From the NCBI RefSeq assembly GCF_014201715.1, contig NZ_JACHFD010000013.1, positions 62,001 to 126,000 of the forward strand: a DNA stretch of 64,000 nt. Direction: 5' to 3'. Below, piece after piece: positions 1-64,000 of this stretch. How positions within the stretch are numbered: position 1 is the first letter of the stretch; each line of letters begins with the position of its first letter. Below the pieces are notes generated by a model. It was not told where the DNA came from. It did not search any database and was given only the letters and a program-made list of their open reading frames with translations. This DNA is from Haloferula luteola. Its GTDB lineage: Bacteria > Verrucomicrobiota > Verrucomicrobiia > Verrucomicrobiales > Akkermansiaceae. The position numbers and the translations under genes were made by a program.

Positions 1-2
1 CC

Positions 3-302
3 TTGATTTGGATGCTAGAAAACCGCCCCCAGGGTCCATTTCTTGGCAACCCCGTGCGCCACTTTCAGCACCTCGCCACCCGAGTTCGGGGGACCCGACG
101 GGAAATCCGCTCTTGGCGGGCATGGGCCTGCTTCCATCTCGCCGAAAAAGCCCTCCCCTCATCCGAATTCCCTCGTGACTTTCACCAAATCCAAAGGGAC
201 TCCCTCACCATCCCATCTCCCGCTCACGTCCGACAAAATCTTGCCGAACTCGGCTGGCCTGGCGAAGCCGCGTGGCTGGACGCACATCACCCTTCCGTCT
301 AA
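3..302 (+). CDS. Conserved hypothetical protein, possibly cut at its 5' end
   Basis: The frame is open from the left edge of the window to a TAA stop. The first ATG is at 12, but the gene may begin before the window. The product (up to 99 residues) is rich in Arg and Trp, has no signal peptide or membrane segment, and reads like a real protein (for example the RRHF-like NPVRHFQHLATRV stretch and the ending AWLDAHHPSV). I have a vague memory of similar short proteins in Verrucomicrobia but cannot name a function. The stop codon overlaps the stop of the convergent glycosidase by two or three bases, which is common for real convergent pairs here. Confidence 0.5.
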   Translation: MIWMLENRPQGPFLGNPVRHFQHLATRVRGTRREIRSWRAWACFHLAEKALPSSEFPRDFHQIQRDSLTIPSPAHVRQNLAELGWPGEAAWLDAHHPSV

Positions 303-2416
303 CTTCTCTCCCCGGCAATCCATTGCCGATAGCGTTCCACCTCCGGTGTCGCCACCCGCCGCAATGCCGGATCGTGATCCAAATCGACGAAGTAGAGGCC
401 AAAATCCGTGTTCGGATCGAATGCATGCCCCCACTCGCGGTTCGAGGTGATCGACCACCAATTGTAGGCACGGACCGGCAAACCTTCCTCCAAAGCCGCG
501 TGAACTTCCCGCAGATGGGCATCCATGTAGTCACCGCGCTTCATCCCCCCCGCTTCCGGAGGGCAGCCGTTTTCGACAATCAACAACTCCTGTCCCGGAA
601 ACCAACCCGACAACCTCCGCAACGCATTCCTCAAACCTCGCGGCCACACCGGCGCCCTCAAAAACCGCCCATGCGCCGCCTCCTCCAACAACCGAAATCG
701 GTGCAATCCGAAAGTCGGAAGTCCCCAGTAGTAGTCCAACCCGATGAAATCCTGCGCACCGACCGCTTCCGCCGGGCACAACTCCTCGGGAAGCCTTCCT
801 GAGGTGCCCAAATACCACCAACTCGCATTGGCAATCAGGCTCGTCGTCCCCCAAAATCGCCATGCCCAGTTCAACCACGTCGACTTCGATTCCAGCACCG
901 TCAAACGTTCCGCCGGATCGAGAGGAATCCATTCCACCGCCTCTGGATCCCCCAACAATTCGGCCGCAATTCGCCTCGCCAACTTCATCTCCAAACCTGG
1001 CGCCGGCGCATCTGCAGAAAGCCCCGCCGCGTCCCGCCGAAATCCCATCCGCAAGAAGCCCCGCCGTTTCACTCGTCGCACCCCGCGGGCACTCGACAAA
1101 TCATCCGGCAGACTATCCCCCCCTCGAAACACCTCATGCACCGACGTCGGAGGCATTCCCGGGTGATCCGGCCAATCTCCTTCTTCCCCTCGCAGCCCCG
1201 CGATTGCCCGGTTGACCCGCTCCATCAATCGAGCATGCCCGTGGGCCGCCGCCACCACGTAGTGCTCTTCCGTCAAGTCCCCCAACAACACCCTCAATCC
1301 ATTCACCCCTTCAGGCATCAGGTAGAAAGCATCCCCATACAGAGCCTCCACACCACCATGGCGAAGCTTACTCCGAGCTTCGTCGTAGTTGGAGAAAATC
1401 AACACCTGCGCATCAGCCGGCAAATCCCGCCGCCACGACTCTGCCTGATTTCCCACATCCACCACTCCCACTCTTAGTCCGTTCAAGGCCTCTTTGCCCT
1501 CCCCTCGAAACTCTGATCTCACCACCACCGCTTTCCCGGTTCGCACATACGGATGACTGATCTCAAATCGCGTCTGGTCCGCTGCGCTGATGCCTCCAAT
1601 CACCAAGTCCACCTCCGACTTCTCCGATACCAACGCCCGCCGCGTCGTGAACTTGAACAAGGCTTCTCCCAACGCTCGGTGACACGCCCCCCAGTCCATC
1701 AACTTCTGCAACCATACCGGAAAACCCGTCACCAATGGGTTCACACCCACAGGAGATCCCGGACGCCGAGAATGGATCAATCGCCGTGCCCGCGCGTGCG
1801 CACGAAATAAATTTGGCACCAACTTCCCCACCGCCTTGGCTTCCGAATCCACCGATGCTCCCCGCGGCATCCCCGGAGGCATGTAGTAGCGACTCTGCCA
1901 CCACGGCTTGATATACCCAAACGTCAATTGGCTCGGCTCGTTGAAGGTAATCCACCAGTCCACCCGGTCCCCCATCACCTCGGCCACCCGGTCCGCATAG
2001 CGTGCGAACAAATCGGGAAATGCCTCACCAATCATTCCCCCATGGTCTCTCTCCAGCCACAACGGCCAGACGAAGTGATGCAGCGTCACCATCACCTGCA
2101 TCCCGTGCCGCTCGACGCACTCCGCCACACGACGATAATGAGCCAACACCTCCGCGTCGAATCGACCACATTCCGGTTCGACCCGCGACCAGGCTATCGA
2201 GAAACGGAACAAACGGCAGCCCATCGCCGCCGCATGTCCAATGTCCTCCTCATAACGGTGCGCAAAATCAGTCGCTCGCCCGCGGGGTATCCGCTCCTGA
2301 CATCGCTCCCACAAATCCCACACGTCCTCGCGACCCGGATCATGGGCCTCAACCTGATGATCCGCGTTGGCTGTGCCGAAAAGAAAATCCGCCGGAAACC
2401 CCACGCGCCGAACCAT
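299..2416 (-). CDS. Glycoside hydrolase family 1 protein with an inserted, circularly permuted family 3 solute-binding domain
   Basis: The 705-residue protein begins and ends as a family 1 glycosidase (beta-glucosidase type, retaining mechanism). Visible landmarks are FLFGTAN...Q21 near the start, H114 in TLHHF, the acid/base Glu160 in TFNEP, the nucleophile Glu615 in IVENG, and the late YNWWS segment. Family members are usually about 450 residues. The extra 250 residues (about 264-511) read as a periplasmic-type solute-binding domain of the amino-acid-binding class 3, but with its two parts in swapped order: EVDLVIGG...HPYV comes first and the normal N-terminal part (LRMGFRRD...LARRIAAELL) comes last. 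There is no signal peptide, so it is probably cytoplasmic. I start at the ATG at 2416; an in-frame TTG lies at 2440. It follows the giant gene by 50 bases and may share its transcript. The substrate is unknown. Confidence 0.85.
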   Translation of the reverse strand: MVRRVGFPADFLFGTANADHQVEAHDPGREDVWDLWERCQERIPRGRATDFAHRYEEDIGHAAAMGCRLFRFSIAWSRVEPECGRFDAEVLAHYRRVAECVERHGMQVMVTLHHFVWPLWLERDHGGMIGEAFPDLFARYADRVAEVMGDRVDWWITFNEPSQLTFGYIKPWWQSRYYMPPGMPRGASVDSEAKAVGKLVPNLFRAHARARRLIHSRRPGSPVGVNPLVTGFPVWLQKLMDWGACHRALGEALFKFTTRRALVSEKSEVDLVIGGISAADQTRFEISHPYVRTGKAVVVRSEFRGEGKEALNGLRVGVVDVGNQAESWRRDLPADAQVLIFSNYDEARSKLRHGGVEALYGDAFYLMPEGVNGLRVLLGDLTEEHYVVAAAHGHARLMERVNRAIAGLRGEEGDWPDHPGMPPTSVHEVFRGGDSLPDDLSSARGVRRVKRRGFLRMGFRRDAAGLSADAPAPGLEMKLARRIAAELLGDPEAVEWIPLDPAERLTVLESKSTWLNWAWRFWGTTSLIANASWWYLGTSGRLPEELCPAEAVGAQDFIGLDYYWGLPTFGLHRFRLLEEAAHGRFLRAPVWPRGLRNALRRLSGWFPGQELLIVENGCPPEAGGMKRGDYMDAHLREVHAALEEGLPVRAYNWWSITSNREWGHAFDPNTDFGLYFVDLDHDPALRRVATPEVERYRQWIAGERS

Positions 2417-2466
2417 CCGCGGCAAGCCCGGACTTGGCAATCCCCGGGCTCACCGTTTCTGCAACA

Positions 2467-5400
2467 CTACGGTCGCACTCTCCAGCCAATACCCAACACT
2501 CCCACCGCCAGCACCCCGACGATGCCGCCCCACACCCAACCCCTCGGACGCTCGCGATCAAACTTCAACACCAGGGCCATCGGCCGATCACCTTCCACCT
2601 GCAAACTACGGGTAAAACGCCAGGTCTTTCCAAAGCTCGGCAAACCCACATCAAGCGCCGTACGCCCCCCCTCCACCTGGATCTGCTGATCCACGATGCA
2701 CCCGGCAATCTCACTCAATGAGTGATTCACCTCCACCGAATTCCCAACCATCAACCGATCAAACGACTCCGGATCGAAGTTCGTTTCCCCTTGCAGCACC
2801 GGATTGACCTCCACCGCTTGCTCCATCTGCGCATTCGGCACATCGCCACCATTGAACCGATTGTCGAGGTACATCCGTTGCCGGCGGGTCTGAAGCCCCA
2901 GCAATGCTTGCTGAACCTTCAGGTTCCGGAACTGCACCCGTGCGTCCTCATTCGATGCCTCATCCAGAGCCAAATTCCGAGCGGCTTTTCCCAACGCCTC
3001 ACCGGCCTTGTCCTGCCGTCCGGCATGGAGCCACGCATAACCCTGATCAAGCTCCGCCGCCGCCATCACCTTGCCCGTCTTTCGCCTTTCTGCCATCGCT
3101 GCCAAGTAGGGACCCAGGCCGGTATCGCCCCCATCCCCCTCGTCGACCCATTCGAAATCCCCCCGACTCTGCGTCAACTGCCACCCTCTTGGGACTCTCA
3201 CATCCCAAGTCAGATTCTCCAGCGGCACACTCAACGTCGGAGCTTCGAGAACACTCCCCGTTTGGTCAGACACCCCATAGGCAAATCGCACCTCCGTGGG
3301 CTGATCCGGCAACGAGGATGGCCGCACATAGAACCGCCAACTGGGCCCATTGCGCACCAGAGGCACGCCCTCCCCATTCACCTGCAGACTGAGCGGGGAG
3401 GCCCCGTCCGGCAAGCTGAGCGAGAGAGTCGACTCCGCCTGCGCATCCATCGTCAGCACCACCGTAGTGATCGAATCGCCCTCTCCGGAAAGTAAGGTCA
3501 CGAGGTGACCTTCCCGCACTCGCAGCCGCTCCGACGGCGCCAACTCCTGCCGATTCACCTTCACCTCCAAGGGGCCTTCCGATTCCGCGACCCGATACAC
3601 CCACTCCGGCCGATCCCCGCCGACTTTCGAACCAAGGGCCGAGGGAATCATCGAGAAATCCGACTTTCGCCATCCTCGCACCGCCTCGGGTTCCTCCGCG
3701 GCCATGCGCCCCAAGGTCCCGACTGCCACAAAGTACGACAACTGCCGCACCTCTTCCGGCTCCAGCACCATCACCTCCCTCAGCTCTGTGCTCTCACCAC
3801 GTTCGAACTCGATATTCACCTCCGTCTCACCCGCCACCGCACGCTGGAATCTCAACTCCCAAACACCCTCCTCGTCGACCATTGGCACAAAATCCGCCAC
3901 CCATGGCCCGCTCGCGCGTACCGTCGCAGCCGTTCGCTCATCCAATCCCGGGATCTTCACACGCAACGCTTTCCGCGCCGAGTTCTCGATCCTGTAGACC
4001 ATCCGCACTCGCGTTAGCGATTGCCCCTCCCTCAAGGTCACTCGGTGCAGAACCTGTGCAGTCACCCAGGGTGCAAGTCGCTTCACTTCTAAAGCCAGGG
4101 ACCAGTCTCCTTGAAGCAAACGAAACACCAGTGCCCCCGGCGCAGCCGCTCCCGTCTCTCCAGGGTCACTTTGCGACACCTGCTCCCGAGACACCGCTCG
4201 CACCTGTAGCCCCCGCTCCGGCACCACCGTCAATGCACCCGACTGCCGGGTTGCTCCACGCACCGCCAATCGAGGAACCATCCACTCCTCCTCACCTGAG
4301 GGCGACGGACCACTCAGCGACAACGAGAATGTCTGCCGACCAAGAGTGCGCTCCCGGAAATACAACACCAACCCACGACGCCCTTCTACCCTCGATTCCA
4401 TCCAATGGCTCAAGGACTCGCCACTCACTGCCTCCACCTCGAGACCTTCTGGCAGCTCAACCTCCAACTGAAAGACTCCAGCCCGGGCCAGCTTCACCTC
4501 CAAATCGGCGGCCATCACCACCCGATCATCCCCCAAGGACAAGGTCTCCTTCCACACTGCCCGAATCTCCGCGGCCACCGGTTCCACCCTCAGCTGAACA
4601 CGCGCCTCTTCTTCACCATACCGATAGACCTTTTGCAACACGGGCACGGCCTCCCCACCACTCGCCTCCAGCAACCATGAGCCCTCGAAATCGTCCAACC
4701 CCACTTCGCTCATGCCCACCCCCCGTTCATTTGCCGGCTGCGCCTCCGCCCCAAACGCCAATCCCAACATGCCCATCTCACCCGCAGCACCCGTCACCCG
4801 CACAGGCGCCAACTCAAGGTCCAACGGCAGTCTCCCCATCGACCGCTGGGTCTCGACCACCACCGAAAAGGGCGTTTCTTGTGCCGGCTCTAGAGTGATC
4901 TCCAACTCCCTCGTTCCCGGGTCGAATCTCCATCGCCCCACCGGACCATCTCGCACCTCTCCCACCGTGAAGCCCTCAGGAATCTCCAACTGCAAGGTCC
5001 TCACTCTGCCCTGTGCCGGACGCACTCCCAAGCGATGCAAGCCATTCACCCCCCCAGGCCCCGGCACGTAAACCTGCGACATCTCACTGAAAAACCGCAT
5101 CTCTTCCTGGCTCACATCTCGTTGCTGCGGCCGGACCCAAATCCGCGCTCCCCCTCCCGGCATCAAATGCAGCCTCGCGATGTCCCCCTCCTGCGACACA
5201 CTTACAGCCCGGTCCGCACAAAACTCCCACCCCGGGGTCACCGTGGTGGCCACCACCTGCTCCACCACAGCAGGCCCCGTCGGCATCATCCAGCCCGCCT
5301 TCGGATCTGCAATGTTCAGTTCGAAACGCGCTCTGCCCTCCCAACCACCCACCGAGTCGGCGACACCGTAATACACCCCCGCTTCCTTCACCACACGGAG

Positions 5401-8400
5401 ACCCTGCCCTTCGAAGTTCGTCAGTACCGCCGGGGCTTTCAACAATACAAAGCGTTCCCCCTCCTCTTCGGCCCGCACTCGCACCCTCACCTCCCCGGTG
5501 AGGCGAGATCCGTCCAAGCTCCACTCCTGCTCAACCGCCTCCGCCACGCCGTTCGCTTCCACTCGTGGCGAAACAACCCACAACATCCCCAAGGCGGCTA
5601 CCGCTCCCTTGGCCATCCGGCGACCCCACACGCCCTTCTGCCAAAACCCACGCCCGACCATGATCATGAGCGCCAGGGCCAGCATCGCAAAAAATACCAC
5701 CGCACCTCCCGGTTGAGCGAGCAATCCCATCACCATCACTGCCACGGCAACACCGACTCCTCGCCCTTTGCACTTCCAAGCCAACCCCACCCAAGCGGCC
5801 AAACCGATGATCATGATCAGCAATCCCATCGGCTCGATCCACGCTGCCCAACGCCCAACATTCTCCAACCTCACTGAAAGCTCACCACCATCCATGATCG
5901 CTGGCGACCGGCATTCGAGCGTCGCCAGATTCGGTCGACGCTCTTGCCAGGCATTCACAGCAAGATGAATGGCCCAACCCGCAGCGCCCAACCAAGCCAT
6001 CCATCCCAATCCCGCCACTGGCCGAATCTGCCGCAGGACCACTCCCAGGGCAGCCAGAAACAAGACCCATGCCGCCCACATCCGACCGTGTGTTGCAATC
6101 CATTCGAATCCGGTCTCCGTCCGCACCGGCCTCACCCATTCAGCGGTGCCCCCTTTCGGCAACAAGCGCCGTCCCGGATCCCCTTGGATCTTCCATTCGG
6201 TCACCGCTGTCGCTGCCCCCATCCGAGGCGCTACGAGCTCCATCGTACCTTTCCCTAGAGTTTGCCCGTATCGCAACGTCACCTCGACGGGATCATTCGG
6301 ATCCTTCATCGCAGGCAGCGGCACCAGAATCACGCCTTTCGCCAAGCGCGCATTCACCCGCTCACCAGCCACCCGTGCCTCCCACAGACCCGCCCCGTCC
6401 GGTAGCCCCACTTCCAGATTCGTCGCCGCCTTCGCCCGCACAAAAATCCGCGCCTGGGTGGCGACCTGACCATCTCGCGAAACATGGCTTTCCAGCGCCA
6501 CAAAATCCACCATCTCTCCCGCCATTTCGTCGCTCTCAAAAAGCTCCACTTGGACTGCCAAGTCCCCATCCCCGGCAGTGTACTGCCACGCACCCAAAGT
6601 CGGTGCATCCGACAACAATCGGTACTCTATCGGCAGTTCGCTGGGATCCACCTTGAGCACCGACCCTTGGCTGCGAACCCCCTCTAACTTCATTTGCAGC
6701 GGGCTCGTCACCTGCACATACCCCCGCTCGGCCTGCACACCTAACGGCCGTAGCTCACCGGGTCGCAATTCCCCGCCCCTAGCGCCCATCGGCTGTTCGA
6801 AGGTCACCAATATCGTCGACCCACCCAAGGTAGGCCGTACCAGAGGCACCACCAGTTCGTTTCCCTCCTGTCGCCAATCGCGCCCCACTGCTTGACCCGT
6901 CACGGCCACGTTGCCGATTCCCTCCGGCATCCTCAATCGCCACTCCGTCGCGGGTGCGCCCACCACGAAGTAATTCACGACCACACTCCCATACGCCACG
7001 CCTTCCTTCAGCGAATAGAGGTGGAAGGCATCTGCCTGCACACTTCGCCCCAAAGCTTCCACCTGCATCGTCGCCGACCAGTCCTCCTCCCGGATCCGAA
7101 ATGCCTGCTGCAAGCCGACCTTTGATCCCGGGAAAAAATCCACCGGTGCTTCCATCAGCCCCTCACTCTCACCCATCACCACGCGATATCCCGGAGCCGA
7201 CGAAACCCCTACCCAACCTCGAATCGACTTCGCCCCAGGGAAAATCCACCTCGGCAAGGTCCAGGCGCCGGCTTCCGCTGCCTGATTCTTCTCCAGATTC
7301 AGAGAAATCAACTGCCTCCCCATCACCGCCTCCTTCAGAAACACCTTCAACCACCGCACTCCCGCAGCGTCTTCATGACCCAGGGCAAAATCCGCCACCT
7401 CAGCACCCTCCACCGCAGAAACCGCAAATCCCGCAGGAACCCCCACGACCCACTCCCGCACCGGAGCCTCACGAATGTCCAACTCCATTCGACTCACCAT
7501 CCGCCGATCGCTCGCCCCCATCTCATGCACCGTCACCTCGGTCACACCCACTTCAGGCACCACGCGATCAGCACCGATCCGGCAGTCATGTTCGACAGAG
7601 GGAAATCGATACACCCAGCCCGCCGAACTCGACGCTGAGCGATGACTCGATGCCTCAGAATTTTCCTGAGGCATGTCCGGGAACAACTCCGGCGACACCT
7701 GCATCATTCCCTCCAGATTTCTCACCTCCACCCGCACGGAGCCCTCCGGAACCACCCTCAAATACCCTCGGTGCCTCAACGAACCCACCGGCTTCCAAAA
7801 CAGCGGCCCGACCTCAAGAGGAAATGCACCCAATGCCTGCTGACTGCGCACTTGCAACCGACTTTCACCCTCGACCGCCTGACTCAAGCTCACCTTCAAT
7901 CGCCGCCCATCCGGTCCCGCAACTACTTCCCAGGCCAGCACCTGTTCACCTTCGACCGCAACCACCTCCCCCTCGCCCGTGATGCCCATCTCCAACGCGG
8001 GCAGGCTCCCTTGAAGAACCCGGAAGCTCAACTCCGACAGTTGACGTAGCATTCCAGCACCCACTTCGACCGAAGTGGCTTCGTTCGAAACATAGAGCAA
8101 CACTTCCTCCTTGTCTTCACCTCCGTCTTTCCAAGCCAGCTCGGCCTCGCCCTCCGCATTCAGGAAACCCTGCCAGGCCCCCTCCCGCCACACGGGGACC
8201 CACGGACTCTGGTCATCAAACACCACTCCGCCGTCCACACCTTCCAATCGCACGGGCACAATCGTCCCCGCTGGAAGCAGAAACGCCGCCTTCGACCACT
8301 CACCCTCGACCCTCTTCGGAACCTCAAACGAAAGCTCGATTTCACTCTCTCCCACCACGTCGCCCACCAGCACATTCACCCAATCCTCCCCTCGCTTCAC

Positions 8401-9219
8401 CACACTCACATGCCAATTCGCTCCTGAGGTTCTTCCACTCAATGCCCCATGAGCCAGCAGCATCGTTTCCGACCCAGGCTCGCTGACCCGGACCCTTCCC
8501 CTCAACACCCATGAAAGGCCCTCCGCTTCGGACCTTCCCACCAACTCCGGCTCGATCAGTTCGATCCCACGTGGCTCCCAGCCTTGTGGCGCCACCGACA
8601 CCTTCAGTCGCGGGCGACCCGAACCCTCAAAGCTCAACTTCTCTTCCTCCACCGGATTCAAGCCCGACACCTCCAGCACCTTGATCCGCTGTCCCTCCGT
8701 GGGATGCAGATCCACGCGCGAGAGAAACCCCACCGCTTTCCCAGGTCCGGGCAGGGTCAACGAGAACTCCTCTCCCCGCTCAAAATCATGCTCCACCATG
8801 GCCGTCACCTCGAAATTCCAAGGCGCCCCCACCCGCCACGGTACCGGCTTCTCCACCGGCAACTCCGGCGTGAGATCCAAGAACCGCTGACCATCGGCAT
8901 CCACACGCACCGACCACGAAGCCAGCCCTGCACCCGTCACCTCCAGCACCTGTCCTTCCCCTTCAAGCCCGACTTCGATCGCCTCCGGCCAGCCCTGCAG
9001 TACCTCGACTCGTAGATGCACGGTCTCCACCGCTCGACGATCATCTAGGGCAACGGAAGTTTCCGCTTCCACCGAATAAAACTCCGGCACCTCCTGGCCC
9101 AATTGGTCAAAAGGCAGAACGGCCAACCCATCTCCAATACTCTGGGCAGTCGCACTGGCCAGCGCCAACACAGCGCCGACGACCCAACTCCATCCTGTCT
9201 TCACCAGCATCGTCTTCAT
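2467..9219 (-). CDS. Giant (2250-residue) beta-rich envelope protein with central membrane segments
   Basis: A typical signal peptide (MKTMLVKTGWSW..ALASATAQS) starts the protein. Residues about 30-1040 and 1216-2200 are rich in Val, Gly, Glu and Arg and look like strings of beta-sandwich domains. Several recurring units share a pattern of a Gly-rich turn, V..V.G..v..W, then a G-R-L-V-L strand (about residues 92, 420, 605, 770, 1415 and 1590). A hydrophobic block at about 1045-1215 contains four or five membrane helices, and another helix (GGIVGVLAVGVLGIGW) ends the protein only a few residues before the C-terminus. A short TPR-like helical stretch lies near 2040-2090. It is the third gene of a sigma factor / anti-sigma-vWA / giant protein group and probably acts at the cell envelope. 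I do not recognise a named family. No frameshift is visible across 6.75 kb. Confidence 0.85.
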   Translation of the reverse strand: MKTMLVKTGWSWVVGAVLALASATAQSIGDGLAVLPFDQLGQEVPEFYSVEAETSVALDDRRAVETVHLRVEVLQGWPEAIEVGLEGEGQVLEVTGAGLASWSVRVDADGQRFLDLTPELPVEKPVPWRVGAPWNFEVTAMVEHDFERGEEFSLTLPGPGKAVGFLSRVDLHPTEGQRIKVLEVSGLNPVEEEKLSFEGSGRPRLKVSVAPQGWEPRGIELIEPELVGRSEAEGLSWVLRGRVRVSEPGSETMLLAHGALSGRTSGANWHVSVVKRGEDWVNVLVGDVVGESEIELSFEVPKRVEGEWSKAAFLLPAGTIVPVRLEGVDGGVVFDDQSPWVPVWREGAWQGFLNAEGEAELAWKDGGEDKEEVLLYVSNEATSVEVGAGMLRQLSELSFRVLQGSLPALEMGITGEGEVVAVEGEQVLAWEVVAGPDGRRLKVSLSQAVEGESRLQVRSQQALGAFPLEVGPLFWKPVGSLRHRGYLRVVPEGSVRVEVRNLEGMMQVSPELFPDMPQENSEASSHRSASSSAGWVYRFPSVEHDCRIGADRVVPEVGVTEVTVHEMGASDRRMVSRMELDIREAPVREWVVGVPAGFAVSAVEGAEVADFALGHEDAAGVRWLKVFLKEAVMGRQLISLNLEKNQAAEAGAWTLPRWIFPGAKSIRGWVGVSSAPGYRVVMGESEGLMEAPVDFFPGSKVGLQQAFRIREEDWSATMQVEALGRSVQADAFHLYSLKEGVAYGSVVVNYFVVGAPATEWRLRMPEGIGNVAVTGQAVGRDWRQEGNELVVPLVRPTLGGSTILVTFEQPMGARGGELRPGELRPLGVQAERGYVQVTSPLQMKLEGVRSQGSVLKVDPSELPIEYRLLSDAPTLGAWQYTAGDGDLAVQVELFESDEMAGEMVDFVALESHVSRDGQVATQARIFVRAKAATNLEVGLPDGAGLWEARVAGERVNARLAKGVILVPLPAMKDPNDPVEVTLRYGQTLGKGTMELVAPRMGAATAVTEWKIQGDPGRRLLPKGGTAEWVRPVRTETGFEWIATHGRMWAAWVLFLAALGVVLRQIRPVAGLGWMAWLGAAGWAIHLAVNAWQERRPNLATLECRSPAIMDGGELSVRLENVGRWAAWIEPMGLLIMIIGLAAWVGLAWKCKGRGVGVAVAVMVMGLLAQPGGAVVFFAMLALALMIMVGRGFWQKGVWGRRMAKGAVAALGMLWVVSPRVEANGVAEAVEQEWSLDGSRLTGEVRVRVRAEEEGERFVLLKAPAVLTNFEGQGLRVVKEAGVYYGVADSVGGWEGRARFELNIADPKAGWMMPTGPAVVEQVVATTVTPGWEFCADRAVSVSQEGDIARLHLMPGGGARIWVRPQQRDVSQEEMRFFSEMSQVYVPGPGGVNGLHRLGVRPAQGRVRTLQLEIPEGFTVGEVRDGPVGRWRFDPGTRELEITLEPAQETPFSVVVETQRSMGRLPLDLELAPVRVTGAAGEMGMLGLAFGAEAQPANERGVGMSEVGLDDFEGSWLLEASGGEAVPVLQKVYRYGEEEARVQLRVEPVAAEIRAVWKETLSLGDDRVVMAADLEVKLARAGVFQLEVELPEGLEVEAVSGESLSHWMESRVEGRRGLVLYFRERTLGRQTFSLSLSGPSPSGEEEWMVPRLAVRGATRQSGALTVVPERGLQVRAVSREQVSQSDPGETGAAAPGALVFRLLQGDWSLALEVKRLAPWVTAQVLHRVTLREGQSLTRVRMVYRIENSARKALRVKIPGLDERTAATVRASGPWVADFVPMVDEEGVWELRFQRAVAGETEVNIEFERGESTELREVMVLEPEEVRQLSYFVAVGTLGRMAAEEPEAVRGWRKSDFSMIPSALGSKVGGDRPEWVYRVAESEGPLEVKVNRQELAPSERLRVREGHLVTLLSGEGDSITTVVLTMDAQAESTLSLSLPDGASPLSLQVNGEGVPLVRNGPSWRFYVRPSSLPDQPTEVRFAYGVSDQTGSVLEAPTLSVPLENLTWDVRVPRGWQLTQSRGDFEWVDEGDGGDTGLGPYLAAMAERRKTGKVMAAAELDQGYAWLHAGRQDKAGEALGKAARNLALDEASNEDARVQFRNLKVQQALLGLQTRRQRMYLDNRFNGGDVPNAQMEQAVEVNPVLQGETNFDPESFDRLMVGNSVEVNHSLSEIAGCIVDQQIQVEGGRTALDVGLPSFGKTWRFTRSLQVEGDRPMALVLKFDRERPRGWVWGGIVGVLAVGVLGIGWRVRP

Positions 9220-9282
9220 GGGAATTTCGTTTTTGGAAACCTATCCGCTCGGCTTCCCCTGCGGGGTAAACACCCAGTAAAA

Positions 9283-12200
9283 TCACTTCAGCTGTCCGAT
9301 CATCCGTCCCAACTCCAGCACTCGAGGATTTCGGCCGTAGGCCAACTCCACCTCTGCCATCACCTTTCGCAAAGAAGCCCCATCGATCCCCTCAGCAGCC
9401 CCGCCACCTCGCAGCTTCTCCGCCGCCAACCCGGCCAGCCCCGCCAACTGCAGACTGGGCGACGCTTGGTCGAAAGCGACCGCCTGGGGCGCGAAGGGAA
9501 TGCTCCACTTGCGCTCGACCCGAGCTCCTGTGGCAGGATCAAGAAACCTCACCCACACTTCTCCCACATCGCCCGATCCTTCGGGCAATACCTCCACCTG
9601 ATAGAGAGCGATCCCCTCCTCCTCTGCCGCCATTTCCGCCGCGTCCACCGTGTCGTCTCGAAAATCCTCCGGATTCAGACGGTGCTCATCGAAACCGATC
9701 AGCCGATAATGTCCCACCCTCGCCGGATTGAACTTCACCTGGACCTTCACGTCCTCTGCCGCCGGCTTGAATGCGCCCGCCAATTGTTCCGCAAATTCCT
9801 GCCCAGCGTCGGCCGCATCCCGGATCACAGTGTATCGCCCATTTCCATCCCGCGACAGCCGCTCCAGTAGCCGGTCATTCAATCCCTCGGTTCCCACCCC
9901 CACCGCATCAAAAGCGATCCCCCTATTTCTCAATCTCGCCACTCGGACATGCAACGACTCCGGATCTGCATCTCCAAGGTTGGCCGCTCCATCGGTGAAA
10001 AGCACCACACGATTCTGAGCCCCTGGCGCGAACTGCCGGGACGCCAACTCCTCCGCCAACTGCAACGCCTCTTCAAGATTGGTTCCTCCCTCACTCGGCA
10101 AGGTCGACACCGCATCCATCAACTTTCCAGCAGCCGAGCCATCCAGGCGATCCGCCAGCAACCTCGGCTGTCGCGAAAATGCCGCCAATGTCACTGTGTC
10201 TCCGACCTTCAACAAGGAAGACAGGCTGGCCATTGCCTGCCGCAATCCGAACCGCCGGTCCTCTCGCTCCATGGATCCCGAGTTGTCCACCATGATCGTG
10301 AGATTCAAGGGATGGCTCGGCAAACGTCCGGCACTCCCGGTCTTCACTCCAAGTCGCAGCAAATTCCGCTGCGGGAAAAGTGGATGAGCCGCTTGCTCGA
10401 TCACACAACCCACGGGATCTCCCGTACCAGGAGTGGGGTCACCATAGTCAAATGCATTGTAAAACTCTTCAGGTCGAATGCTCGCCGGTTCCGGAACCTC
10501 TCCCCGATCCAAAGCGGCCGCCGCCAACTTGAACGAGGCATCGCTAACGTGCAGGGAAAATGTGGAGAAGGGCTCTTCGGCTGCCTTCGACTCTTTCAGG
10601 CTATCGAGAGTCTGGAGTGCCGCCGCTTTTGACAGCGCATCGATCCGATCGCGAGCTTCCGCTACGACATGACTCTGGGCCTCCGCCATCAAACGAGCCT
10701 GCCGTGCTCGAAGTTCTTCCAGCCGATCCTGAGCCATTTTAAAATCATTGCGGAGCTTCCCAAAGGCCTCCTTTGAGAGCTCATGCCCATCATCAAAGTT
10801 CACGCTCGACTTCAAACTTTCCATCTCACGTCGACTCTCCTCAAGGTGCGCATCGAGTTTCTGGCGAAGATCCGCCACTCCTTGGTCAAGCTGACCCCGG
10901 AGATCTTCAACAAGATCCTTTTGTTCCTGAAGCCGACGCGACTCCTCGCCCCGACCCTCATCGCGCATCGACTGTAGCGCTTGATTGGCCTCTTGATATT
11001 GGGATCGGATCGTCCCCAACTCGCTCTCAGGCTCAAGAATCCCCGCGGCATAGTTCAATCGTTGCTGACCCTCGGAGCGGTCGAGCCGATCCATTTGGCT
11101 TTGCAAGGTCAGTGATTGGGCTTCCAACTCCGCGAATCGTTCACGACTCGCGGCAATCTCAGGCTTCCGTCGCTCGGAATCGGGGTCCGAACGAGCAGGC
11201 ACATAGGGGATTCTCTCCGTGCGGACGAGTTGAGTCATCGCTCGGCGCTTCTCTTCCACGAGGTCCTCTTGTGAAATCAATTCCTCTTGAAGCTTTGACA
11301 TCTCCACATCTGCCTCTGTGGGAACCTCGAGCTCCCAAGCCTTGTCCACTTCGCTCAGCAATTCGGCACGGGTTGCATCGTAGGCCGCTCGATAGAACTG
11401 ACTTTTCGCGGCCTGAACTCGTTCCAGCCCACGTCGGGCCGCCAAATGGTAGCGATCCTCTCCGAGGATGCTTTCGTAGGCTTCCTTGGCATCATCGAAT
11501 AGGCCCAGCTCAAAGGAGGACTGTGCCAGGTCCAGCCGTCGGCGGATATCACCATCCGCAGCCTCGTCAGAGACGATGCCTTGGTTCGTGTCCGTCCATC
11601 CGTACCCTTGCGAGCCACCCATTCCGGCGTCTTTCTGAACCAATCCCACCTCATTGATCGGAGGATCGGAGAGAGTCGGGCCTTTCGAGAATTTATCGAC
11701 CGGCGTCTCATTCTTCAAATCCATCGAAAGTCTTCCCATCGCCGGGAGCTCCGCAAGTTCAGTCCCTTCCTCCGCTTGGGGGGCCGATTCTTTCTTCGCT
11801 TCTCCCTCCAGTGAAGGATCGACGAAATCGTCCGAAAGAGTACCCCACCCCACACTCCCCTCTCGTAGAAGACCCGCGATCGACTCTCGATCAATCGCTC
11901 CATCGCCCGAACGGTTGCCGCTCTCTACGATTCTTGCCATTGGCTCAGCGATTGCCGGAGGGATCCCATCATCGAGCAAGTCCGCTTTCGAGGCAGCTTC
12001 TCGGTTCCGACTCCAAGTCTGGGGAATTAGGTCGCCTACAGGCTGACCCGCACTCCGGGGAACTTCCCGAACGGATTTCAACTCCTTCCAAGCGGCCGTG
12101 GCGGGAACCTCTGCCACTCTCATGGATGCAGGAATCCGGGTACCTCTCCGGACGATCACCGGCAAAGCCACGAGAGTGATCAATAGACAAGCAGCCATGC

Positions 12201-12510
12201 CGAGAAAGGCGCGTTGCCACCTCGGACGCAGTCGATGACGAGACTCCCCTTCTTCCAACCGATCCATGACGTTCCGACGCCGTCCTTCCGAGAGTCGCCA
12301 TTCTTCTCCGGTCGCCCGCGCACTTTCATGAATCAGCCCATCGATCTCTCGCATGCTCTGGGCAAATTCCTCCAAACGGGGATCGGACTCACACTGACGC
12401 TGCAACTCCTCCGCCTCATAGGCGGAGACTTCGCCCAGAACCCATGCGACAATCCTGGCTTCCAGGGCATCATCGCCTTGGGGTTCGAGCGGTGGGACTT
12501 GATCACTCAT
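9283..12510 (-). CDS. Anti-sigma-like N-terminus fused to coiled coil and YfbK-type von Willebrand factor A domain
   Basis: The 1075-residue protein starts with an acidic helical region resembling the cytoplasmic part of anti-sigma factors (about 1-85), followed by one membrane helix (about 100-122, FLGMAACLLITLVALPVIV). A long low-complexity and coiled-coil stretch covers about 300-640. The C-terminal half matches the YfbK-like architecture: an N-terminal FSLHVSDASF segment, then a vWA domain with the MIDAS metal site (DNSGSM near 740, GGTN, FTDG near 838), then a DUF3520-like tail. It lies 24 bases after the sigma factor and 63 bases before the giant gene. By position the N-terminus is likely to hold the sigma factor while the outside vWA domain binds a partner, perhaps the giant protein. 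No zinc-binding HxxxCxxC motif is visible in the anti-sigma region. Confidence 0.87.
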   Translation of the reverse strand: MSDQVPPLEPQGDDALEARIVAWVLGEVSAYEAEELQRQCESDPRLEEFAQSMREIDGLIHESARATGEEWRLSEGRRRNVMDRLEEGESRHRLRPRWQRAFLGMAACLLITLVALPVIVRRGTRIPASMRVAEVPATAAWKELKSVREVPRSAGQPVGDLIPQTWSRNREAASKADLLDDGIPPAIAEPMARIVESGNRSGDGAIDRESIAGLLREGSVGWGTLSDDFVDPSLEGEAKKESAPQAEEGTELAELPAMGRLSMDLKNETPVDKFSKGPTLSDPPINEVGLVQKDAGMGGSQGYGWTDTNQGIVSDEAADGDIRRRLDLAQSSFELGLFDDAKEAYESILGEDRYHLAARRGLERVQAAKSQFYRAAYDATRAELLSEVDKAWELEVPTEADVEMSKLQEELISQEDLVEEKRRAMTQLVRTERIPYVPARSDPDSERRKPEIAASRERFAELEAQSLTLQSQMDRLDRSEGQQRLNYAAGILEPESELGTIRSQYQEANQALQSMRDEGRGEESRRLQEQKDLVEDLRGQLDQGVADLRQKLDAHLEESRREMESLKSSVNFDDGHELSKEAFGKLRNDFKMAQDRLEELRARQARLMAEAQSHVVAEARDRIDALSKAAALQTLDSLKESKAAEEPFSTFSLHVSDASFKLAAAALDRGEVPEPASIRPEEFYNAFDYGDPTPGTGDPVGCVIEQAAHPLFPQRNLLRLGVKTGSAGRLPSHPLNLTIMVDNSGSMEREDRRFGLRQAMASLSSLLKVGDTVTLAAFSRQPRLLADRLDGSAAGKLMDAVSTLPSEGGTNLEEALQLAEELASRQFAPGAQNRVVLFTDGAANLGDADPESLHVRVARLRNRGIAFDAVGVGTEGLNDRLLERLSRDGNGRYTVIRDAADAGQEFAEQLAGAFKPAAEDVKVQVKFNPARVGHYRLIGFDEHRLNPEDFRDDTVDAAEMAAEEEGIALYQVEVLPEGSGDVGEVWVRFLDPATGARVERKWSIPFAPQAVAFDQASPSLQLAGLAGLAAEKLRGGGAAEGIDGASLRKVMAEVELAYGRNPRVLELGRMIGQLK

Positions 12511-12534
12511 GGCAGAAAGAAGAGTTAAAGGGGT

Positions 12535-13116
12535 TCAACCGTCGGAGCTCTCGATGCCCATCCGGCGCAAGCGCTCGGCAAGGCCTTTGAGAAGATGGTG
12601 AAGTTTGTAGCCGACGTTTCCGACGGAGAGCCCGGTGCGCTCACTGATCTGAGCGTATTTCAAGTCTTCATCGTACTTCAGGGTGAGCAGAGCTCGGTCA
12701 TCTTCCCCGAGTTCGGCAAGCAGGAGACGGATGGCGCCCGCGGCCTCGAGTCGGGATAGCTGCTCTTTGGGGTCGCCGGTGGCATCCTCGTCCGGGATCA
12801 CATCGGTCACCGATTCACGACGATGATGACGCAGATGATTGAGGGCGAGATTCCTCACCGAGCGGAACAGCCAAGCCCGCGGATGCGTCACTTCATCCCA
12901 ATGGGCATGCAGCCGGAGAAAGGCCTCTTGGACCAGGTCCTCGGCGATCTCCCTCCGCCCCAACATGCCCCAAGCAAATCGGAGCAGCGGACCCTCCTCG
13001 GCCTCGAAGACCTCTCGCAAACTTGGCTTGATCCCTTTCACCGTCGGAAAGGGAACAAGCTCGTCAGCTCCAGAGGGCGGAAGAGGTGGGCTGAGGGATT
13101 TCATGGCGGACGGCAT
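12535..13116 (-). CDS. ECF-type RNA polymerase sigma factor
   Basis: The 193-residue protein has sigma region 2 (LLRFAWGMLGRREIAEDLVQEAF and PRAWLFRSVRNLALNHLR) and region 4 (LLTLKYDEDLKYAQISERTGLS..NVGYKLH), with no region 1 or 3, as in extracytoplasmic-function sigma factors. I use the ATG at 13116; a GTG two codons upstream (13122) is possible. It is followed directly by the membrane-spanning anti-sigma/vWA gene, the usual order for a sigma factor and its regulator. The group probably controls its own operon and perhaps other envelope genes; two direct repeats lie about 65-95 bases upstream of the start. Confidence 0.9.
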   Translation of the reverse strand: MPSAMKSLSPPLPPSGADELVPFPTVKGIKPSLREVFEAEEGPLLRFAWGMLGRREIAEDLVQEAFLRLHAHWDEVTHPRAWLFRSVRNLALNHLRHHRRESVTDVIPDEDATGDPKEQLSRLEAAGAIRLLLAELGEDDRALLTLKYDEDLKYAQISERTGLSVGNVGYKLHHLLKGLAERLRRMGIESSDG

Positions 13117-13180
13117 GACCACATTTCGGGTTCATCGTTCCATGAGATGACACCCCGCCGCCAAAACCCTTGGAAGAATT

Positions 13181-13210
13181 CCTCAGAATTATTTGCCGTC
13201 GCCTCAGAAT
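13181..13210. repeat. Pair of 9-bp direct repeats upstream of the sigma factor
   Basis: The 9-mer CCTCAGAAT occurs at 13181-13189 and again at 13202-13210. The two starts are 21 bases apart, so they fall on the same face of the helix. On the sigma-factor strand they read ATTCTGAGG. They could be an operator or part of an ECF-type promoter, but no direct proof is present and the match may be chance. Confidence 0.35.
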
Positions 13211-13308
13211 CCTAGGCGACATGGGTACGCCAAACGAGGGACCCGGTTTCCCGGACCCCTGTCTGGTTTCGTTTGCTTGGATCAGAACAAGCGGTCGCTG
13301 ACTTAGGG

Positions 13309-13413
13309 TCAGGACTTGTAGCGGAGCCGCTTCTTGTGGCGGTTCTGCTTCATGCGCTTTTTGCGCTTATGCTTGTTGATCTTGGCCTTACGGCGCTTTT
13401 TGAGCGAGCCCAT
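13309..13413 (-). CDS. AURKAIP1/COX24-domain small basic protein (ribosome-associated, 34 residues)
   Basis: A 34-codon frame starts MGSLKKRRKAKINKHKRK and ends LRYKS. About 60 percent of the residues are Lys, Arg or His. This is the pattern of the bacterial AURKAIP1/COX24 family, known in Bacteroidetes as a small subunit ribosomal component related to mitochondrial mS38. Family members are 30-35 residues, so the gene is complete. It stands alone between hisG and the sigma factor gene on the same strand. Its shortness makes it easy to miss, but the start context and the composition are strongly characteristic. Confidence 0.82.
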   Translation of the reverse strand: MGSLKKRRKAKINKHKRKKRMKQNRHKKRLRYKS

Positions 13414-13453
13414 GATCGTTGCGGTTAGGGGTTATCGTGTTTGGCTTGGAAAA

Positions 13454-14341
13454 TCAGGGAACGAGCTTGTTGAGCGGATACTCAATGATGCCTTCGGCAC
13501 CCAGTTGCTTGAGCTCGGGAATGAGATGGCGGACGACTTTTTCTTCAATGACCACTTCCACCGCTACCCAGCCATCTTCGGCGAGTTGGGAAACCGTCGG
13601 TCGACGCAATGAAGGCAGGCGCTCTAGCATGGCGTCAAGACGGTCGGCAGGCAGGTTCATCTTGAGTCCCACTTTATCGCGGGCATCCAGCGCAGCCTTG
13701 AGCATCATGCAGATGCGGTCCATTTTCTCGCGCTTCCACTCGTCAGCCGCCGCAGCGGGGCTGGCGTAGAAGTGCGGGAAGGATGTCAGCAGAGTATCGA
13801 CGATCCGAAGCTTGTTGGCTTTGATCGATGAACCGGTCTCGGTCACATCGACAATGGCATCCACCAAATCGGGGACTTTCACTTCGGTAGCACCCCAGGA
13901 AAACTCGACGTCCGCCTTGATGCCTTTCTCCGCGAGGTATCGCTGGGTGATTCCCACGCCTTCCGTGGCGATGCGCTTGCCCTCGAGATCTTCGGGTTTC
14001 TGGATCGGAGAGTCCTCCGGAACGACCAGAACCCAACGGGTCGGGCGGACGGTCGCGCGCGAGTAGGGCAATTCGGCGAGATCGACCAAATCCGATCCCG
14101 CCTCTGAGGCCCAATCGAGGCCCGTGATGCCACAGTCGATAAAGCCCTGACCGATGTAGCGGCCAATTTCCTGGGCCCGAATCAAGAACAGGTCGAGATC
14201 CGTGTCGTCCGACGATGGGCGATAGCCGCGCGACGACACATAGATGTTGAAGCCGGCCTTCTCAAAGAGTTCGAGGGTCGGCTCCTGCAGGCTACCCTTG
14301 GGAAGGGCAAGCTTGAGGGATTTCTCGGCGGTTTCGGACAT
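13454..14341 (-). CDS. hisG: ATP phosphoribosyltransferase, long form
   Basis: This enzyme condenses ATP and PRPP in the first step of histidine synthesis. The 295-residue protein starts [18 protein letters not shown], contains the phosphoribosyl-binding segment [15 protein letters not shown], and ends with a regulatory ACT-like domain ([32 protein letters not shown] split by family motifs) that gives feedback control by histidine in the long form. No hisZ is therefore needed. I chose the ATG at 14341 rather than an in-frame codon 43 residues upstream, because the shorter start gives the usual N-terminus. No other his genes are nearby. Confidence 0.95.
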
Positions 14342-14435
14342 CGCGGGCGGCGGGGATAGCGCCCCATGGCCCGGGACGCAAGGCAAGTTTTGGCCTGTTT
14401 TGCGGTGGAATGCGTTTATTCCTAATTGCGAACTG

Positions 14436-14480
14436 GAAGAAAAAGAGGCCCGAGGAACAGAACCCCCCATCCCTCGGACC
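14436..14480 (-). terminator. Possible rho-independent terminator of the sulfatase gene
   Basis: On the minus strand the arms GTCCGAGG and CCTCGGGCC pair with one mismatch around a 16-base loop and are followed by a T-rich tract (TCTTTTTCTT). It lies about 40 bases after the sulfatase stop codon. The long loop lowers confidence. Confidence 0.5.
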
Positions 14481-14519
14481 CCTTCGACCTGCGCTCGGGC
14501 AGGTCACCCAGAAAAATGG

Positions 14520-17500
14520 TCATTTCACCTCGACCACGATGAACAGTCGCTCACGCCCAGCGGCCAGCTCACCCGGCACGGCAGCCAATCGCACCTCATG
14601 GCGATCTCCGAGCGGCTCGGCGGAAATCGTTTCTGGCTCAAAAAGGGTCCAGCTCTCGCCAGACAGGTCTTCTGAATACCGGAAGCTGTAACTCAGACCC
14701 GACTCATCTGCGTCGCTGATCCGGGCGTAGCTGAATCGGAAAACTCCATCGGCGGAGGGCATCACGGAGAGAAGTTTGGTGCCGACATCCGAACCATCAG
14801 GATTGCCAGCCTTCAGCCACTCCACGAAATTGTCGTCGCCGTCGCCATCCGGATCCGCGCCGGGGCCAGAGGCAGCCCCAGAGAGCCCAGCCTCGCGGGC
14901 ATACAGCGCTGCGAGGACTCGGCTAAGCGGGTGCAAGCGAACCGCCAGGTTGTCGAGAGTCACATGGCCAGTCGCCCGCGCGCTCAAGCCTAGGTAATTC
15001 TGGCCGGTTTGACTCCAGGAAAAGCTTCTGCCCATCCCAGCAGTCGCGCTATCGAGATCGACGGGCTGGCCATCGAAGTAGGCTCGCAACGTGGCGCTGC
15101 CTCCCGCTTCAAAAGCCGACGTTTCACAGGAAACCAGCAAAGTCCCCCGGGTAGCCCCGACCGCGACGGTCTCTACCAACTGCCCCGCTACCCAGCACTT
15201 CACGTTGCCATTTTGATCCAGCTCCACGAAGGCATCTGCCGTTCCCACAGCTCCCCCGGATAGCCCCCGAAACGAAGTCGGCGGGCCCGCCTGGGAAACA
15301 TCATTCGAGCTCTGCGCCTCCGCCTCGCTGAGGCCAAGGGCGATGCCGGCATAACGATTCGCCTCGTCGGCATTTCCCGAGGAAATCTCGTCGACTCTCA
15401 GTTCGACCGAAAACCCACCGGCGGCCAAGATCTCCGCATCGACAAAATTGTGGCGAAGGGCCACTTCCGTCATGCCGGTGCCATTGGCCATCAAAAGGTT
15501 CATCCCAAGAACCTCTGTAGAACCTTCTTCCCAGGAATCATAGTAGGCAGAACCCGCCCCAAGCCCGGGCACCAGTGAACCTGTCATCCCAAGGGCTTCA
15601 GAGTCGGGATCGGACGAGTCAGGACGATTGAAGGTGTCCACGAACAGGTCCTCTTCCATTTCTGCAGGATCCAGCTGGGGTACTGGCGGCAAAATCAACC
15701 GATCGGAAGGAACCCCCACATGCACCGCCCAGGCATTCCATTCGTCAATCATCTCCGCGACACGGGCCGGTTGCTCACCTGCCAAATTATGCAACTCCAC
15801 CGGATCCACCGACACATCATAGAGTTCGTATTCATTCTGCGGCGATGACCCATCCGGATAGGAAAAGTGCTTGGTAACGAACTTGTAGTTGCCCTTGAAC
15901 CAGGCGCGGTTGCTCTCGTGCTCGAAACCGAGCGGTCGCACCGGGAACTGAGCAACGGTTTCTGGCTGGAAATGGGGTACCAGCGACTCTCCCTCCCACG
16001 GCAACAAAGTGCGGCCCGGCCAAGTCACCGGCCACGGAGTTTCCGTCACCTCGGAGATGGTTGCCATGATATCGATCAGATGGCCCCGATCCTTCACCCA
16101 ACGGCCAGGCGAAGTGATCCCATTGGGCCAGTGAATGATGCACGGAGTGCGAATGCCGCCTTCATGCTGGTAGTGCTTGTAGAGACGGAAGGGCGTGTTG
16201 TTGACGTTCGCCCAGCCCCCTCCCAACCGCAGATCGGGGGTGGCAGCCTGACCCATTCCCGCCAATGAAGACGTACCGGTGACAGGCTCGGCATTGATCG
16301 TCCCCTGGGTCCGCCCAAACAATCCGCCTTCATAGTTTCCACCATTGTCGGCCAGAAGGAAAATCAGCGTGTCGTCCAGAACCCCCAACTCGTCGAGATG
16401 CTCCACCACCCGTCCGATGTTGCGGTCGATTTGCTCGAGCATGGCAGCATAAACCGCCATCCGGCGCGCGAGGTCCGTCTGGCGATCCGAACCCAAGGAA
16501 TTCCACGCTGGAATATCGACAATGATCGAAGGATCCGGATTGTCGGTCCCATCCGAATTGATCGCGGGACTGCGGGGGGAAAGCTCCACCGCGGGATCGA
16601 AGATGCCAAGGGCCTTCTGCCGAGCTAGGCGATCGGCTCGAGTTTGATCCCAACCAACCTCGTAATCATAGTAGTCGCCCCCATCGACGCCCCCATCGAC
16701 GGTCAGACTGTCCGGAGTGCTATCGCCCGCATTGGTGTATCGATCCGCCATTTCAGCTGGAGCATTGATGGGCCAATGCTGGGCATTGAAGGGCAGATAA
16801 AGAAAGAACGGCGCCCCATCCTCCTTGGCGCGGTGATGATCGAGGAATTTCAGCGCATAGTCACCGATCGCATCCGTCTGGTGAAAGGTCGAATTCGAAT
16901 AGTCAATCTCAGCGATTTCACCGTCCTTCGAGTAGAAGCCGAAGTTGGAAGCCTTCCAAAACGAATCGTGGTTGCTTCCGCTCACCCGATTATGCGGGTC
17001 GTTTCCGCCACTGCGGTGCCCGAAGATGTGCTCCCAGCCGCGAGCGATGGGCGAACGGGTATCTCCCGTTCCAGTGTGCCATTTCCCCGCCATGTAACGC
17101 CGGTATCCTGTAGTGGAAAGCAACTCGGCAATGGTGACGTTGTTGTCCTCTCGCAATGGCGGCAAGGAAGCTCCAGGAGGATCCCCTACCTGCTGAGTGT
17201 AGAGTCCGCTCAGCAACGCACAACGGGTCGTCGAACAACGAGCCGTATTGTAGAAATTCCGATAGCGCAAACCCGTGGCCGCCAAGGAATCGATGACCGG
17301 TGTATGGATTTCCGATCCGTAGCAACCGAAGTCGGAAAAGCCCATGTCATCGAGCAAGATCAACAGGACGTTCGTTCGATGCTTTCGGACCGTGCGAGTC
17401 GCTGTCGCCAACTCTTCTCCGTCTAGGAGAAAGCGCAGAGTGAAATCCGTATCGCCCTGTGTGCCATCAACCTGCACCTCAACCGCTCCCGAGCCAGCTT

Positions 17501-18500
17501 CGGCAGATCCCGATTGACCACCGGAAGGAAAGACCGCCGCCGGACTCGCCAGGATTTCATAGCTCGTCCCGGTCGGCAGGTTTTCACCGGACCAAGTCAA
17601 CGTGACCGGCTCCGCCGTGGCGTCGGCCGGAATCACCAATGGATTCGCTTCCAACGATGCCGTGATCGGCGGCGCCCCTAAAGTCGTGATTTGAAATTGA
17701 TCCATCCCCACCGCCGCAGCATCCCGGGCGTCCAAGCCGATGAAATTCTCAGCCGATTCATCCCACGAAAACGAGCCCTCTCCCATCAGGGTGCCGTCGA
17801 AGAAGACCTGATAGGCGACGGTTTCATCCTGCTCGAAACTATCGAATTCGAACCGTGCCGAGATCGTGCCGACCTTCGACCCAACTGAAGCCGTACCAAA
17901 GGCCGCCTGATTTCCGACCCCACCCCACGCCAAAGTTCCATTTGCGCGTAGCACCACCCAGAAATCGGACACCGCCACCGTATTGGCGCTATTACCCAGG
18001 CCATCAGTCATTTTGTTCAAGCCCGTGCTACTGCCCCCGCCATCAAAGGCGTCCCCCGTATCCTCTGCCTGAGCCTCAGACATCCCCATGGCAAAGCCTC
18101 CACCCTGACCCTCCGTCGATTGGGAAACCGATGTGATCTGCAGGCTCACTTCCATGCCTCCCGCCTCAAGAATCGAGGAATCCACAAAGTTGTGGCGCAC
18201 GTAGGCATTCGAAGTTCCGGCACCGGTGGCCAATTCTAGCTGACCGTTGGCAATCCGCGCGCCCCCTCCATTGGCAGCCACTCCATCCGGCCCGCTCGTC
18301 AGATTCGCAGGGTCCACAAACCCGTGCCCATACACCCCATCCACCGGCATAGAGGAACCCGTACCATCGGTGATGCCCAGGAGCGACAAATCGATGTTTC
18401 TTGAATCGGCACGATCAAAGGTATCCGAAAATAGAGTCGTCTGAGCTTGGACGCTCATCAGACCGAGACCGGCCAGTAAGGCGGAAATAACGGGTTTCAT
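14520..18500 (-). CDS. Secreted multidomain sulfatase with two copies of a flanking beta-sandwich domain
   Basis: The 1326-residue protein starts with a signal peptide (MKPVISALLAGLGLMSVQA). A central sulfatase domain (about 375-975) shows the metal-binding start NVLLILLDDMG and the site of the formylglycine at Cys422. The core motif reads C-S-T-T-R instead of the common C-x-P-x-R. A domain of about 200 residues sits before the sulfatase (starting TLFSDTFDRADS) and a second copy after it (DLFVDTFNRPDS); both contain the phrase RHNFVD..IL.AGG and likely bind carbohydrate. The C-terminus has a calcium-loop-like DPDGDGDDNFVEW segment common in Verrucomicrobia surface proteins. It probably cleaves sulfate from polysaccharides outside the cell. 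The substrate cannot be told. An anaerobic sulfatase-maturating enzyme or FGE gene is not in the window. Confidence 0.9.
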   Translation of the reverse strand: MKPVISALLAGLGLMSVQAQTTLFSDTFDRADSRNIDLSLLGITDGTGSSMPVDGVYGHGFVDPANLTSGPDGVAANGGGARIANGQLELATGAGTSNAYVRHNFVDSSILEAGGMEVSLQITSVSQSTEGQGGGFAMGMSEAQAEDTGDAFDGGGSSTGLNKMTDGLGNSANTVAVSDFWVVLRANGTLAWGGVGNQAAFGTASVGSKVGTISARFEFDSFEQDETVAYQVFFDGTLMGEGSFSWDESAENFIGLDARDAAAVGMDQFQITTLGAPPITASLEANPLVIPADATAEPVTLTWSGENLPTGTSYEILASPAAVFPSGGQSGSAEAGSGAVEVQVDGTQGDTDFTLRFLLDGEELATATRTVRKHRTNVLLILLDDMGFSDFGCYGSEIHTPVIDSLAATGLRYRNFYNTARCSTTRCALLSGLYTQQVGDPPGASLPPLREDNNVTIAELLSTTGYRRYMAGKWHTGTGDTRSPIARGWEHIFGHRSGGNDPHNRVSGSNHDSFWKASNFGFYSKDGEIAEIDYSNSTFHQTDAIGDYALKFLDHHRAKEDGAPFFLYLPFNAQHWPINAPAEMADRYTNAGDSTPDSLTVDGGVDGGDYYDYEVGWDQTRADRLARQKALGIFDPAVELSPRSPAINSDGTDNPDPSIIVDIPAWNSLGSDRQTDLARRMAVYAAMLEQIDRNIGRVVEHLDELGVLDDTLIFLLADNGGNYEGGLFGRTQGTINAEPVTGTSSLAGMGQAATPDLRLGGGWANVNNTPFRLYKHYQHEGGIRTPCIIHWPNGITSPGRWVKDRGHLIDIMATISEVTETPWPVTWPGRTLLPWEGESLVPHFQPETVAQFPVRPLGFEHESNRAWFKGNYKFVTKHFSYPDGSSPQNEYELYDVSVDPVELHNLAGEQPARVAEMIDEWNAWAVHVGVPSDRLILPPVPQLDPAEMEEDLFVDTFNRPDSSDPDSEALGMTGSLVPGLGAGSAYYDSWEEGSTEVLGMNLLMANGTGMTEVALRHNFVDAEILAAGGFSVELRVDEISSGNADEANRYAGIALGLSEAEAQSSNDVSQAGPPTSFRGLSGGAVGTADAFVELDQNGNVKCWVAGQLVETVAVGATRGTLLVSCETSAFEAGGSATLRAYFDGQPVDLDSATAGMGRSFSWSQTGQNYLGLSARATGHVTLDNLAVRLHPLSRVLAALYAREAGLSGAASGPGADPDGDGDDNFVEWLKAGNPDGSDVGTKLLSVMPSADGVFRFSYARISDADESGLSYSFRYSEDLSGESWTLFEPETISAEPLGDRHEVRLAAVPGELAAGRERLFIVVEVK

Positions 18501-18611
18501 GGGTTTGGGAAAAAGGGACGGCAGCCCTCACCATCGCGGCGGGCGGCATCGCGAGGATTTTCCGAAGCCCAAAGGGTGTTCCCGTCATTTTTCCCACGCC
18601 CGCTCTCCACG

Positions 18612-18644
18612 AAAAAGCCCGGCGGGAAATCTCCCGCCGGGCTT
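18612..18644 (-). terminator. Rho-independent terminator of the lectin-domain gene
   Basis: On the minus strand AAGCCCGGCGGGA and TCCCGCCGGGCTT form a near-perfect stem with a very short loop, followed by TTTTTC. It begins about 33 bases after the stop codon of the gene starting at 21193. Confidence 0.88.
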
Positions 18645-18676
18645 GAATGAATTCGTGAATCGTGACCGGAACGCGA

Positions 18677-21193
18677 TCAGGGCTCAGGTGCCGTGGTTTC
18701 TTCCACTCGGAAGAAGCCTGCCGTTCCTGCCGGGACCTCAACCGTCATCGTGGTGGAAACGCCTGTGGCAAGGATATTGTCCATCACTGATGTCCAATCC
18801 CCCAAAGTCGTCGAGGTAGTGATGCCATAATAATCACCAGCCGTCGAATCCCAAGTAAGGGTCACCGTTGCGGGAGAGACCGAAAAGTCGAAGCTATAAG
18901 ACGTCAGGGCGAGTGGAGCCGCTGGGGGTTCGATACCTTCCGTCGTCAGCATCCAATTCAGAATGTCGTGGTTTTCGCCAAGTCCTCCCGTTCGGGCAGT
19001 GAAACCAACGTAGGCCTTACCTTCAGCATCCAAGACGGAAGCACCCGTAGCGCCTAGATCCACCGCCAGACCATCAATTACCAACACACCTTCAACTGTC
19101 ACATCAAGATGGCCAGGGTAATAAAAGACTTCAACCGTATACCCAGAATTCCCTCCCACTCCAGTGAGGAGGTAGTTTCCTTCAAAGCCCTTGGCGATCG
19201 CCAGGCCTGTGGAGGAGAGGTCCTGCTGAGCGATCACGACACCGTTCACCGCCACCTTGAGGCTCGCGTGACTGGGATCATCATCACCGTTCTTGTAGGA
19301 ATCTAAAAAGATCGCCATTGTCCGTGCTTCAGTGTCCGCAGGAGTGAAGGCAGAAGGTTGATAGGTATTTCCAAACTCGGAATTCTGAACGATGAAGGCA
19401 ACTCCATCCGCGCCGTTATAGTAAAGGCTGTGCGTAATCTCGGCCTCGAACGTTGTTTTGAATCCACCGCTCAAGTCGATCGGATCGAAGAACCAAGCGG
19501 TTCCAGACTGCTGGGTGCCTTGATCCGTGAGTCGCAGGCGATTCGTATCGGGGTCGTTGACGAAGACATCGTATGCGTTGAAAACCGTCGATGAGCCCAA
19601 GGGCACGACACCGTCAGCATTGTCAAAGCCCGGGTAGTCAATGGTTCCATCGAACGGAGTCAACAGATACGCATAGACTTCTGCACTCACCGAGCGAGTC
19701 CCAGTCTCTGCCGTGGCAGTCAGGACGAAGGTAGTCGTCTCATTGACTGATACTTCAGCGTATCCATCCGCCGAGCCAACCACACCTACTTGTGGCTGAA
19801 TATCAATCGTGCCGCCCATGAACACGATCCAATCGAGGTCAACAGTATCGCCGGCCGTGCCCACCGTCGCCACGGAACCGAAGTCAACCGTGAAGAGATC
19901 GATGATTGGCATCATCGTGCCGTCTGCCGGGAATGGAAATACCTGTGTTGGCGTGAATCGATCCGTGGGGGTCGAATAATCCAAACCTGTCATCGATTCG
20001 ATGTAGGTCCAGGTCTCTCCACCGTCGGAGCTTTCCTCCAACACCCATTGAATCGGGTCACGACCATTGAAGTCGTTGGCCGTGACCAACTGATAGGAAC
20101 CCAGTTCCACTGGGCCACTGAACTCAAAGACGACCGGATTTGCTGACCCACTGAACCACTTGGTTGAAGAGTCGCCATCGATAAGCTTGAGCGCACCCTC
20201 GTTTGCATCCGCAGCGTTGGTACCAGCGTCGTCAACGACATTCACGGGAATCACCTCATTTCCTTCCGGGTCGAAGAACAAAAATTCACCCAGCTGAATG
20301 GCGGTTCCAGCACGCATTTTCATCGGAGAAAAGCGTACCATTTCGACGGTTCTGGTCGTGGAATCCTCCGTCCGGATCGTCATAGTTTTCTCAGCCGTGG
20401 TTCCCCCCACGCCATAGACGGTCAACTTGACGTTCGAGTCGGAGTTATCCGGAAGCGCGATCTCGGGGTAGTCGCCATTCTCGACCGGGATCGGAGTTCC
20501 TCCATTGACCGTGATTTCAGCTGTGTCACCCAGCTCCCATTCACAGTAGAAGGTCCAATTCCCGTTTGGAATGACTGCAGTCGAACCTGGATAGTCGAGA
20601 TTGTCCGATTCAAAGTAGAGAATCCGAGGACTGATCGAGTCTGGAATCTCCCGATTCGTCGCCAGTGCTTGGGCGTTCCGTGCCGTATTAACGGAAGCAT
20701 CACTTACCAAGTCGACCAGAGTCCAGGTCACCCCGTCCTCGGAACTCTCCAAGCGCCAGGTCACCGGATCCCGTCCGTTGGCGTCGTTCGCCGTCCAGTA
20801 GTTGTAGCTGCCAATGATTACAGAATCATCGGTTCCCCCATTGATTTGGGTAAAATCGAGAATGAGCGCGGTATCGTCCCAGCTGAAATCCAGCCATTTG
20901 TTGGTCTTGTTTCCGTCAAAGGCATATTCGGGGAGCTCTCCTGCAGGTGTATCAGGATTTTCCGCGCTGACTCCCACCGTCCCGCCGGGAGGCGTGGGGA
21001 TGGGATCGCCATTCTCATCGAACAGCAGAAGCTCCGACATTTGGAAGATCGACCCAGGCGTTCGAACCGCGACCGGCTCGAATCGAAGGTACTTGAAGGC
21101 AGTGGGGGCTGCGTGAGCGACACTGGAGGTCGCCATCATCCCCACAGCCGCCGCGAGGAGACCCCGCTGCAGGTTAAGTGGTTGAGTAGACAT
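18677..21193 (-). CDS. Secreted protein with two discoidin-like domains and an L-type lectin-like domain
   Basis: The 838-residue protein begins with a signal peptide (LQRGLLAAAVGMMATSSVAHA). Two related F5/8 type C (discoidin) like segments follow: FKYLRFEPV...NKW..F..GRDPVTWRLESSEDG and VEMVRFSPM...STKWFSG...GRDPIQWVLEESSDGG. A legume-lectin-like domain covers about 540-770 (GADGVAFIVQN, GYTVEVFYYPG, AYVGFTARTGG). A C-terminal fibronectin-like tail ends FFRVEE. No catalytic domain is visible, so it is probably a carbohydrate-binding or adhesive surface protein. It follows the sulfatase gene on the same strand but each has its own terminator. I chose the ATG at 21193; other in-frame ATGs lie at 21202 and 21226. 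Confidence 0.75.
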   Translation of the reverse strand: MSTQPLNLQRGLLAAAVGMMATSSVAHAAPTAFKYLRFEPVAVRTPGSIFQMSELLLFDENGDPIPTPPGGTVGVSAENPDTPAGELPEYAFDGNKTNKWLDFSWDDTALILDFTQINGGTDDSVIIGSYNYWTANDANGRDPVTWRLESSEDGVTWTLVDLVSDASVNTARNAQALATNREIPDSISPRILYFESDNLDYPGSTAVIPNGNWTFYCEWELGDTAEITVNGGTPIPVENGDYPEIALPDNSDSNVKLTVYGVGGTTAEKTMTIRTEDSTTRTVEMVRFSPMKMRAGTAIQLGEFLFFDPEGNEVIPVNVVDDAGTNAADANEGALKLIDGDSSTKWFSGSANPVVFEFSGPVELGSYQLVTANDFNGRDPIQWVLEESSDGGETWTYIESMTGLDYSTPTDRFTPTQVFPFPADGTMMPIIDLFTVDFGSVATVGTAGDTVDLDWIVFMGGTIDIQPQVGVVGSADGYAEVSVNETTTFVLTATAETGTRSVSAEVYAYLLTPFDGTIDYPGFDNADGVVPLGSSTVFNAYDVFVNDPDTNRLRLTDQGTQQSGTAWFFDPIDLSGGFKTTFEAEITHSLYYNGADGVAFIVQNSEFGNTYQPSAFTPADTEARTMAIFLDSYKNGDDDPSHASLKVAVNGVVIAQQDLSSTGLAIAKGFEGNYLLTGVGGNSGYTVEVFYYPGHLDVTVEGVLVIDGLAVDLGATGASVLDAEGKAYVGFTARTGGLGENHDILNWMLTTEGIEPPAAPLALTSYSFDFSVSPATVTLTWDSTAGDYYGITTSTTLGDWTSVMDNILATGVSTTMTVEVPAGTAGFFRVEETTAPEP

Positions 21194-21658
21194 GGATTGC
21201 ATCTTGGGATTGAAGCCTCCGCCCACCCGACCTGCGGGCGCGAGACCTGATTAGACAATCAATCTACGTGCCAAGCGCCAGCCCACTTCCAACAATTCTT
21301 TCTGCGGATTCTTCATCAAACCCCCATTTTTCAATCAATTCCGCCAATTCATGGCATTTCTGCCATTTTGATAGGAATCGTTTCCTTTACGAATACCTAC
21401 GCATCCCCCTGAGGTGGGGATGGCGGAATTTCAAGAACCGTTCCTGGTATCGATTTCTCTCCGTAACCTTCACGATTCGCAAAGCGTTGAACATCGGGCT
21501 TTTCCACTTGTCATCGGCCTTTCCATCCCTAGTCTCGCCGCCCGTTTCTCTTTCCTGAAGCTGGCACGCGGTTGGAGCCCCGTAGCGTGCCGGTCCAAAA
21601 ACCGGGGCAATGCCGGAAGGAAAACGAACCAAGGAACACAACCCTAACCCCAAACCAC
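21194..21658. other. Intergenic region between the lectin gene and rpsA
   Basis: About 465 bases separate two divergent genes. It should hold both promoters and the rpsA leader. Short open frames here do not look like proteins. The last 70 bases contain a small hairpin (CCGGT..ACCGG near 21590-21605) that could lie in the leader of rpsA, where autogenous control is known in other bacteria. I see no convincing -35/-10 pair. Confidence 0.5.
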
Positions 21659-23368
21659 ATGAGCACTGCCGTGCTTAACAACACCAACACGGAACTTAGC
21701 GATCTGATCGATTCCAAGTTCCGCGAGTTCAAGGAAGGCACGATCGTCAAAGGCACGATCATCGAAATCCGCCCTCAAGTCGTCCTCGTCGACATCGGCT
21801 ACAAGTCCGAAGGCACCATCAGCGCTGCCGAGTTCGAAGACGAAGAAATTGAAGTCGGCGACGAAGTCGAAGTTCTCCTTGAGAAACTCGAAAACGACGA
21901 AGGCATGGTCGTCCTCTCCAAGGAGAAGGCCGCCCACAAGCAGAACTGGGAAAAAATCGTCCGCGTCTACGAAGATGGCGGCCTGGTTCGCGGCAAGGTC
22001 AAGGCCGTCGTCAAAGGTGGCCTCACCGTCAACGTCGGCGTCGAAGCCTTCCTGCCTGGATCCCAAGTGGACATCATTCCGCCGAAGGACCTCACCGAAT
22101 ACGTCGGTAACATTTACGAGTTCAAGATCGTCAAGGTCAACGACGACCGCAAGAACATCGTCCTCTCCCGCCGCGAAGTCATCGAAGCCGAGCGCGCCGA
22201 ACTCCGCCAGCGCTTCCTCCAGACCGTCAAGGTTGGCGACAAGGTCACGGGCGCCGTCAAGAACATCACCGACTTCGGTGCGTTCGTGGACCTCCAAGGC
22301 ATGGATGGCCTTCTTCACGTCACCGACATGTCGTGGGGTCGCATCAACCACCCTTCGGAAATGCTCATGATCGGTCAATCGCTCGAGGTGATGATCCTCG
22401 ACGTGGATCGCGAGAAGGAGCGTGTCTCCCTCGGCCTGAAGCAAATGACCGACAACCCATGGGAGGACATCGAGGCCAAGTACCCGATCGGCACCCAAGT
22501 CAAGGGCAAGGTCACCAAGCTCCTGCCCTACGGCGCATTCGTCGAAATCGAGCGTGGCGTGGAAGGCCTCGTGCACGTGTCCGAGCTTTCCTGGGTCAAG
22601 CGCATCACTCGCCCGAGCGACGTGCTCGAACTCGATCAGGAAATCGAAGCGGTCGTCCTCGGCATCTCGATCGAAGAGCAGAAGATCTCCCTCGGCGTTC
22701 GCCAACTCGAGCCCAATCCTTGGGACGAAATTGAGGTCCGCTACCCAATCGGCGCCACCATCAAGGGCCCGGTCCGCAACCTCACCGCCTACGGCGCCTT
22801 CGTCGAACTCGAAGAAGGCATCGACGGCATGGTCCACGTCTCGGACATGTCCTGGACTCGCAAGATCAACCACCCCTCCGAAGTTCTCAAAAAGAACGAC
22901 GAGGTCGAAGCGATCGTGCTTTCCATCGACAAGGCCAACCAGCGTGTCTCCCTCGGCCTCAAGCAGCTTGAGGACGATCCATGGAGCCACATCGACGAAC
23001 GCTTCAAGGTCGGCGATCTGGTCAAGGGCACCGTCGCGAAGATCGCTTCGTTTGGCGCCTTCGTGAACCTCGATGGCGACATCGACGGCCTCATCCACAT
23101 CTCGCAGCTCAGCGAAGATCACGTGGAAAAGGTCAAGGACGTCATCAAGGTCGGCGACGAAATCGAAGCCCGCGTCATCAAGGTCGACAAAGTCGAGCGC
23201 CGCATCGGTCTCTCGATCAAGGCCGTCAGCTACTCGGAAGAGGAGCTCAAGAAGGAAAGCGCCAGCTTCGAAAGCCTGCGTCCGTCCTCCGAGATGGTTG
23301 GCCTCGAACAGGCCTTCAACCTCGCCGCCGCCGCTGCCGAGGAGTGGAGCCCGTCCGACGAGGATTGA
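21659..23368 (+). CDS. rpsA: 30S ribosomal protein S1
   Basis: The 569-residue protein contains six S1 RNA-binding domains in a row. The last four start with GDKVTGAVKNITDFGAFV, GTQVKGKVTKLLPYGAFV, GATIKGPVRNLTAYGAFV and GDLVKGTVAKIASFGAFV. The number and order match classic S1, which brings mRNA to the small subunit. I use the ATG at 21659 (MSTAVLNN); the in-frame codon at 21572 is a TTG in the leader. An obvious terminator follows. Confidence 0.95.
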   Translation: MSTAVLNNTNTELSDLIDSKFREFKEGTIVKGTIIEIRPQVVLVDIGYKSEGTISAAEFEDEEIEVGDEVEVLLEKLENDEGMVVLSKEKAAHKQNWEKIVRVYEDGGLVRGKVKAVVKGGLTVNVGVEAFLPGSQVDIIPPKDLTEYVGNIYEFKIVKVNDDRKNIVLSRREVIEAERAELRQRFLQTVKVGDKVTGAVKNITDFGAFVDLQGMDGLLHVTDMSWGRINHPSEMLMIGQSLEVMILDVDREKERVSLGLKQMTDNPWEDIEAKYPIGTQVKGKVTKLLPYGAFVEIERGVEGLVHVSELSWVKRITRPSDVLELDQEIEAVVLGISIEEQKISLGVRQLEPNPWDEIEVRYPIGATIKGPVRNLTAYGAFVELEEGIDGMVHVSDMSWTRKINHPSEVLKKNDEVEAIVLSIDKANQRVSLGLKQLEDDPWSHIDERFKVGDLVKGTVAKIASFGAFVNLDGDIDGLIHISQLSEDHVEKVKDVIKVGDEIEARVIKVDKVERRIGLSIKAVSYSEEELKKESASFESLRPSSEMVGLEQAFNLAAAAAEEWSPSDED

Positions 23369-23393
23369 TCCTACCCCAACCGCAAGGTTTCCC

Positions 23394-23431
23394 AAAAGCC
23401 GGTCCCGTTCGTCGGGGCCGGCTTTTCTTTT
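23394..23431 (+). terminator. Rho-independent terminator of rpsA
   Basis: AAAAGCCGGTCCCG and CGGGGCCGGCTTTT form a long stem around a four-base loop, followed by CTTTTCT. It begins 26 bases after the rpsA stop. Because the stem is flanked by A and T on both sides it may also stop transcripts from the minus strand. Confidence 0.88.
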
Positions 23432-23495
23432 CTGCCAAGACCCTCAAACTGCCCTCCTTCAGGAGTCAATCCAGCCGCTGCCCCCAGCGAGCACT

Positions 23496-24032
23496 TCAAG
23501 GACGCGAGAGCAGGTCCCTTCTCCGCTTCAGCCAAAGCAAATAACCGATCCCTGCCAGCGTCCCCGCCAGATAGCAAGTGAGCTGGATCGATTGCGTGGT
23601 CATCAACTCCCTCGTCAATTCAGGATAGAGGAACTCTGGATACACCGGCTTCTTGAAGAACCACGACCAGGCCCCCGCGATCAGACCCGCCAACTCCGTC
23701 AAAGCCAAAGCTGGCCACACTCCCAACAGAATCGTTTTCACAGGAACCGGAGGTCGACTCCCCGTACGCCCGAGAAACAAGGCCAGAATTCCCAACGGAA
23801 TGCCAGGGCCGATCGAGGCACGAAATGCCCATGCCGCTGCCAGCAGCCGCCAATTTTCAATGCCCCACAGCGGCGGATGATACTCCGTGAAGTGCTCGGG
23901 AGCGATCGGTGCCAAGTAAAGATCGTGCAGCTGGCAGAAAATCAGAACCTCCGCCCAGACCCCGAAAATCACTCCATAACTGACCCCACGCGACTCCCCG
24001 GAAAGGTTGCCGATGCGAGGCCGGGCACTCAT
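23496..24032 (-). CDS. Hypothetical membrane protein with about four helices
   Basis: The 178-residue protein has four hydrophobic stretches (around 17-35, 67-87, 100-122 and 148-170) and a basic C-terminus (LKRRRDLLSRP). No family is recognised. Its ATG overlaps the stop of the histidine kinase by four bases (ATGA), so the two are almost certainly co-translated. It could be a membrane partner of the kinase, which itself has no membrane segment, but this is inference. Confidence 0.7.
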   Translation of the reverse strand: MSARPRIGNLSGESRGVSYGVIFGVWAEVLIFCQLHDLYLAPIAPEHFTEYHPPLWGIENWRLLAAAWAFRASIGPGIPLGILALFLGRTGSRPPVPVKTILLGVWPALALTELAGLIAGAWSWFFKKPVYPEFLYPELTRELMTTQSIQLTCYLAGTLAGIGYLLWLKRRRDLLSRP

Positions 24033-25195
24033 GCCTTGGGAAACACCAACCGAAAACGCGCTCCCTCCCCAGGCTCACTCACCAATTCGATGGTCCCACC
24101 GACTTGATCCATCAGGCTCTTCACAATGGAAAGGCCCAGACCAGTCGACTCCTCCCCTGCTGTCGGCTCAGCACTCAGCCGAGCATAACGCCGATACAGC
24201 TTCGCTCGGTCAGCCTCGGAAAACCCGGGCCCCTGATCCGAAATCTCCAGATGGCTGCCGTCGTGCGTTCGCTCAACCGAAACACGAATCACTCCGCCTC
24301 TCGGACTGAACTTCACCGCATTCGTCAAAAGGTTTTCCACCACCCTGACCACCGCCCAGCTCGCGACCGCTACCGATTGGCGACCATTCACCGCTTCCAC
24401 CTGAAGCTCGAGCCCCTTTTCATCAGCGATCGCACGATGTCGGTCCACCACCTCTTCGATGCGCACCATCAGATCGAAACACGACTCTTTCTCACGCCGA
24501 TCCGAACGCGCAATCTTGCCCAGCAACTCGCTGGCCCGACGACTCGAATCCGCCATAGCCTCCACCAACGGCACCAAATCCTCGGGCATCCCTTCGAGCC
24601 TCGATTCCAAAATCGAAACCCCCATTGCCACACCCGACAGCGGATTCTTCAAATCGTGAATGATCAAATCGAGGTCCGTCCGGAAACGCTCCCGCTCCAG
24701 TCGATGATCGATCAAATCCGCGACCACCGCCGTGAAATCCCTGACTTGGCGGATTTCACCTGCGGTCCAGGCCCGCGGCTGACTGTCGATCACACAAAAC
24801 GCACCGAGGGCTTGGAAATCCCGCCCAATGATCGGAAACCCAAGATAGGCCATCACCCCCAAATCGAGAATCGCAGGATTTCCCGCGACCCGGGCATCCC
24901 GGCTCGCATCTCGAATGATCAAGGGCCGGCGCGTCCTCACCGCCAGCTGGCAAAAGGAATGACTCAGCGGTGTCTTTCGCTCCTGATCCATCGGAGCAGG
25001 CAATCCACAGGCACCAGGAAATACCTGCTTTTCATCGTCCACCAATGAAACCAAGCACACCGGCACCTTCAGAACCGACGAAGCCAGCTCGGTCAGGCGA
25101 TCATACTCATTGAACCCGCCCTGGCCCACGAGGCCTGTTTTGCGGAGCGATTCCAATCGCTCCGGGTCCAACAAGGGGTCGGTGGAATCACGCAC
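24029..25195 (-). CDS. GAF-domain sensor histidine kinase
   Basis: The 388-residue soluble protein has an N-terminal GAF domain (about 30-160, with VCLVSLVDDEKQVF and PLIIRDASRD), a dimerisation/phosphoacceptor region with His180 in IIHDLKNPLS, and an HATPase_c domain with the N box (NLLTNAVKF), G1 (DQGPGF) and G2 (STGLGLSIVK) motifs. No membrane helix and no receiver domain are present, and no response regulator gene is nearby, so the target is unknown. The start codon is GTG at 25195, with a G-rich stretch just before it. The gene overlaps the next membrane protein gene by four bases. Confidence 0.9.
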   Translation of the reverse strand: MRDSTDPLLDPERLESLRKTGLVGQGGFNEYDRLTELASSVLKVPVCLVSLVDDEKQVFPGACGLPAPMDQERKTPLSHSFCQLAVRTRRPLIIRDASRDARVAGNPAILDLGVMAYLGFPIIGRDFQALGAFCVIDSQPRAWTAGEIRQVRDFTAVVADLIDHRLERERFRTDLDLIIHDLKNPLSGVAMGVSILESRLEGMPEDLVPLVEAMADSSRRASELLGKIARSDRREKESCFDLMVRIEEVVDRHRAIADEKGLELQVEAVNGRQSVAVASWAVVRVVENLLTNAVKFSPRGGVIRVSVERTHDGSHLEISDQGPGFSEADRAKLYRRYARLSAEPTAGEESTGLGLSIVKSLMDQVGGTIELVSEPGEGARFRLVFPKA

Positions 25196-25262
25196 ACCCC
25201 CGTCATAAAGTCAGGGCCCCAACCGACGCAAGCCCATCGGCAGCTGCATGGAAATAAAGACC

Positions 25263-25293
25263 AAAACGCCCGGCCGCTATCAGCGGACGGGCG
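25263..25293 (-). terminator. Rho-independent terminator of rpmE
   Basis: On the minus strand CGCCCGTCCGC and GCGGCCGGGCG pair around TGATA and are followed by TTTTGG. It starts about 30 bases after the rpmE stop. Confidence 0.85.
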
Positions 25294-25323
25294 TCGGGGA
25301 AAATCGTTGCCAGACAGCGGGAA

Positions 25324-25596
25324 TCAGGCACCCAGCTTCGGCTTGCCCACGCGACGCACGGAGCCGAAACGCTTCTGGAATTTGTCGATGCGGCCTTCGG
25401 TATCGACGAACTGCTTCTGGCCCGTGAAGAACGGGTGAGAGTCCGAGGTCACGCCCATCGAGATGACGTTGTATTCCACACCATCGATGGTCTCCTTCTT
25501 CTCGGAAGACTTGGTCGAGCGAGTGATGAAACGAGCACCAGTGGTCATGTCGACGAAGATCGCCGGCGCGTAGTTGGGATGCAGATCCTTTTTCAT
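25324..25596 (-). CDS. rpmE2: 50S ribosomal protein L31, type B (zinc-free form)
   Basis: The 90-residue product starts MKKDLHPNYAPAIFVDM and contains SDSHPFFTGQKQFVDTEGR, the L31 signature. The CxxC zinc ribbon of the A form is missing, so this is the zinc-independent type B, which in some bacteria replaces the zinc form under zinc starvation. I use the ATG at 25596. No zinc-regulator (Zur) operator is apparent upstream, so this may be the only L31 of the organism. Confidence 0.95.
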   Translation of the reverse strand: MKKDLHPNYAPAIFVDMTTGARFITRSTKSSEKKETIDGVEYNVISMGVTSDSHPFFTGQKQFVDTEGRIDKFQKRFGSVRRVGKPKLGA

Positions 25597-25702
25597 GGCA
25601 GGTAGGGATGACGCCACGTTCCAACGCGGCGGGGCGGGGAGGATGCATGGCCAACCCGTCCTGTCAAGACGGGGAGCAGCCAACCGACGGGATTTTCCCG
25701 CC

Positions 25703-25900
25703 TCAAGGGTCCTTCGCCACCCGGGCCGCACCACCTCGATGCATCCACCACAAATTCAGAAGACGACGCAAATCAAGCCCCCCGTCATGGCCGACCCTGA
25801 TCATCGGCTTCTTCTGAGAGCTTCTGGCGGTGCTCTTGGTTGGAGAAACCAAAGCCGAACGCCAGAAAATCGCTCCCACCAAACAGAAAATCACCCCCAT
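25703..25900 (-). CDS. Doubtful short reading frame after holA
   Basis: The 344 bases between rpmE and holA hold one minus-strand frame of 65 codons (start ATG 25900, MGVIFCLVGAIFWRSALV). It could encode one membrane helix and a basic tail rich in Arg and Leu, and it lies 40 bases after holA. Nothing else supports it. The stretch otherwise looks like the promoter region of rpmE. Confidence 0.22.
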   Translation of the reverse strand: MGVIFCLVGAIFWRSALVSPTKSTARSSQKKPMIRVGHDGGLDLRRLLNLWWMHRGGAARVAKDP

Positions 25901-25940
25901 CGCCCCCACAGGCAGTGGCCTTTTCAGCCCCAGTTCACGC

Positions 25941-27056
25941 CTATCGCCGCTCCACCGCAGCACTCATCTCCGCCACGAAACGATGCAACACCAGCCGGTG
26001 ATCAAGCCCTGTGGTCACCAGAGCCTTGTCCGCCTTCAGTGCCGATTCCATCAAGCTTCGCAGCGCCGATTGGCTGAAAGCCCGCGCCGCTTGTTGGGAA
26101 AGGAACAGCGGATAGGCATTCACCCCGCCCGCTTTCTTTTGTGGCAGCCAGGCTTTCTTCAAGGGGGGCAGCTTGTCCAGCGCGGCCGCAAAGGCAGGAT
26201 AAGAACTTCCGCGAATTCCCATGTCGGCGACCACCCTCGCCATGAACAAGCTACGAACCGTGGGGATCATCGAGGCCCGCATCAGACCAATGGCACTCTC
26301 CCCACTCACCAGCAGTCGGTCGATCAATTCGATTGCCCGCGCCGCATCTCCCGTTTGCAGAGATTTTCCAATCTCAAAAACGATGCCTGCACGACTCATC
26401 GGCACCAAGAGCCGCACATCCTCCAAGCTCACCACCCGACGCTCCGGACCGAGGAAAAGATCCAGCTTTTCCAGCTCGCTGCCAATCTGTCGCGTCGCCT
26501 CCCCCGCCTGCATGACGAATAACTCCAGAGCTTCTTCCTCAAACGACAACCCCAGATCCCGGGCGCGACCCCGCACCAACAGCGCCACTTCCTCCTCCCA
26601 ACCGTCCTTCGAGGTATCGATCTTGTCGAAACTCCGAACGCTCGCGCTCTTTTCCAGGAACTTCCAGAAGGCTCGCCGCTTATCAATCCCCGTCGCGCTC
26701 AGCAAAAAAGTCACTCCCGGCGCCAGCCCCCGGTCCAGACAGGCACGCAGCGATTCAACCCCATCCAAAGTCCGCTCCGAGCGCCCCGTCACATCATCCA
26801 CCAGAAAGGTCGCAGACTTCAACCAGACGACCTTCTCTCCACCGAAAAATGGCAAGGTATTGAGGGCCTCCACCACCGCTCGGCAAATCTGAAATGCTCC
26901 TTCGGAATGGTCCGCCGTGCCATCGATCGTCTCATGCGTGAAACCATCGTCCACTCCGCCGGTCAGCTCCCGATGAAGCCGCAGAGCCTCTTCTTTGACG
27001 CGACCTTCGTCGGTCCCGATGATGGCATGCATTCCGCCCACGGGCCGAACCTGCAT
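25941..27056 (-). CDS. holA: DNA polymerase III delta subunit
   Basis: The 371-residue protein shows the delta-subunit pattern: N-terminal AIIGTDEGRVKEEALRL, then LPFFGGEKVVWLKSATFL (the conserved step after the first domain), LEKLDLFLG in the middle and a helical C-terminal collar domain. Delta opens the sliding clamp and loads it on DNA. I place the start at the ATG at 27056, where an AGAGGGG ribosome site is visible; ATG 27032 (MHAIIG) is also possible. The gene is divergent from the protease-like gene at 27148. Confidence 0.85.
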   Translation of the reverse strand: MQVRPVGGMHAIIGTDEGRVKEEALRLHRELTGGVDDGFTHETIDGTADHSEGAFQICRAVVEALNTLPFFGGEKVVWLKSATFLVDDVTGRSERTLDGVESLRACLDRGLAPGVTFLLSATGIDKRRAFWKFLEKSASVRSFDKIDTSKDGWEEEVALLVRGRARDLGLSFEEEALELFVMQAGEATRQIGSELEKLDLFLGPERRVVSLEDVRLLVPMSRAGIVFEIGKSLQTGDAARAIELIDRLLVSGESAIGLMRASMIPTVRSLFMARVVADMGIRGSSYPAFAAALDKLPPLKKAWLPQKKAGGVNAYPLFLSQQAARAFSQSALRSLMESALKADKALVTTGLDHRLVLHRFVAEMSAAVERR

Positions 27057-27147
27057 GCCCACCCGCCCCTCTGTCCAGCTTCCGCAGGGCCCCAGGAAAT
27101 TTCTGGCAACTTGACAACCCAAGGAACGTGAAGCATGAAAGACGACC

Positions 27148-28140
27148 ATGAAATTTCCGAAGGCATCCCTCCTGGCTTTTGGTTTCCAAGCGCTCACCTC
27201 GCCTCTCCCGGCAGCCATCATCGCCAATCACACCGCGGCCATCAATGACCGCTTTGCTGATGATCCCTCCTTTGCCGGCAGCCTCTACGACTTTTCGGGG
27301 GTCGGTCGCACTTCTGACGGGGAATGGGCCACCATGATCGGCGGCTACTATTTCGTCAGCGCCAACCATTTCCACCCCTCTGCTGGAGAGACCGTCCGCT
27401 TTTACAACTCGAATTCCCCTTCTGGTAGCTACTTCGAATACACCGTTTCAGGCGGTTATCAGGTGAGCGGCACCGATCTGTGGGTCGGCTACTTCAGCGT
27501 GAATGTGGATTCATCCATCACCACATACAACTACGCCACCGCGTCGGCGAATAGCGTCGCGGAGACCGGACTCTCCGGGCAAAACCTCCTCTCCATCGCC
27601 CAAAGCCCCACCTCCAACTCGGCGTATGGCGGTGGGGCCATGACCGACATGGCACTCGGCGTCAATCGACTCGAATCCTGGTTCGAACAGGACACCAACA
27701 CCGTCACCATCGCCGGCGTTACCAATACTTTTGGCAGCAACGCAGGGTGGGACCAAATGGTCTTGGTCGAGAACCTTTCGGGCGATACCGCCAACGCTTA
27801 CCAGACGAATGAGATGCGCATCGAGACCGGGGATTCCGGCAGCCCGCTCTTTGCCACCGTTGGAAGTGAGCTGAGCCTCGTCGGAATTGCCTACTCCGTC
27901 ACCAACCCACCCGGACTGACCGGAAATTTCATCGACACGGCTGGCAACTACCCTGGCGATCCCTACGAAGAACGGATTGCCTCGTTTTATACCTACTCCG
28001 GAGCCAACAGCTCCGGGTTGAGCTCCATCATTTCCTCCCTCCCCATGCCCGTGCCGGAGCCGTCCCTCGCTGCATTGACCGCCCTCGGAACGGCGACCTT
28101 CCTGCGCCGTCGCCGCCCGACCCGTGTCGGCCACCGTTAA
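27148..28140 (+). CDS. Secreted trypsin-fold protein with PEP-CTERM sorting signal
   Basis: The 330-residue protein has a signal peptide (MKFPKASLLAFGFQALTSPLPA) and a C-terminal PEP-CTERM signal (VPEPS, a hydrophobic stretch, then RRRRP). The body looks like a chymotrypsin-type serine protease: His74 in VSANHFHP, Asp110 in SGTDLWVGYF and Ser230 in ETGDSGSPLF fit the catalytic triad. PEP-CTERM proteins are cut and anchored by exosortase; no exosortase gene is in the window. The stop codon overlaps that of the convergent sialidase gene. The substrate is unknown. Confidence 0.8.
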   Translation: MKFPKASLLAFGFQALTSPLPAAIIANHTAAINDRFADDPSFAGSLYDFSGVGRTSDGEWATMIGGYYFVSANHFHPSAGETVRFYNSNSPSGSYFEYTVSGGYQVSGTDLWVGYFSVNVDSSITTYNYATASANSVAETGLSGQNLLSIAQSPTSNSAYGGGAMTDMALGVNRLESWFEQDTNTVTIAGVTNTFGSNAGWDQMVLVENLSGDTANAYQTNEMRIETGDSGSPLFATVGSELSLVGIAYSVTNPPGLTGNFIDTAGNYPGDPYEERIASFYTYSGANSSGLSSIISSLPMPVPEPSLAALTALGTATFLRRRRPTRVGHR

Positions 28141-29210
28141 GGGCGGACGGTCCCTTCGATCGTCCAAATTCCCCGTTTGCCATCGAGGCTCGCTTCAGTG
28201 ATCGCCATCACCGTATGCGCATCCACCACAAAGAGCGCATTCCACAGCTGCCCTCTCCCCTCCGGAAACGGAAATGACGGCGTCTCGAAATCCTGCGCCT
28301 TCCCGTTCCCCAGGCACACCGCCATCCTCGAATCGCGCATCTCTCCGTTCTCTGCCAACTGAAAAGACAGCACTGTCACGCCCTTGCGCACCCACCTCAA
28401 ATAGGGCGCACCGGCGTAGGCTCTTGCGGCCAGAGGTTCTTTGAGCGCCCTCCAGCGATGAAAACTGGCGCTGTCGACCACACCGTCCTTCCACCCCCCT
28501 CGCTCCGCAGACGTGCCGAGAATCACGGGCTTAAAGGTGCCCCGCAAACCGTTGTCCTCGATCGCCACCGCAATCCCATTCACCTCCGGCAACGCCACCG
28601 GCACAGGCATGCCATCGCGATGTCCTGACCGGAAAGCAACCGTTTCGGCCTCACTCCAGCTCCGACCCCCATTTTGCGTTCGCAACAGTGAGATCTCCTG
28701 CTCGTTGCTGTCTCGATACGGACCTTCATTGGCAAAATAAACCTGCACCTCACCACTTGCCAGTTCGAGCGCAGCAGGCTCCCAGCAACCGTTCTCAAAC
28801 TCTTTCCCCGCCTCGTAGATCACCTCGGGCTTACCCCATTTCCGGCCCCCATCTGCACTGCGGAAAAAGCCCACCGCAAAGGGATCCGACGAACCCTCCC
28901 GAGGACGCCGATTGAAGAAGCACCAAATCTCCCCATTCTTCCGGACCAAAACCTCCGCATTGGTCAGCCCCGCCCCCTCCTCCCTTCCCACTTCCTGCTC
29001 CACTCCCCAGTGCAGCCCCCCATCTTCAGTGAACCTCACCTGAATCGCCCCTCGCCGAGAATACGCACACATCCACCGCTCTCCATCGATCCGTGCGATC
29101 CGTCCATATCCTCCCCCTTCCGCCACAAGAGTCCGAGACTCCTCTTGCCAATCGATTTCCGCAGCGGAAACCACACCCAAGCCTATCGCCGCCAACAACC
29201 ACGCTCTCAT
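28137..29210 (-). CDS. Secreted sialidase-like (BNR-repeat) glycosidase
   Basis: The 357-residue protein has a signal peptide (MRAWLLAAIGLGVVSAAE) and Asp-box/BNR repeats with the pattern S/T-x-D/N-G-G-x-x-W: TEDGGLHWG, SADGGRKWG and TQNGGRSWS. This is the six-bladed propeller of exo-alpha-sialidases and related enzymes. An arginine-rich first strand (GRIARIDGERWMCAYSRRG) is present, but I cannot confirm the full set of three sialidase arginines, so the activity may differ. I chose the ATG at 29210 because it gives the signal peptide. The gene converges with the PEP-CTERM protease gene. Confidence 0.75.
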   Translation of the reverse strand: MRAWLLAAIGLGVVSAAEIDWQEESRTLVAEGGGYGRIARIDGERWMCAYSRRGAIQVRFTEDGGLHWGVEQEVGREEGAGLTNAEVLVRKNGEIWCFFNRRPREGSSDPFAVGFFRSADGGRKWGKPEVIYEAGKEFENGCWEPAALELASGEVQVYFANEGPYRDSNEQEISLLRTQNGGRSWSEAETVAFRSGHRDGMPVPVALPEVNGIAVAIEDNGLRGTFKPVILGTSAERGGWKDGVVDSASFHRWRALKEPLAARAYAGAPYLRWVRKGVTVLSFQLAENGEMRDSRMAVCLGNGKAQDFETPSFPFPEGRGQLWNALFVVDAHTVMAITEASLDGKRGIWTIEGTVRP

Positions 29211-29389
29211 CGAATCCCAGCTACGCCAAACCGCGATCCAATCTTCCCCAAGAGCTGAAAATCTCACCAACCTCTCTCCCGGAAATCTCCCTTCGTTCCG
29301 AAAGCCCCGGCGTCGGTCGAACCGAGCCTCCCCCTCCATTGGACCCACCGCCCATCGCAGCGGCGATGCCACCGCGACCACCTGGCCAA

Positions 29390-30367
29390 CTATTCAGCGG
29401 CTTTCACTCGTTCCCAAAACCTCTCAAAATCCCCCCCGGCTTCTTCGATCCATTTCGTGTAGTGGGGCACGCGCTCCTCATAGGTGGTGAACGCATTCAG
29501 TCGTGCGTTGTTCACCGGCTCCTCGATCCATGACGTCAAACCCCGCCCCCAACGGGTTCTCAAGGCACGCAATTTTCGGTGAAGCCGATTCAATGCCTCT
29601 TGTTTCGCCTCGCGCTTTTGCTCATCGCTCCTCTCGCTCGCATAAATCTCACGCAGCCGCTCAGACGTCGAAACGATGGCTTCACGGGCAAGCGCGAGCT
29701 TCCTCAGGCGCTCCTCGTACTTCACGACCAGCTGCGGACGCCCTGTATGTCGATACCAACGCCGCACACCTTCCCTCGCGACCGCCTCAGCCAGTGCCTC
29801 GTTCTCATCGGTCTTACCAGCTATGTAGTATTTTCGATGCACCAACTCGTGGAAGATCGTTTCGGCAAAATCCACCTCATCGTAGTCTGCAAAGGTGTTC
29901 AGCACCGGGTCACGAAACCAACCCAGAGTGGAAAATGCATCCACCCCTCCGGACCACACTTCGTAACCCTGTGCCTCGAGTTTGGCCCCCTCCCTCCGCG
30001 CCAAATCTTCACGAAAGTAACCTCGATATGCCTGCCGACCAACGATCGGATACCACCACTTCTTCGGCTCCATCGATAGCTCGGGCGCTGCGTGCAGCAC
30101 CCACACCAAATGATCCCGTTCCAAATCGGCATACCTTTCATAGGCACCGCCGCTGGGCATCTTCAGTTCGCTTTCTGCAAAGGTTAACAGCCGCGCCGTA
30201 AGTTCGAGCCGATCCCGCAGATCGGGATCCTCCGTCGCTTTCAATACCTGCTCGTTCGGATGCGTCCGACGCATCACATCGAGCTGACCCACCGCGGCCT
30301 GAGAATAGAACTCCAGAGTGCTGCAAGAACTCAGCACCATACCCGCCAGCAACGCCACCCGCCCCAT
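29390..30367 (-). CDS. Zinc aminopeptidase-like lipoprotein (COG4324 type)
   Basis: The 325-residue protein carries a lipoprotein signal (LLAGMVLSSC, lipid Cys at position 15) and the zinc motif HELVH (His173, Glu174, His177) with a downstream ENEALAEAVAREG segment offering the third Glu ligand. Other hallmarks are WYPIVGRQAYRGYF and SWIEEPVNNARLN, which fit the predicted aminopeptidases of COG4324. It is probably held in the outer or inner membrane by its lipid. The start is uncertain: the ATG at 30367 comes one base after the tadA stop; 30382 and 30403 are alternatives that overlap tadA. Confidence 0.8.
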   Translation of the reverse strand: MGRVALLAGMVLSSCSTLEFYSQAAVGQLDVMRRTHPNEQVLKATEDPDLRDRLELTARLLTFAESELKMPSGGAYERYADLERDHLVWVLHAAPELSMEPKKWWYPIVGRQAYRGYFREDLARREGAKLEAQGYEVWSGGVDAFSTLGWFRDPVLNTFADYDEVDFAETIFHELVHRKYYIAGKTDENEALAEAVAREGVRRWYRHTGRPQLVVKYEERLRKLALAREAIVSTSERLREIYASERSDEQKREAKQEALNRLHRKLRALRTRWGRGLTSWIEEPVNNARLNAFTTYEERVPHYTKWIEEAGGDFERFWERVKAAE

Positions 30368-30368
30368 A

Positions 30369-30893
30369 TCAGGCGAGTTCATCAGGATGCGCTTTCGCTG
30401 CATCCCGCAGCGCTTTCTTCTTCGCTCTGGCCTCGCGAAAGAATCCCTGAATCAATGCCAGACATTCCTCCCCGAGAACTCCCGAGACCGTCTCACAGCG
30501 ATGATTCAATGGCGGGTTTGCATCCAGCAAATGGATCCATCCACCGGCAGCTCCTGCCTTTTCATCAGGACATCCAAAAACCACACGGTCAGGCCGACAG
30601 TGAACGATCGCCCCCGCACACATCGGGCAAGGCTCCTTGGTCACATAAAGCGTGCAGCCTTCCAGCCGCCAATCTCCGACAGCTTGCTGAGCCGCCGTGA
30701 GAGCCAGCATCTCCGCATGCGCCGTCGCGTCCTTGAGGGTTTCCACCTGATTCCAGGCCCGACCAATGATCCTGCCTTCGCGGACGACCACCGCACCGAT
30801 CGGTACCTCCGTCGCATCATACGCGCGTTTGGCCTCCCGAAGCGCCTGGCGCATCCAGTAGTCATCACCGAGAATTTCGAAGGGTTCGTCCAT
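30369..30893 (-). CDS. tadA: tRNA adenosine(34) deaminase / nucleoside deaminase
   Basis: The 174-residue protein has the deaminase zinc site: HAEMLAL (His and catalytic Glu) and PCPMCAGA (two Cys). The family converts A34 of tRNA-Arg to inosine. The N-terminus (YWMRQALREAKRAY) and GCPDEKAGAAGG are typical. The C-terminus has a basic tail (AKKKALRDAAKA). I use the ATG at 30893; a GTG six codons earlier gives the alternative start. A guanine deaminase role is possible for some relatives, but TadA is the best call. Confidence 0.85.
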   Translation of the reverse strand: MDEPFEILGDDYWMRQALREAKRAYDATEVPIGAVVVREGRIIGRAWNQVETLKDATAHAEMLALTAAQQAVGDWRLEGCTLYVTKEPCPMCAGAIVHCRPDRVVFGCPDEKAGAAGGWIHLLDANPPLNHRCETVSGVLGEECLALIQGFFREARAKKKALRDAAKAHPDELA

Positions 30894-30987
30894 ACAAGGT
30901 AGGGGATTCACCTGGAGATCACGAGACGCTCAAGTCATGGAGTCCTTTTCCCATCAAGCTCGTTAGGATCTCGATGGGGGACGGATT

Positions 30988-31866
30988 TCATCGGGTGACT
31001 TCCGTCCCAATGCCGCCGTCCGTGAAGATCTCGAGGAGTAAGGCGTGAGGAAGTCGGCCGTCGACAAAGTGAACTTTTCGAACCCCTGCATTCAGCGCAT
31101 CCATCGCACTTCGGATCTTCGGGATCATGCCTCCAGTGATTGTTCCGTCGGACATCAATGCCTCCGCCTCTTGGCGGTTGATCGAATGAATCAGGGTGTC
31201 GGGGAAAGACGGATCACGCATCACTCCTGGAACATCGGAAAGGTACACCAGCTTAGAAACTCGCAGCTCCTTCGCCAAGGCCGCCGCGGCCAGATCGGCA
31301 TTGATATTCAGAGGCTTTCCCGTCGCCAACTCAGCGGCCAATGGGGAAATCACCGGCACGATCCCCGCTCGAAATGCGGGCTCCATGTTGGCCAGCTGAC
31401 AGCCGACCACTTCGCCGACGCGCCCAATGTCGACCGGTTGGCCGGCGGCATCTTTCGCGCGCATCTTCTCGCCCAGAAAAACATCCGTGCCGGGAATGCC
31501 CGTCGCCTTGCCTCCAAACTCCCGGATCATCTGCACCAACCCGGGATTGATCTCATTCGAAAGGACTTTCTCCACGATCCCGATCGCCTCCTCGCTGGTT
31601 TTCCGGAAACCACCGATGAACTCCGCTTCCAGCCCGGCCGTCTTCATGGCGGCAGAAATCGCCTTGCCGCCGCCGTGAACGACAATCGGGTGGATTCCGG
31701 CAACCTCAAGAAAGACGATGTCCCGCATTACTTTGCGCACCAATTCGGGGTCTTCCATCGCGGAACCTCCCATCTTGATGAGAAACGTCTTCCCTCGGAA
31801 GGCCTGAAGATAAGGGAGAGCCTCAATGAGGGCTTCGGCTTTGTCGGTGGAGTTCTGCAAGCTCAT
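30988..31866 (-). CDS. argB: Acetylglutamate kinase
   Basis: This enzyme phosphorylates N-acetylglutamate in arginine synthesis. The 292-residue protein has the ATP/acetylglutamate site signatures IKMGGSAM, VVHGGGKAIS, NINADLAAAALA and LSDVPGVM, and the TGGMIPKIRSA stretch near the end. The long N-terminal helix (LIEALPYLQAFRGK) is typical of hexameric, arginine-inhibited forms. I use the ATG at 31866 (MSLQNSTDKAEA). No other arg genes are adjacent. Confidence 0.95.
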   Translation of the reverse strand: MSLQNSTDKAEALIEALPYLQAFRGKTFLIKMGGSAMEDPELVRKVMRDIVFLEVAGIHPIVVHGGGKAISAAMKTAGLEAEFIGGFRKTSEEAIGIVEKVLSNEINPGLVQMIREFGGKATGIPGTDVFLGEKMRAKDAAGQPVDIGRVGEVVGCQLANMEPAFRAGIVPVISPLAAELATGKPLNINADLAAAALAKELRVSKLVYLSDVPGVMRDPSFPDTLIHSINRQEAEALMSDGTITGGMIPKIRSAMDALNAGVRKVHFVDGRLPHALLLEIFTDGGIGTEVTR

Positions 31867-31919
31867 GGCGCTGGCACCACCCGACCACGGAGACGCCTCC
31901 AATGCAAGCCGGTGCCCGC

Positions 31920-33272
31920 CTATCGCTTGCGCTTGCGACGGGGTTTCTTCTTCGCCGCCGCGGCCGCCTTCTCGACCAGAGTTTCCTGCTCATCACTTTT
32001 CACGACGCCCACTCGGTTTGACCATCGAGCATACTCGCTCGCAAGAAAGGCACTCAACGGCAAAACAGCCAAGGCCAGCAACGGCGGATGAAGGTGAGCC
32101 TGTCTCAAAACCACCGCCGACAAAACCACCAGTCCGACCGTCAACCCAGCAGCCGTCGCCGCTCGCAATTCGATCATCCGCCCCCGCATCAGCCCGGCGC
32201 TCATCAATGCACCGCCCAGCAGCAATCCCAGCTCAGCCAAGCCGTGAAATCGTGGCACCGGAGTGAGCGATGTTCGCACCGGGGCCGAGCGTATCAACGC
32301 ATCCACGGCAGCCACGCCAGAAGCCCAGGCCACATCTTCTTTGGGAGCCAAAACCCGCCCATCAGCCACCAGCACCGGATGACGACCCTCCAGCACCTCA
32401 CTCGGGACTGATTCTTCAATCACCGCCTTCAAGGGCACCCGGTTGACCTCAGGAATCTCCTCGGGCAAACGGGCTCGACCACGAAAATCAATGGGAATCC
32501 TCGGACCGTTCGCACCCAACCGGATCACTTGACCCACCTCAATATCCACCTCGTCAAAGGGTAATTCTAGTCGCGCGATCTCCAGTGCCAGCGGCAACGA
32601 AAAAACCACCCGGTCGCCCCACCGAGCCAACAGATACGTGCGTTCCGATTCTTCCTTCTCGCTCTCCAACCGGGTGAAGCCAGCAAGCGTCCGACGCCCA
32701 CCCAACTCAGGTGCCACGCCGCGCACCGCGTTGACCACAGGAAGTTCTGTCACATCCCCCGACACTCGGTCTTCATCAATGGAAGCCCGCAAAAATGGCG
32801 CAGCGACGGGTTCTCCAGCCGTCGAATCTTTCAGCGGAAAGCCCAAAACCAGCCCATCAAAACGATCCATCACCCCGCGCATCGCCTGCAAGGCCAGCAC
32901 ATCCGGCTCTTCCCACTGCAACGGGTATCCGAATCCCAAATGGGAAAGACCCGCACCATGAAGACGCGCCAGCACCACCGCCACATCCGAGGGCGGCGGC
33001 GGCATCGCTTCAAACCACCCCTCCGGGTCCTCCTCCAAGGTCAGCAAACTCAACGGCTCCACTTCCGCTGGTGGCGCAGCACGAACAATCTGCCGCGGGT
33101 CCGTCGCGCTCCCCATCCCCTCAATCTCAGGATTCCCTCCATACAACCCAGAGAAAACCCGCCGATCCGCCCGCTCCAAGGCAGGAATCGAGGGGGTCCC
33201 CGCCAGCATCAGCAAGCCGACGCCCAAGGCGACGACCGCTCCAGCCAATCGTGGATGCTCGATCCGAATCAC
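31920..33272 (-). CDS. CHASE2-like membrane protein
   Basis: The 450-residue protein starts with GTG. One membrane helix near the N-terminus (AGAVVALGVGLLMLAG) is followed by an outside domain of about 300 residues and three helices near the C-terminus (about 345-415), then a lysine- and arginine-rich tail (KKKPRRKRKR). The arrangement, and stretches such as ADRRVF and the PVLVADG segment, resemble CHASE2 sensor domains, but no kinase or cyclase domain is attached. It may therefore be a sensor partner for another protein. The call is by architecture only. Confidence 0.6.
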   Translation of the reverse strand: MIRIEHPRLAGAVVALGVGLLMLAGTPSIPALERADRRVFSGLYGGNPEIEGMGSATDPRQIVRAAPPAEVEPLSLLTLEEDPEGWFEAMPPPPSDVAVVLARLHGAGLSHLGFGYPLQWEEPDVLALQAMRGVMDRFDGLVLGFPLKDSTAGEPVAAPFLRASIDEDRVSGDVTELPVVNAVRGVAPELGGRRTLAGFTRLESEKEESERTYLLARWGDRVVFSLPLALEIARLELPFDEVDIEVGQVIRLGANGPRIPIDFRGRARLPEEIPEVNRVPLKAVIEESVPSEVLEGRHPVLVADGRVLAPKEDVAWASGVAAVDALIRSAPVRTSLTPVPRFHGLAELGLLLGGALMSAGLMRGRMIELRAATAAGLTVGLVVLSAVVLRQAHLHPPLLALAVLPLSAFLASEYARWSNRVGVVKSDEQETLVEKAAAAAKKKPRRKRKR

Positions 33273-33315
33273 GGCCCGACCGATAGCGTCTGTGGCGGGG
33301 GTGGAAAGCGAAACG

Positions 33316-34272
33316 TCAGCCGATCGCCGACTCCAACACCGGTTTCAGCTTTTCTCCAATTGGCAGCCCTTCGGTGACCTCCGCCAAAAACCGCGCCGCC
33401 ACCGGCACATGCGGACGATACCATTCGTCCTTCCGATTCCTCAAAATATTCCCGTAAGCCCCCAACGCCTGCATCAGGCGCTGCGCAGCACACTCCCGAA
33501 AAACCTGCTCCGCCGGGCGGTCCTCGGCAATGTCCTCCCAGAGGTCCATCAACTTTTCCCGCTCCTCAGCACTATGGTCCATGTAGGGATCATAGATCAA
33601 CGAGGCCAAATCGTATTCCTGGCGACCCCGGCGCATGCCCTGAAAATCGATCCAATAGGCCTTTCCATCGACTCGCATGAGGTTCTGCGACTGGAAATCC
33701 CGATGCACCAGATGCTTGGCCGAGGCCCCCAGCCGATCCGCCAGCTGCAAAAACTCGGGGGCCTCCCGCAACGCCTCTGCATCCCCACCCTGCAAACCTT
33801 CCACGAAATGATCGAAAAAGTATTCCTGCTCCCACCGATACATCCCGGCATCAAACGATGGATTGAACTCCACGTCCTTCGCCGCCCGGCAATAGAACAA
33901 TTTGTCGAGCTGCCGAAACGCTGAGCGGTAATAGGGCTCCCTCTCTTTCCAGGGCTCATCCTTTAGATCGAGAAGATCTTCATCGCCCAGGTCCTCGACC
34001 AGCGCCACGCGCCACTTCAGATTCTCGTGGAGAATCGAAGCCACATTCAGGCCCGCCTTTTCCTCCAGAAAATGAGCGACCTTCGGGTAAAAATCATTGT
34101 CCGGCCGCTCGTCGGTCCAGGAGATCCCAATGAACGGCTCGTATTCCTCGGTGACCACCCGCACAATCGTTCTCCCGGATGCGCCTTTGGTAATCGGGGT
34201 CAGCGTTACCGGAACGGTCGGGTCGAACTCCAGATACTGCCGGACGGTCGTGAGAATGGAATCGGCGGACAT
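33316..34272 (-). CDS. amgK: Aminoglycoside-phosphotransferase-fold sugar kinase, probable AmgK
   Basis: The 318-residue protein shows the APH catalytic loop HRDFQSQNLM and the metal site DFQGMRRGRQEYDLASL, a combination typical of the COG3178 kinases that phosphorylate N-acetylmuramate or N-acetylglucosamine at C1 (AmgK of the murein recycling path). The usual partner, a MurU-type nucleotidyltransferase, is not next to it here, so the role is a prediction. I start at the ATG at 34272. It overlaps no neighbour and lies 70 bases after the antiporter gene. Confidence 0.7.
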   Translation of the reverse strand: MSADSILTTVRQYLEFDPTVPVTLTPITKGASGRTIVRVVTEEYEPFIGISWTDERPDNDFYPKVAHFLEEKAGLNVASILHENLKWRVALVEDLGDEDLLDLKDEPWKEREPYYRSAFRQLDKLFYCRAAKDVEFNPSFDAGMYRWEQEYFFDHFVEGLQGGDAEALREAPEFLQLADRLGASAKHLVHRDFQSQNLMRVDGKAYWIDFQGMRRGRQEYDLASLIYDPYMDHSAEEREKLMDLWEDIAEDRPAEQVFRECAAQRLMQALGAYGNILRNRKDEWYRPHVPVAARFLAEVTEGLPIGEKLKPVLESAIG

Positions 34273-34342
34273 GGCTCGCGCGGAGATATCCCGGCCCACG
34301 CCCTTTGGAGCAAGGGAAAATCCCCGCCTCCCTCGACTCCCC

Positions 34343-36088
34343 TCAGACCTCCGTCTCCTCCACCACGATCTCTTTGACCTCCTCGTCCTCGAGATCCGCC
34401 CGTTGATAGGCACTCATCGCCGCACGAATCATGGCGCCGGCGCTCTCCGCCTCATCGTGGATCACGTTGACTCCCATCGCATCGAGCCGAGCCACCTCGT
34501 TCGGAAACTTAGCCCGTGCAAACACACACACTCCTGGATTTCGCTCCCGCACCAAAGGCAAGGCGGCCACCGTCAATTCCACAGCCGGAAAGGTGAACGC
34601 CACCATTCGCGCCCGCCCAATTGCCGCCAGATCCAAAGCCTCCGGGTGCGTGGCATCCGCGAACAAGACCGGCTGACCTTCCTTTTTCAGGCGTTTCACC
34701 GTGTCCACGTTCAACTCCAGCACCAGAGTATCAATCCCACAACGCCGCAGTGCCTCATTGAGCGAGCTTCCCACCGGGCCATAACCACAGATCACCGCAT
34801 GGTCCTCGATTCCTCCCACCGCGGCACCGAGCGCCATCCCCGCTGGCGGACGTTGGTGGGCTTTGATCCATCCTTTGCTCTCCAACCACTTCCCGAACGG
34901 ACCGGCTTTCTTCATCAAACCTGGCACCAAGCCCATCGATACCGCCGTGCAGGCCAGCAACAACTGCTCAACGCCGGGATCCATCGGCCGCAGCTCCCCT
35001 GCTTTGGAAAGCAGTACCAGCGAAAACTCTCCCGTACTCGCCAAACTCGCTCCTGCCAACAAGGCCGGCCTCATCGGCACCTTCAACAGCCGCGCCGCCC
35101 CTGTCACCACCAACGCCTTCATCACGAGCAAACAAAGGGTTCCCGTGAGTACCCACCACCACTGATCCAGAACCGCTCCGACATCGATCATCAACCCCAC
35201 CGAGACAAAGAAGATCGTCAGGAAAAGGTCTTTGAATGGCAACACATCCGCCATGATTCGATGGGCGTAGATCGACTCGCTCACCACCAAGCCCGCCGCG
35301 AACGCCCCCAGCGACAAAGACAAATTCAGCGCCTCTCCTCCCAGTGCCACCGCCGCACACAAAGCAATCACCGTCAGCGTGAACAACTCCCGCGATCGGG
35401 TCCGTGCCACGGCGTGCAACAAGGGCGTGACTCCGTATTTTCCCAACAGCAAAGCCGCCCCCAAAAACAAGGCCCCCTTTCCAAGCGCCGTCGCGACTCC
35501 AACCAAGGGGCTGCTGCCCTTTCCATACAAGGCAGGGAGCACCAGGATGAAAAGGATCACCAAAATATCCTGAAACAAGGCCATCCCCAAAGAAGCGCGG
35601 GCCCCCGGATTGTGAGCCTGGCCGAGATCCTGGAAGGATTTCATCGCCACTGCCGTCGAACTCAATGCCACCGCCACCCCGATCACGGCACACTCCGCCC
35701 CCCCCAGTCCCGCCAGCGCCGCCGCCAAAGCCGCCACCCCTCCACAGAGCGCCACCTGCAATCCGCCTCCGAACAATGCCACCCGCCAAAGATGCCGCAA
35801 CTCTCCCAGCGAAAACTCAATGCCGAGAGTGAACATCAACAAAATCACTCCTAACTCCCCCAGATTCCCAATCACCGGATCCTCCCGTCCCGCTCCGACC
35901 AGCCCCAGCAAACCGCTGTTCGCGATCAGGATCCCGACCGCAAAATAGCCCACCAAAAGACTTTGGCGAAACTTCACTAACAACAACGAAACCAATACCG
36001 CGAGCACCAGCACCAAGGCCAGCACCCCGAAAAACGGAGTGATCGTCGAGCCCCCCGCAGCCACCATGTCCAACACCATCGCCGGCAT
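34343..36088 (-). CDS. CPA2-family cation:proton antiporter with RCK domain (KefB/YbaL type)
   Basis: About 12 membrane helices fill residues 10-400, starting with FFGVLALVLVLAVLVSLLL and including the family segment GELGVILLMFTLGIEFSL. An RCK/TrkA-N nucleotide-binding domain follows (HAVICGYGPVGSSLNEALR, a Rossmann G-x-G-x-x-G, then LFADATHPEAL). Such proteins exchange K+ or Na+ for H+ and are gated by bound ligands. The start is uncertain among ATGs at 36088, 36079 and 36067. It is divergent from the halogenase-like genes. Confidence 0.88.
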   Translation of the reverse strand: MPAMVLDMVAAGGSTITPFFGVLALVLVLAVLVSLLLVKFRQSLLVGYFAVGILIANSGLLGLVGAGREDPVIGNLGELGVILLMFTLGIEFSLGELRHLWRVALFGGGLQVALCGGVAALAAALAGLGGAECAVIGVAVALSSTAVAMKSFQDLGQAHNPGARASLGMALFQDILVILFILVLPALYGKGSSPLVGVATALGKGALFLGAALLLGKYGVTPLLHAVARTRSRELFTLTVIALCAAVALGGEALNLSLSLGAFAAGLVVSESIYAHRIMADVLPFKDLFLTIFFVSVGLMIDVGAVLDQWWWVLTGTLCLLVMKALVVTGAARLLKVPMRPALLAGASLASTGEFSLVLLSKAGELRPMDPGVEQLLLACTAVSMGLVPGLMKKAGPFGKWLESKGWIKAHQRPPAGMALGAAVGGIEDHAVICGYGPVGSSLNEALRRCGIDTLVLELNVDTVKRLKKEGQPVLFADATHPEALDLAAIGRARMVAFTFPAVELTVAALPLVRERNPGVCVFARAKFPNEVARLDAMGVNVIHDEAESAGAMIRAAMSAYQRADLEDEEVKEIVVEETEV

Positions 36089-36228
36089 CCTAGGCCGATG
36101 CCGTGCCATGCAAAATGGATTTTTGGCATTCCCGCCGAGACACCTGCAGCGGCAGGAAATCCCGCGCATCGAAGTCACCCTTCCTCCTTGCCGCGGGACA
36201 GAAATGCGGTCTGATGTCGGCAAAATCC

Positions 36229-37716
36229 ATGCATTCCACCGCGAACCCGAAAATCCTCATTCTCGGCGGCGGGCTCGACGGCCTTGTCGCCGCCCTGAGC
36301 CTCCGCGCACGGGGCTCCAACATCGACATCACCGTCCTGCGTCCGCCCAACCTTTCCGCACCCCTGCCCGACGAAAGCACCGACGCGGCCTTGCCCAGCT
36401 TCCTCCATGACTTCCTCGGCATCTCACCCGCCCGACTTCACCATTCTGTGAAGCCCGTGTGGAAGCTCGGATCCCGCCTCGAATGGGGTCCCCGGGAAGA
36501 TTTCCTCCTCACTTACGACCCTCAATTCACCCAAATCCCCAAAGGGGTCACCAAAGCTGCCGGCTACTATGCTGCCGTCGAAATCCAAGACATCAGCCGC
36601 TCAGCCGCATTCATTCGACGCGATAAAGCCTTCCCCACCGGACCGCTTGGCAAGCCCGCTCTCCAAGGGGGCTACGGCTATCACTTGAAGTCCGAACCCC
36701 TCCTCGAACTTCTCGAAACCCTCGCAAAGGAACAGGGCATTCAAATCCTCGACGAGGAAATCATCCGGGTCGACTCCGCCAACGGAGAACTCCGAGGGGT
36801 TCACCTCCAGCAATCCGGGCAACTTGAGGCCGATCTTTACGTGGATGCCTCCGGACAGGCCGCTGCCTGGATCCGCGGTGAACTGGGAGTGGAGTTTCTG
36901 AAGTTTTCCTCACTGATCGCCGACGCGTGGTGCGCGGTCCGCGTTCCCCGTCCCGAAGGCCCCATTCACCCCCACACCACGTTCCGCACCCAGCCCCACG
37001 GGTGGTCCTGGCAAATCGAACACGAAGACTCGATTCAGGTAGGACAGGTCTTCTCCTCCGAACACCATGCCGCCGAAGACATCGAGGCCCTGCTGCGTGA
37101 AACCCATCCAGAGGCCTCCGCACCCCTCCGCGGAACCTTCCAACGCGGTCATGTCGAAACCCCGTGGGTCGGCAACGTCGTCGCCATTGGCGCTGCGATG
37201 GGGGACGCCGAACCTCTCGTCACCGGTCGCCTTTCCCAACTCGCCCATGAATGTCGCTGGCTAGCGGAATTGCTTGAAGCTTGTGCTTTCTGCCCCGGCG
37301 AAGTCGAACGCCAATTCTACTGCCGACGCACCCTCGCTTTGCGCAAAGAGGCCCGCGATCTCACCGCCTTACTTCACGCCCACAACCACCGTCTCGACAC
37401 CCCATTCTGGATCACCTCCCGCGCTCAGGCACAGTTCGCGGATCTTGAGAACTTCCTCGCCGCATATCGAGAAATTGGTCCCTCTCCACTCCTGGGAGCC
37501 AGCCTTCCCACCCAACCCTCCGCCTACGGATTGGAGGGCTACCTCGCTTTGCTCATCGGTCTTCGCCTCCCCTTCGACAACGTCCATCTCACCCAACCGG
37601 AGGAAACCGAACGCGTCCACCAAGCACACCGCCGTCACGCCCAGACCGCCGCCACCGCTCTCGGCGTCCGTGAAATCCTCGCCGCCACCCGCACCCCCTC
37701 CTGGAACTGGTCATGA
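36229..37716 (+). CDS. Flavin-dependent tryptophan-halogenase-family protein, copy 1 (catalytic Lys kept)
   Basis: The 495-residue protein begins with the FAD-binding GGGLDG loop and aligns along its length with tryptophan halogenases such as PrnA. The catalytic lysine is present (Lys79 in PVWKLGSRL), and the C-terminal DTPFWITSR segment matches the PrnA DTPFWLANR. Two features depart from true halogenases: the WxWxIP motif reads WSWQIE (Pro replaced by Glu, residues 259-264), and the EPLESTG active-site loop reads EPLVTG, so the conserved Glu is missing. It may hydroxylate or halogenate a different substrate. The stop overlaps the next gene by four bases. I use the ATG at 36229; 36214 is an alternative. 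Confidence 0.78.
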   Translation: MHSTANPKILILGGGLDGLVAALSLRARGSNIDITVLRPPNLSAPLPDESTDAALPSFLHDFLGISPARLHHSVKPVWKLGSRLEWGPREDFLLTYDPQFTQIPKGVTKAAGYYAAVEIQDISRSAAFIRRDKAFPTGPLGKPALQGGYGYHLKSEPLLELLETLAKEQGIQILDEEIIRVDSANGELRGVHLQQSGQLEADLYVDASGQAAAWIRGELGVEFLKFSSLIADAWCAVRVPRPEGPIHPHTTFRTQPHGWSWQIEHEDSIQVGQVFSSEHHAAEDIEALLRETHPEASAPLRGTFQRGHVETPWVGNVVAIGAAMGDAEPLVTGRLSQLAHECRWLAELLEACAFCPGEVERQFYCRRTLALRKEARDLTALLHAHNHRLDTPFWITSRAQAQFADLENFLAAYREIGPSPLLGASLPTQPSAYGLEGYLALLIGLRLPFDNVHLTQPEETERVHQAHRRHAQTAATALGVREILAATRTPSWNWS

Positions 37717-39221
37717 AATCCGATCCCACATTTCTTGTCGTCGGCCCCGCTCCGGATGCCGCCCTCGCTGCCCTGCTGATGCGGCGCCTTTTGCCCGGCC
37801 GCCCGCTCACCCTTCTGGTGACACCCGGCGATGCCGATCCCATCGGAGAAACCACCACCCCGCTCCTGTGGCAGCAACTCGCGACCATCGGAGGCATCGG
37901 CCGCGATGACCTCCACAAAATCGCCAACCCCACCTGGTCTTTGGGGTTTTCATTGCGCTGGGGCATGCGGGGTCAGTTCCATCGAGCCTTCGAAGCTCCC
38001 TTTTCCAGCCTGCCGACAGGGTTGACCACTCCCTTAGCACGACTCGCCGACGCGGAAGGATTGGGCCAATCCACCACCGGCATGGCCCTGCTCAGCGCGG
38101 GCAAACTGTTTCCGAAAGACCGCCGCAATAGCATCCGCATCCTTGATGGCATCTGCGGTCTCCAGCTCGCTCCCGCACCCTTTTCCCAACTCTTGCTCCG
38201 GGCATGTCAGGCCGCGGGCGCTAAGATCCTCAACGACACCGTCGTCGAAGTTCAATGTTCGGGAGACTCTCTCGTTTCCCTGCGCACTCAGGATGGAACC
38301 GAGCGACGCGCCGATTGGATTCTCGACCTGACCCCTCGCGCCGATGGCCTCCGCTCCCACCTCCCTGAACACCACTGGACAGGTGATCATGCGCCCGGCC
38401 ACTGCACCCGAGCTTGGACGGCCCTGCGCCGCCGTGGCAGCGAAGCCATCCGCTCAGGAGCCACCCTCGAAACTCACGAGTCCGGCTGGCGATGGCGCGT
38501 CGAACACCGCGAACACATCGGCATCGGCGTGGCCTTCCATCCCGATTTCCTCAGCGAAGATGCCGCCTTACAACTCCTTCTCGCGAAGTCCGGCACACCC
38601 TCCTCGGAAGCCCGTCTCCACACCTGGGAAACAGGGCATCACGCACGCCCATGGGTTGGCAACCTCATCGCCATGGGCGACGCCGCAGGATGGACCTCTC
38701 CCCTGACCGGCACGCGCCTCGCTTTGATCGTCCAAGAAGCCCACCAGATCGCTCGAATCCTGGCCGAGAACGAATCTCAGGTCGGCGAAGCCAGCCGCCG
38801 ACTCTACCAAAACTCCTGTCACCAAACACTTCAGGAGATTCAGGATTTTTCCGCCCTCCACCACCGCTTCCATGGCCAACAAAGTTCCGCCTGGTGGGAT
38901 CACGCAGCCGCTGCCACATCCCTCGGCGCTCACGACGAACTGGTCGCCCTCTATCAGCAAGGAGGCGCGAGCCCCGTGCTCGCTCACGCCCTACCCCGCG
39001 GCCAGTCAGCCATGGGCATCGACACCTGGTTGGCCGCGCTGGTCGGACTGGGCGTGCCGGTGACCCACCCCAAGACCATTCCTACAGGCGAACTTGCCTC
39101 CTGGCGTAGCCATCTGGCCGCCCAAACCCAAATGGCCGCCTCCGCCGTTCAGCCCAAAGTTTATCTAGAGGCCGTGGACCGCGATCTCCATCGCCGTCCA
39201 CAACCCCAGAAATTCTACTAA
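37713..39221 (+). CDS. Flavin-dependent tryptophan-halogenase-family protein, copy 2 (catalytic Lys lost)
   Basis: The 502-residue protein is a paralogue of the preceding one, with the same gene overlap (ATGA) and similar length. It is more divergent: the FAD loop reads VVGPAPDAAL rather than GxGxxG, the position of the halogenase lysine holds serine (PTWSLGFSL, Ser76), and WxWxIP is WRWRVE. The MGDAAGWTSPLTGT loop replaces the Glu-containing loop. The fold and the dimeric partner interface may be kept while catalysis is altered or lost, so it could be a regulatory subunit of copy 1. No amino acid or natural-product gene lies nearby to suggest a substrate. Confidence 0.72.
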   Translation: MKSDPTFLVVGPAPDAALAALLMRRLLPGRPLTLLVTPGDADPIGETTTPLLWQQLATIGGIGRDDLHKIANPTWSLGFSLRWGMRGQFHRAFEAPFSSLPTGLTTPLARLADAEGLGQSTTGMALLSAGKLFPKDRRNSIRILDGICGLQLAPAPFSQLLLRACQAAGAKILNDTVVEVQCSGDSLVSLRTQDGTERRADWILDLTPRADGLRSHLPEHHWTGDHAPGHCTRAWTALRRRGSEAIRSGATLETHESGWRWRVEHREHIGIGVAFHPDFLSEDAALQLLLAKSGTPSSEARLHTWETGHHARPWVGNLIAMGDAAGWTSPLTGTRLALIVQEAHQIARILAENESQVGEASRRLYQNSCHQTLQEIQDFSALHHRFHGQQSSAWWDHAAAATSLGAHDELVALYQQGGASPVLAHALPRGQSAMGIDTWLAALVGLGVPVTHPKTIPTGELASWRSHLAAQTQMAASAVQPKVYLEAVDRDLHRRPQPQKFY

Positions 39222-39225
39222 GCGC

Positions 39226-41787
39226 TTATTGACCCGCCGAATTCATCAGCCCCTTGGCCCAGCCTTCGACACTCGCCGAATGCTGGATCATGCGGGCGAT
39301 GGAGGAACTCACTTCATCACTCCCCTTCGGCAACGCCTCCCCAATCGCCTGCAAGCGCTTGGCGTAAGCATTTTGAATCACCACCAGCTCCTTGCGGTAA
39401 GCGGAATCGATCGCGCTCTGCTTGTTGTGGTAGAAGTCGATCGACTTCTTCATGTCCGGAGAAACCTGGAGGGATGCCTTTTCCGCCAAAGAAGCTGGCG
39501 TCGGAATCCGGTGATCGGAGCTCTCCTCCAAATCCTCCACCAACGATTCCACATGGATCCCCCATCGGGTGGCCTCCGATGCATTCAGACCCCGGCGCCA
39601 CACATTCAGATCCCACACCAACTTTGACAGATTGGCTTCCAGATCCTTGTCCCGTTTGGCCACTTGCTCACCGACCAGTTCGATCGCTTTATTGCGCAAG
39701 CTGGCAACATCCGCATGGGCCAAAGCAGGCTCGCCCTCATCGGAAACCAAGCCCGAGCTGATGTCGTTGCTCCACTCGACAATGAATCCATCCGCAAGGG
39801 CTCCGGGATCGAAATCCATCCACCCCGTCCCGGGGACAAATACCAGCCCTTCCCGGCCGACCTGAGGCACCGCCCGCTCACTCCACGCAGTTGCGTCCCA
39901 GCTTTGCCCAGACATCCAGGTCCAATCGAGTCCCTGCTTCTCTCCGCCCAGCCAAAGCCCCTTGGGTGCGGCCACCTTACTCAGAGCCTCCTCCATCCAA
40001 ATCTGCTCGTCGCGAGTCGCTGGCGAGGCCAGCACTCCGCCACCCAATTTTGCCAAGCGGGACGCCTCCGCCTGAGTCATCGGACGCAGAAACACACAGA
40101 ACCTCCTCGAGTCCTGAATTCGTGTCCCCGGCGGGTAACTCGGAGCTGCTTGGTTCTGAGTCTCCGCCGCTCGCACCAACATCGATTCAAGTGAACCCGG
40201 ATTGGTCCCATCGCGATCCCACTCGATCAAAAATGGCATCTCCGTCGTTTCCTCGCGTGCTCGCGCAATGCCCAGTTTGTCGAGACTGGCGTAGCTGCCC
40301 ACCCCATTCGGAGTCGAACTCATCGGCCAGGCAGTCCCATCCACTTGCACCCACTGATTGCCCTCCATGCGGCCCGCACCCACCCACAAAGTTCCGTCAT
40401 CCGGAACCAGCGAGAGCATCCATTGGAATTCCGATTCATCCGCCAAGGTCGCGAGGTGACCTCCATACTGCTCGGCATAGTTCGCCGCCGCGTGCCACGA
40501 CATCGGCTCCTGGACAAAAAGAAAATCGGATTCTCCTCGGCTGACTGAGCCCTTAGGAAGCTGGGAACGCACCCCAGCCACCAGAGCCCGCTGCAGACGA
40601 GCCAGGGATTGCTCCGTCGTCTCATCTCGCTCGGCGGTTGAACCGCTCTCCGCTCCACCCGAGGAGCCTTTCTGAGCCTCCTCGATCATCTTCTTCTGAG
40701 CTTCCAAAGTCTCGGCATTGCGCTGCCGAATCGCTTCGTTCTCATTGCGGACATTCTCCTGTTCCTTCTTCAGGTTTTTCCAAACCACGGAGATCCCGGC
40801 GATCAACACCGCAATGATCACCAAATTCCGCACCAGCACTCCTCCACCTCCGCTCGAAGCATGAGACGTCGCCGCTGGACGCTTGGGGACTGCGCCCGGC
40901 AATGGGGTCGCGGACCGCGCCGGAGCATGGGGAGGCGAAAGGACCGCAGCGCGCTGCACCCCGGCTGTTCCCACGGTCTTCAACTTAGCAGCCGGACTAT
41001 TCAGCCAAGCCCCCAGATCCTTGGCCATTTCTTCCGCCGTGCCATACCTGCGGGAAGGATCTGCCGCCGTCGCCCGCCGCCAAATCGCATCCAGCTTCGC
41101 GTCCCCACAGGTCTTGAAGGCCTCCTGATACTGCGGATCGGGCCGCTGACCGGTCACCAACTCGTGAAAAATCACCCCCACTCCATAAATGTCTGCCTTG
41201 GCATCCCCTGGACGGTGATCGAACAAAACCTCCGGAGCGGTGTACCCCGGGGTCCCCATGATCAGCCCATCCCCTTCTCCATCGGTCGACTGCGCCAATC
41301 CGAAGTCGCCGATCTTGGGATCCAGCTTGGAGGTCAGGAGGATGTTGGCGGGCTTGATATCCCGGTGAAGGATTCCGTTCTCATGGGCATGTCCCAGGCC
41401 TTCACAGATCGCCTTCGCCAGGGTGGCCGCCTGGTCTTTCTCCAGCACCTTGTTCCACGCATAGTGATAGAGGGAACTGCCATCCACATACTCCATCACA
41501 ATGTAGGGCATGCCATCCACATCCCCATAGTCATACACCCCTATCAGGTTGGCGTGATTCAGCTTCGCCATCGCTTTGGCCTCCGTTTCAAAGGAGGCCC
41601 GGAACTCCGGGTCGGCACCAAACTCACGCGGGAGAATCTTGATCGCGACATCTCGATCCAGAGACTTTTGCTTGGCTTTGTAGACGGCCCCCATGCCACC
41701 TTGGGCAATGAAGGACTCAAATTCGAAAGCCGGCAGCAACTCCGAGAGGTGCTCTGGCTGAGGTGCAATGAAGGTTTCTTCACTCAT
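39226..41787 (-). CDS. Transmembrane Ser/Thr protein kinase with two C-type-lectin-like sensor domains
   Basis: The 853-residue protein has a Hanks-type kinase domain (about 20-265) with an IAQGGMGAVYKA Gly loop, Lys50, HRDIKPANIL at 141, DFG at 161 and APE at 184. A Pro/Ala linker leads to one membrane helix (317-336). Outside the cell, a short coiled coil is followed by two related C-type-lectin-like domains (about 420-523 and 560-672; signatures SWHAAANYAEQYGGHLATLAD and WLGGEKQGLDWTWMSG), then a helical C-terminal region. No PASTA repeats are present. It may sense a sugar or protein outside and phosphorylate cytoplasmic targets. It is convergent with the halogenase-like genes (four bases between the stops). 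Confidence 0.88.
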   Translation of the reverse strand: MSEETFIAPQPEHLSELLPAFEFESFIAQGGMGAVYKAKQKSLDRDVAIKILPREFGADPEFRASFETEAKAMAKLNHANLIGVYDYGDVDGMPYIVMEYVDGSSLYHYAWNKVLEKDQAATLAKAICEGLGHAHENGILHRDIKPANILLTSKLDPKIGDFGLAQSTDGEGDGLIMGTPGYTAPEVLFDHRPGDAKADIYGVGVIFHELVTGQRPDPQYQEAFKTCGDAKLDAIWRRATAADPSRRYGTAEEMAKDLGAWLNSPAAKLKTVGTAGVQRAAVLSPPHAPARSATPLPGAVPKRPAATSHASSGGGGVLVRNLVIIAVLIAGISVVWKNLKKEQENVRNENEAIRQRNAETLEAQKKMIEEAQKGSSGGAESGSTAERDETTEQSLARLQRALVAGVRSQLPKGSVSRGESDFLFVQEPMSWHAAANYAEQYGGHLATLADESEFQWMLSLVPDDGTLWVGAGRMEGNQWVQVDGTAWPMSSTPNGVGSYASLDKLGIARAREETTEMPFLIEWDRDGTNPGSLESMLVRAAETQNQAAPSYPPGTRIQDSRRFCVFLRPMTQAEASRLAKLGGGVLASPATRDEQIWMEEALSKVAAPKGLWLGGEKQGLDWTWMSGQSWDATAWSERAVPQVGREGLVFVPGTGWMDFDPGALADGFIVEWSNDISSGLVSDEGEPALAHADVASLRNKAIELVGEQVAKRDKDLEANLSKLVWDLNVWRRGLNASEATRWGIHVESLVEDLEESSDHRIPTPASLAEKASLQVSPDMKKSIDFYHNKQSAIDSAYRKELVVIQNAYAKRLQAIGEALPKGSDEVSSSIARMIQHSASVEGWAKGLMNSAGQ

Positions 41788-41809
41788 GAAATACGACGGG
41801 ACAGGGGTC

Positions 41810-43252
41810 TCAGAAAAGCGGCACTTGGTAAACGATCCACTCAGGGATTTTTACAGAAGCATTGTAAAGAGCATGTAAAACGATGGCCGTGAGCAGGGTC
41901 CGGGAAGCAACGAATGTATAGGAAGCCATCCAGCCCACCATTCCAATCATCAAGAGGCTTGTAATCGACACCCCATGCACCAGGGAGAAAACCGCCGACG
42001 AAAGAACTGCCGCTGAAAAAATCGAAAAACGATTCGCCAGCGATCGAAACAGGATGCCTCGATAGAGGATTTCTTCGGCGATGGGTGCGGCTAGGCATGC
42101 GGACACGATCCCTAACACCAACCCCCACCCGCCGGTTTCGCTCAATGTGAGCCCCCCGGTCGGATCCTCGATCGAATAACGATCAAAGCCCACCCGTAGC
42201 CCGAAGTCCATCACCTGCAAGATCGCGAAGCATCCCAGAACCAACTTTCCATCAAATGGTCCCGCAATCCCCAAGCGATCCACCGCGTGCCGGGTTCGCC
42301 GAAACAACATCCCGAGACCGATCAACGCCGGCAAAAACCGCGTGAGACTATCGAGCGCAATGTAGGCAGGCATCGACAGCACCCCTCCCGATGCCGAGGG
42401 GTCGGCGGCCAACGCCAGTCCCTGATTGAGAGTCATCGTGAATCCATACGAGGCCAAATAGGCCAAAAGAAATACCCCCACGCCGAACGATGCCTTCCAG
42501 CGCTCCGCGTAGTTGAATCGGGAGCCTTTCGAACGAGCGCGCAGAAAAGCCAACAGCGTCCCCGGAACAAACACCAGGCCCCCAAACGCCACGGCAATCA
42601 CCACTCCTCTGGACTTCAATGTGAGTCCCACCAAACGCCCGGTTCGTGTCGACGAAAGCCGAGCGTAGTCATCGAACTCACTGCGTTTCAATGCTCTTAG
42701 GTAGGCAAGATCCCACCACTGTTCGCGCGCCTCAATGATCCGGGCGGTGACCTCCTTTTCTGCCGGAGGCCCCGCCAACCCATAACTTCGGAACGGGCCC
42801 GCAGCAGGACTGGCATCTTCCGACAGGGCCGTCAGCACCGCCAAAGCATAGGCTCCCTCACTTTCCTCCGCCAAACCCATCCGACCCTCTTCCCGCAAAT
42901 AGGGGGCGTTCATCAACTTCTCGAAGCGACTTCTCGAAACTTCGATGGTCCGCTCCAGAGAATCCACACCAAACAAGGCTCTCAGCCAAAAGGGCATTTC
43001 CCCCAGCCCCTCTGCCAGACGGAGGTCCCGGTCCGCCTTGCGCAGAGCCAGCTGCCAGTCGGACGATTGCTCCGCCGCCGTCTTGGGCGGCGCCGGCCCG
43101 AGGCGAGGGACATGCAGGTCCCACAACTGAATGCCCATCAGGAACACCAGTAGGAAAAGAATCGGTTCGGCAAAGCGCCGGCGCAGGAGTTGTCGATAAG
43201 GATTGATAAGATCGAGGGGGGGAATGGGGTGGGGCGACGCATCCTCGACCAA
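41810..43252 (-). CDS. CPBP (abi) family intramembrane metalloprotease with large outside domain, probable TTG start
   Basis: The protein ends with the CPBP membrane core: EEILYRGILFRSLANRF (the EExxxR motif), SLVHGV and HALYNA, the metal-binding segments. Before it is an N-terminal helix, then an outside region of about 180 residues and more helices. No ATG lies upstream of Met at residue 141 of the long frame, so I propose the TTG at 43252, giving MVEDASPHPIPPLDL and 480 residues. CPBP enzymes process membrane or prenylated proteins. It is divergent from a second CPBP gene at 43355, with about 100 bases between the starts. Confidence 0.75.
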   Translation of the reverse strand: MVEDASPHPIPPLDLINPYRQLLRRRFAEPILFLLVFLMGIQLWDLHVPRLGPAPPKTAAEQSSDWQLALRKADRDLRLAEGLGEMPFWLRALFGVDSLERTIEVSRSRFEKLMNAPYLREEGRMGLAEESEGAYALAVLTALSEDASPAAGPFRSYGLAGPPAEKEVTARIIEAREQWWDLAYLRALKRSEFDDYARLSSTRTGRLVGLTLKSRGVVIAVAFGGLVFVPGTLLAFLRARSKGSRFNYAERWKASFGVGVFLLAYLASYGFTMTLNQGLALAADPSASGGVLSMPAYIALDSLTRFLPALIGLGMLFRRTRHAVDRLGIAGPFDGKLVLGCFAILQVMDFGLRVGFDRYSIEDPTGGLTLSETGGWGLVLGIVSACLAAPIAEEILYRGILFRSLANRFSIFSAAVLSSAVFSLVHGVSITSLLMIGMVGWMASYTFVASRTLLTAIVLHALYNASVKIPEWIVYQVPLF

Positions 43253-43354
43253 TCGCCCGGGCCGCGGCAAGCCATCAAGAAGGCCCTTGATCGCGGGATC
43301 CCATCCGCAACGACTTCCCCTCCCAGGGAATTCCGCTGGATTGAACCGCTTCCC

Positions 43355-44410
43355 ATGCCCAGATTGCGCCCGATGCCGACCAAACTGGGAATAGGGCTGG
43401 AATTGGGTGCTCTTGGAATCGCCCTCATCGTCGCAATCATCGGCTGGCGGATGCAGGCTCGGCGAAAAGCTTCTGCCGCAGCCCTCTCCTCCTCCTTCGA
43501 CTCTCCCGATTCCCTCCCCGCAGGCCCGCCTCCCTTGCCAGCGGAGGCGACCCCTCACCTCGCCTCGTCGCCACCGGACCCCGACAACCCATCTATCGCT
43601 CCGCTTGCTCCACCTTCAGCGGAGGTTTCCGCCACGGACGCATCGGCTCCCCACACCCTACTGGACAAAATCCCTACCTCCTGGATCCGCGGCTACGACT
43701 TCGCGCTCATGGCCTTGATCCTTCTCCTCTACCTCTGGCCCATCGTGCTGGTGTTCATGGGGAAACACCCTGAGCAACCGGTGCAAGTCGAGCTTCCCAC
43801 GATCCTCTCGACCATGTTCATGCAGATTGCGCTCACGATTCTCGTGCTCGGTCTCGCCGTGTGGCGCGTCAAGCCAACCCTCTGGCTCGGACTCAAATGG
43901 CCGGGCAAACGCGGCATCGAATGGGTCAAATGGCTGGCCTCCATTCCCATTTGCATTGGCGCGACTTGGATCCTCATGACCGTACTCTACGCAATCGGCG
44001 TGATCCCCTGGCTTCAGGACATGGAAGGCGGTGACGGTCAGCAGGAAGTCGTCAAAGCATTCCAACAGCTCAACGATCCGGTCACTCTGATCTGCCTCGT
44101 GATCATGGCTGCTGTGGTCGCCCCCGTCACCGAAGAGGTCCTCTTCCGCGGATACTTCTACACCATGGTGAAAAGCAAAACCGGTCGGACCGCCGCCGTG
44201 ATCGTCAGCGCCCTCGTTTTTGCCACCGTTCACCACAACACGGTTGCCCTGGTCCCCTTGGCCTTCCTCGCGACTCTTCTGGCACTCAGCTACGAACTAA
44301 GCGGCTCGATCTGGATGCCCATGTCGATCCACGCCGCCTTCAACTCCCTCACCGTGCTTGGGCAACTGGCGATCAAGTTCAACCTGATCCAGGCACCTCC
44401 TGGATCGTGA
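43355..44410 (+). CDS. CPBP (abi) family intramembrane metalloprotease
   Basis: The 351-residue protein starts with one helix (ELGALGIALIVAIIGW), has a Pro/Ser/Ala-rich linker (about 35-105), and then the CPBP core with EEVLFRGYFYT, FATVHHN and HAAFNSLT, which carry the glutamates and histidines of the active site. I use the ATG at 43355 (MPRLRPMP). It overlaps thiL by four bases (GTGA) and is divergent from the first CPBP gene. Confidence 0.85.
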   Translation: MPRLRPMPTKLGIGLELGALGIALIVAIIGWRMQARRKASAAALSSSFDSPDSLPAGPPPLPAEATPHLASSPPDPDNPSIAPLAPPSAEVSATDASAPHTLLDKIPTSWIRGYDFALMALILLLYLWPIVLVFMGKHPEQPVQVELPTILSTMFMQIALTILVLGLAVWRVKPTLWLGLKWPGKRGIEWVKWLASIPICIGATWILMTVLYAIGVIPWLQDMEGGDGQQEVVKAFQQLNDPVTLICLVIMAAVVAPVTEEVLFRGYFYTMVKSKTGRTAAVIVSALVFATVHHNTVALVPLAFLATLLALSYELSGSIWMPMSIHAAFNSLTVLGQLAIKFNLIQAPPGS

Positions 44411-45291
44411 AAACGCTGCGCGACATTGGTGAAGATGCGCTGATTGCCCGCCTCCTCACTCCCTTTCCCCCCTCCACGCTATGCGTCGGGCCGGGCGACG
44501 ACTGCGCAGTCGTCGACGATGGCCATGGCCCATGGCGATTACTGAAAACCGACGCCATCGTAGAAGGAATCCACTTCCTCCGCGAAGCACCGCCAGAGAA
44601 AGTCGGCTGGAAAGCCTGCGCTCGAGTCATCAGCGACTTCGCCGCCATGGGCGGAAGCGCACGCGAAATCATGATCACTCTCGCCTGTCCTCCCGACCTG
44701 GAAATCCACTGGGTCGAAGGGCTTTATCAAGGCATCGCCCGCTGCCTCGCCGCCCACGAAGCCACGCTCGCAGGGGGCGAAACCACCTCAGTCCCGGACG
44801 GGGGGCCCATCATGATTTCCGTGGCAGGAACCGGGCAAGTCGACCGCCGCCACTGCGTTCTGCGAAGTGGGGGCCAGCCCGGCGACGTCATTGCCGTCAC
44901 AGGCACCCTCGGCGGATCGATCCACGGCAAACATCTCGATTTCCAACCTCGCTGCGCGGAAGGGGCCCTGCTCGCACAGGCCGGTGCCAGCGCGATGATG
45001 GACCTCTCCGATGGGATTGCCAAAGATCTCCCCCGGCTTGCGCAAGCCAGCCACTGCCAGTTCGAATGGATTCCTGAAGCTCTGCCTGTGACCCCGGGCT
45101 GCACCCCCGATCAAGCTCTCGGAGACGGCGAGGACTATGAGCTCCTTTTCGCCATTTCTCCAGCTCGCTGGCACGCCCTCGTTCTCAAATGGCCCGAAGA
45201 GCTGGCCCCCATTCACGCCGTGGGCCGATTGCTCGAAGGCCCCTTTTGCGAATCCGCCATACAAGGTGGCTGGGAACATTTCCGAACCTAA
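44407..45291 (+). CDS. thiL: Thiamine-monophosphate kinase
   Basis: This kinase adds the second phosphate to make thiamine diphosphate. The 294-residue protein has the ThiL ATP and metal segments: GPGDDCAVV, KTDAIVEGIHF, VISDFAAMGG, MDLSDGIAKDL and GDGEDYELLF. The start is GTG at 44407, overlapping the CPBP stop by four bases. The thiE gene is elsewhere in the window (53.8 kb), so the pathway is dispersed. Confidence 0.93.
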   Translation: MKTLRDIGEDALIARLLTPFPPSTLCVGPGDDCAVVDDGHGPWRLLKTDAIVEGIHFLREAPPEKVGWKACARVISDFAAMGGSAREIMITLACPPDLEIHWVEGLYQGIARCLAAHEATLAGGETTSVPDGGPIMISVAGTGQVDRRHCVLRSGGQPGDVIAVTGTLGGSIHGKHLDFQPRCAEGALLAQAGASAMMDLSDGIAKDLPRLAQASHCQFEWIPEALPVTPGCTPDQALGDGEDYELLFAISPARWHALVLKWPEELAPIHAVGRLLEGPFCESAIQGGWEHFRT

Positions 45292-45294
45292 CTC

Positions 45295-45753
45295 ATGCTG
45301 CACATCGTCCTCGTCGCACCCGAGATCCCTCACAATGCCGGAGCCGCTGGGCGCCTGGCACTCGCCACCGGTGCCCGCCTCCACCTCGTGAAGCCACTCG
45401 GGTTCTCTCTTGATGACAAACACGTCCGGAGGACCGGGCTTGATTACTGGAAAGACGTCGACCTTCACGTTTGGGAAGACTTCCCCTCCCTTCTCCAATC
45501 GGCGGACTCCAGCTCCCGATTTTGGTTTCTCAGCACCAAAGCCACCCGCTCCCACTGGGAAGCAGGATTCGAAGAGGGAGATTACCTCGTCTTCGGTTGC
45601 GAATCCCGGGGGCTCCCCGAACCGATGATCCAAGCCGCCGGAATGCAAGCACTCCGCATTCCGATGGCCCAGGAGTCGACCCGCAGTCTCAACCTCTCCA
45701 CCGCCATCGCCATCACCCTCTACGAGGCGGTTCGGCAAACGGGTGGCATGTGA
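45295..45753 (+). CDS. trmL: tRNA (cytidine(34)-2'-O)-methyltransferase
   Basis: The 152-residue SPOUT-class protein starts LHIVLVAPEIPHNAGAAGR, and has the knot motifs LVFGCESRGLP and RIPMAQESTRSLNLSTAIAI. This matches TrmL, which methylates the wobble nucleotide of tRNA-Leu. It lies three bases after thiL and is convergent with rseP, with only two bases between their stops. Confidence 0.93.
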   Translation: MLHIVLVAPEIPHNAGAAGRLALATGARLHLVKPLGFSLDDKHVRRTGLDYWKDVDLHVWEDFPSLLQSADSSSRFWFLSTKATRSHWEAGFEEGDYLVFGCESRGLPEPMIQAAGMQALRIPMAQESTRSLNLSTAIAITLYEAVRQTGGM

Positions 45754-45755
45754 AA

Positions 45756-47240
45756 TCAGGACTCAGCCGGTGCGGGGAATACCAACTTCTCCCGCTTTGG
45801 ACCGCTGCCCATGCCAAAATCATCGGCCACATCCTTGGAGGTCACGTAAATCATCACGCTGAACAACAAGAACACGAAACCAAGCTGCAGGACTTCCAGA
45901 AACTTCACATTCACCGGCCGCCGCGCGATTGATTCCATCACCGCAATGGTGATGTGGCCACCATCCAGCACCGGCAGTGGAAGCAAATTCAAAAGCGCCA
46001 GGTTGATGTTGATCAGCACCATGAACTCCAGGAGGCGGTTCATCGGATGATCCATCAATAACGAGTAAAACTGGATCTTTCCGATCCCGACGGGACCACT
46101 CAAGTGCTGGATTCCCAAGCTGGAATCCGCCGACGCCACACTGCTCACCGTGACCCACATCTGGCGCAAAACATTCACGACCTGAGAAACTGGCGACGGC
46201 CGTACCCAAATCTGGCGAGCCCCACCGTCTTCACCCGGCTCATTCACGAAGGTAGCACCAATCATATAACGAGGTGGATCGAAAACGGGGGAAGTGGGCT
46301 TTACCGGTGTCACCGTCATCACCTTCTCCTCACCGTCTCGCTGCACCGTCACCTCCACCGGTTCCGCGCCATTGGCCTGGAGAAAATCAAATGCCTGCTG
46401 GCTGTCGACGATGGGGGTGTCGTTGAACGCCAACAAAAGGTCGCCCGCCTCCAACCCCGCCAAAACCGCCGGTGCATTTTCCGAATCGGAAAGCGGGATG
46501 ATTGCCACCGGTCCCTCCATCGGAGAAATCCCCACCTGCCGGACAGCGCGCCGCTGCCACCACTCCGTCTCCGGAATCTCAAATTCAGAAACCAGAGTCA
46601 TTTCGCCCACTCCGGGACGATTCACAGTGAACGAAATCTCCTGCCCCTTGCTGGTCACCACCTGCATCAACACGCTGTCCAGAGTGCCCACCCACATGTC
46701 GACCGGGTTCCCATTCACGGCGATGATTTCATCCCCACGCTGAAAGCCTGCCCGTTCGGCGGGGCTATCTTTCTGTACCCAACCCACTTGCCGCGTCGGA
46801 ATGGAGTCTTCCGGTTTGCCCACCACCCAAATCAAAACCGCCGCCGTGAACGCAAGCAGGAAGGAGAACAATGGGCCCGCAAACGCCACAATGATCTTAT
46901 CCAGAGGGGAAATCGGCGGCAACGCCTCCTTGTCCTTCCGATGATCCCCCTCGATCGCCTCCATCGGCGCCATCTGGGGCAATGCCACAAAGCCTCCGGC
47001 GGGGATCCAACCCAAGCCATATTGAACCCCATTGACTTCCTTCTTCCAGATCGGCTTCCCAAACCAGATCTGAAAACGATCAATCCGCAATCCCCGCCAC
47101 TTCGCTGCCCAAAAATGGCCCAGCTCGTGGACAAAAATGATCAGGTTGAAAAACAAGATCACAACCAGGATCAGCAAAACGTGGGTAAAGGGACCAATCG
47201 ATTCCATGACGAAGTTCGCCGGCAGCCTAAGCTCGGTCAT
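45756..47240 (-). CDS. rseP: RIP zinc metalloprotease (RseP-type site-2 protease)
   Basis: The 494-residue membrane protein has the zinc motif HELGH (38-42), two PDZ domains (about 155-325), and the C-terminal NLLPLPVLDGGH segment that supplies the Asp ligand. Site-2 proteases of this type cut anti-sigma factors within the membrane to release ECF sigma factors. This makes it a reasonable partner of the ECF module at 12.5 kb, though no link is shown. I use the ATG at 47240, which follows a GGGGGG stretch; ATG 47207 is possible. The N-terminal extension before the first helix is short. Confidence 0.93.
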   Translation of the reverse strand: MTELRLPANFVMESIGPFTHVLLILVVILFFNLIIFVHELGHFWAAKWRGLRIDRFQIWFGKPIWKKEVNGVQYGLGWIPAGGFVALPQMAPMEAIEGDHRKDKEALPPISPLDKIIVAFAGPLFSFLLAFTAAVLIWVVGKPEDSIPTRQVGWVQKDSPAERAGFQRGDEIIAVNGNPVDMWVGTLDSVLMQVVTSKGQEISFTVNRPGVGEMTLVSEFEIPETEWWQRRAVRQVGISPMEGPVAIIPLSDSENAPAVLAGLEAGDLLLAFNDTPIVDSQQAFDFLQANGAEPVEVTVQRDGEEKVMTVTPVKPTSPVFDPPRYMIGATFVNEPGEDGGARQIWVRPSPVSQVVNVLRQMWVTVSSVASADSSLGIQHLSGPVGIGKIQFYSLLMDHPMNRLLEFMVLININLALLNLLPLPVLDGGHITIAVMESIARRPVNVKFLEVLQLGFVFLLFSVMIYVTSKDVADDFGMGSGPKREKLVFPAPAES

Positions 47241-47350
47241 CCCCCCATCAAGAAGTTAAAGCGCCTTCTCCAACCTCCCATTTTTCCCCCTTGATCGCGC
47301 CTCGCAAGGGGATTGACGGAGCGGGCCGGAATTTCCGACACTCCCCAGCC

Positions 47351-48472
47351 ATGGCCCTCCGCATCGCAGGCGCGGTGATCCGCGGCGAAATCGACAACAC
47401 CCTCGAAGGGCGCACGACAGGACGTCTCTGGATGGTGGGCGCGAGCGAGCCCGTAAGCCTCGACTTGACGGGGGACTGCTGGCGAGACCTCGCAGGGGCT
47501 CGCCTCCAATTCACCAATTCACGCCCCTTCGAAACCGTCTCCCTGAACTTTCGCCAAAAGGGTTTGGTCGGCGATATGACCGCTTCACGGAAGGCGAGGG
47601 TGCCCACTTGCGATCTGAGCGAGTGCCTCGCTCGGGAAGCCGCTGGCGAAGTGGTCCCCATGGTTTGGAAAAACGAACTCTATCTCGAGTGGTTTGACGA
47701 AAGCCAGGGACGCATCCTCTTGGAATCCTGCGACTATCAGCTTCGGCTCAGCGAAGCCCATTGGACGATGGACGCGGACGCGGAGGAGGCCCAGAAACTG
47801 GCAAATCTTCAAGCCATGCGGGATTTCCTCACCACCCTCATCGCTCGCCCCGATGCCAGTGAGGGCTCCGCCCGAGACGATGAGTTCGCCTGGGAGCAGC
47901 GACTTCAACAAAGCGACCGTCTCACCGATGCCTACCAAGAGGTCCTTGAGAAATACATGGACGATCCTGATGCCGAGCAGAAAGAAGCCTTCGTCATGGG
48001 TTGGGATGGTCTGCTTGGAGCCATGGCCGATGATCTTGAATCCGACCTCGGTCTCGGACTCGATTGGTCCGAGGACTCCGGAGAGGAGCTCTACGAGGAG
48101 AGCGATGATGATGAATTCGAGGTGCACCCCCTTCAAGAAGAGGCTCAAGACCTCGCCATTCGCTCCATCGATCTCCTCCGCAATAGTGGGAACGGTGCCC
48201 CCCATGCCCAGCGGATCATGAATGCCCTTTCGCTCGTCGCCGCCAAGCTCGCGGGAGCCCTCAATGGCCACTACCAGCGCGAGCAAGGTTACGTCTTGGC
48301 CATTCTCAAACGCTGCCTCGATGCCCAAAATGAAGCGCTAGAGGCCTGCTCATGCCTCCTCTCGCACACCATCGATCCTGATCAACGAATCGCCACCGAA
48401 GCGCTTCGTGGTGGAATCTTTGAACTTCGTGGCAAAATCACCGAGATGCGCCGAGAACTCAGCGGACGCTAG
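47351..48472 (+). CDS. Conserved hypothetical acidic protein
   Basis: The 373-residue protein has a compact N-terminal domain (about 1-110, GRLWMVGASEPVSLDL, probably beta-rich, PilZ-like in its spacing but not convincing), and a helical acidic C-terminal part (DESDDDEFEVHP, then LAIRSIDLLRNSG). No signal peptide or membrane segment. The start ATG at 47351 follows a run that gives 20 extra residues if the upstream codon is used. It is divergent from rseP. I do not recognise a function. Confidence 0.7.
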   Translation: MALRIAGAVIRGEIDNTLEGRTTGRLWMVGASEPVSLDLTGDCWRDLAGARLQFTNSRPFETVSLNFRQKGLVGDMTASRKARVPTCDLSECLAREAAGEVVPMVWKNELYLEWFDESQGRILLESCDYQLRLSEAHWTMDADAEEAQKLANLQAMRDFLTTLIARPDASEGSARDDEFAWEQRLQQSDRLTDAYQEVLEKYMDDPDAEQKEAFVMGWDGLLGAMADDLESDLGLGLDWSEDSGEELYEESDDDEFEVHPLQEEAQDLAIRSIDLLRNSGNGAPHAQRIMNALSLVAAKLAGALNGHYQREQGYVLAILKRCLDAQNEALEACSCLLSHTIDPDQRIATEALRGGIFELRGKITEMRRELSGR

Positions 48473-48575
48473 AAGCTCAACGGCACCCGCGTCGCCCCCA
48501 ATAAAGTCGCCCCCCACTCCCGAAGTGGCCGTATTCCGGATTGCAGGCTGGGATTTCATCGCTATCAGAAAAGCC

Positions 48576-48749
48576 ATGATGAAACTCGCGTTTGCCGCTC
48601 TCGTTGCCATCTCGTTCAGCTCCTGCAATACGATGATCGGTGTCGGACGGGACTTCCGCCAGCTGGGACAAGGCCTCGAATACAAGGCCCACGGAAAAAA
48701 CTTCGACGGATCCGAGTCCACCCCACAGGACACCCTGCCGACCTACTGA
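48576..48749 (+). CDS. Entericidin-like small lipoprotein
   Basis: The 57-residue protein has a lipoprotein signal (AFAALVAISFSSC, lipid Cys at 17) and a mature part CNTMIGVGRDFRQLGQGL, similar in spacing to the entericidin family (CNT.xGxGxDxxxxGxxI). The ATG at 48576 is preceded by a weak AGAAA stretch. It follows the previous gene by 103 bases. Entericidins of other bacteria are linked to stationary-phase control; nothing here shows an antidote or toxin pair. Confidence 0.68.
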   Translation: MMKLAFAALVAISFSSCNTMIGVGRDFRQLGQGLEYKAHGKNFDGSESTPQDTLPTY

Positions 48750-48761
48750 AGCGGTCCCCCT

Positions 48762-49055
48762 TTACTTGCTGCCCATCACTCGTGCTCCCGACGGGTTTCC
48801 GTATCCGTCGGTGTAGCCCCACAGATAGTTCTTCCGATGAGCGGAGGGCAGGGTCGCCGAATCCTCATTGATGTGAGGATTGTGCGCCCGACCCGCTAGA
48901 CGGTCCCCGCTCCCATCTTCAAAGCCGCGCCGATAGGCATCCGATTCATCATAGCCAGCAGCCGGGGCTCCGACTTCCGTGCGGAAAAATGGCTGACAGG
49001 AGCTGAACGCCAGGGCACCGATCACCAGGAGCCCTGCGGAGGAAAAGATCTTCAT
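48762..49055 (-). CDS. Small hypothetical lipoprotein
   Basis: The 97-residue protein has a lipobox (LALAFSSC-like: GALAFSSC, lipid Cys at 20). The mature part has two tyrosine- and glycine-rich motifs, AYRRGFEDGSGDRLAGR and KNYLWGYTDGYGNPSG, that look like a repeated Y..G..DG..D element. No family is recognised. It is convergent with the small lipoprotein before it. Confidence 0.65.
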   Translation of the reverse strand: MKIFSSAGLLVIGALAFSSCQPFFRTEVGAPAAGYDESDAYRRGFEDGSGDRLAGRAHNPHINEDSATLPSAHRKNYLWGYTDGYGNPSGARVMGSK

Positions 49056-49130
49056 GCGATCGATGGGTAATCTTTCCTCAACCTCTTCGTCCAGCCTGCG
49101 TTCGCCTTGCCGGTAAATCCTTGGCGCTCC

Positions 49131-50663
49131 TCAGGAGAATAATGCGCGGTCCAGCGAGCGATACTGGATCGCCTCCAAAACATGGTGGGAGGCCACCGCA
49201 TCCGATCCTTCAAGGTCCGCCAACGTCCGCGCCACCTTGAGAATTCGGTCGTGTGCCCTTGCAGAAAAGCTCAATGCCTCCATCGCGTGCTCCAGAAACC
49301 CGGCCCCTTCGGCATCCAATCGACAGTGATCTCGCACCTGCCGGGGACTCATCCCCGCATTCGTCCGCGTCGAGCTTCCCACAAACCGCTCGAACTGACG
49401 ACTGCGCACTTCAATCACCCGCTGCCGAATCGCCGCCGACTTCTCCCCTTCCGTAGTGCTCGATAACTCACGAAAATCCACCAGCGGCACTTCGACGTGC
49501 AGGTCGATCCGATCCAGCAACGGGCCCGAAATCCGCTGCCGATAGTTCTCAATCTGTCGCGGCGAGCACCGGCATTCTCGCTTCGAGTCTCCATAATACC
49601 CGCATGGGCAAGGATTCAAGGCCGCCACCACCATCGCCCGAGCCGGAAAGGTGATCGAACCCGCCGCACGAGAAATCGTCACCTGCCCGTCTTCCAATGG
49701 CTGCCTTAAAACCTCCAGAGTCTGACGGCGAAATTCCGGAAGTTCATCCAAGAACAGCACTCCATGGTGGGCCAATGAAACTTCTCCGGGCCCAGGATTA
49801 CTGCCACCACCTAACAGCCCAGCATCAGAGATGGTATGATGCGGAGCACGAAAGGGCCGCGCCGAAAGAAATCCTCGCTTAGCATCCAGGAGCCCAGCGA
49901 TGGATTGAATCTTCGTCACCTCGATCGCCTCCTCATCGCTCATCCCCGGCATGATCGTCGGCAGCCGCTTGGCCAACATCGACTTTCCCGTCCCAGGGGG
50001 ACCGACCATGAGAAGATTGTGCCCACCTGCTACCGCCACCTCCAACGCCCTCTTCACATGGTGCTGGCCCTTCACCTCGCAGAAATCCACCTCATAACTC
50101 GACGCCTCCTGAAATAGAGTATCGCGATCCAAAATCATCGGGGAGATCGACTCTGTTCCCAGCAAGTAGCACCAGGCTTGGTAGAAATTTCGGATAGGAA
50201 TCACCTCGATCCCGTCGATGACGGCCGCTTCCCGTGCATTCGCCTCCGGTACCAGCACCTTTCTCCGCCCCTGCTTCCTGGCCTCAAGCGCGATCGAAAG
50301 CACGCCTTTGACTGGACGCACCGTTCCATCCAACGCCAACTCTCCAACCACACAGATCTCCTCGACGGCGACCGATGCCTCCTCCGAGGCCAATCCCATG
50401 GCAAGGGCGATGGGCAGATCAAAGGAAGGCCCCTCTTTCCGCAGATCGGCCGGTGCTAAGTTGACGGTCTTGACCCCATCCGCCAGCCGAATCGGAGACA
50501 CCCGGATCGCGGATGACACTCGTTGAGATGACTCCCTTACCGCTGCGTCTGGAAGCCCCACGATCACGATCCGCGGCTCTTCCGAACCACTCACACTGAC
50601 CTCCACTTCGACCTCCACAGCATCCACCCCCCTCAACGCCGCTGAATAGACTCGACTGATCAT
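49131..50663 (-). CDS. comM: YifB/ComM family magnesium-chelatase-like AAA ATPase
   Basis: The 510-residue protein starts [22 protein letters not shown], typical of YifB. A Lon-protease-like N-terminal domain is followed by an AAA domain with the Walker [15 protein letters not shown] and the Walker [10 protein letters not shown], then a zinc-coordinating Cys cluster (NPCPCGYYG...CRCSP) and a C-terminal lid. In naturally competent bacteria ComM (a homologue) drives branch migration in recombination. I use the ATG at 50663; a second in-frame ATG at 50678 adds five residues. Confidence 0.92.
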
Positions 50664-50785
50664 ATTCAGCGATCTCAACCAATTGATTACAAAGCTTCAA
50701 CAACGCTTCCTGCCAGCCGCGCTTTTCTTCTCCCTTCCTCCTAAGATGCCGACTTGCTCCTCAATCGAACTCTCGCCACGAAAAC

Positions 50786-50818
50786 AAAAAACGGGAACCC
50801 TTTTGGGTTCCCGTTTTT
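50786..50818 (-). terminator. Strong bidirectional terminator
   Basis: AAAAACGGGAACCC and GGGTTCCCGTTTTT form a perfect stem around a TTTT loop, with T-runs on both strands. On the minus strand it lies about 30 bases after the stop of the PEP-CTERM gene. No plus-strand gene ends into it, because comM is also transcribed leftward. Confidence 0.92.
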
Positions 50819-50848
50819 GAAATCGTTCGTTGCAAAGGCCTCAAGCCA

Positions 50849-51442
50849 TTAGCGACGGCGGCGAGCAAGGCCAAGAAGGCCCAGTGCACCGAGAAGAGCA
50901 ACCGAGGGTTCTGGAACAGCAACAAGCTGGAAAGCAGTCTGGCTGCCACCTCCGAAATCGGCAGTGGTCGTTCCACCAATCAGCACAGTGCCCGTCGACG
51001 TTTGAAGGCTCACAGTGTCAGGACCGCCGATAGGAGCATCTTCGGTGTAAACATTACCCGAAGGGTTCGAGGTCGCCTTCCAAACAAAGAACTCAGTGGA
51101 CGTAGCAAGATCAGTACCGTTGCCGATAACAACATAAACGGACCCACCAACGTAACTATCACCAGAAGTGAGCGACTGATTGATATCACCAGAAATGAAG
51201 CTGTTTGCGCCAACGGAAAGAGAATTCCCAAATTGAACAAAGCTGCTCAGATCATCAATGCTGGTCGGATCAGACGAGAAGGTTCCAATGGAAGCAAATC
51301 CAACACTGTTGAGAATACTTCCGCTTGAGTCCACCACACCACTGAAGTTAGTCCCATCGAAGTTGGTCAAAGTGATGGTTGCCGCGTTAGCACCCGCAAT
51401 CGCAAGAGCACCAACAAGTGATCCAATTAATTTCATTTTCAT
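50849..51442 (-). CDS. PEP-CTERM sorting-domain surface protein
   Basis: The 197-residue protein has a signal peptide (MKMKLIGSLVGALAIAGANA), a Ser/Thr/Gly-rich body with no visible catalytic motif, and a C-terminal PEP-CTERM signal (VAVPEPS, a hydrophobic stretch LLGALGLLGLA, then RRRR). It is presumably displayed on the surface after cleavage by exosortase. It follows the TIGR02597-like gene by 60 bases on the same strand. Confidence 0.9.
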   Translation of the reverse strand: MKMKLIGSLVGALAIAGANAATITLTNFDGTNFSGVVDSSGSILNSVGFASIGTFSSDPTSIDDLSSFVQFGNSLSVGANSFISGDINQSLTSGDSYVGGSVYVVIGNGTDLATSTEFFVWKATSNPSGNVYTEDAPIGGPDTVSLQTSTGTVLIGGTTTADFGGGSQTAFQLVAVPEPSVALLGALGLLGLARRRR

Positions 51443-51502
51443 GGTTATTATCTTTATATCAGAAAAATAAACTTAGATCCTTTGTCCAAGAAATAAGTGC
51501 AA

Positions 51503-52540
51503 TTACTCGAGGTTGTAGTCTGGAACCGAAATGGTGACATTTACATCACCACTACCGCGACGCTGGATGATCATGCCGGGTGTCAAAGCCTGAGCTGAAG
51601 CATCAGCACCAGCACTTGTCTTCCAACCGGCAGCAACTACGACAGGGAAGCTCGCACCGGGGTGATAGAAAAACTTGTTGTAGCCACCCGATCCATTTGG
51701 GAGCCAAACCACGTCGGCAGTTGAAATCGAAGTGGCCGCGAGTAGATTCGCTTCAAGTCCGCTATTACCAAGAGTAGAACCAACTGGGAAAATAGAACCC
51801 ACATAGTTGAACAATCCGGCCTCCACAAGAAGCTGAGTATTTGAGAGAATCACCTCACCGGTGACCACCAAGGAAATATCTCCAGTGGAACGACGCTGCA
51901 CGAACAGACCATCGGAATACACGATCGGAGTATCGCCCGCAGCTTGTCCCGAGGAGTTCTTCCAACCTTCAGCAACGACAACAGGGAAGCTCGCACCTGG
52001 GTGATAGAAATATTTAGCGAAACCGCCACCACCGGTAGGCAACCAGACTACATCTGCAGTTGTGATCGAAGTGGCTTCAGCAAAACCAATCTCATTTGCA
52101 GCACCGAAAACAGATGAAATTGTTGGAGCCACGCGAAGCTCGAAGGTATCTCCTGCCGCAACACCAGCGGCAGAAAGATCATTGGGAGAAGTTTCAAGTG
52201 CACCAGCATCCAACCCTGCGCTGGTTCCCCAATCGGAGACTGCGACCACAGCGCCATCTTGAGCCCCAGAAGTGATCCGCAGAACGTAGGTGTTTCCTGA
52301 CTCAAGAAGAGTATCAAAATCAATGTCGGCGGAAACCGATGTTGCCGTCACTGCCGTGAGGCTTCCGGAAACGACTTTCGATCCATGTAGGGTGATCCCG
52401 AGAAGGTTGAAAACATCTGGATCCGACGACGCCGTCTTACCGACGATCGTCTGAGTAATGTAGCCGACAGGATCGGTCGTTGCCCCGAAAGACGCGACCG
52501 TAAGTGCGCCAAGCGCAGCAATGGTGGTGAATAGTTTCAT
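51503..52540 (-). CDS. TIGR02597-like secreted protein with an internal duplication
   Basis: The 345-residue protein has a signal peptide (MKLFTTIAALGALTVASFG) followed by ATTDPVGYITQTIVG, the usual start of this verrucomicrobial family. Two repeats are clear: TSITTADVVWLPTG...YFYHPGASFPVVVAEGW and TSISTADVVWLPNG...FFYHPGASFPVVVAAGW, each followed by a conserved QRRSTGDI/QRRGSGDV piece. The duplication is visible even in the DNA (near-identical 20-base stretches around 51645 and 51985). The function of the family is unknown. I use the ATG at 52540. Confidence 0.85.
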   Translation of the reverse strand: MKLFTTIAALGALTVASFGATTDPVGYITQTIVGKTASSDPDVFNLLGITLHGSKVVSGSLTAVTATSVSADIDFDTLLESGNTYVLRITSGAQDGAVVAVSDWGTSAGLDAGALETSPNDLSAAGVAAGDTFELRVAPTISSVFGAANEIGFAEATSITTADVVWLPTGGGGFAKYFYHPGASFPVVVAEGWKNSSGQAAGDTPIVYSDGLFVQRRSTGDISLVVTGEVILSNTQLLVEAGLFNYVGSIFPVGSTLGNSGLEANLLAATSISTADVVWLPNGSGGYNKFFYHPGASFPVVVAAGWKTSAGADASAQALTPGMIIQRRGSGDVNVTISVPDYNLE

Positions 52541-52871
52541 GACGAGTTTGGAATTACGGATTTTGGCCGGACGCGTCGAGGAAAAACTGAGGGCCTCCGT
52601 GACGCTCTTGCCACGTGGCGGACTGCAATTCCCGTTCCACTTCCAAGCATCTGCCACTGTCGCCGATCAACCACCTCTTTTCAAGCGAGTTACACTCTCA
52701 TTTCTCGCTCACCCACCCAGGGGAAGGGGTTCTTGCCGACAAAAACCTCGCATCCGCCTACGTGGACACCCGGATCCGCAAGACCCGTCGAAGAGCACTG
52801 AAAATCATGTTTTTGCCCCGGTTCCAAGAGTTCCGCTTGCCCATTGGGGTGGTGGATGAGGAATTCGGGCC
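52541..52871. other. Intergenic region between divergent genes
   Basis: The 331 bases lie between the TIGR02597-like gene and the PfkB kinase gene and should contain both promoters. Short open frames here overlap on both strands but none looks like a protein. I find no clear promoter, operator or repeat. Confidence 0.6.
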
Positions 52872-53831
52872 ATGTCCGACTCCGCTTCCCTTTCCGTCCT
52901 CGTCGGCGGCACCATTGCGATTGACCATGTGAAGACTCCCACGGCTGAGGGCGCCGACCTTTTGGGGGGCTCCGCCGCCTATGCCGCTCTTTCCTCGAGC
53001 TTCTTCTGCGAGGATGTGCGCCTCGTGGGCATCATCGGCCGGGATTTCCCCGCCCATCATCTCCAAATGCTAGAAAACCGCGGCATTTGCCTGAACGGAG
53101 TCGAACAGTCCGAGGGGGAATCCTTCACGTGGAGCGGCGAATATCTGGAGAACCTCAACGAGCGCGTCACCCACCGAGTCGGCCTCAATGTGCTGGAGAG
53201 CTGGGAAGTGAAGATCCCCGCTGAAATTGCGGATTCTCAGGTCGTGGTGCTGGCCAACATGTCACCCGACAACCAGCTTCAAATGCTCGCCCAATGCACC
53301 CACCCACGACGATTTGTGGTCGCCGACACGATGGACCTTTGGATTTCCATCGCCAACGAACGACTCCATGAGGTGCTCAAGCAGCTGGATCTTTTCGTGA
53401 TCAATGAGAGCGAGGCACGTGACTTCGCCGGAACGGCCAACCTGATCGAGGCCGGACGCCTCCTTCTCGGCAAAGGCCCACGCTTTGTGGTGATCAAACT
53501 GGGCGAATTCGGCGCCATGCTTTTCTCCTCCGAGGGCGACGAAACAGAGTTCCCTTGCCCAAAAAGCTTTTTCCGTTGCGCTGCTTTCCCTCTTCGCGGC
53601 ATCGCCGACCCCACCGGAGCCGGAGATAGCTTCCTTGGCGGGCTTGCTGGCTACCTTGCCGCCCATTCCAAGGGTGAATTCACGTTTGAGAACCTCCGGC
53701 AGGCGGTGACCCAAGGCTCAGTGGTCGCCTCGTTCACCTGTGAAGCCTTCTCCACCCGCCGTCTTGAAGAAATCGACTCCTCGAAGGTGGAAGCACGACT
53801 CCAGCGGTTCCGGGAAATGACGGCCTGGTAA
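52872..53831 (+). CDS. PfkB-family carbohydrate or nucleoside kinase
   Basis: The 319-residue protein has both family signatures: a glycine-rich N-terminal GGSAAYAALSSSFF and the C-terminal DPTGAGDSFLGGLAGYLA with the catalytic Asp. The central NESEARDFAG segment fits ribokinase and related kinases. The substrate (sugar or nucleoside) cannot be told from sequence. It stands alone, convergent with thiE. Confidence 0.9.
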   Translation: MSDSASLSVLVGGTIAIDHVKTPTAEGADLLGGSAAYAALSSSFFCEDVRLVGIIGRDFPAHHLQMLENRGICLNGVEQSEGESFTWSGEYLENLNERVTHRVGLNVLESWEVKIPAEIADSQVVVLANMSPDNQLQMLAQCTHPRRFVVADTMDLWISIANERLHEVLKQLDLFVINESEARDFAGTANLIEAGRLLLGKGPRFVVIKLGEFGAMLFSSEGDETEFPCPKSFFRCAAFPLRGIADPTGAGDSFLGGLAGYLAAHSKGEFTFENLRQAVTQGSVVASFTCEAFSTRRLEEIDSSKVEARLQRFREMTAW

Positions 53832-53846
53832 AACGCACTGCTTGGC

Positions 53847-54485
53847 TCAACGATCAGCGACCTGCTCCTTGACCGAGCGGGTCGCCTGCACAATCGAGGA
53901 CGCGGTGAGCAGATCAGAGACGATCACCATCCGTCGAGCACCCGCTGCCAGCACCTCCGCGAGGTTCCGACGCTGGATTCCGCCGATGCAGAAGACCGGG
54001 AGCTGGCTCCCCATCGTCGATTCGACGGGGCGCACGTTCTCAAGACCGATCCCCGGCCGCCCTTGCTTCGTCGGAGTGGGAAACAAGGGGCCAAAGCCAA
54101 TGTAATCAAACCCTTCGACTTGTGCCGCATGAGCCTGTTCCGGGGAATGGGTCGATCGCCCCACAATCATCTCCTCGCCCACGATTGCCCGAACATCCTC
54201 AAGCGATCCATCCTCTTGACCGATGTGCACACCGTCTGCGCCAATCGCGGCGGCGACTTTCGCAAAATCATTGACGATCAGCGGCACTCCGAACTCACGA
54301 CAGATCGGGAGCACCCGCCGACAAAATCCCTCAATGTCGCTCTCTCCATATCCCTTTGCCCGCAGCTGAAGCAGATCCGCTCCGCCCTCAAGGAGCTCAC
54401 GAGCCACTTCTTCCAATTTGGGCTCAGACACATAGCCAAGATCGAGGATGGCATACAGCCGTGCCGATGCGAGTGATGGCTTCAC
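53847..54485 (-). CDS. thiE: Thiamine-phosphate synthase
   Basis: This enzyme joins the pyrimidine and thiazole halves of thiamine. The protein has the TIM-barrel signatures LLQLRAKGYGES, IVNDFAKVAAAIGADGVHIGQEDG, IVGRSTHSPEQA, YIGFGPLFPTPTK and FCIGGI. The ORF extends upstream to a TTG inside accC, but that extension would be read out of frame with accC and is basic and unlike ThiE. I therefore choose the GTG at 54485, giving 212 residues, close to family length; another GTG lies at 54509. It follows accC by about 50 bases. Confidence 0.9.
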   Translation of the reverse strand: MKPSLASARLYAILDLGYVSEPKLEEVARELLEGGADLLQLRAKGYGESDIEGFCRRVLPICREFGVPLIVNDFAKVAAAIGADGVHIGQEDGSLEDVRAIVGEEMIVGRSTHSPEQAHAAQVEGFDYIGFGPLFPTPTKQGRPGIGLENVRPVESTMGSQLPVFCIGGIQRRNLAEVLAAGARRMVIVSDLLTASSIVQATRSVKEQVADR

Positions 54486-54537
54486 AGACAGGACAGAAAC
54501 AGGACCCACAGGCTGGAGCGGTTGGGCGACGCGCGCA

Positions 54538-55890
54538 TCAACCCTTTTTCTCTTCGATGAACCGGCTGACCCAGCCAATGTCGTAGTTCCCAGCCTGGAA
54601 ATCAGGGTGATTGAGGATTTCGAGCTGGAAGGGAATCGTGGTCTTGATGCCCCGGATCATGAATTCACCCAGGGCGCGCTTCATCCGAGCAATTGCAATC
54701 TCCCGCGTGGCGGCAGTGACGATCAACTTCGCGATCATCGAATCGTAGTGCGGAGGCACCGTGTAGCCGGAGTAGACGTGGGTATCGACCCGCACGCCCT
54801 TGCCGCCGGGGGCATACCAAAGGTCGATCGTCCCAGGGCTCGGCGCGAAATGGTTGTAGGGATCCTCCGCATTGATCCGGCACTCGATGGAGTGCCCACG
54901 GGGAACCGCATTGAGGACATGATGAGACAGGCTTTCGCCCGCTGCGATCCGGATTTGCTCCTTGATCAATTCACAGCCCATCACTTCTTCGGTCACCGGA
55001 TGCTCCACCTGAATCCGGGTGTTCATTTCCATGAAATAGAAATTCTCTCCCTTGTCATCCACGAGGTACTCGATGGTCCCTGCATTCTCGTAACCAATCG
55101 CCTGGATGAGGCTCACCGACGCATCCCCCATCCGCTGGCGCAGTTCCGCCGAAAGCAACGGCGAGGGACATTCCTCAATGATCTTCTGATTACGTCGCTG
55201 CATCGAGCAATCACGCTCTCCCAGATGGAGGAAATTCCCGTGACGATCGGCGATGACCTGAAACTCGATGTGGTGAGGATTGAGCACCAGCTTCTCGATG
55301 TAGCAATCGCCATTGCCGAATGCGGCCATCGCTTCATTGGAAGCGGCATCAAAGAGCTTATGGAACTCCTTTTCATCAAAACATGGGCGCATCCCGCGGC
55401 CACCGCCCCCTGCGGTCGCCTTGATCATGACGGGGAAACCGATCCGCCTCGCCTCTTCCAAGGCCACCTTCCGGTCGGTCAAAATATCCGTCCCCGGAGT
55501 CACCGGAACACCATTGGCAACCGCGGTGGCACGGGCCGTCGCCTTATCCCCCATCATCGAAATCACCTCTGAAGAGGGCCCAATGAATTGGACATTGCAG
55601 CTTTTGCAGATTTCCGCGAAACGCGCGTTCTCAGAGAGAAACCCATAACCGGGGTGGATCGCCTCAGCCTCGGTGATTTCTGCCGCCGCCATGATGCGAT
55701 CGGGCTTCAGGTAGCTGTCCTTGCTCGCGGATTTGCCAATGCATACCGCTTCGTCAGCCAACTGAACGTGCATCGAGTCCACGTCCGCCTCAGAATACAC
55801 GGCCACGGACTCGACGCCGAGTTCGCGACAGGCTCGAATGATACGGAGGGCGATTTCGCCCCGGTTGGCGACAAGAACGCGTTTGAACAT
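54538..55890 (-). CDS. accC: Biotin carboxylase subunit of acetyl-CoA carboxylase
   Basis: The 450-residue protein starts [18 protein letters not shown] and has the ATP-grasp motifs [11 protein letters not shown], the biotin-binding region with [12 protein letters not shown], and [16 protein letters not shown] near the active site. It is the standard length. It carboxylates the biotin on AccB. It forms an operon with accB (59 bases upstream). Confidence 0.97.
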
Positions 55891-55949
55891 CTTGCGATGG
55901 GGATAAGAAGTTTAAGAGGGAAAGGGAGGATTAGGTCCCCATCACACCA

Positions 55950-56429
55950 TCACTTGATGGTGAATAGCGTATCGCCAAATTGGACCGGAGTGCCATCGTC
56001 GACCAACACCGCCGTGATCGTTCCCGAACGCTCCGCCTTGATCTCGTTCATCACCTTCATCGCCTCAATGATGCACAGGGTCTGCCCCTCACTGATCGTG
56101 TCCCCGACGCTGGCGAAGGACGGCGCGTCCGGTGACGGCTTGCGGTAGAAAGTTCCTACCATCGGAGAAGTGATCGGTTCTCCATCGACCGTCGGCGCCC
56201 CCGAGGTCGGTGCGCCCGATGATGCGGGCGCGGAGGCCGGGGCCGCGACAGGGAGGGCCACTGGAGCTGCAGGAGCCGCCGTCGGAAGCACCGACAGCAG
56301 CGATTTGAGGGAGTCCAGATCCTGTCCCTTCTTGAGCTTGAGATGGAAGCCGTCCTTCGACATGTCGAAATAGGTCAATCCATGCTCGTTCATGAGCTCG
56401 ACGATCTTGCGAAGTTCCTTGATGTCCAC
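55950..56429 (-). CDS. accB: Biotin carboxyl carrier protein of acetyl-CoA carboxylase
   Basis: The 159-residue protein starts MDIKELRKIVELMNEHGL (GTG start codon), has an Ala/Pro-rich linker (about 50-80), and a biotinyl domain with the biotin Lys in EAMKVMNE. It lies directly before accC. The GTG is needed because the first ATG would remove the conserved N-terminus. Confidence 0.95.
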   Translation of the reverse strand: MDIKELRKIVELMNEHGLTYFDMSKDGFHLKLKKGQDLDSLKSLLSVLPTAAPAAPVALPVAAPASAPASSGAPTSGAPTVDGEPITSPMVGTFYRKPSPDAPSFASVGDTISEGQTLCIIEAMKVMNEIKAERSGTITAVLVDDGTPVQFGDTLFTIK

Positions 56430-56553
56430 GTCGTTGAAGGTTGGTGATGAATTTCTGGAAGAATTCCGGGGCGGCGTCCCGTGCGATCCGATTCCCGGAG
56501 GCTAGGGAGTCACGGGAAATCGCGTCAAGCGGGAACCCGGTCCCTCAACCGGC

Positions 56554-58347
56554 TCATTCCTCGGGTTTTCCCCCGGTTCGCAAGGCCAGGACCCACTTCG
56601 CCAGTGCTAGAGTTTCCCCGTCAGAAAGCAGCTCATGCCCCGGCATGTCGGTCCCCGGCAAGCCCCAGTGAATGGCTCGCGCGACCGTTGAAGCATCCAC
56701 CGTCCACACAAATGGACCTTCGACCAAATTTGCCGGCTGCCGCACCCAGCGCTTTGCGAACTCTCCATCACCTCGTCCTTCCGGACCGTGACACACCGCA
56801 CAATGAGCCGCAAACAACCGCGAGCCCTCACCCTCAGGCTCCCCTTCAGGACGCCATTCAAGGGATCGCACCCCCCTCCACTCGCGCGCATCTTCCTGAT
56901 CCGACATCAGCCATGCGATCAAGTCCGCTCCTCGATCGTCCTCGAAAAGATGCGCGTACGACGGCATCGGGCTCCCCACCACCCATTTCTGAGGAGCTAG
57001 AAAGTGTTCCTTCAGCCATGCTGCCGATCGCCGCGCCCCAACATGGGTCAAATCGGGTCCCTGTCTCCGATTTCCAATCGTCACCGGGCGTTCGTGCAGC
57101 ACCTTATCCACGTTCGAGGGCGGACCCCAACCTTCGGGATCCTCCGGTCGGACAAATCGCGAATGGCAGGCAATGCACCCCTCCGCCAAATACACCTGCC
57201 TGCCCCTTTCTTCCGCAGTTTCCCTCGACGCTCCCGTTCCCCCCTGGGAACGCCAACACGCGATCCCCAACACTCCTCCCACCGCCAGCCACTGCCGCCA
57301 CGCACGCCATCCAGTGAGAGCGAGGGCCAACCCAGCTCCCGAGATTGCCACAAATTCCCACGGCACTCGCTGCAGGGCCTGAGCCATTCCAATCCCATTG
57401 GCAGACCCGAACCATCCTGCCACGGCGAAAACCCAGGCAGCCCTCCAGACCACTGTCGAGGAGCGCCCTGCCCAACCCGGCCAGGTCACCAACGCTGCCG
57501 AATAAATCGAAACTCCCACAGGATACATCCAACCCGCCAACCCGCGGGTGGACGGATGATTCACCGCCAACGCCGCGATCGCCAAGACCCCCCATGCCAC
57601 CGCCACCGGCTCCTTCCAAACTCTTCGAGCCAGCCATTCACCAGCCAGTCCACCCGCAAGCAAATGCAGGCCCGCATTGCGCCAGAGCATCGCGCCCCCC
57701 CAAGTACCTTCCTTCAAGTCCCGCTCATGCTGGATGATGAAAAATGCCGCGGAGTCCAACCACACCAACGCCAGGAAAACACCCACCGCCACCACAGCCC
57801 CTCCCACCCCCACTTCACCGTGACTCGGCCCTGAAGGAACCCGTTGCTCCTCCAACCCCGAAGGCACCAGCCAACTGCCCAAAAGCGCAAATCCAGCACC
57901 GATCCAGGCCTGCATCTCAGGACTTGCAGAAAACACCCACGGCACATTGCAGATCGCGTACCCCAGTCCGGTGCCCCACCCAATCCACCGAGCTCCACAC
58001 CAACCAGGCAACAAGGCCGCCAAGGAAACCGTTCCCCCTCCTACTGCCAGGCCCGTCAGGACCGCCACTCCCATCCCACTCACCCCTCCCGATGCCCACG
58101 GCGCGAGAACCGCTGCACAGGCCGCCAGCACCAACGCCAGCCGCAGCCCGACAACCGTCGCCCCTCGTTTGGCCACCCCAAAACCCGCCGCAATTCCCGC
58201 CACCGCCATGGCTCCCAAAGCCCACTTTTCGGCTGCAGGCCCCGCCCCGTGCCCACGCAACAACTCGACGAACGCGAACTGCGCAAAAATCAAAAAGAAA
58301 CCATAGACCGCCGCCACTGCACCGGCCGCTCGTGCTTGAATCTTCAT
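56554..58347 (-). CDS. Transporter-like membrane domain fused to CcoO-like and CcoP-like cytochrome c domains
   Basis: The 597-residue protein has about 12 helices in residues 5-365 with transporter (MFS-like) features, then two c-type haem motifs: CIACH at 391-395 and CAVCH at 516-520. The first haem domain (RGRQVYLAEGCIACHSRFVRP, then RQGPDLTHVG and Met461 in SPMPSYAHL) reads like the CcoO subunit of cbb3 oxidase; the second (GSRLFAAHCAVCHGPEGRGDGEFAKR, Met568 in TDMPGH) like the C-terminal haem domain of CcoP. Such a chain of transporter and two cytochromes is not an arrangement I know. The ATG at 58347 overlaps the preceding gene by four bases. It probably takes electrons from a donor and passes them to the CcoN-like partner, or the reverse. 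Confidence 0.85.
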   Translation of the reverse strand: MKIQARAAGAVAAVYGFFLIFAQFAFVELLRGHGAGPAAEKWALGAMAVAGIAAGFGVAKRGATVVGLRLALVLAACAAVLAPWASGGVSGMGVAVLTGLAVGGGTVSLAALLPGWCGARWIGWGTGLGYAICNVPWVFSASPEMQAWIGAGFALLGSWLVPSGLEEQRVPSGPSHGEVGVGGAVVAVGVFLALVWLDSAAFFIIQHERDLKEGTWGGAMLWRNAGLHLLAGGLAGEWLARRVWKEPVAVAWGVLAIAALAVNHPSTRGLAGWMYPVGVSIYSAALVTWPGWAGRSSTVVWRAAWVFAVAGWFGSANGIGMAQALQRVPWEFVAISGAGLALALTGWRAWRQWLAVGGVLGIACWRSQGGTGASRETAEERGRQVYLAEGCIACHSRFVRPEDPEGWGPPSNVDKVLHERPVTIGNRRQGPDLTHVGARRSAAWLKEHFLAPQKWVVGSPMPSYAHLFEDDRGADLIAWLMSDQEDAREWRGVRSLEWRPEGEPEGEGSRLFAAHCAVCHGPEGRGDGEFAKRWVRQPANLVEGPFVWTVDASTVARAIHWGLPGTDMPGHELLSDGETLALAKWVLALRTGGKPEE

Positions 58348-58724
58348 CGGCACCACCGCTTCCGAATTCCGTAAAATTGCACGATGCCCACAACGCCATC
58401 CGTCGCAGCCACCCCCACCCACGCCGTCTCCAGTCTCCCAGACAAAACATTCACCGTCACAAAGACCGCAACCCAAGCTCGAACCATTGCTGTCCAACCC
58501 CATACCGCCTCGGCCTCTCGTGCCCCCCGCCAAACCCAACCATAACTGAAGCCCACGCTCCCCACAAAAACTCCAATCCAGCGCACCCACACCCAAGACT
58601 CCGGTCCGACCTCACCAATCCCTAACAGACTCAACACCCACCCAGGCCAAAACACTAGCATCAGGCCAGTCAAAGCATCCATGGCACCCACGCCAGCACT
58701 CCATCTCTTGACGATCGTCATCAT
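58344..58724 (-). CDS. Small membrane protein of the cytochrome cluster
   Basis: The 126-residue protein has four helices (about 15-35, 47-65, 78-97 and 101-117) and a basic tail (YGIRKRWCR). It overlaps the genes on both sides by four bases, so it is co-translated in the cluster. Its length and position suggest a small subunit of the complex, comparable in place to CcoQ or CcoS, but no family is recognised. Confidence 0.75.
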   Translation of the reverse strand: MMTIVKRWSAGVGAMDALTGLMLVFWPGWVLSLLGIGEVGPESWVWVRWIGVFVGSVGFSYGWVWRGAREAEAVWGWTAMVRAWVAVFVTVNVLSGRLETAWVGVAATDGVVGIVQFYGIRKRWCR

Positions 58725-59932
58725 GCTTTTGCACCACACTTGGATTCCCCGGACACCCCCGCTGCCAACCACCAATGCAGGGACACCGCCAACATCACCA
58801 CCCCACAGCCAGATCGGATTCCCCACCCTGCAATTCTCCAGCCGGGATTCTCTGCCATCCACGCCACGCCGCCGCCTTCAGCCCATCCCATTCCCATCAA
58901 GACCCCCACCATCACCCATGCCGCCCCCTGCCAAAGCCACGCACTGAAGCGAGAGCCCAAATTCACGCCAAGGAGACGAAGCAGGCAGGCACAAAATGAG
59001 GTAGTGAAACCCGCCATCGCCAGATGCGAATGCGCCACCAATCCCTGAGTGAATTTGAGCCGATCCAACACATCGGGAAAATACGCCGTCACTCCACTCA
59101 ACACCAACAGCGCCCACCATCCGAACATCGCCTGGCGCCACCACTGAGTACCCTCCGGCCACTCATAACGCCTCCACCAGATGGGCAGGCCCACCACCCA
59201 CGGCACCAGCATCACCATCGCGCCCTCTTGCCAGAAATCCCAATGCGTGCCTCCGAGAAACTCGGTGACCCCGAAGACGGCCCAGGAAAGCCCAAAATAC
59301 CCGAGCACGATCCTCCCAGTTCGCCCGTCTGTTGCCAAGCGAAGCCCAACGCTGGCAGGCAATAACATCATCAATCCCACCACAAACAACGTCGACCCCA
59401 ACAAACTCGATCCCGTGGGCCCTCCCGTCGTCGAATCAATCGGAGGATAAAGCTCCGGTGAGGCAGCCACCGCCATCATCACAGGAATCATCGCCAACCC
59501 CACCAAGCCTCCCCATCGCAGCACCGGACGCCATCGGCACTCTCCGCGCCACAAGGCCACCCACAATATCCCCATCGCCACCAGCAACCCCGCCAACGCG
59601 CCTCCTTTCCAGTCGAGGAATATTTTCCCCGAACTCCCACCGTTCAACCAGCTGAGCCCCCCCACAGCCAAGGCGGCAGACCAGGCACCCAGCGCAGCAT
59701 CTGCCCATCGACGGGAAACCCCGTAGACCCCAAACAACCACGCGACCATCGGCAACGCCGTCCAACCATACAGCTGCCCATTCAAATGAACGGGCACCCA
59801 TCTCCCATACGTCCACTCGCCCACCTGCCACTTGGGAAACAAAAGGAGCAGAGATAACCACAACCCGACGGCATTGGCCACCACCAGCCACCCCAGCGCA
59901 TGCCGCGCCGCACTTCGAACTCCCCCATTCAC
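58721..59932 (-). CDS. CcoN-like haem-copper oxidase subunit lacking most copper ligands
   Basis: The 403-residue protein has about 11-12 helices and aligns with CcoN of cbb3 oxidases, though it is shorter (family about 475). The low-spin haem ligand His49 in VPVHLNGQLYGW is present, and so is the pair His301/His303 (VAHSHLAMAGF), which bind the second haem and the b haem. The copper ligands are altered: the helix-6 His of the GHNAV motif is replaced around Ser175 (GPTGSSLLGS), and of the HH pair in helix 7 only one His may remain (His230 in GGTHWDFW). A functional CuB site is therefore unlikely. The start is GTG at 59932, overlapping the ATPase stop by four bases. Confidence 0.82.
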   Translation of the reverse strand: MNGGVRSAARHALGWLVVANAVGLWLSLLLLFPKWQVGEWTYGRWVPVHLNGQLYGWTALPMVAWLFGVYGVSRRWADAALGAWSAALAVGGLSWLNGGSSGKIFLDWKGGALAGLLVAMGILWVALWRGECRWRPVLRWGGLVGLAMIPVMMAVAASPELYPPIDSTTGGPTGSSLLGSTLFVVGLMMLLPASVGLRLATDGRTGRIVLGYFGLSWAVFGVTEFLGGTHWDFWQEGAMVMLVPWVVGLPIWWRRYEWPEGTQWWRQAMFGWWALLVLSGVTAYFPDVLDRLKFTQGLVAHSHLAMAGFTTSFCACLLRLLGVNLGSRFSAWLWQGAAWVMVGVLMGMGWAEGGGVAWMAENPGWRIAGWGIRSGCGVVMLAVSLHWWLAAGVSGESKCGAKA

Positions 59933-60591
59933 TCCTCCACCCTCCCGTCCCGCATCCGCACCACCCGGGAACAGCGGCTCGCCAAATCCACATCGTGCGT
60001 CGCCATCACCAACGTGAGCCCACGCTCCGCCACCAATTTCATCAATAGCTCGAACACCGCCTCTCGATTGCGCTCGTCCAAGGCACCTGTCGGCTCATCC
60101 GCTAACAGAACTCGAGGGCGATTCATCAGCGCCCGGCACAAGGCACCACGCTGACGCTCCCCACCTGAAAGCTCTCGCACCCTCCGGTCCAGACGCTGTA
60201 AAAGCCCGGTTTCCTCTGCCAACTCACGAACACGATCACGCGCGGCGGATGCGGACATCCCCACCGCCACGGCTGGCACCAGGAGATTTTCCTCCAGGGT
60301 CAATCCAGGCATCAGGTGATGCAACTGAAACACAAATCCCACCGTATGGCGCAAGAGCTCCCGGCGCGACACCTCGTCGAACACGCCCCGGCCCGCCACC
60401 GTCACCCGGCCCTCCTGCGGCAGCTCCAGTCCGGCAATCACATTGAGCAAGGTCGACTTCCCACACCCAGAACTCCCAACCAAAGCCAAGGTCTCTCCCG
60501 CCTCGACGAGCAAATCGACACCCTTGAGCACCTCAATACGACCTTCGTCGTAGCTTCGCCACACATCATTCACTTGGATGATCGTTTCCAT
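59929..60591 (-). CDS. ABC transporter ATPase, LolD/MacB type
   Basis: The 220-residue protein has the Walker A GSSGCGKSTLLNVIAG, signature LSGGERQRGALCRALMNRPRVL, Walker B LLADEPTGAL and the H-loop ATHD, and clearly pairs with the next permease. The overlap with the permease is one base (TGATG). Permease-linked ATPases of this type drive release of lipoproteins or export of small molecules. Confidence 0.93.
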   Translation of the reverse strand: METIIQVNDVWRSYDEGRIEVLKGVDLLVEAGETLALVGSSGCGKSTLLNVIAGLELPQEGRVTVAGRGVFDEVSRRELLRHTVGFVFQLHHLMPGLTLEENLLVPAVAVGMSASAARDRVRELAEETGLLQRLDRRVRELSGGERQRGALCRALMNRPRVLLADEPTGALDERNREAVFELLMKLVAERGLTLVMATHDVDLASRCSRVVRMRDGRVEE

Positions 60592-61703
60592 CACTCAAAT
60601 CTCAAAGCCTCGGCCGGTTTCAACTTCGCAGCATGAATGGCGGGATAAAGAGCTCCACCCACCCCCGTCAACATCGCCAATACCACCGCCCCCAGAACCT
60701 CCCGCATGCCCACTTGGGGTTCAATGTAACCTTGGAGCGCCGGGAGAACCTTCAGCAAACGCAGACCGCCTATCGAAAGCAACCATCCGGCCAACACCCC
60801 GATGCTCGAAAGTGCAAGCGACTCGCCCAAAATCATTCGTGCCAATTGCCCCCGCGAAAAACCACACACCCTCAAAACCGCGAGCTCTCGAATGCGGCTG
60901 AAGACGGAAAGAATCATCGTATTCGTCACACTCAAACCTCCCAACAAAAAGGCACATCCGCCCACCACCCAGGCCGTGGTTTTCAAAATCCTGAACTGGG
61001 AATAGCTTCGACTGAACTCCTCGTTTTCCAGGGCGGTCAAACGGTCGTGGTGGGCATCGATCCATGCCTTCACCTCTCTGGGCTCATGCCCCTCGGCGAG
61101 AGCCACCGTGACCACGGAGGACCCCCCCTCCTTGTGAAAGGCCCGCTGGCATTCCTTGAGGGGCATGAAGACCCCCCCGTTTTCGAAACCATTTTCCATT
61201 CTCACCACGCCCGCCACTGGATAGCGATCCTGCCCAAGCTCCACTTCATCGCCTGCTGTTGCCTTGAGGAAATCGGCCGCTCGTTCTCCCAGTACCACAC
61301 CGCGCCCGTCGTCTAAAAATCCCTCCAGCCCTCCGCTCAGCCACTCCGCCTTCTCCAGCCTGCCATCACTCGCTCGAATCCCAAAGCAAGTCACCACAGG
61401 GCGATCCGGAGCTGCGATGATCGTGAACAAAACAGGCTGCGCCTCCTTCACAAACGACTGCTCTTCCAGTTCTTCGACCAAGGTTTCCGGCACATTGCTG
61501 AAGAACAAATCCGAAACATTGCGCTCAAACACCACCATCTCCGCATCACTGCGGAGGATCTTCTCAAACATCTTCACCGCACCGCCGAGCAACCCCACCA
61601 CGCTCAGCAAAGTCGCCACCCCCAATGCAATCCCTGTGGCTCCAATCGCGGTGCGCACGCGGTGCCGACGCAAATTCGTCAAAATCAATTTCCAAAGGCT
61701 CAT
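60591..61703 (-). CDS. ABC transporter permease, FtsX/MacB family
   Basis: The 370-residue protein starts MSLWKLILTNLRRHRVRTA with the first helix at 17-38, an outside MacB-like domain of about 210 residues and three C-terminal helices (VVGGCAFLLGGLSV, ALSSIGVLAGWLLS, VLGAVVLAMLTGVGGAL). A conserved SRIRELAVLRVCGFSRGQL loop matches the FtsX family. I use the ATG at 61703 rather than the upstream ORF. The permease and ATPase are typical of the LolCDE/MacB type; their place in this cluster suggests a role in handling or assembling the haem proteins, which is inference. Confidence 0.92.
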   Translation of the reverse strand: MSLWKLILTNLRRHRVRTAIGATGIALGVATLLSVVGLLGGAVKMFEKILRSDAEMVVFERNVSDLFFSNVPETLVEELEEQSFVKEAQPVLFTIIAAPDRPVVTCFGIRASDGRLEKAEWLSGGLEGFLDDGRGVVLGERAADFLKATAGDEVELGQDRYPVAGVVRMENGFENGGVFMPLKECQRAFHKEGGSSVVTVALAEGHEPREVKAWIDAHHDRLTALENEEFSRSYSQFRILKTTAWVVGGCAFLLGGLSVTNTMILSVFSRIRELAVLRVCGFSRGQLARMILGESLALSSIGVLAGWLLSIGGLRLLKVLPALQGYIEPQVGMREVLGAVVLAMLTGVGGALYPAIHAAKLKPAEALRFE

Positions 61704-61770
61704 CGTCTCTTGGTTTCCACTTCTCCTTTCGTCGGGATCCTCGATCCCCTCCCTCCTTTTCAACAAACTC

Positions 61771-62700
61771 TCACCCGGCTGCGGTATCCCCCTCCGATAG
61801 CAACGCGGCGACCCCTTCCGGAATTTCGATGCGAAGAGGAACCAACATTCCCCAGCGCTCCGCAGGCCCGGGAAGCGCAGCTTGCACCCGGTCACCCACC
61901 ACCACCAAACGCTCCAATCGCACCACCGCCGCGGCAAATCCTTCCGCCATCACCAGATTCGGGCGTCCCAGCGCCTCGTCCCGGCCTGCTGTTTTCCCAG
62001 CACCACCCACCACGTCCTTCACATCGTCGGCGGCCTGATAGGCCAGTCCTCGCAACAATGCGAGCCGATCCAGCAACTGCAGCTCTCGCTCGCTCGCCCT
62101 GCCAATCATCGCAGGCAACACCAACGTCAACCTCAAGAGATCCCCCGTCTTTCGAGCCGCGACTTCACTGACGTCCGCCGCCGATTGCCCACCCTGCCAA
62201 TCCCCGAGGTCATGCGACTGGCCCCCAATCATCCCGACTGTACCCAAACACCGATCCACCCACTCGCCCGCTCGTTCACGACGCGCCAATGACGCCCCAT
62301 TCATGCCCTGCCAAAGCAAAAGATAACCCCGATTGATCATCGCCAAGGCCGCCAACATGGCCGTGCCTTCACCATGCAACACATGAAGCGCCGGCATGCT
62401 CCGGCGGGTGACTGCATCATCCATCGCCGGCAGATCATCGAACACCAACGAAGCCGTGTGAAGATACTCAATCCCACACGCCATCGCCCGCGCCTGAGCC
62501 TCGGGCACCCCCATCTCGATCCCCACCAAATAGGCCGCCACGGCCCGGGTCAACGAGCCCGGTCGTGCCAATAAATCACCCAGCGCTGCCGCCAACCGAC
62601 GCTCAACTCCCTCCGGCCGACCCATCCCCTGCCGAAAACTTTCCGCCATCAGTGCCTTCGCACAGCTGGCCCGTTTGGCCCACCAAAAATCAGGATTCAT
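61771..62700 (-). CDS. Polyprenyl (farnesyl/geranylgeranyl-type) diphosphate synthase
   Basis: The 309-residue protein has the first Asp-rich motif DDLPAMDDAVTRR (Asp88, Asp89, Asp94) and the second DDVKD, both needed to bind diphosphate. It condenses isopentenyl diphosphate with allylic primers. The chain length of the product cannot be told. It lies 11 bases after the YceI gene and 67 bases before the permease gene, so it is probably in the same transcript. Its presence with a YceI lipid-binding protein suggests a shared isoprenoid or quinone theme. Confidence 0.9.
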   Translation of the reverse strand: MNPDFWWAKRASCAKALMAESFRQGMGRPEGVERRLAAALGDLLARPGSLTRAVAAYLVGIEMGVPEAQARAMACGIEYLHTASLVFDDLPAMDDAVTRRSMPALHVLHGEGTAMLAALAMINRGYLLLWQGMNGASLARRERAGEWVDRCLGTVGMIGGQSHDLGDWQGGQSAADVSEVAARKTGDLLRLTLVLPAMIGRASERELQLLDRLALLRGLAYQAADDVKDVVGGAGKTAGRDEALGRPNLVMAEGFAAAVVRLERLVVVGDRVQAALPGPAERWGMLVPLRIEIPEGVAALLSEGDTAAG

Positions 62701-62711
62701 GGCTTCGTCAC

Positions 62712-63251
62712 TTAGAGTTTACCGACCAAATGAAAGCGCACCTTCAATTCAGGCTTCACGGTCATGATCGCCATCGAGCGGACAATCGGCAGGGAAAAAT
62801 CCGTGTAGTCCAGCTGCACTGCCCCATCAATCGTCACCCACTCCCCGTCCTTTTCCACCGTGTAAGGAAAAGCAATCGCCTTGCTCACACCGTGAATCGT
62901 CAAGTTCCCCATGGCGAAATGCTTGCCATCCTTCTCCCATGTCTTTGTGAACCTGAATGAACCCGCCGGCTTCGCCGATCCCAGCCATTTGAGCATCTCC
63001 TGATCCCGATCCGCCTCGCCCGTCTTCAAGTCGTCGAAGGTCCACTTCAAAACAAAGGATTGAGGCAACAAAGTCGACACATCTCCGTCCACCTTTGCCT
63101 CATAGTCCTCAAGCGTCCCGGTGAAAGCGTGCCCCGTCGCCTTCGCGTCAACCTGGATACGGCTGCGCTTCGGGTCGATCTTCAAAGGCGCGGCTTGCAC
63201 CGCTCCTGCCAGCAGCAGCCCGCTGAGCGCGAGGCCGATGGATTTCCGCAT
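62712..63251 (-). CDS. YceI-family periplasmic lipid-binding-like protein
   Basis: The 179-residue protein has a signal peptide (MRKSIGLALSGLLLAGAVQA) and the lipocalin-like YceI fold: DPKRSRIQVDAKATGHAFTG near the start, then GNLTIHGVSKAIAFPYTV and TDFSLPIVRSMAIM. YceI homologues such as TT1927b bind polyprenyl-type quinone precursors. I use the ATG at 63251, since an upstream in-frame ATG at 63314 would hide the signal peptide. It is the first gene of the cluster on the minus strand and divergent from the gene at 63357. Confidence 0.87.
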   Translation of the reverse strand: MRKSIGLALSGLLLAGAVQAAPLKIDPKRSRIQVDAKATGHAFTGTLEDYEAKVDGDVSTLLPQSFVLKWTFDDLKTGEADRDQEMLKWLGSAKPAGSFRFTKTWEKDGKHFAMGNLTIHGVSKAIAFPYTVEKDGEWVTIDGAVQLDYTDFSLPIVRSMAIMTVKPELKVRFHLVGKL

Positions 63252-63282
63252 CGCCTTTCCCGCGATCCAGTGTTTGTTGAGG

Positions 63283-63306
63283 CCCACGCTCCGGTGGGAT
63301 TTTTTC
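63283..63306 (+). terminator. Possible weak terminator or leader hairpin before the gene at 63357
   Basis: CCCAC and GTGGG form a five-base stem around GCTCCG, followed by ATTTTTTCG. It lies between two divergent genes, 50 bases before the plus-strand start. A weak leader attenuator is possible, but the short stem makes it uncertain. Confidence 0.28.
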
Positions 63307-63356
63307 GTTTTCATCGTCCACAGGGGTTCTGAGTTTCTTAAACCATCACGATCGCC

Positions 63357-63827
63357 ATGAAAATCCGTTCGCTTCTGTTTCTGCTGCTGTCCCTCTTGGT
63401 CCTTCCCTGCCTCGCCGATCCTTACAAGGCGGGAGAAACCATCGAGGTCTTTTCGGCAAAAGATCAGCATCAAAAAGCCTACACGCTTGAGCCCAAAAAC
63501 ACACGCTATCTCCTCGTCAGCCACGACATGGAAACCGGAAAGGCCGCCAACAAGGTTCTCGACGGGCTCGGCGCCGATTACCTGCCCGGCAAGAAGGCGA
63601 TCTACATGGCCAACATCCACGGCATGCCCGGCATCGGCCGGATGTTCGCTCTCCCGAAAATGCGGAAGTACGCCCACCGCATCATCCTCGGAGACGATGC
63701 CGAATTGATCGCCCACTTCCCCCAGCAAGCTGGCAAAGTCACCGTGCTCAAGCTCTCCGGGAAAAAGATCGTTTCGATCCAATATTGGGATCCAGCCAAG
63801 GAAGCCCCAGGAACGTATCTCCCCTAA
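63357..63827 (+). CDS. Secreted hypothetical protein, perhaps thioredoxin-like
   Basis: The 156-residue protein has a signal peptide (LLFLLLSLLVLPCLA). The rest, with RYLLVSHDMETGKAANKVLDGL, RIILGDDAELIAHFPQQAGKVTVLKL and a C-terminal YLP, has spacing like YtfJ-type or thioredoxin-like proteins, but no CxxC motif is present. Function unknown. It is divergent from the YceI gene. Confidence 0.75.
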   Translation: MKIRSLLFLLLSLLVLPCLADPYKAGETIEVFSAKDQHQKAYTLEPKNTRYLLVSHDMETGKAANKVLDGLGADYLPGKKAIYMANIHGMPGIGRMFALPKMRKYAHRIILGDDAELIAHFPQQAGKVTVLKLSGKKIVSIQYWDPAKEAPGTYLP

Positions 63828-63883
63828 GGCCACTTGCGACACCCATCGCTGCCTCACGAGCGATGCTGAAAATGGGAAAAGAA

Positions 63884-64000
63884 TCATCGAGAAATCAAAA
63901 GAGAAAAGGGATCGCCATTGCCGCGCCCGACGTCGTCATATCGGGCACATTCAAAGCCAGATTCCGCCGCGACCTTGACCGCCGCGAAATCACCCTTTTC
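63884..64000 (-). CDS. C-terminal end of a gene cut by the window edge
   Basis: On the minus strand a frame runs from the window edge to a TGA at 63884. The 38 visible residues include KVAAESGFECARYDD and GRGNGDPFSLLISR, with the look of the C-terminus of a class I methyltransferase (AESGF.. then GRG..PF.LLI). Too little is visible to be sure. The plus strand also holds an open frame from ATG 63863 to the edge, but its composition (KESSRNQKRKG) looks less like a real protein. Confidence 0.45.
   Translation of the reverse strand, partial: EKGDFAAVKVAAESGFECARYDDVGRGNGDPFSLLISR

Follow-up and report, generated by a model that had tools for sequence, protein, structure and literature searches.

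What task could unite relatives of cytochrome oxidase subunits, an ABC exporter and isoprenoid genes in a single locus? Such a locus lies in the window (the whole stretch of Haloferula luteola DNA analysed here, 64,000 nucleotides), and the original prediction described it as a respiratory or redox unit tied to isoprenoids. A conserved unit of redox and isoprenoid genes is what we find; a respiratory oxidase of the cbb3 type it probably is not, since the TM6 copper-B ligand is absent from nearly every member of the family.

Layout and conservation of the cluster

All seven genes were found on the minus strand in the order and place predicted. They begin with a secreted YceI-family protein, a putative periplasmic isoprenoid carrier (62712..63251; PF04264, 59.5 bits), and a polyprenyl diphosphate synthase (PPS; 61771..62700; PF00348, 96.2 bits), followed by an ABC permease resembling LolC/E and MacB (60591..61703; Pfam MacB_PCD and FtsX) and a LolD-like ABC ATPase (59929..60591; PF00005, 129.5 bits). 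Next come N, a membrane protein of CcoN/NorB fold without the TM6 copper-B ligand (58721..59932), S126, a 126-residue membrane protein with no Pfam entry (58344..58724), and FUS, which joins an MFS-fold domain to CcoO-like and CcoP-like c-type cytochrome domains (56554..58347). Gaps of 11 bases (YceI-synthase) and 67 bases (synthase-permease) separate the first genes, and the last five overlap by the 1 to 4 bases originally claimed: permease and ATPase by 1 base (4 with a GTG start), and ATPase/N, N/S126 and S126/FUS by 4 bases each.

The conserved unit exceeds these seven genes, as a divergent small gene, an MBL hydrolase gene and a MenD gene adjoin it, the latter two just past the end of the window. 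The small gene (63357..63827, plus strand) encodes a secreted protein, thioredoxin-like by eye only, with no Pfam or NCBIfam match; 25 record stretches carry homologues, a count that takes in the window and L092, the record of the query itself. Near N it was seen in 23 of 71 loci and the MBL gene in 32, and neither was counted as core. Among the 25 largest clusters of flanking open reading frames, the MBL, thioredoxin-like and YceI proteins were recognised by eye; two large clusters resembled antisense reading frames of GC-rich DNA, and smaller ones looked unrelated.

The original prediction depended on the gene order being conserved somewhere among relatives, and the core order is found again in Verrucomicrobiota and Acidobacteriota, as well as in a few further records. 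Carriers that can be cultured include Luteolibacter pohnpeiensis, Terriglobus roseus and Acidipila rosea. From 114 loci with N, 103 were distinct (97% identity over ~140 residues), of which 71 were flanked by 4.5 kb or more upstream and 3 kb or more downstream, in a collection biased towards Verrucomicrobiota and loci matching two peptide patterns. In these 71 full-flank loci N was accompanied by FUS in 70, S126 in 66, PPS in 66, YceI in 65 and the ABC permease in 63, the permease being quoted because the ATPase count includes every similar ABC ATPase up to 8 kb away. PPS was missing from 5 loci, YceI from 6, S126 from 5 and any exporter from 3. The 4-base overlap of N and S126 was found at 48 of 61 measurable junctions, with gene starts picked nearest to overlap, a choice that favours overlaps. 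In a survey of the phylum that scored the best 6 candidates per genome, so that misses are possible, 46 of 288 genomes matched, 16 of them strongly; the 30 weak matches (below ~40 bits), which are probably genuine CcoN proteins, were left out of the counts. Presence is thus patchy. The genus-level count was 9 of 18 genomes, and two other genome searches scored the best 12 and the best 4 candidates per genome, again with misses possible.

Patchy presence, and the loss of single members from some loci, would be expected of a neighbourhood of unrelated genes brought together by chance or merely co-regulated. We find this barely credible, because the cluster recurs across loci: the same core and kept overlaps are seen in both Verrucomicrobiota and Acidobacteriota, and YceI is retained even as its place in the cluster changes. 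Judged from gene order and overlaps, the cluster is one conserved unit, probably with translational coupling, in which redox proteins are tied to the handling of isoprenoid lipids.

N and its cytochrome partners

In single-sequence searches the N protein of the window gave no Pfam match and no meaningful PDB match. Its kinship with the heme-copper oxidases emerges from the profiles of its relatives and from its fold. PF00115 matched 24 of 46 N family members at E values up to 1 (best 8e-10), the window N not among them, and the AlphaFold2 model of the window N (pLDDT 92.9) matched CcoN 8smr_E (Z 28.2, rmsd 4.3, 381 residues aligned) and NorB 4xyd_A (Z 27.4) best of all. As modelled, N has the 12-TM subunit I fold of the heme-copper oxidases. 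A comparison of the N family with four CcoN sequences by hhalign ran end-to-end, yet with an E value of 0.015 and a probability of 2.9, for which reason we do not lean on it. The ccoN model TIGR00780 found no match at the cluster position in the 8 genomes searched (E 0.001).

The TM6 copper-B position sets N apart from CcoN. In alignments from which rows were removed only when identical over a stretch, position 175, which aligns to the TM6 copper-B histidine of CcoN 9g6b_A, is histidine in 1 of 102 family sequences (L081) and serine in the window N. H49 in TM2 and H301 are each invariant (102/102). The second TM10 histidine, H303, which with the TM2 histidine is a candidate ligand of low-spin heme, is present in the window N and in 79/102 sequences and missing from 23/102, so putative heme binding may differ among lineages. 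Near the end of TM7, H230 is kept in 97/102 sequences and a histidine at 231 in 49/102; both align several residues past the copper-B His-His pair on TM7 of CcoN. H230 was considered as a copper ligand and dropped, as the alignment to CcoN does not support that register.

The partners of N retain their characteristic residues. The transporter-CcoO-CcoP fusion of the original prediction was borne out by Pfam in its two cytochrome domains (FixO at residues 379-475, 85.5 bits; Cytochrom_C at 507-589, 54.8 bits), and its transporter part can now be specified as an MFS fold (residues 1-349; Z 29.9 to MelB 9old). FixO scores above the Pfam cut-off, while the ccoO model reaches 79.5 bits against an equivalog cut-off of 200.65. 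The two CxxCH motifs of FUS are kept in 89/93 and 85/93 rows, the remaining 4 and 8 rows being gapped there, and the Met motifs are kept as well. S126 has eight residues (G13, D16, G20, P27, G51, F53, G58 and R82) identical in 100/100 rows of an alignment in which duplicates were kept.

That the cluster encodes a functional oxidase of cbb3 type, or one reducing NO, with unusual metal ligands is very unlikely in our estimation, though the literature on Acidobacteria treats such genes in this way. The fold and the CcoO- and CcoP-like domains speak for it, as do the TM6 histidine of L081 and the retention of H230; against it stand the TM6 copper ligand missing from 101/102 sequences and the second TM10 histidine missing from 23/102. 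The genomes tested also hold other heme-copper oxidases, H. luteola itself having a genuine CcoN-CcoO fusion elsewhere, on contig C8. As the real cbb3 locus is located there, the absence of CcoG, CcoH, CcoI and CcoS genes from the cluster tells us little. A decaying oxidase was rejected because the motifs of the synthase, the ATPase and the cytochromes are kept. On the sequence evidence, N is probably neither an oxidase nor in decay.

Terriglobus roseus KBS 63 and Acidobacterium capsulatum have been described in print as carrying a high-affinity cbb3 oxidase, and on that ground as microaerobes (reported ccoN: PMC8407424, PMC5900883). By exclusion, the 'cbb3 oxidase' of T. roseus KBS 63 appears to be the cluster described here, whose N lies at about 5,038,761-5,039,966 of NC_018014, and that reported for A. 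capsulatum is probably the same. The A. capsulatum gene, if indeed that of the cluster, is reported to fall in expression as O2 drops, which again argues against an oxidase, and the reported failure to see the 'oxidase' used at low O2 would be expected if it is not one.

Isoprenoid genes, exporters and a proposed function

The synthase keeps both Asp-rich motifs in 89/91 family rows. Its nearest NCBIfam models are FPP/GGPP synthases, below cut-off, a likeness that suggests a short tail and counts against a quinone product. The YceI protein belongs to its family by a PF04264 score above cut-off and has weak sequence relatives in the PDB, YceI 1y0g (E 2e-4) and PA0423 7bwl (E 5e-4); its N-terminus looks by eye like a signal peptide. 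The ABC permease, whose PDB relatives are LolF, MacB and LolCE, scores 71.1 bits to lolCE (cut-off 362.45), and the ATPase scores best to LolD among NCBIfam models, at 211.2 bits (cut-off 307.75), with its LSGGE motif kept in 83/90 family rows.

The exporter varies in type. Among the 71 loci, 63 have the ABC permease only, 5 an RND exporter only, 3 neither and none both. Three loci with shorter flanks (L073, L084 and L092) likewise have an RND exporter, with no permease lying between the synthase and N. An RND exporter is present in L078 too, on a contig that starts at N, with the permease's place out of view. The RND exporters score best to HpnN (3e-86 and 1e-97; 290.1 and 327.9 bits, cut-off 751.85) and also match BstA (218.7 and 239 bits, cut-off 1400), and a TPR protein of L084 and L092 resembles BstC (1e-6 and 2e-7, below curated cut-offs). 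Since the core of synthase, N, S126 and FUS stays where RND replaces the ABC pair, exporter and redox proteins look like separable modules.

Quinone genes adjoin a minority of members. Within the 71 full-flank loci there are one UbiA case (L061, on the opposite strand 6.3 kb away), two UbiE-like cases, of which one scores weakly and lies on the other strand, and two MenF-like cases; the remaining cases have shorter flanks and fall outside the 71. In L203 and L076 an isochorismate synthase scoring above cut-off adjoins YceI and the synthase; G049 has a weaker relative that overlaps FUS by 4 bases. The MqnP-like UbiA beside the cluster in L084 is an extra copy in that genome, and a 130-residue fragment of such a protein lies in L200, which we take for the continuation of L092. 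UbiE-like methyltransferases occur in L078, L084, L092 and L204, all with scores under the family cut-offs; they may be methyltransferases of another kind. MenD scores above cut-off beside the cluster in two records only, H. luteola and G002 of the same genus; in H. luteola the MBL gene lies between MenD and YceI, and the placement could be due to chance.

With confidence evenly balanced, we propose that the cluster encodes a putative machine that exports an isoprenoid quinone, most likely of menaquinone type, and redox-cycles it on the periplasmic side. The dedicated synthase would supply the quinone tail; the LolCDE/MacB-like ABC pair, or the HpnN/BstA-like RND exporter in other lineages, would extract the lipid from the inner membrane; and YceI would carry it through the periplasm, as LolA does lipoproteins. 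N, as a heme-copper oxidase descendant with an incomplete copper-B site, would pass electrons with S126 and FUS between c-type cytochromes and the quinone. The likeliest use, by analogy with what is proposed for LcoA-BcnA, would be protection from lipid peroxidation by a quinol pool kept in the reduced state outside the membrane.

The same near-constant partners (synthase, YceI and lipid-type exporters) would serve if the exported isoprenoid were a different polyprenyl lipid, resembling a carotenoid, hopanoid or polyprenol, that the cytochrome complex oxidises or desaturates. The ties of HpnN, BstA and BstC relatives to hopanoid and sterol transport fit such a substrate, as does the scarcity of quinone genes close by, but no desaturase, phytoene or squalene synthase or cyclase was recognised by eye in the 25 largest flanking clusters, and where models put a name to biosynthetic genes near distant members, these are quinone genes. 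We regard it as unlikely, if the most serious competitor. A purely electron-transferring role, in which quinol would feed N and then c-type cytochromes that reduce a periplasmic or extracellular acceptor, seems more doubtful still. The two c-type heme domains with their kept CxxCH and Met motifs, and the quinone genes near some members, would suit it, but by itself it requires no dedicated synthase, exporter or YceI, and no multiheme cytochrome or porin was seen, a weak point given how few neighbours are annotated.

If the proposed quinone machine is real, quinones are not limited to the inner membrane in the bacteria that carry it, and evolution has made a non-oxidase redox protein out of a heme-copper oxidase subunit. 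Genome surveys that tally CcoN-like genes would then over-count microaerobes, and the record would be corrected for T. roseus KBS 63 and probably for A. capsulatum. The broadest statement, which we offer tentatively and hold to be possible rather than probable, is that, in several phyla, a second pool of quinone is maintained outside the inner membrane and served by biosynthetic genes, an exporter and a periplasmic carrier of its own, together with a dedicated cytochrome complex derived from a cbb3 or NO-reductase ancestor by loss of copper-B; in Acidobacteria it is this complex that would have been counted as a high-affinity oxidase.

Comparison with known systems

The cluster shares with cbb3 oxidase (CcoN, CcoO, CcoP) and with NorB of cNOR the fold of N, and with the former CcoO-like and CcoP-like domains; it differs in the TM6 copper-B ligand, in the fusion of the CcoO and CcoP parts behind an MFS-fold domain in the window, and in its other operon partners. 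Like LolCDE-LolA and MacB, it has a MacB_PCD/FtsX permease and a LolD-like ATPase with the gene of a lipid-binding periplasmic protein adjoining. Unlike LolCDE-LolA, there is a single permease gene, YceI is the putative carrier, the scores lie below the LolC/E and LolD cut-offs and the genes are encoded with redox proteins. HpnN and BstABC transport hopanoids and sterols, respectively (PMC10942540). Their likeness lies in the RND exporter that stands beside the core at loci lacking the ABC pair, and in the BstC-like TPR protein of L084 and L092; they are absent from the window, their relatives score below curated cut-offs, and the substrate would be a different one.

The proposed mode of action is like that of LcoA-BcnA, a cytochrome b561 and a YceI lipocalin that defend Gram-negative bacteria against peroxyl radicals (PMC9113575). 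Octaprenyl compounds or ubiquinone-8 are the ligands of YceI proteins, the YceI lipocalin acts with the gene of a membrane b-type cytochrome against lipid peroxidation, and the authors suggest that the cytochrome re-reduces the YceI-bound quinone (PMC9113575). Both systems would then encode a secreted YceI-family protein with a membrane redox partner, a b-type cytochrome in LcoA-BcnA. The redox parts are non-homologous: the membrane partner in the cluster has the CcoN/NorB fold rather than that of b561, a family with no representative among the Pfam matches of the seven cluster proteins. The cluster goes further than LcoA-BcnA with its c-type cytochromes, MFS domain, exporter and polyprenyl synthase, joined in some members by quinone genes.

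Gene content, neighbourhood and distribution

The cluster is real, conserved and larger than the original prediction stated. Its seven genes stand in the order described there, with overlaps of 1–4 bases, and Pfam and NCBIfam assign YceI, a polyprenyl synthase, a MacB_PCD plus FtsX permease, an ABC ATPase and, C-terminally in the MFS-CcoO-CcoP fusion (FUS; 56554–58347, minus strand), FixO and cytochrome c domains. No Pfam family matched the CcoN-like membrane protein (N; 58721–59932, minus strand) or the 126-residue membrane protein S126 (58344–58724, minus strand); eight residues of the S126 family are invariant in 100/100 rows (duplicates counted), yet it has no Pfam family.

The expected recurrence of the gene order in other genomes was borne out. 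From 114 loci carrying N (L-numbers below), 103 were distinct and 71 had enough flank; in these, the partners were FUS (70), the synthase (66), S126 (66), YceI (65) and the permease (63). A Lactamase_B_2 metallo-beta-lactamase-fold hydrolase (MBL) lies just past the window end (L146:14570–15598, minus strand), with a similar gene near the cluster in 32 of the 71, and a small divergent secreted protein at 63357–63827, thioredoxin-like by eye and matching nothing in Pfam or NCBIfam, is near it in 23. With start codons picked closest to an overlap, 4-base overlaps were found at 48/61 measurable N/S126 junctions, 31/63 S126/FUS junctions and 29/59 ATPase/N junctions.

The permease and an HpnN/BstA-like RND exporter never occur together (0/71): 63 loci have the permease only, five the RND only (L091, L158, L202, L203, L204) and three neither (L019, L152, L155). 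Among loci with shorter flanks, L073, L084 and L092 have the RND, with the synthase adjoining N and no permease between; L078 also has it, on a contig starting at N, and L201 reads synthase-N-S126-FUS-MBL with no ABC or RND exporter within the available stretch. A shared protein lies beside two RND-type clusters (L158:11790–12428, without a Pfam match, and L202:16697–17293; E 2e-23). In Verrucomicrobiota loci with YceI, this gene sits upstream of the synthase; in some Acidobacteria it is downstream of FUS, with a 4-base overlap in Terriglobus roseus, and in others upstream and divergent. The minimal form observed is YceI-synthase-N-cytochromes (L152, L155).

The distribution is patchy but wide. 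N was found in 9/18 genomes of the window's genus (its own included) and in 11/57 genomes searched as relatives; matches above 400 bits occur in 16/288 genomes of the window's phylum and 13/150 of the Terriglobus family, and matches at E 1e-20 in 8/396 of the phylum of the L084 genome (a Thermoanaerobaculia record) and 3/45 of that of the L073 genome (titled Bdellovibrionales). Scanning GTDB genomes by pattern yielded 78 loci with mainly Verrucomicrobia and Acidobacteria record titles, including T. roseus, Edaphobacter modestus and Acidipila rosea; the outliers were titled Rhodanobacteraceae (1), Bdellovibrionales (1) and ‘bacterium’ only (2). Most of the 78 come from metagenome bins, so unexpected titles may reflect binning errors.

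The CcoN-like protein and the cytochrome fusion

A profile from 46 family members retrieves CcoN (9g6b_A, E 0.0015). In single scans (E up to 1; best 8e-10), 24 of the 46 matched PF00115, the window's own N not among them. The AlphaFold2 model of N (pLDDT 92.9) matches CcoN 8smr_E (Z 28.2, rmsd 4.3, 381 aligned) and cNOR NorB 4xyd_A (Z 27.4), which outrank other heme-copper oxidases.

Of 104 non-identical N sequences, the window's own included, ligands were counted in the 102 that carry residues at the positions concerned. H49 (TM2) and H301 (TM10) are present in 102/102, and H303, the second histidine of the TM10 HxH, in 79/102; H230 is found in 97/102 and a histidine at 231 in 49/102, the register against the CcoN His-His pair being uncertain. 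The functions of the corresponding CcoN histidines follow the oxidase literature. Position 175, aligned through the profile match with the TM6 copper-B histidine of CcoN, is non-histidine in 101/102, chiefly alanine or serine. This loss of a copper ligand argues against reduction of O2 or NO, and a reading of the cluster as a cbb3-type oxidase fails at this position: by the TM6 test, as read from the sequences, it is not a cbb3 oxidase. The single histidine at 175 belongs to L081, whose N may be a transitional form.

Two interrupted matches were also seen. In the metagenome record L090 (9977–11229), N is split across two reading frames, through either a misassembly or a true frame break, and the E. 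modestus record has a heme-copper oxidase subunit I match in two pieces, with a stop within one (G058:C3:139409–140766). The host genome (4.9 Mb, 84 contigs, the window on C13) also encodes genuine heme-copper oxidases, including, on contig C8, a CcoN-CcoO fusion that passes the TIGR00780 cut-off with 617.9 bits.

FUS (model pLDDT 87.7, pTM 0.68) runs from MFS through CcoO-like to CcoP-like domains, residues 1–349 adopting the MFS fold (against MelB 9old: Z 29.9, rmsd 3.2, 332 aligned). Its two CxxCH motifs are present in 89/93 and 85/93 family rows, the remaining 4 and 8 being gapped there. The MFS and cytochrome parts occupy separate reading frames in L077, L081 and L091, and in L152 and L155 the cytochrome part alone was found.

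Published ‘cbb3’ genes in Acidobacteria

For T. roseus KBS 63 (NC_018014), one study lists two type A oxidases, one type C (cbb3) and no bd (PMC5900883). In that genome PF00115 retrieves exactly two proteins, TIGR00780 none, and FixO exactly one, within the FUS of the cluster; the N profile has one match (5038761–5039966). Since other candidates are thus excluded, the published cbb3 high-affinity oxidase appears, on these profile searches, to be this cluster (L075, 5028776–5049966). A single-contig genome of 4,127,356 bases, which we take to be that of A. capsulatum, carries the cluster (L174) and only one PF00115 protein, in line with the one A-type oxidase reported for that species; L174 is probably the cluster reported there as a cbb3 high-affinity oxidase. 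An exception is an Acidipila genome (G059), which encodes a further CcoN-like protein besides, a fused one that misses the cut-off with 138.6 bits. In the published expression data, the A. capsulatum cbb3 is weakly transcribed at 10 µM O2 and downregulated below that, and T. roseus ccoN is low throughout, the latter speaking neither for nor against a role in stress.

A possible role in quinone export and redox cycling

Some neighbours are quinone genes. L084 has, in one direction, synthase-N-S126-FUS-MBL-RND-UbiA-TPR-UbiE, with an HpnN/BstA-like RND, a BstC-like TPR protein and a UbiA that passes the TIGR01475 cut-off and resembles the MqnP models without reaching theirs; because this genome, with N and the cluster UbiA both on contig C68, has another such UbiA on C186, the cluster UbiA is an extra copy. 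L092 holds a thioredoxin-like protein, a TPR protein (BstC 2e-7), a UbiE-like protein, RND, synthase and the start of N; L200, taken as its continuation because the two N halves meet in genome G868, holds the remainder of N, S126, FUS, MBL and 130 residues of a UbiA, scoring 124.6 bits and so below cut-off. L078 and L204 each combine the RND with a UbiE-like methyltransferase. An isochorismate synthase lies beside YceI and the polyprenyl synthase in L203 (268.9 bits) and L076 (311.5 bits; cut-off 224.75), a weaker relative that stays under the cut-off at 110.7 bits overlaps FUS by 4 bases in genome G049, and MenD lies upstream, beyond the MBL gene, in the window's genome (254 bits) and in G002 (256.1 bits; cut-off 244.2). 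Each single case is weak and the majority of loci show none; taken together, these gene neighbours favour a quinone.

Most likely, the cluster serves to export an isoprenoid quinone and to cycle it between redox states. By analogy with the YceI-cytochrome and Bst systems described below, the synthase would make the isoprenoid tail, the ABC pair or RND would lift the lipid out, YceI would carry it, and N-S126-FUS would exchange electrons between c-type cytochromes and the carried lipid; the direction of the electrons and a use in peroxide defence are our inference. No redox unit of this composition was found described in the open-access literature searched. The weak PDB sequence relatives of the window and T. 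roseus YceI proteins are YceI of E. coli and a ‘polyisoprenoid-binding protein’, respectively. BstA (HpnN-like), BstB and BstC are described as presumed carriers of sterols towards the outer membrane (PMC10942540). YceI lipocalin structures are stated to contain octaprenyl compounds or ubiquinone-8, many bacteria encode bcnA next to a cytochrome b561, mutants show raised lipid peroxidation, and the authors suggest that the bound quinone is re-reduced by the cytochrome (PMC9113575).
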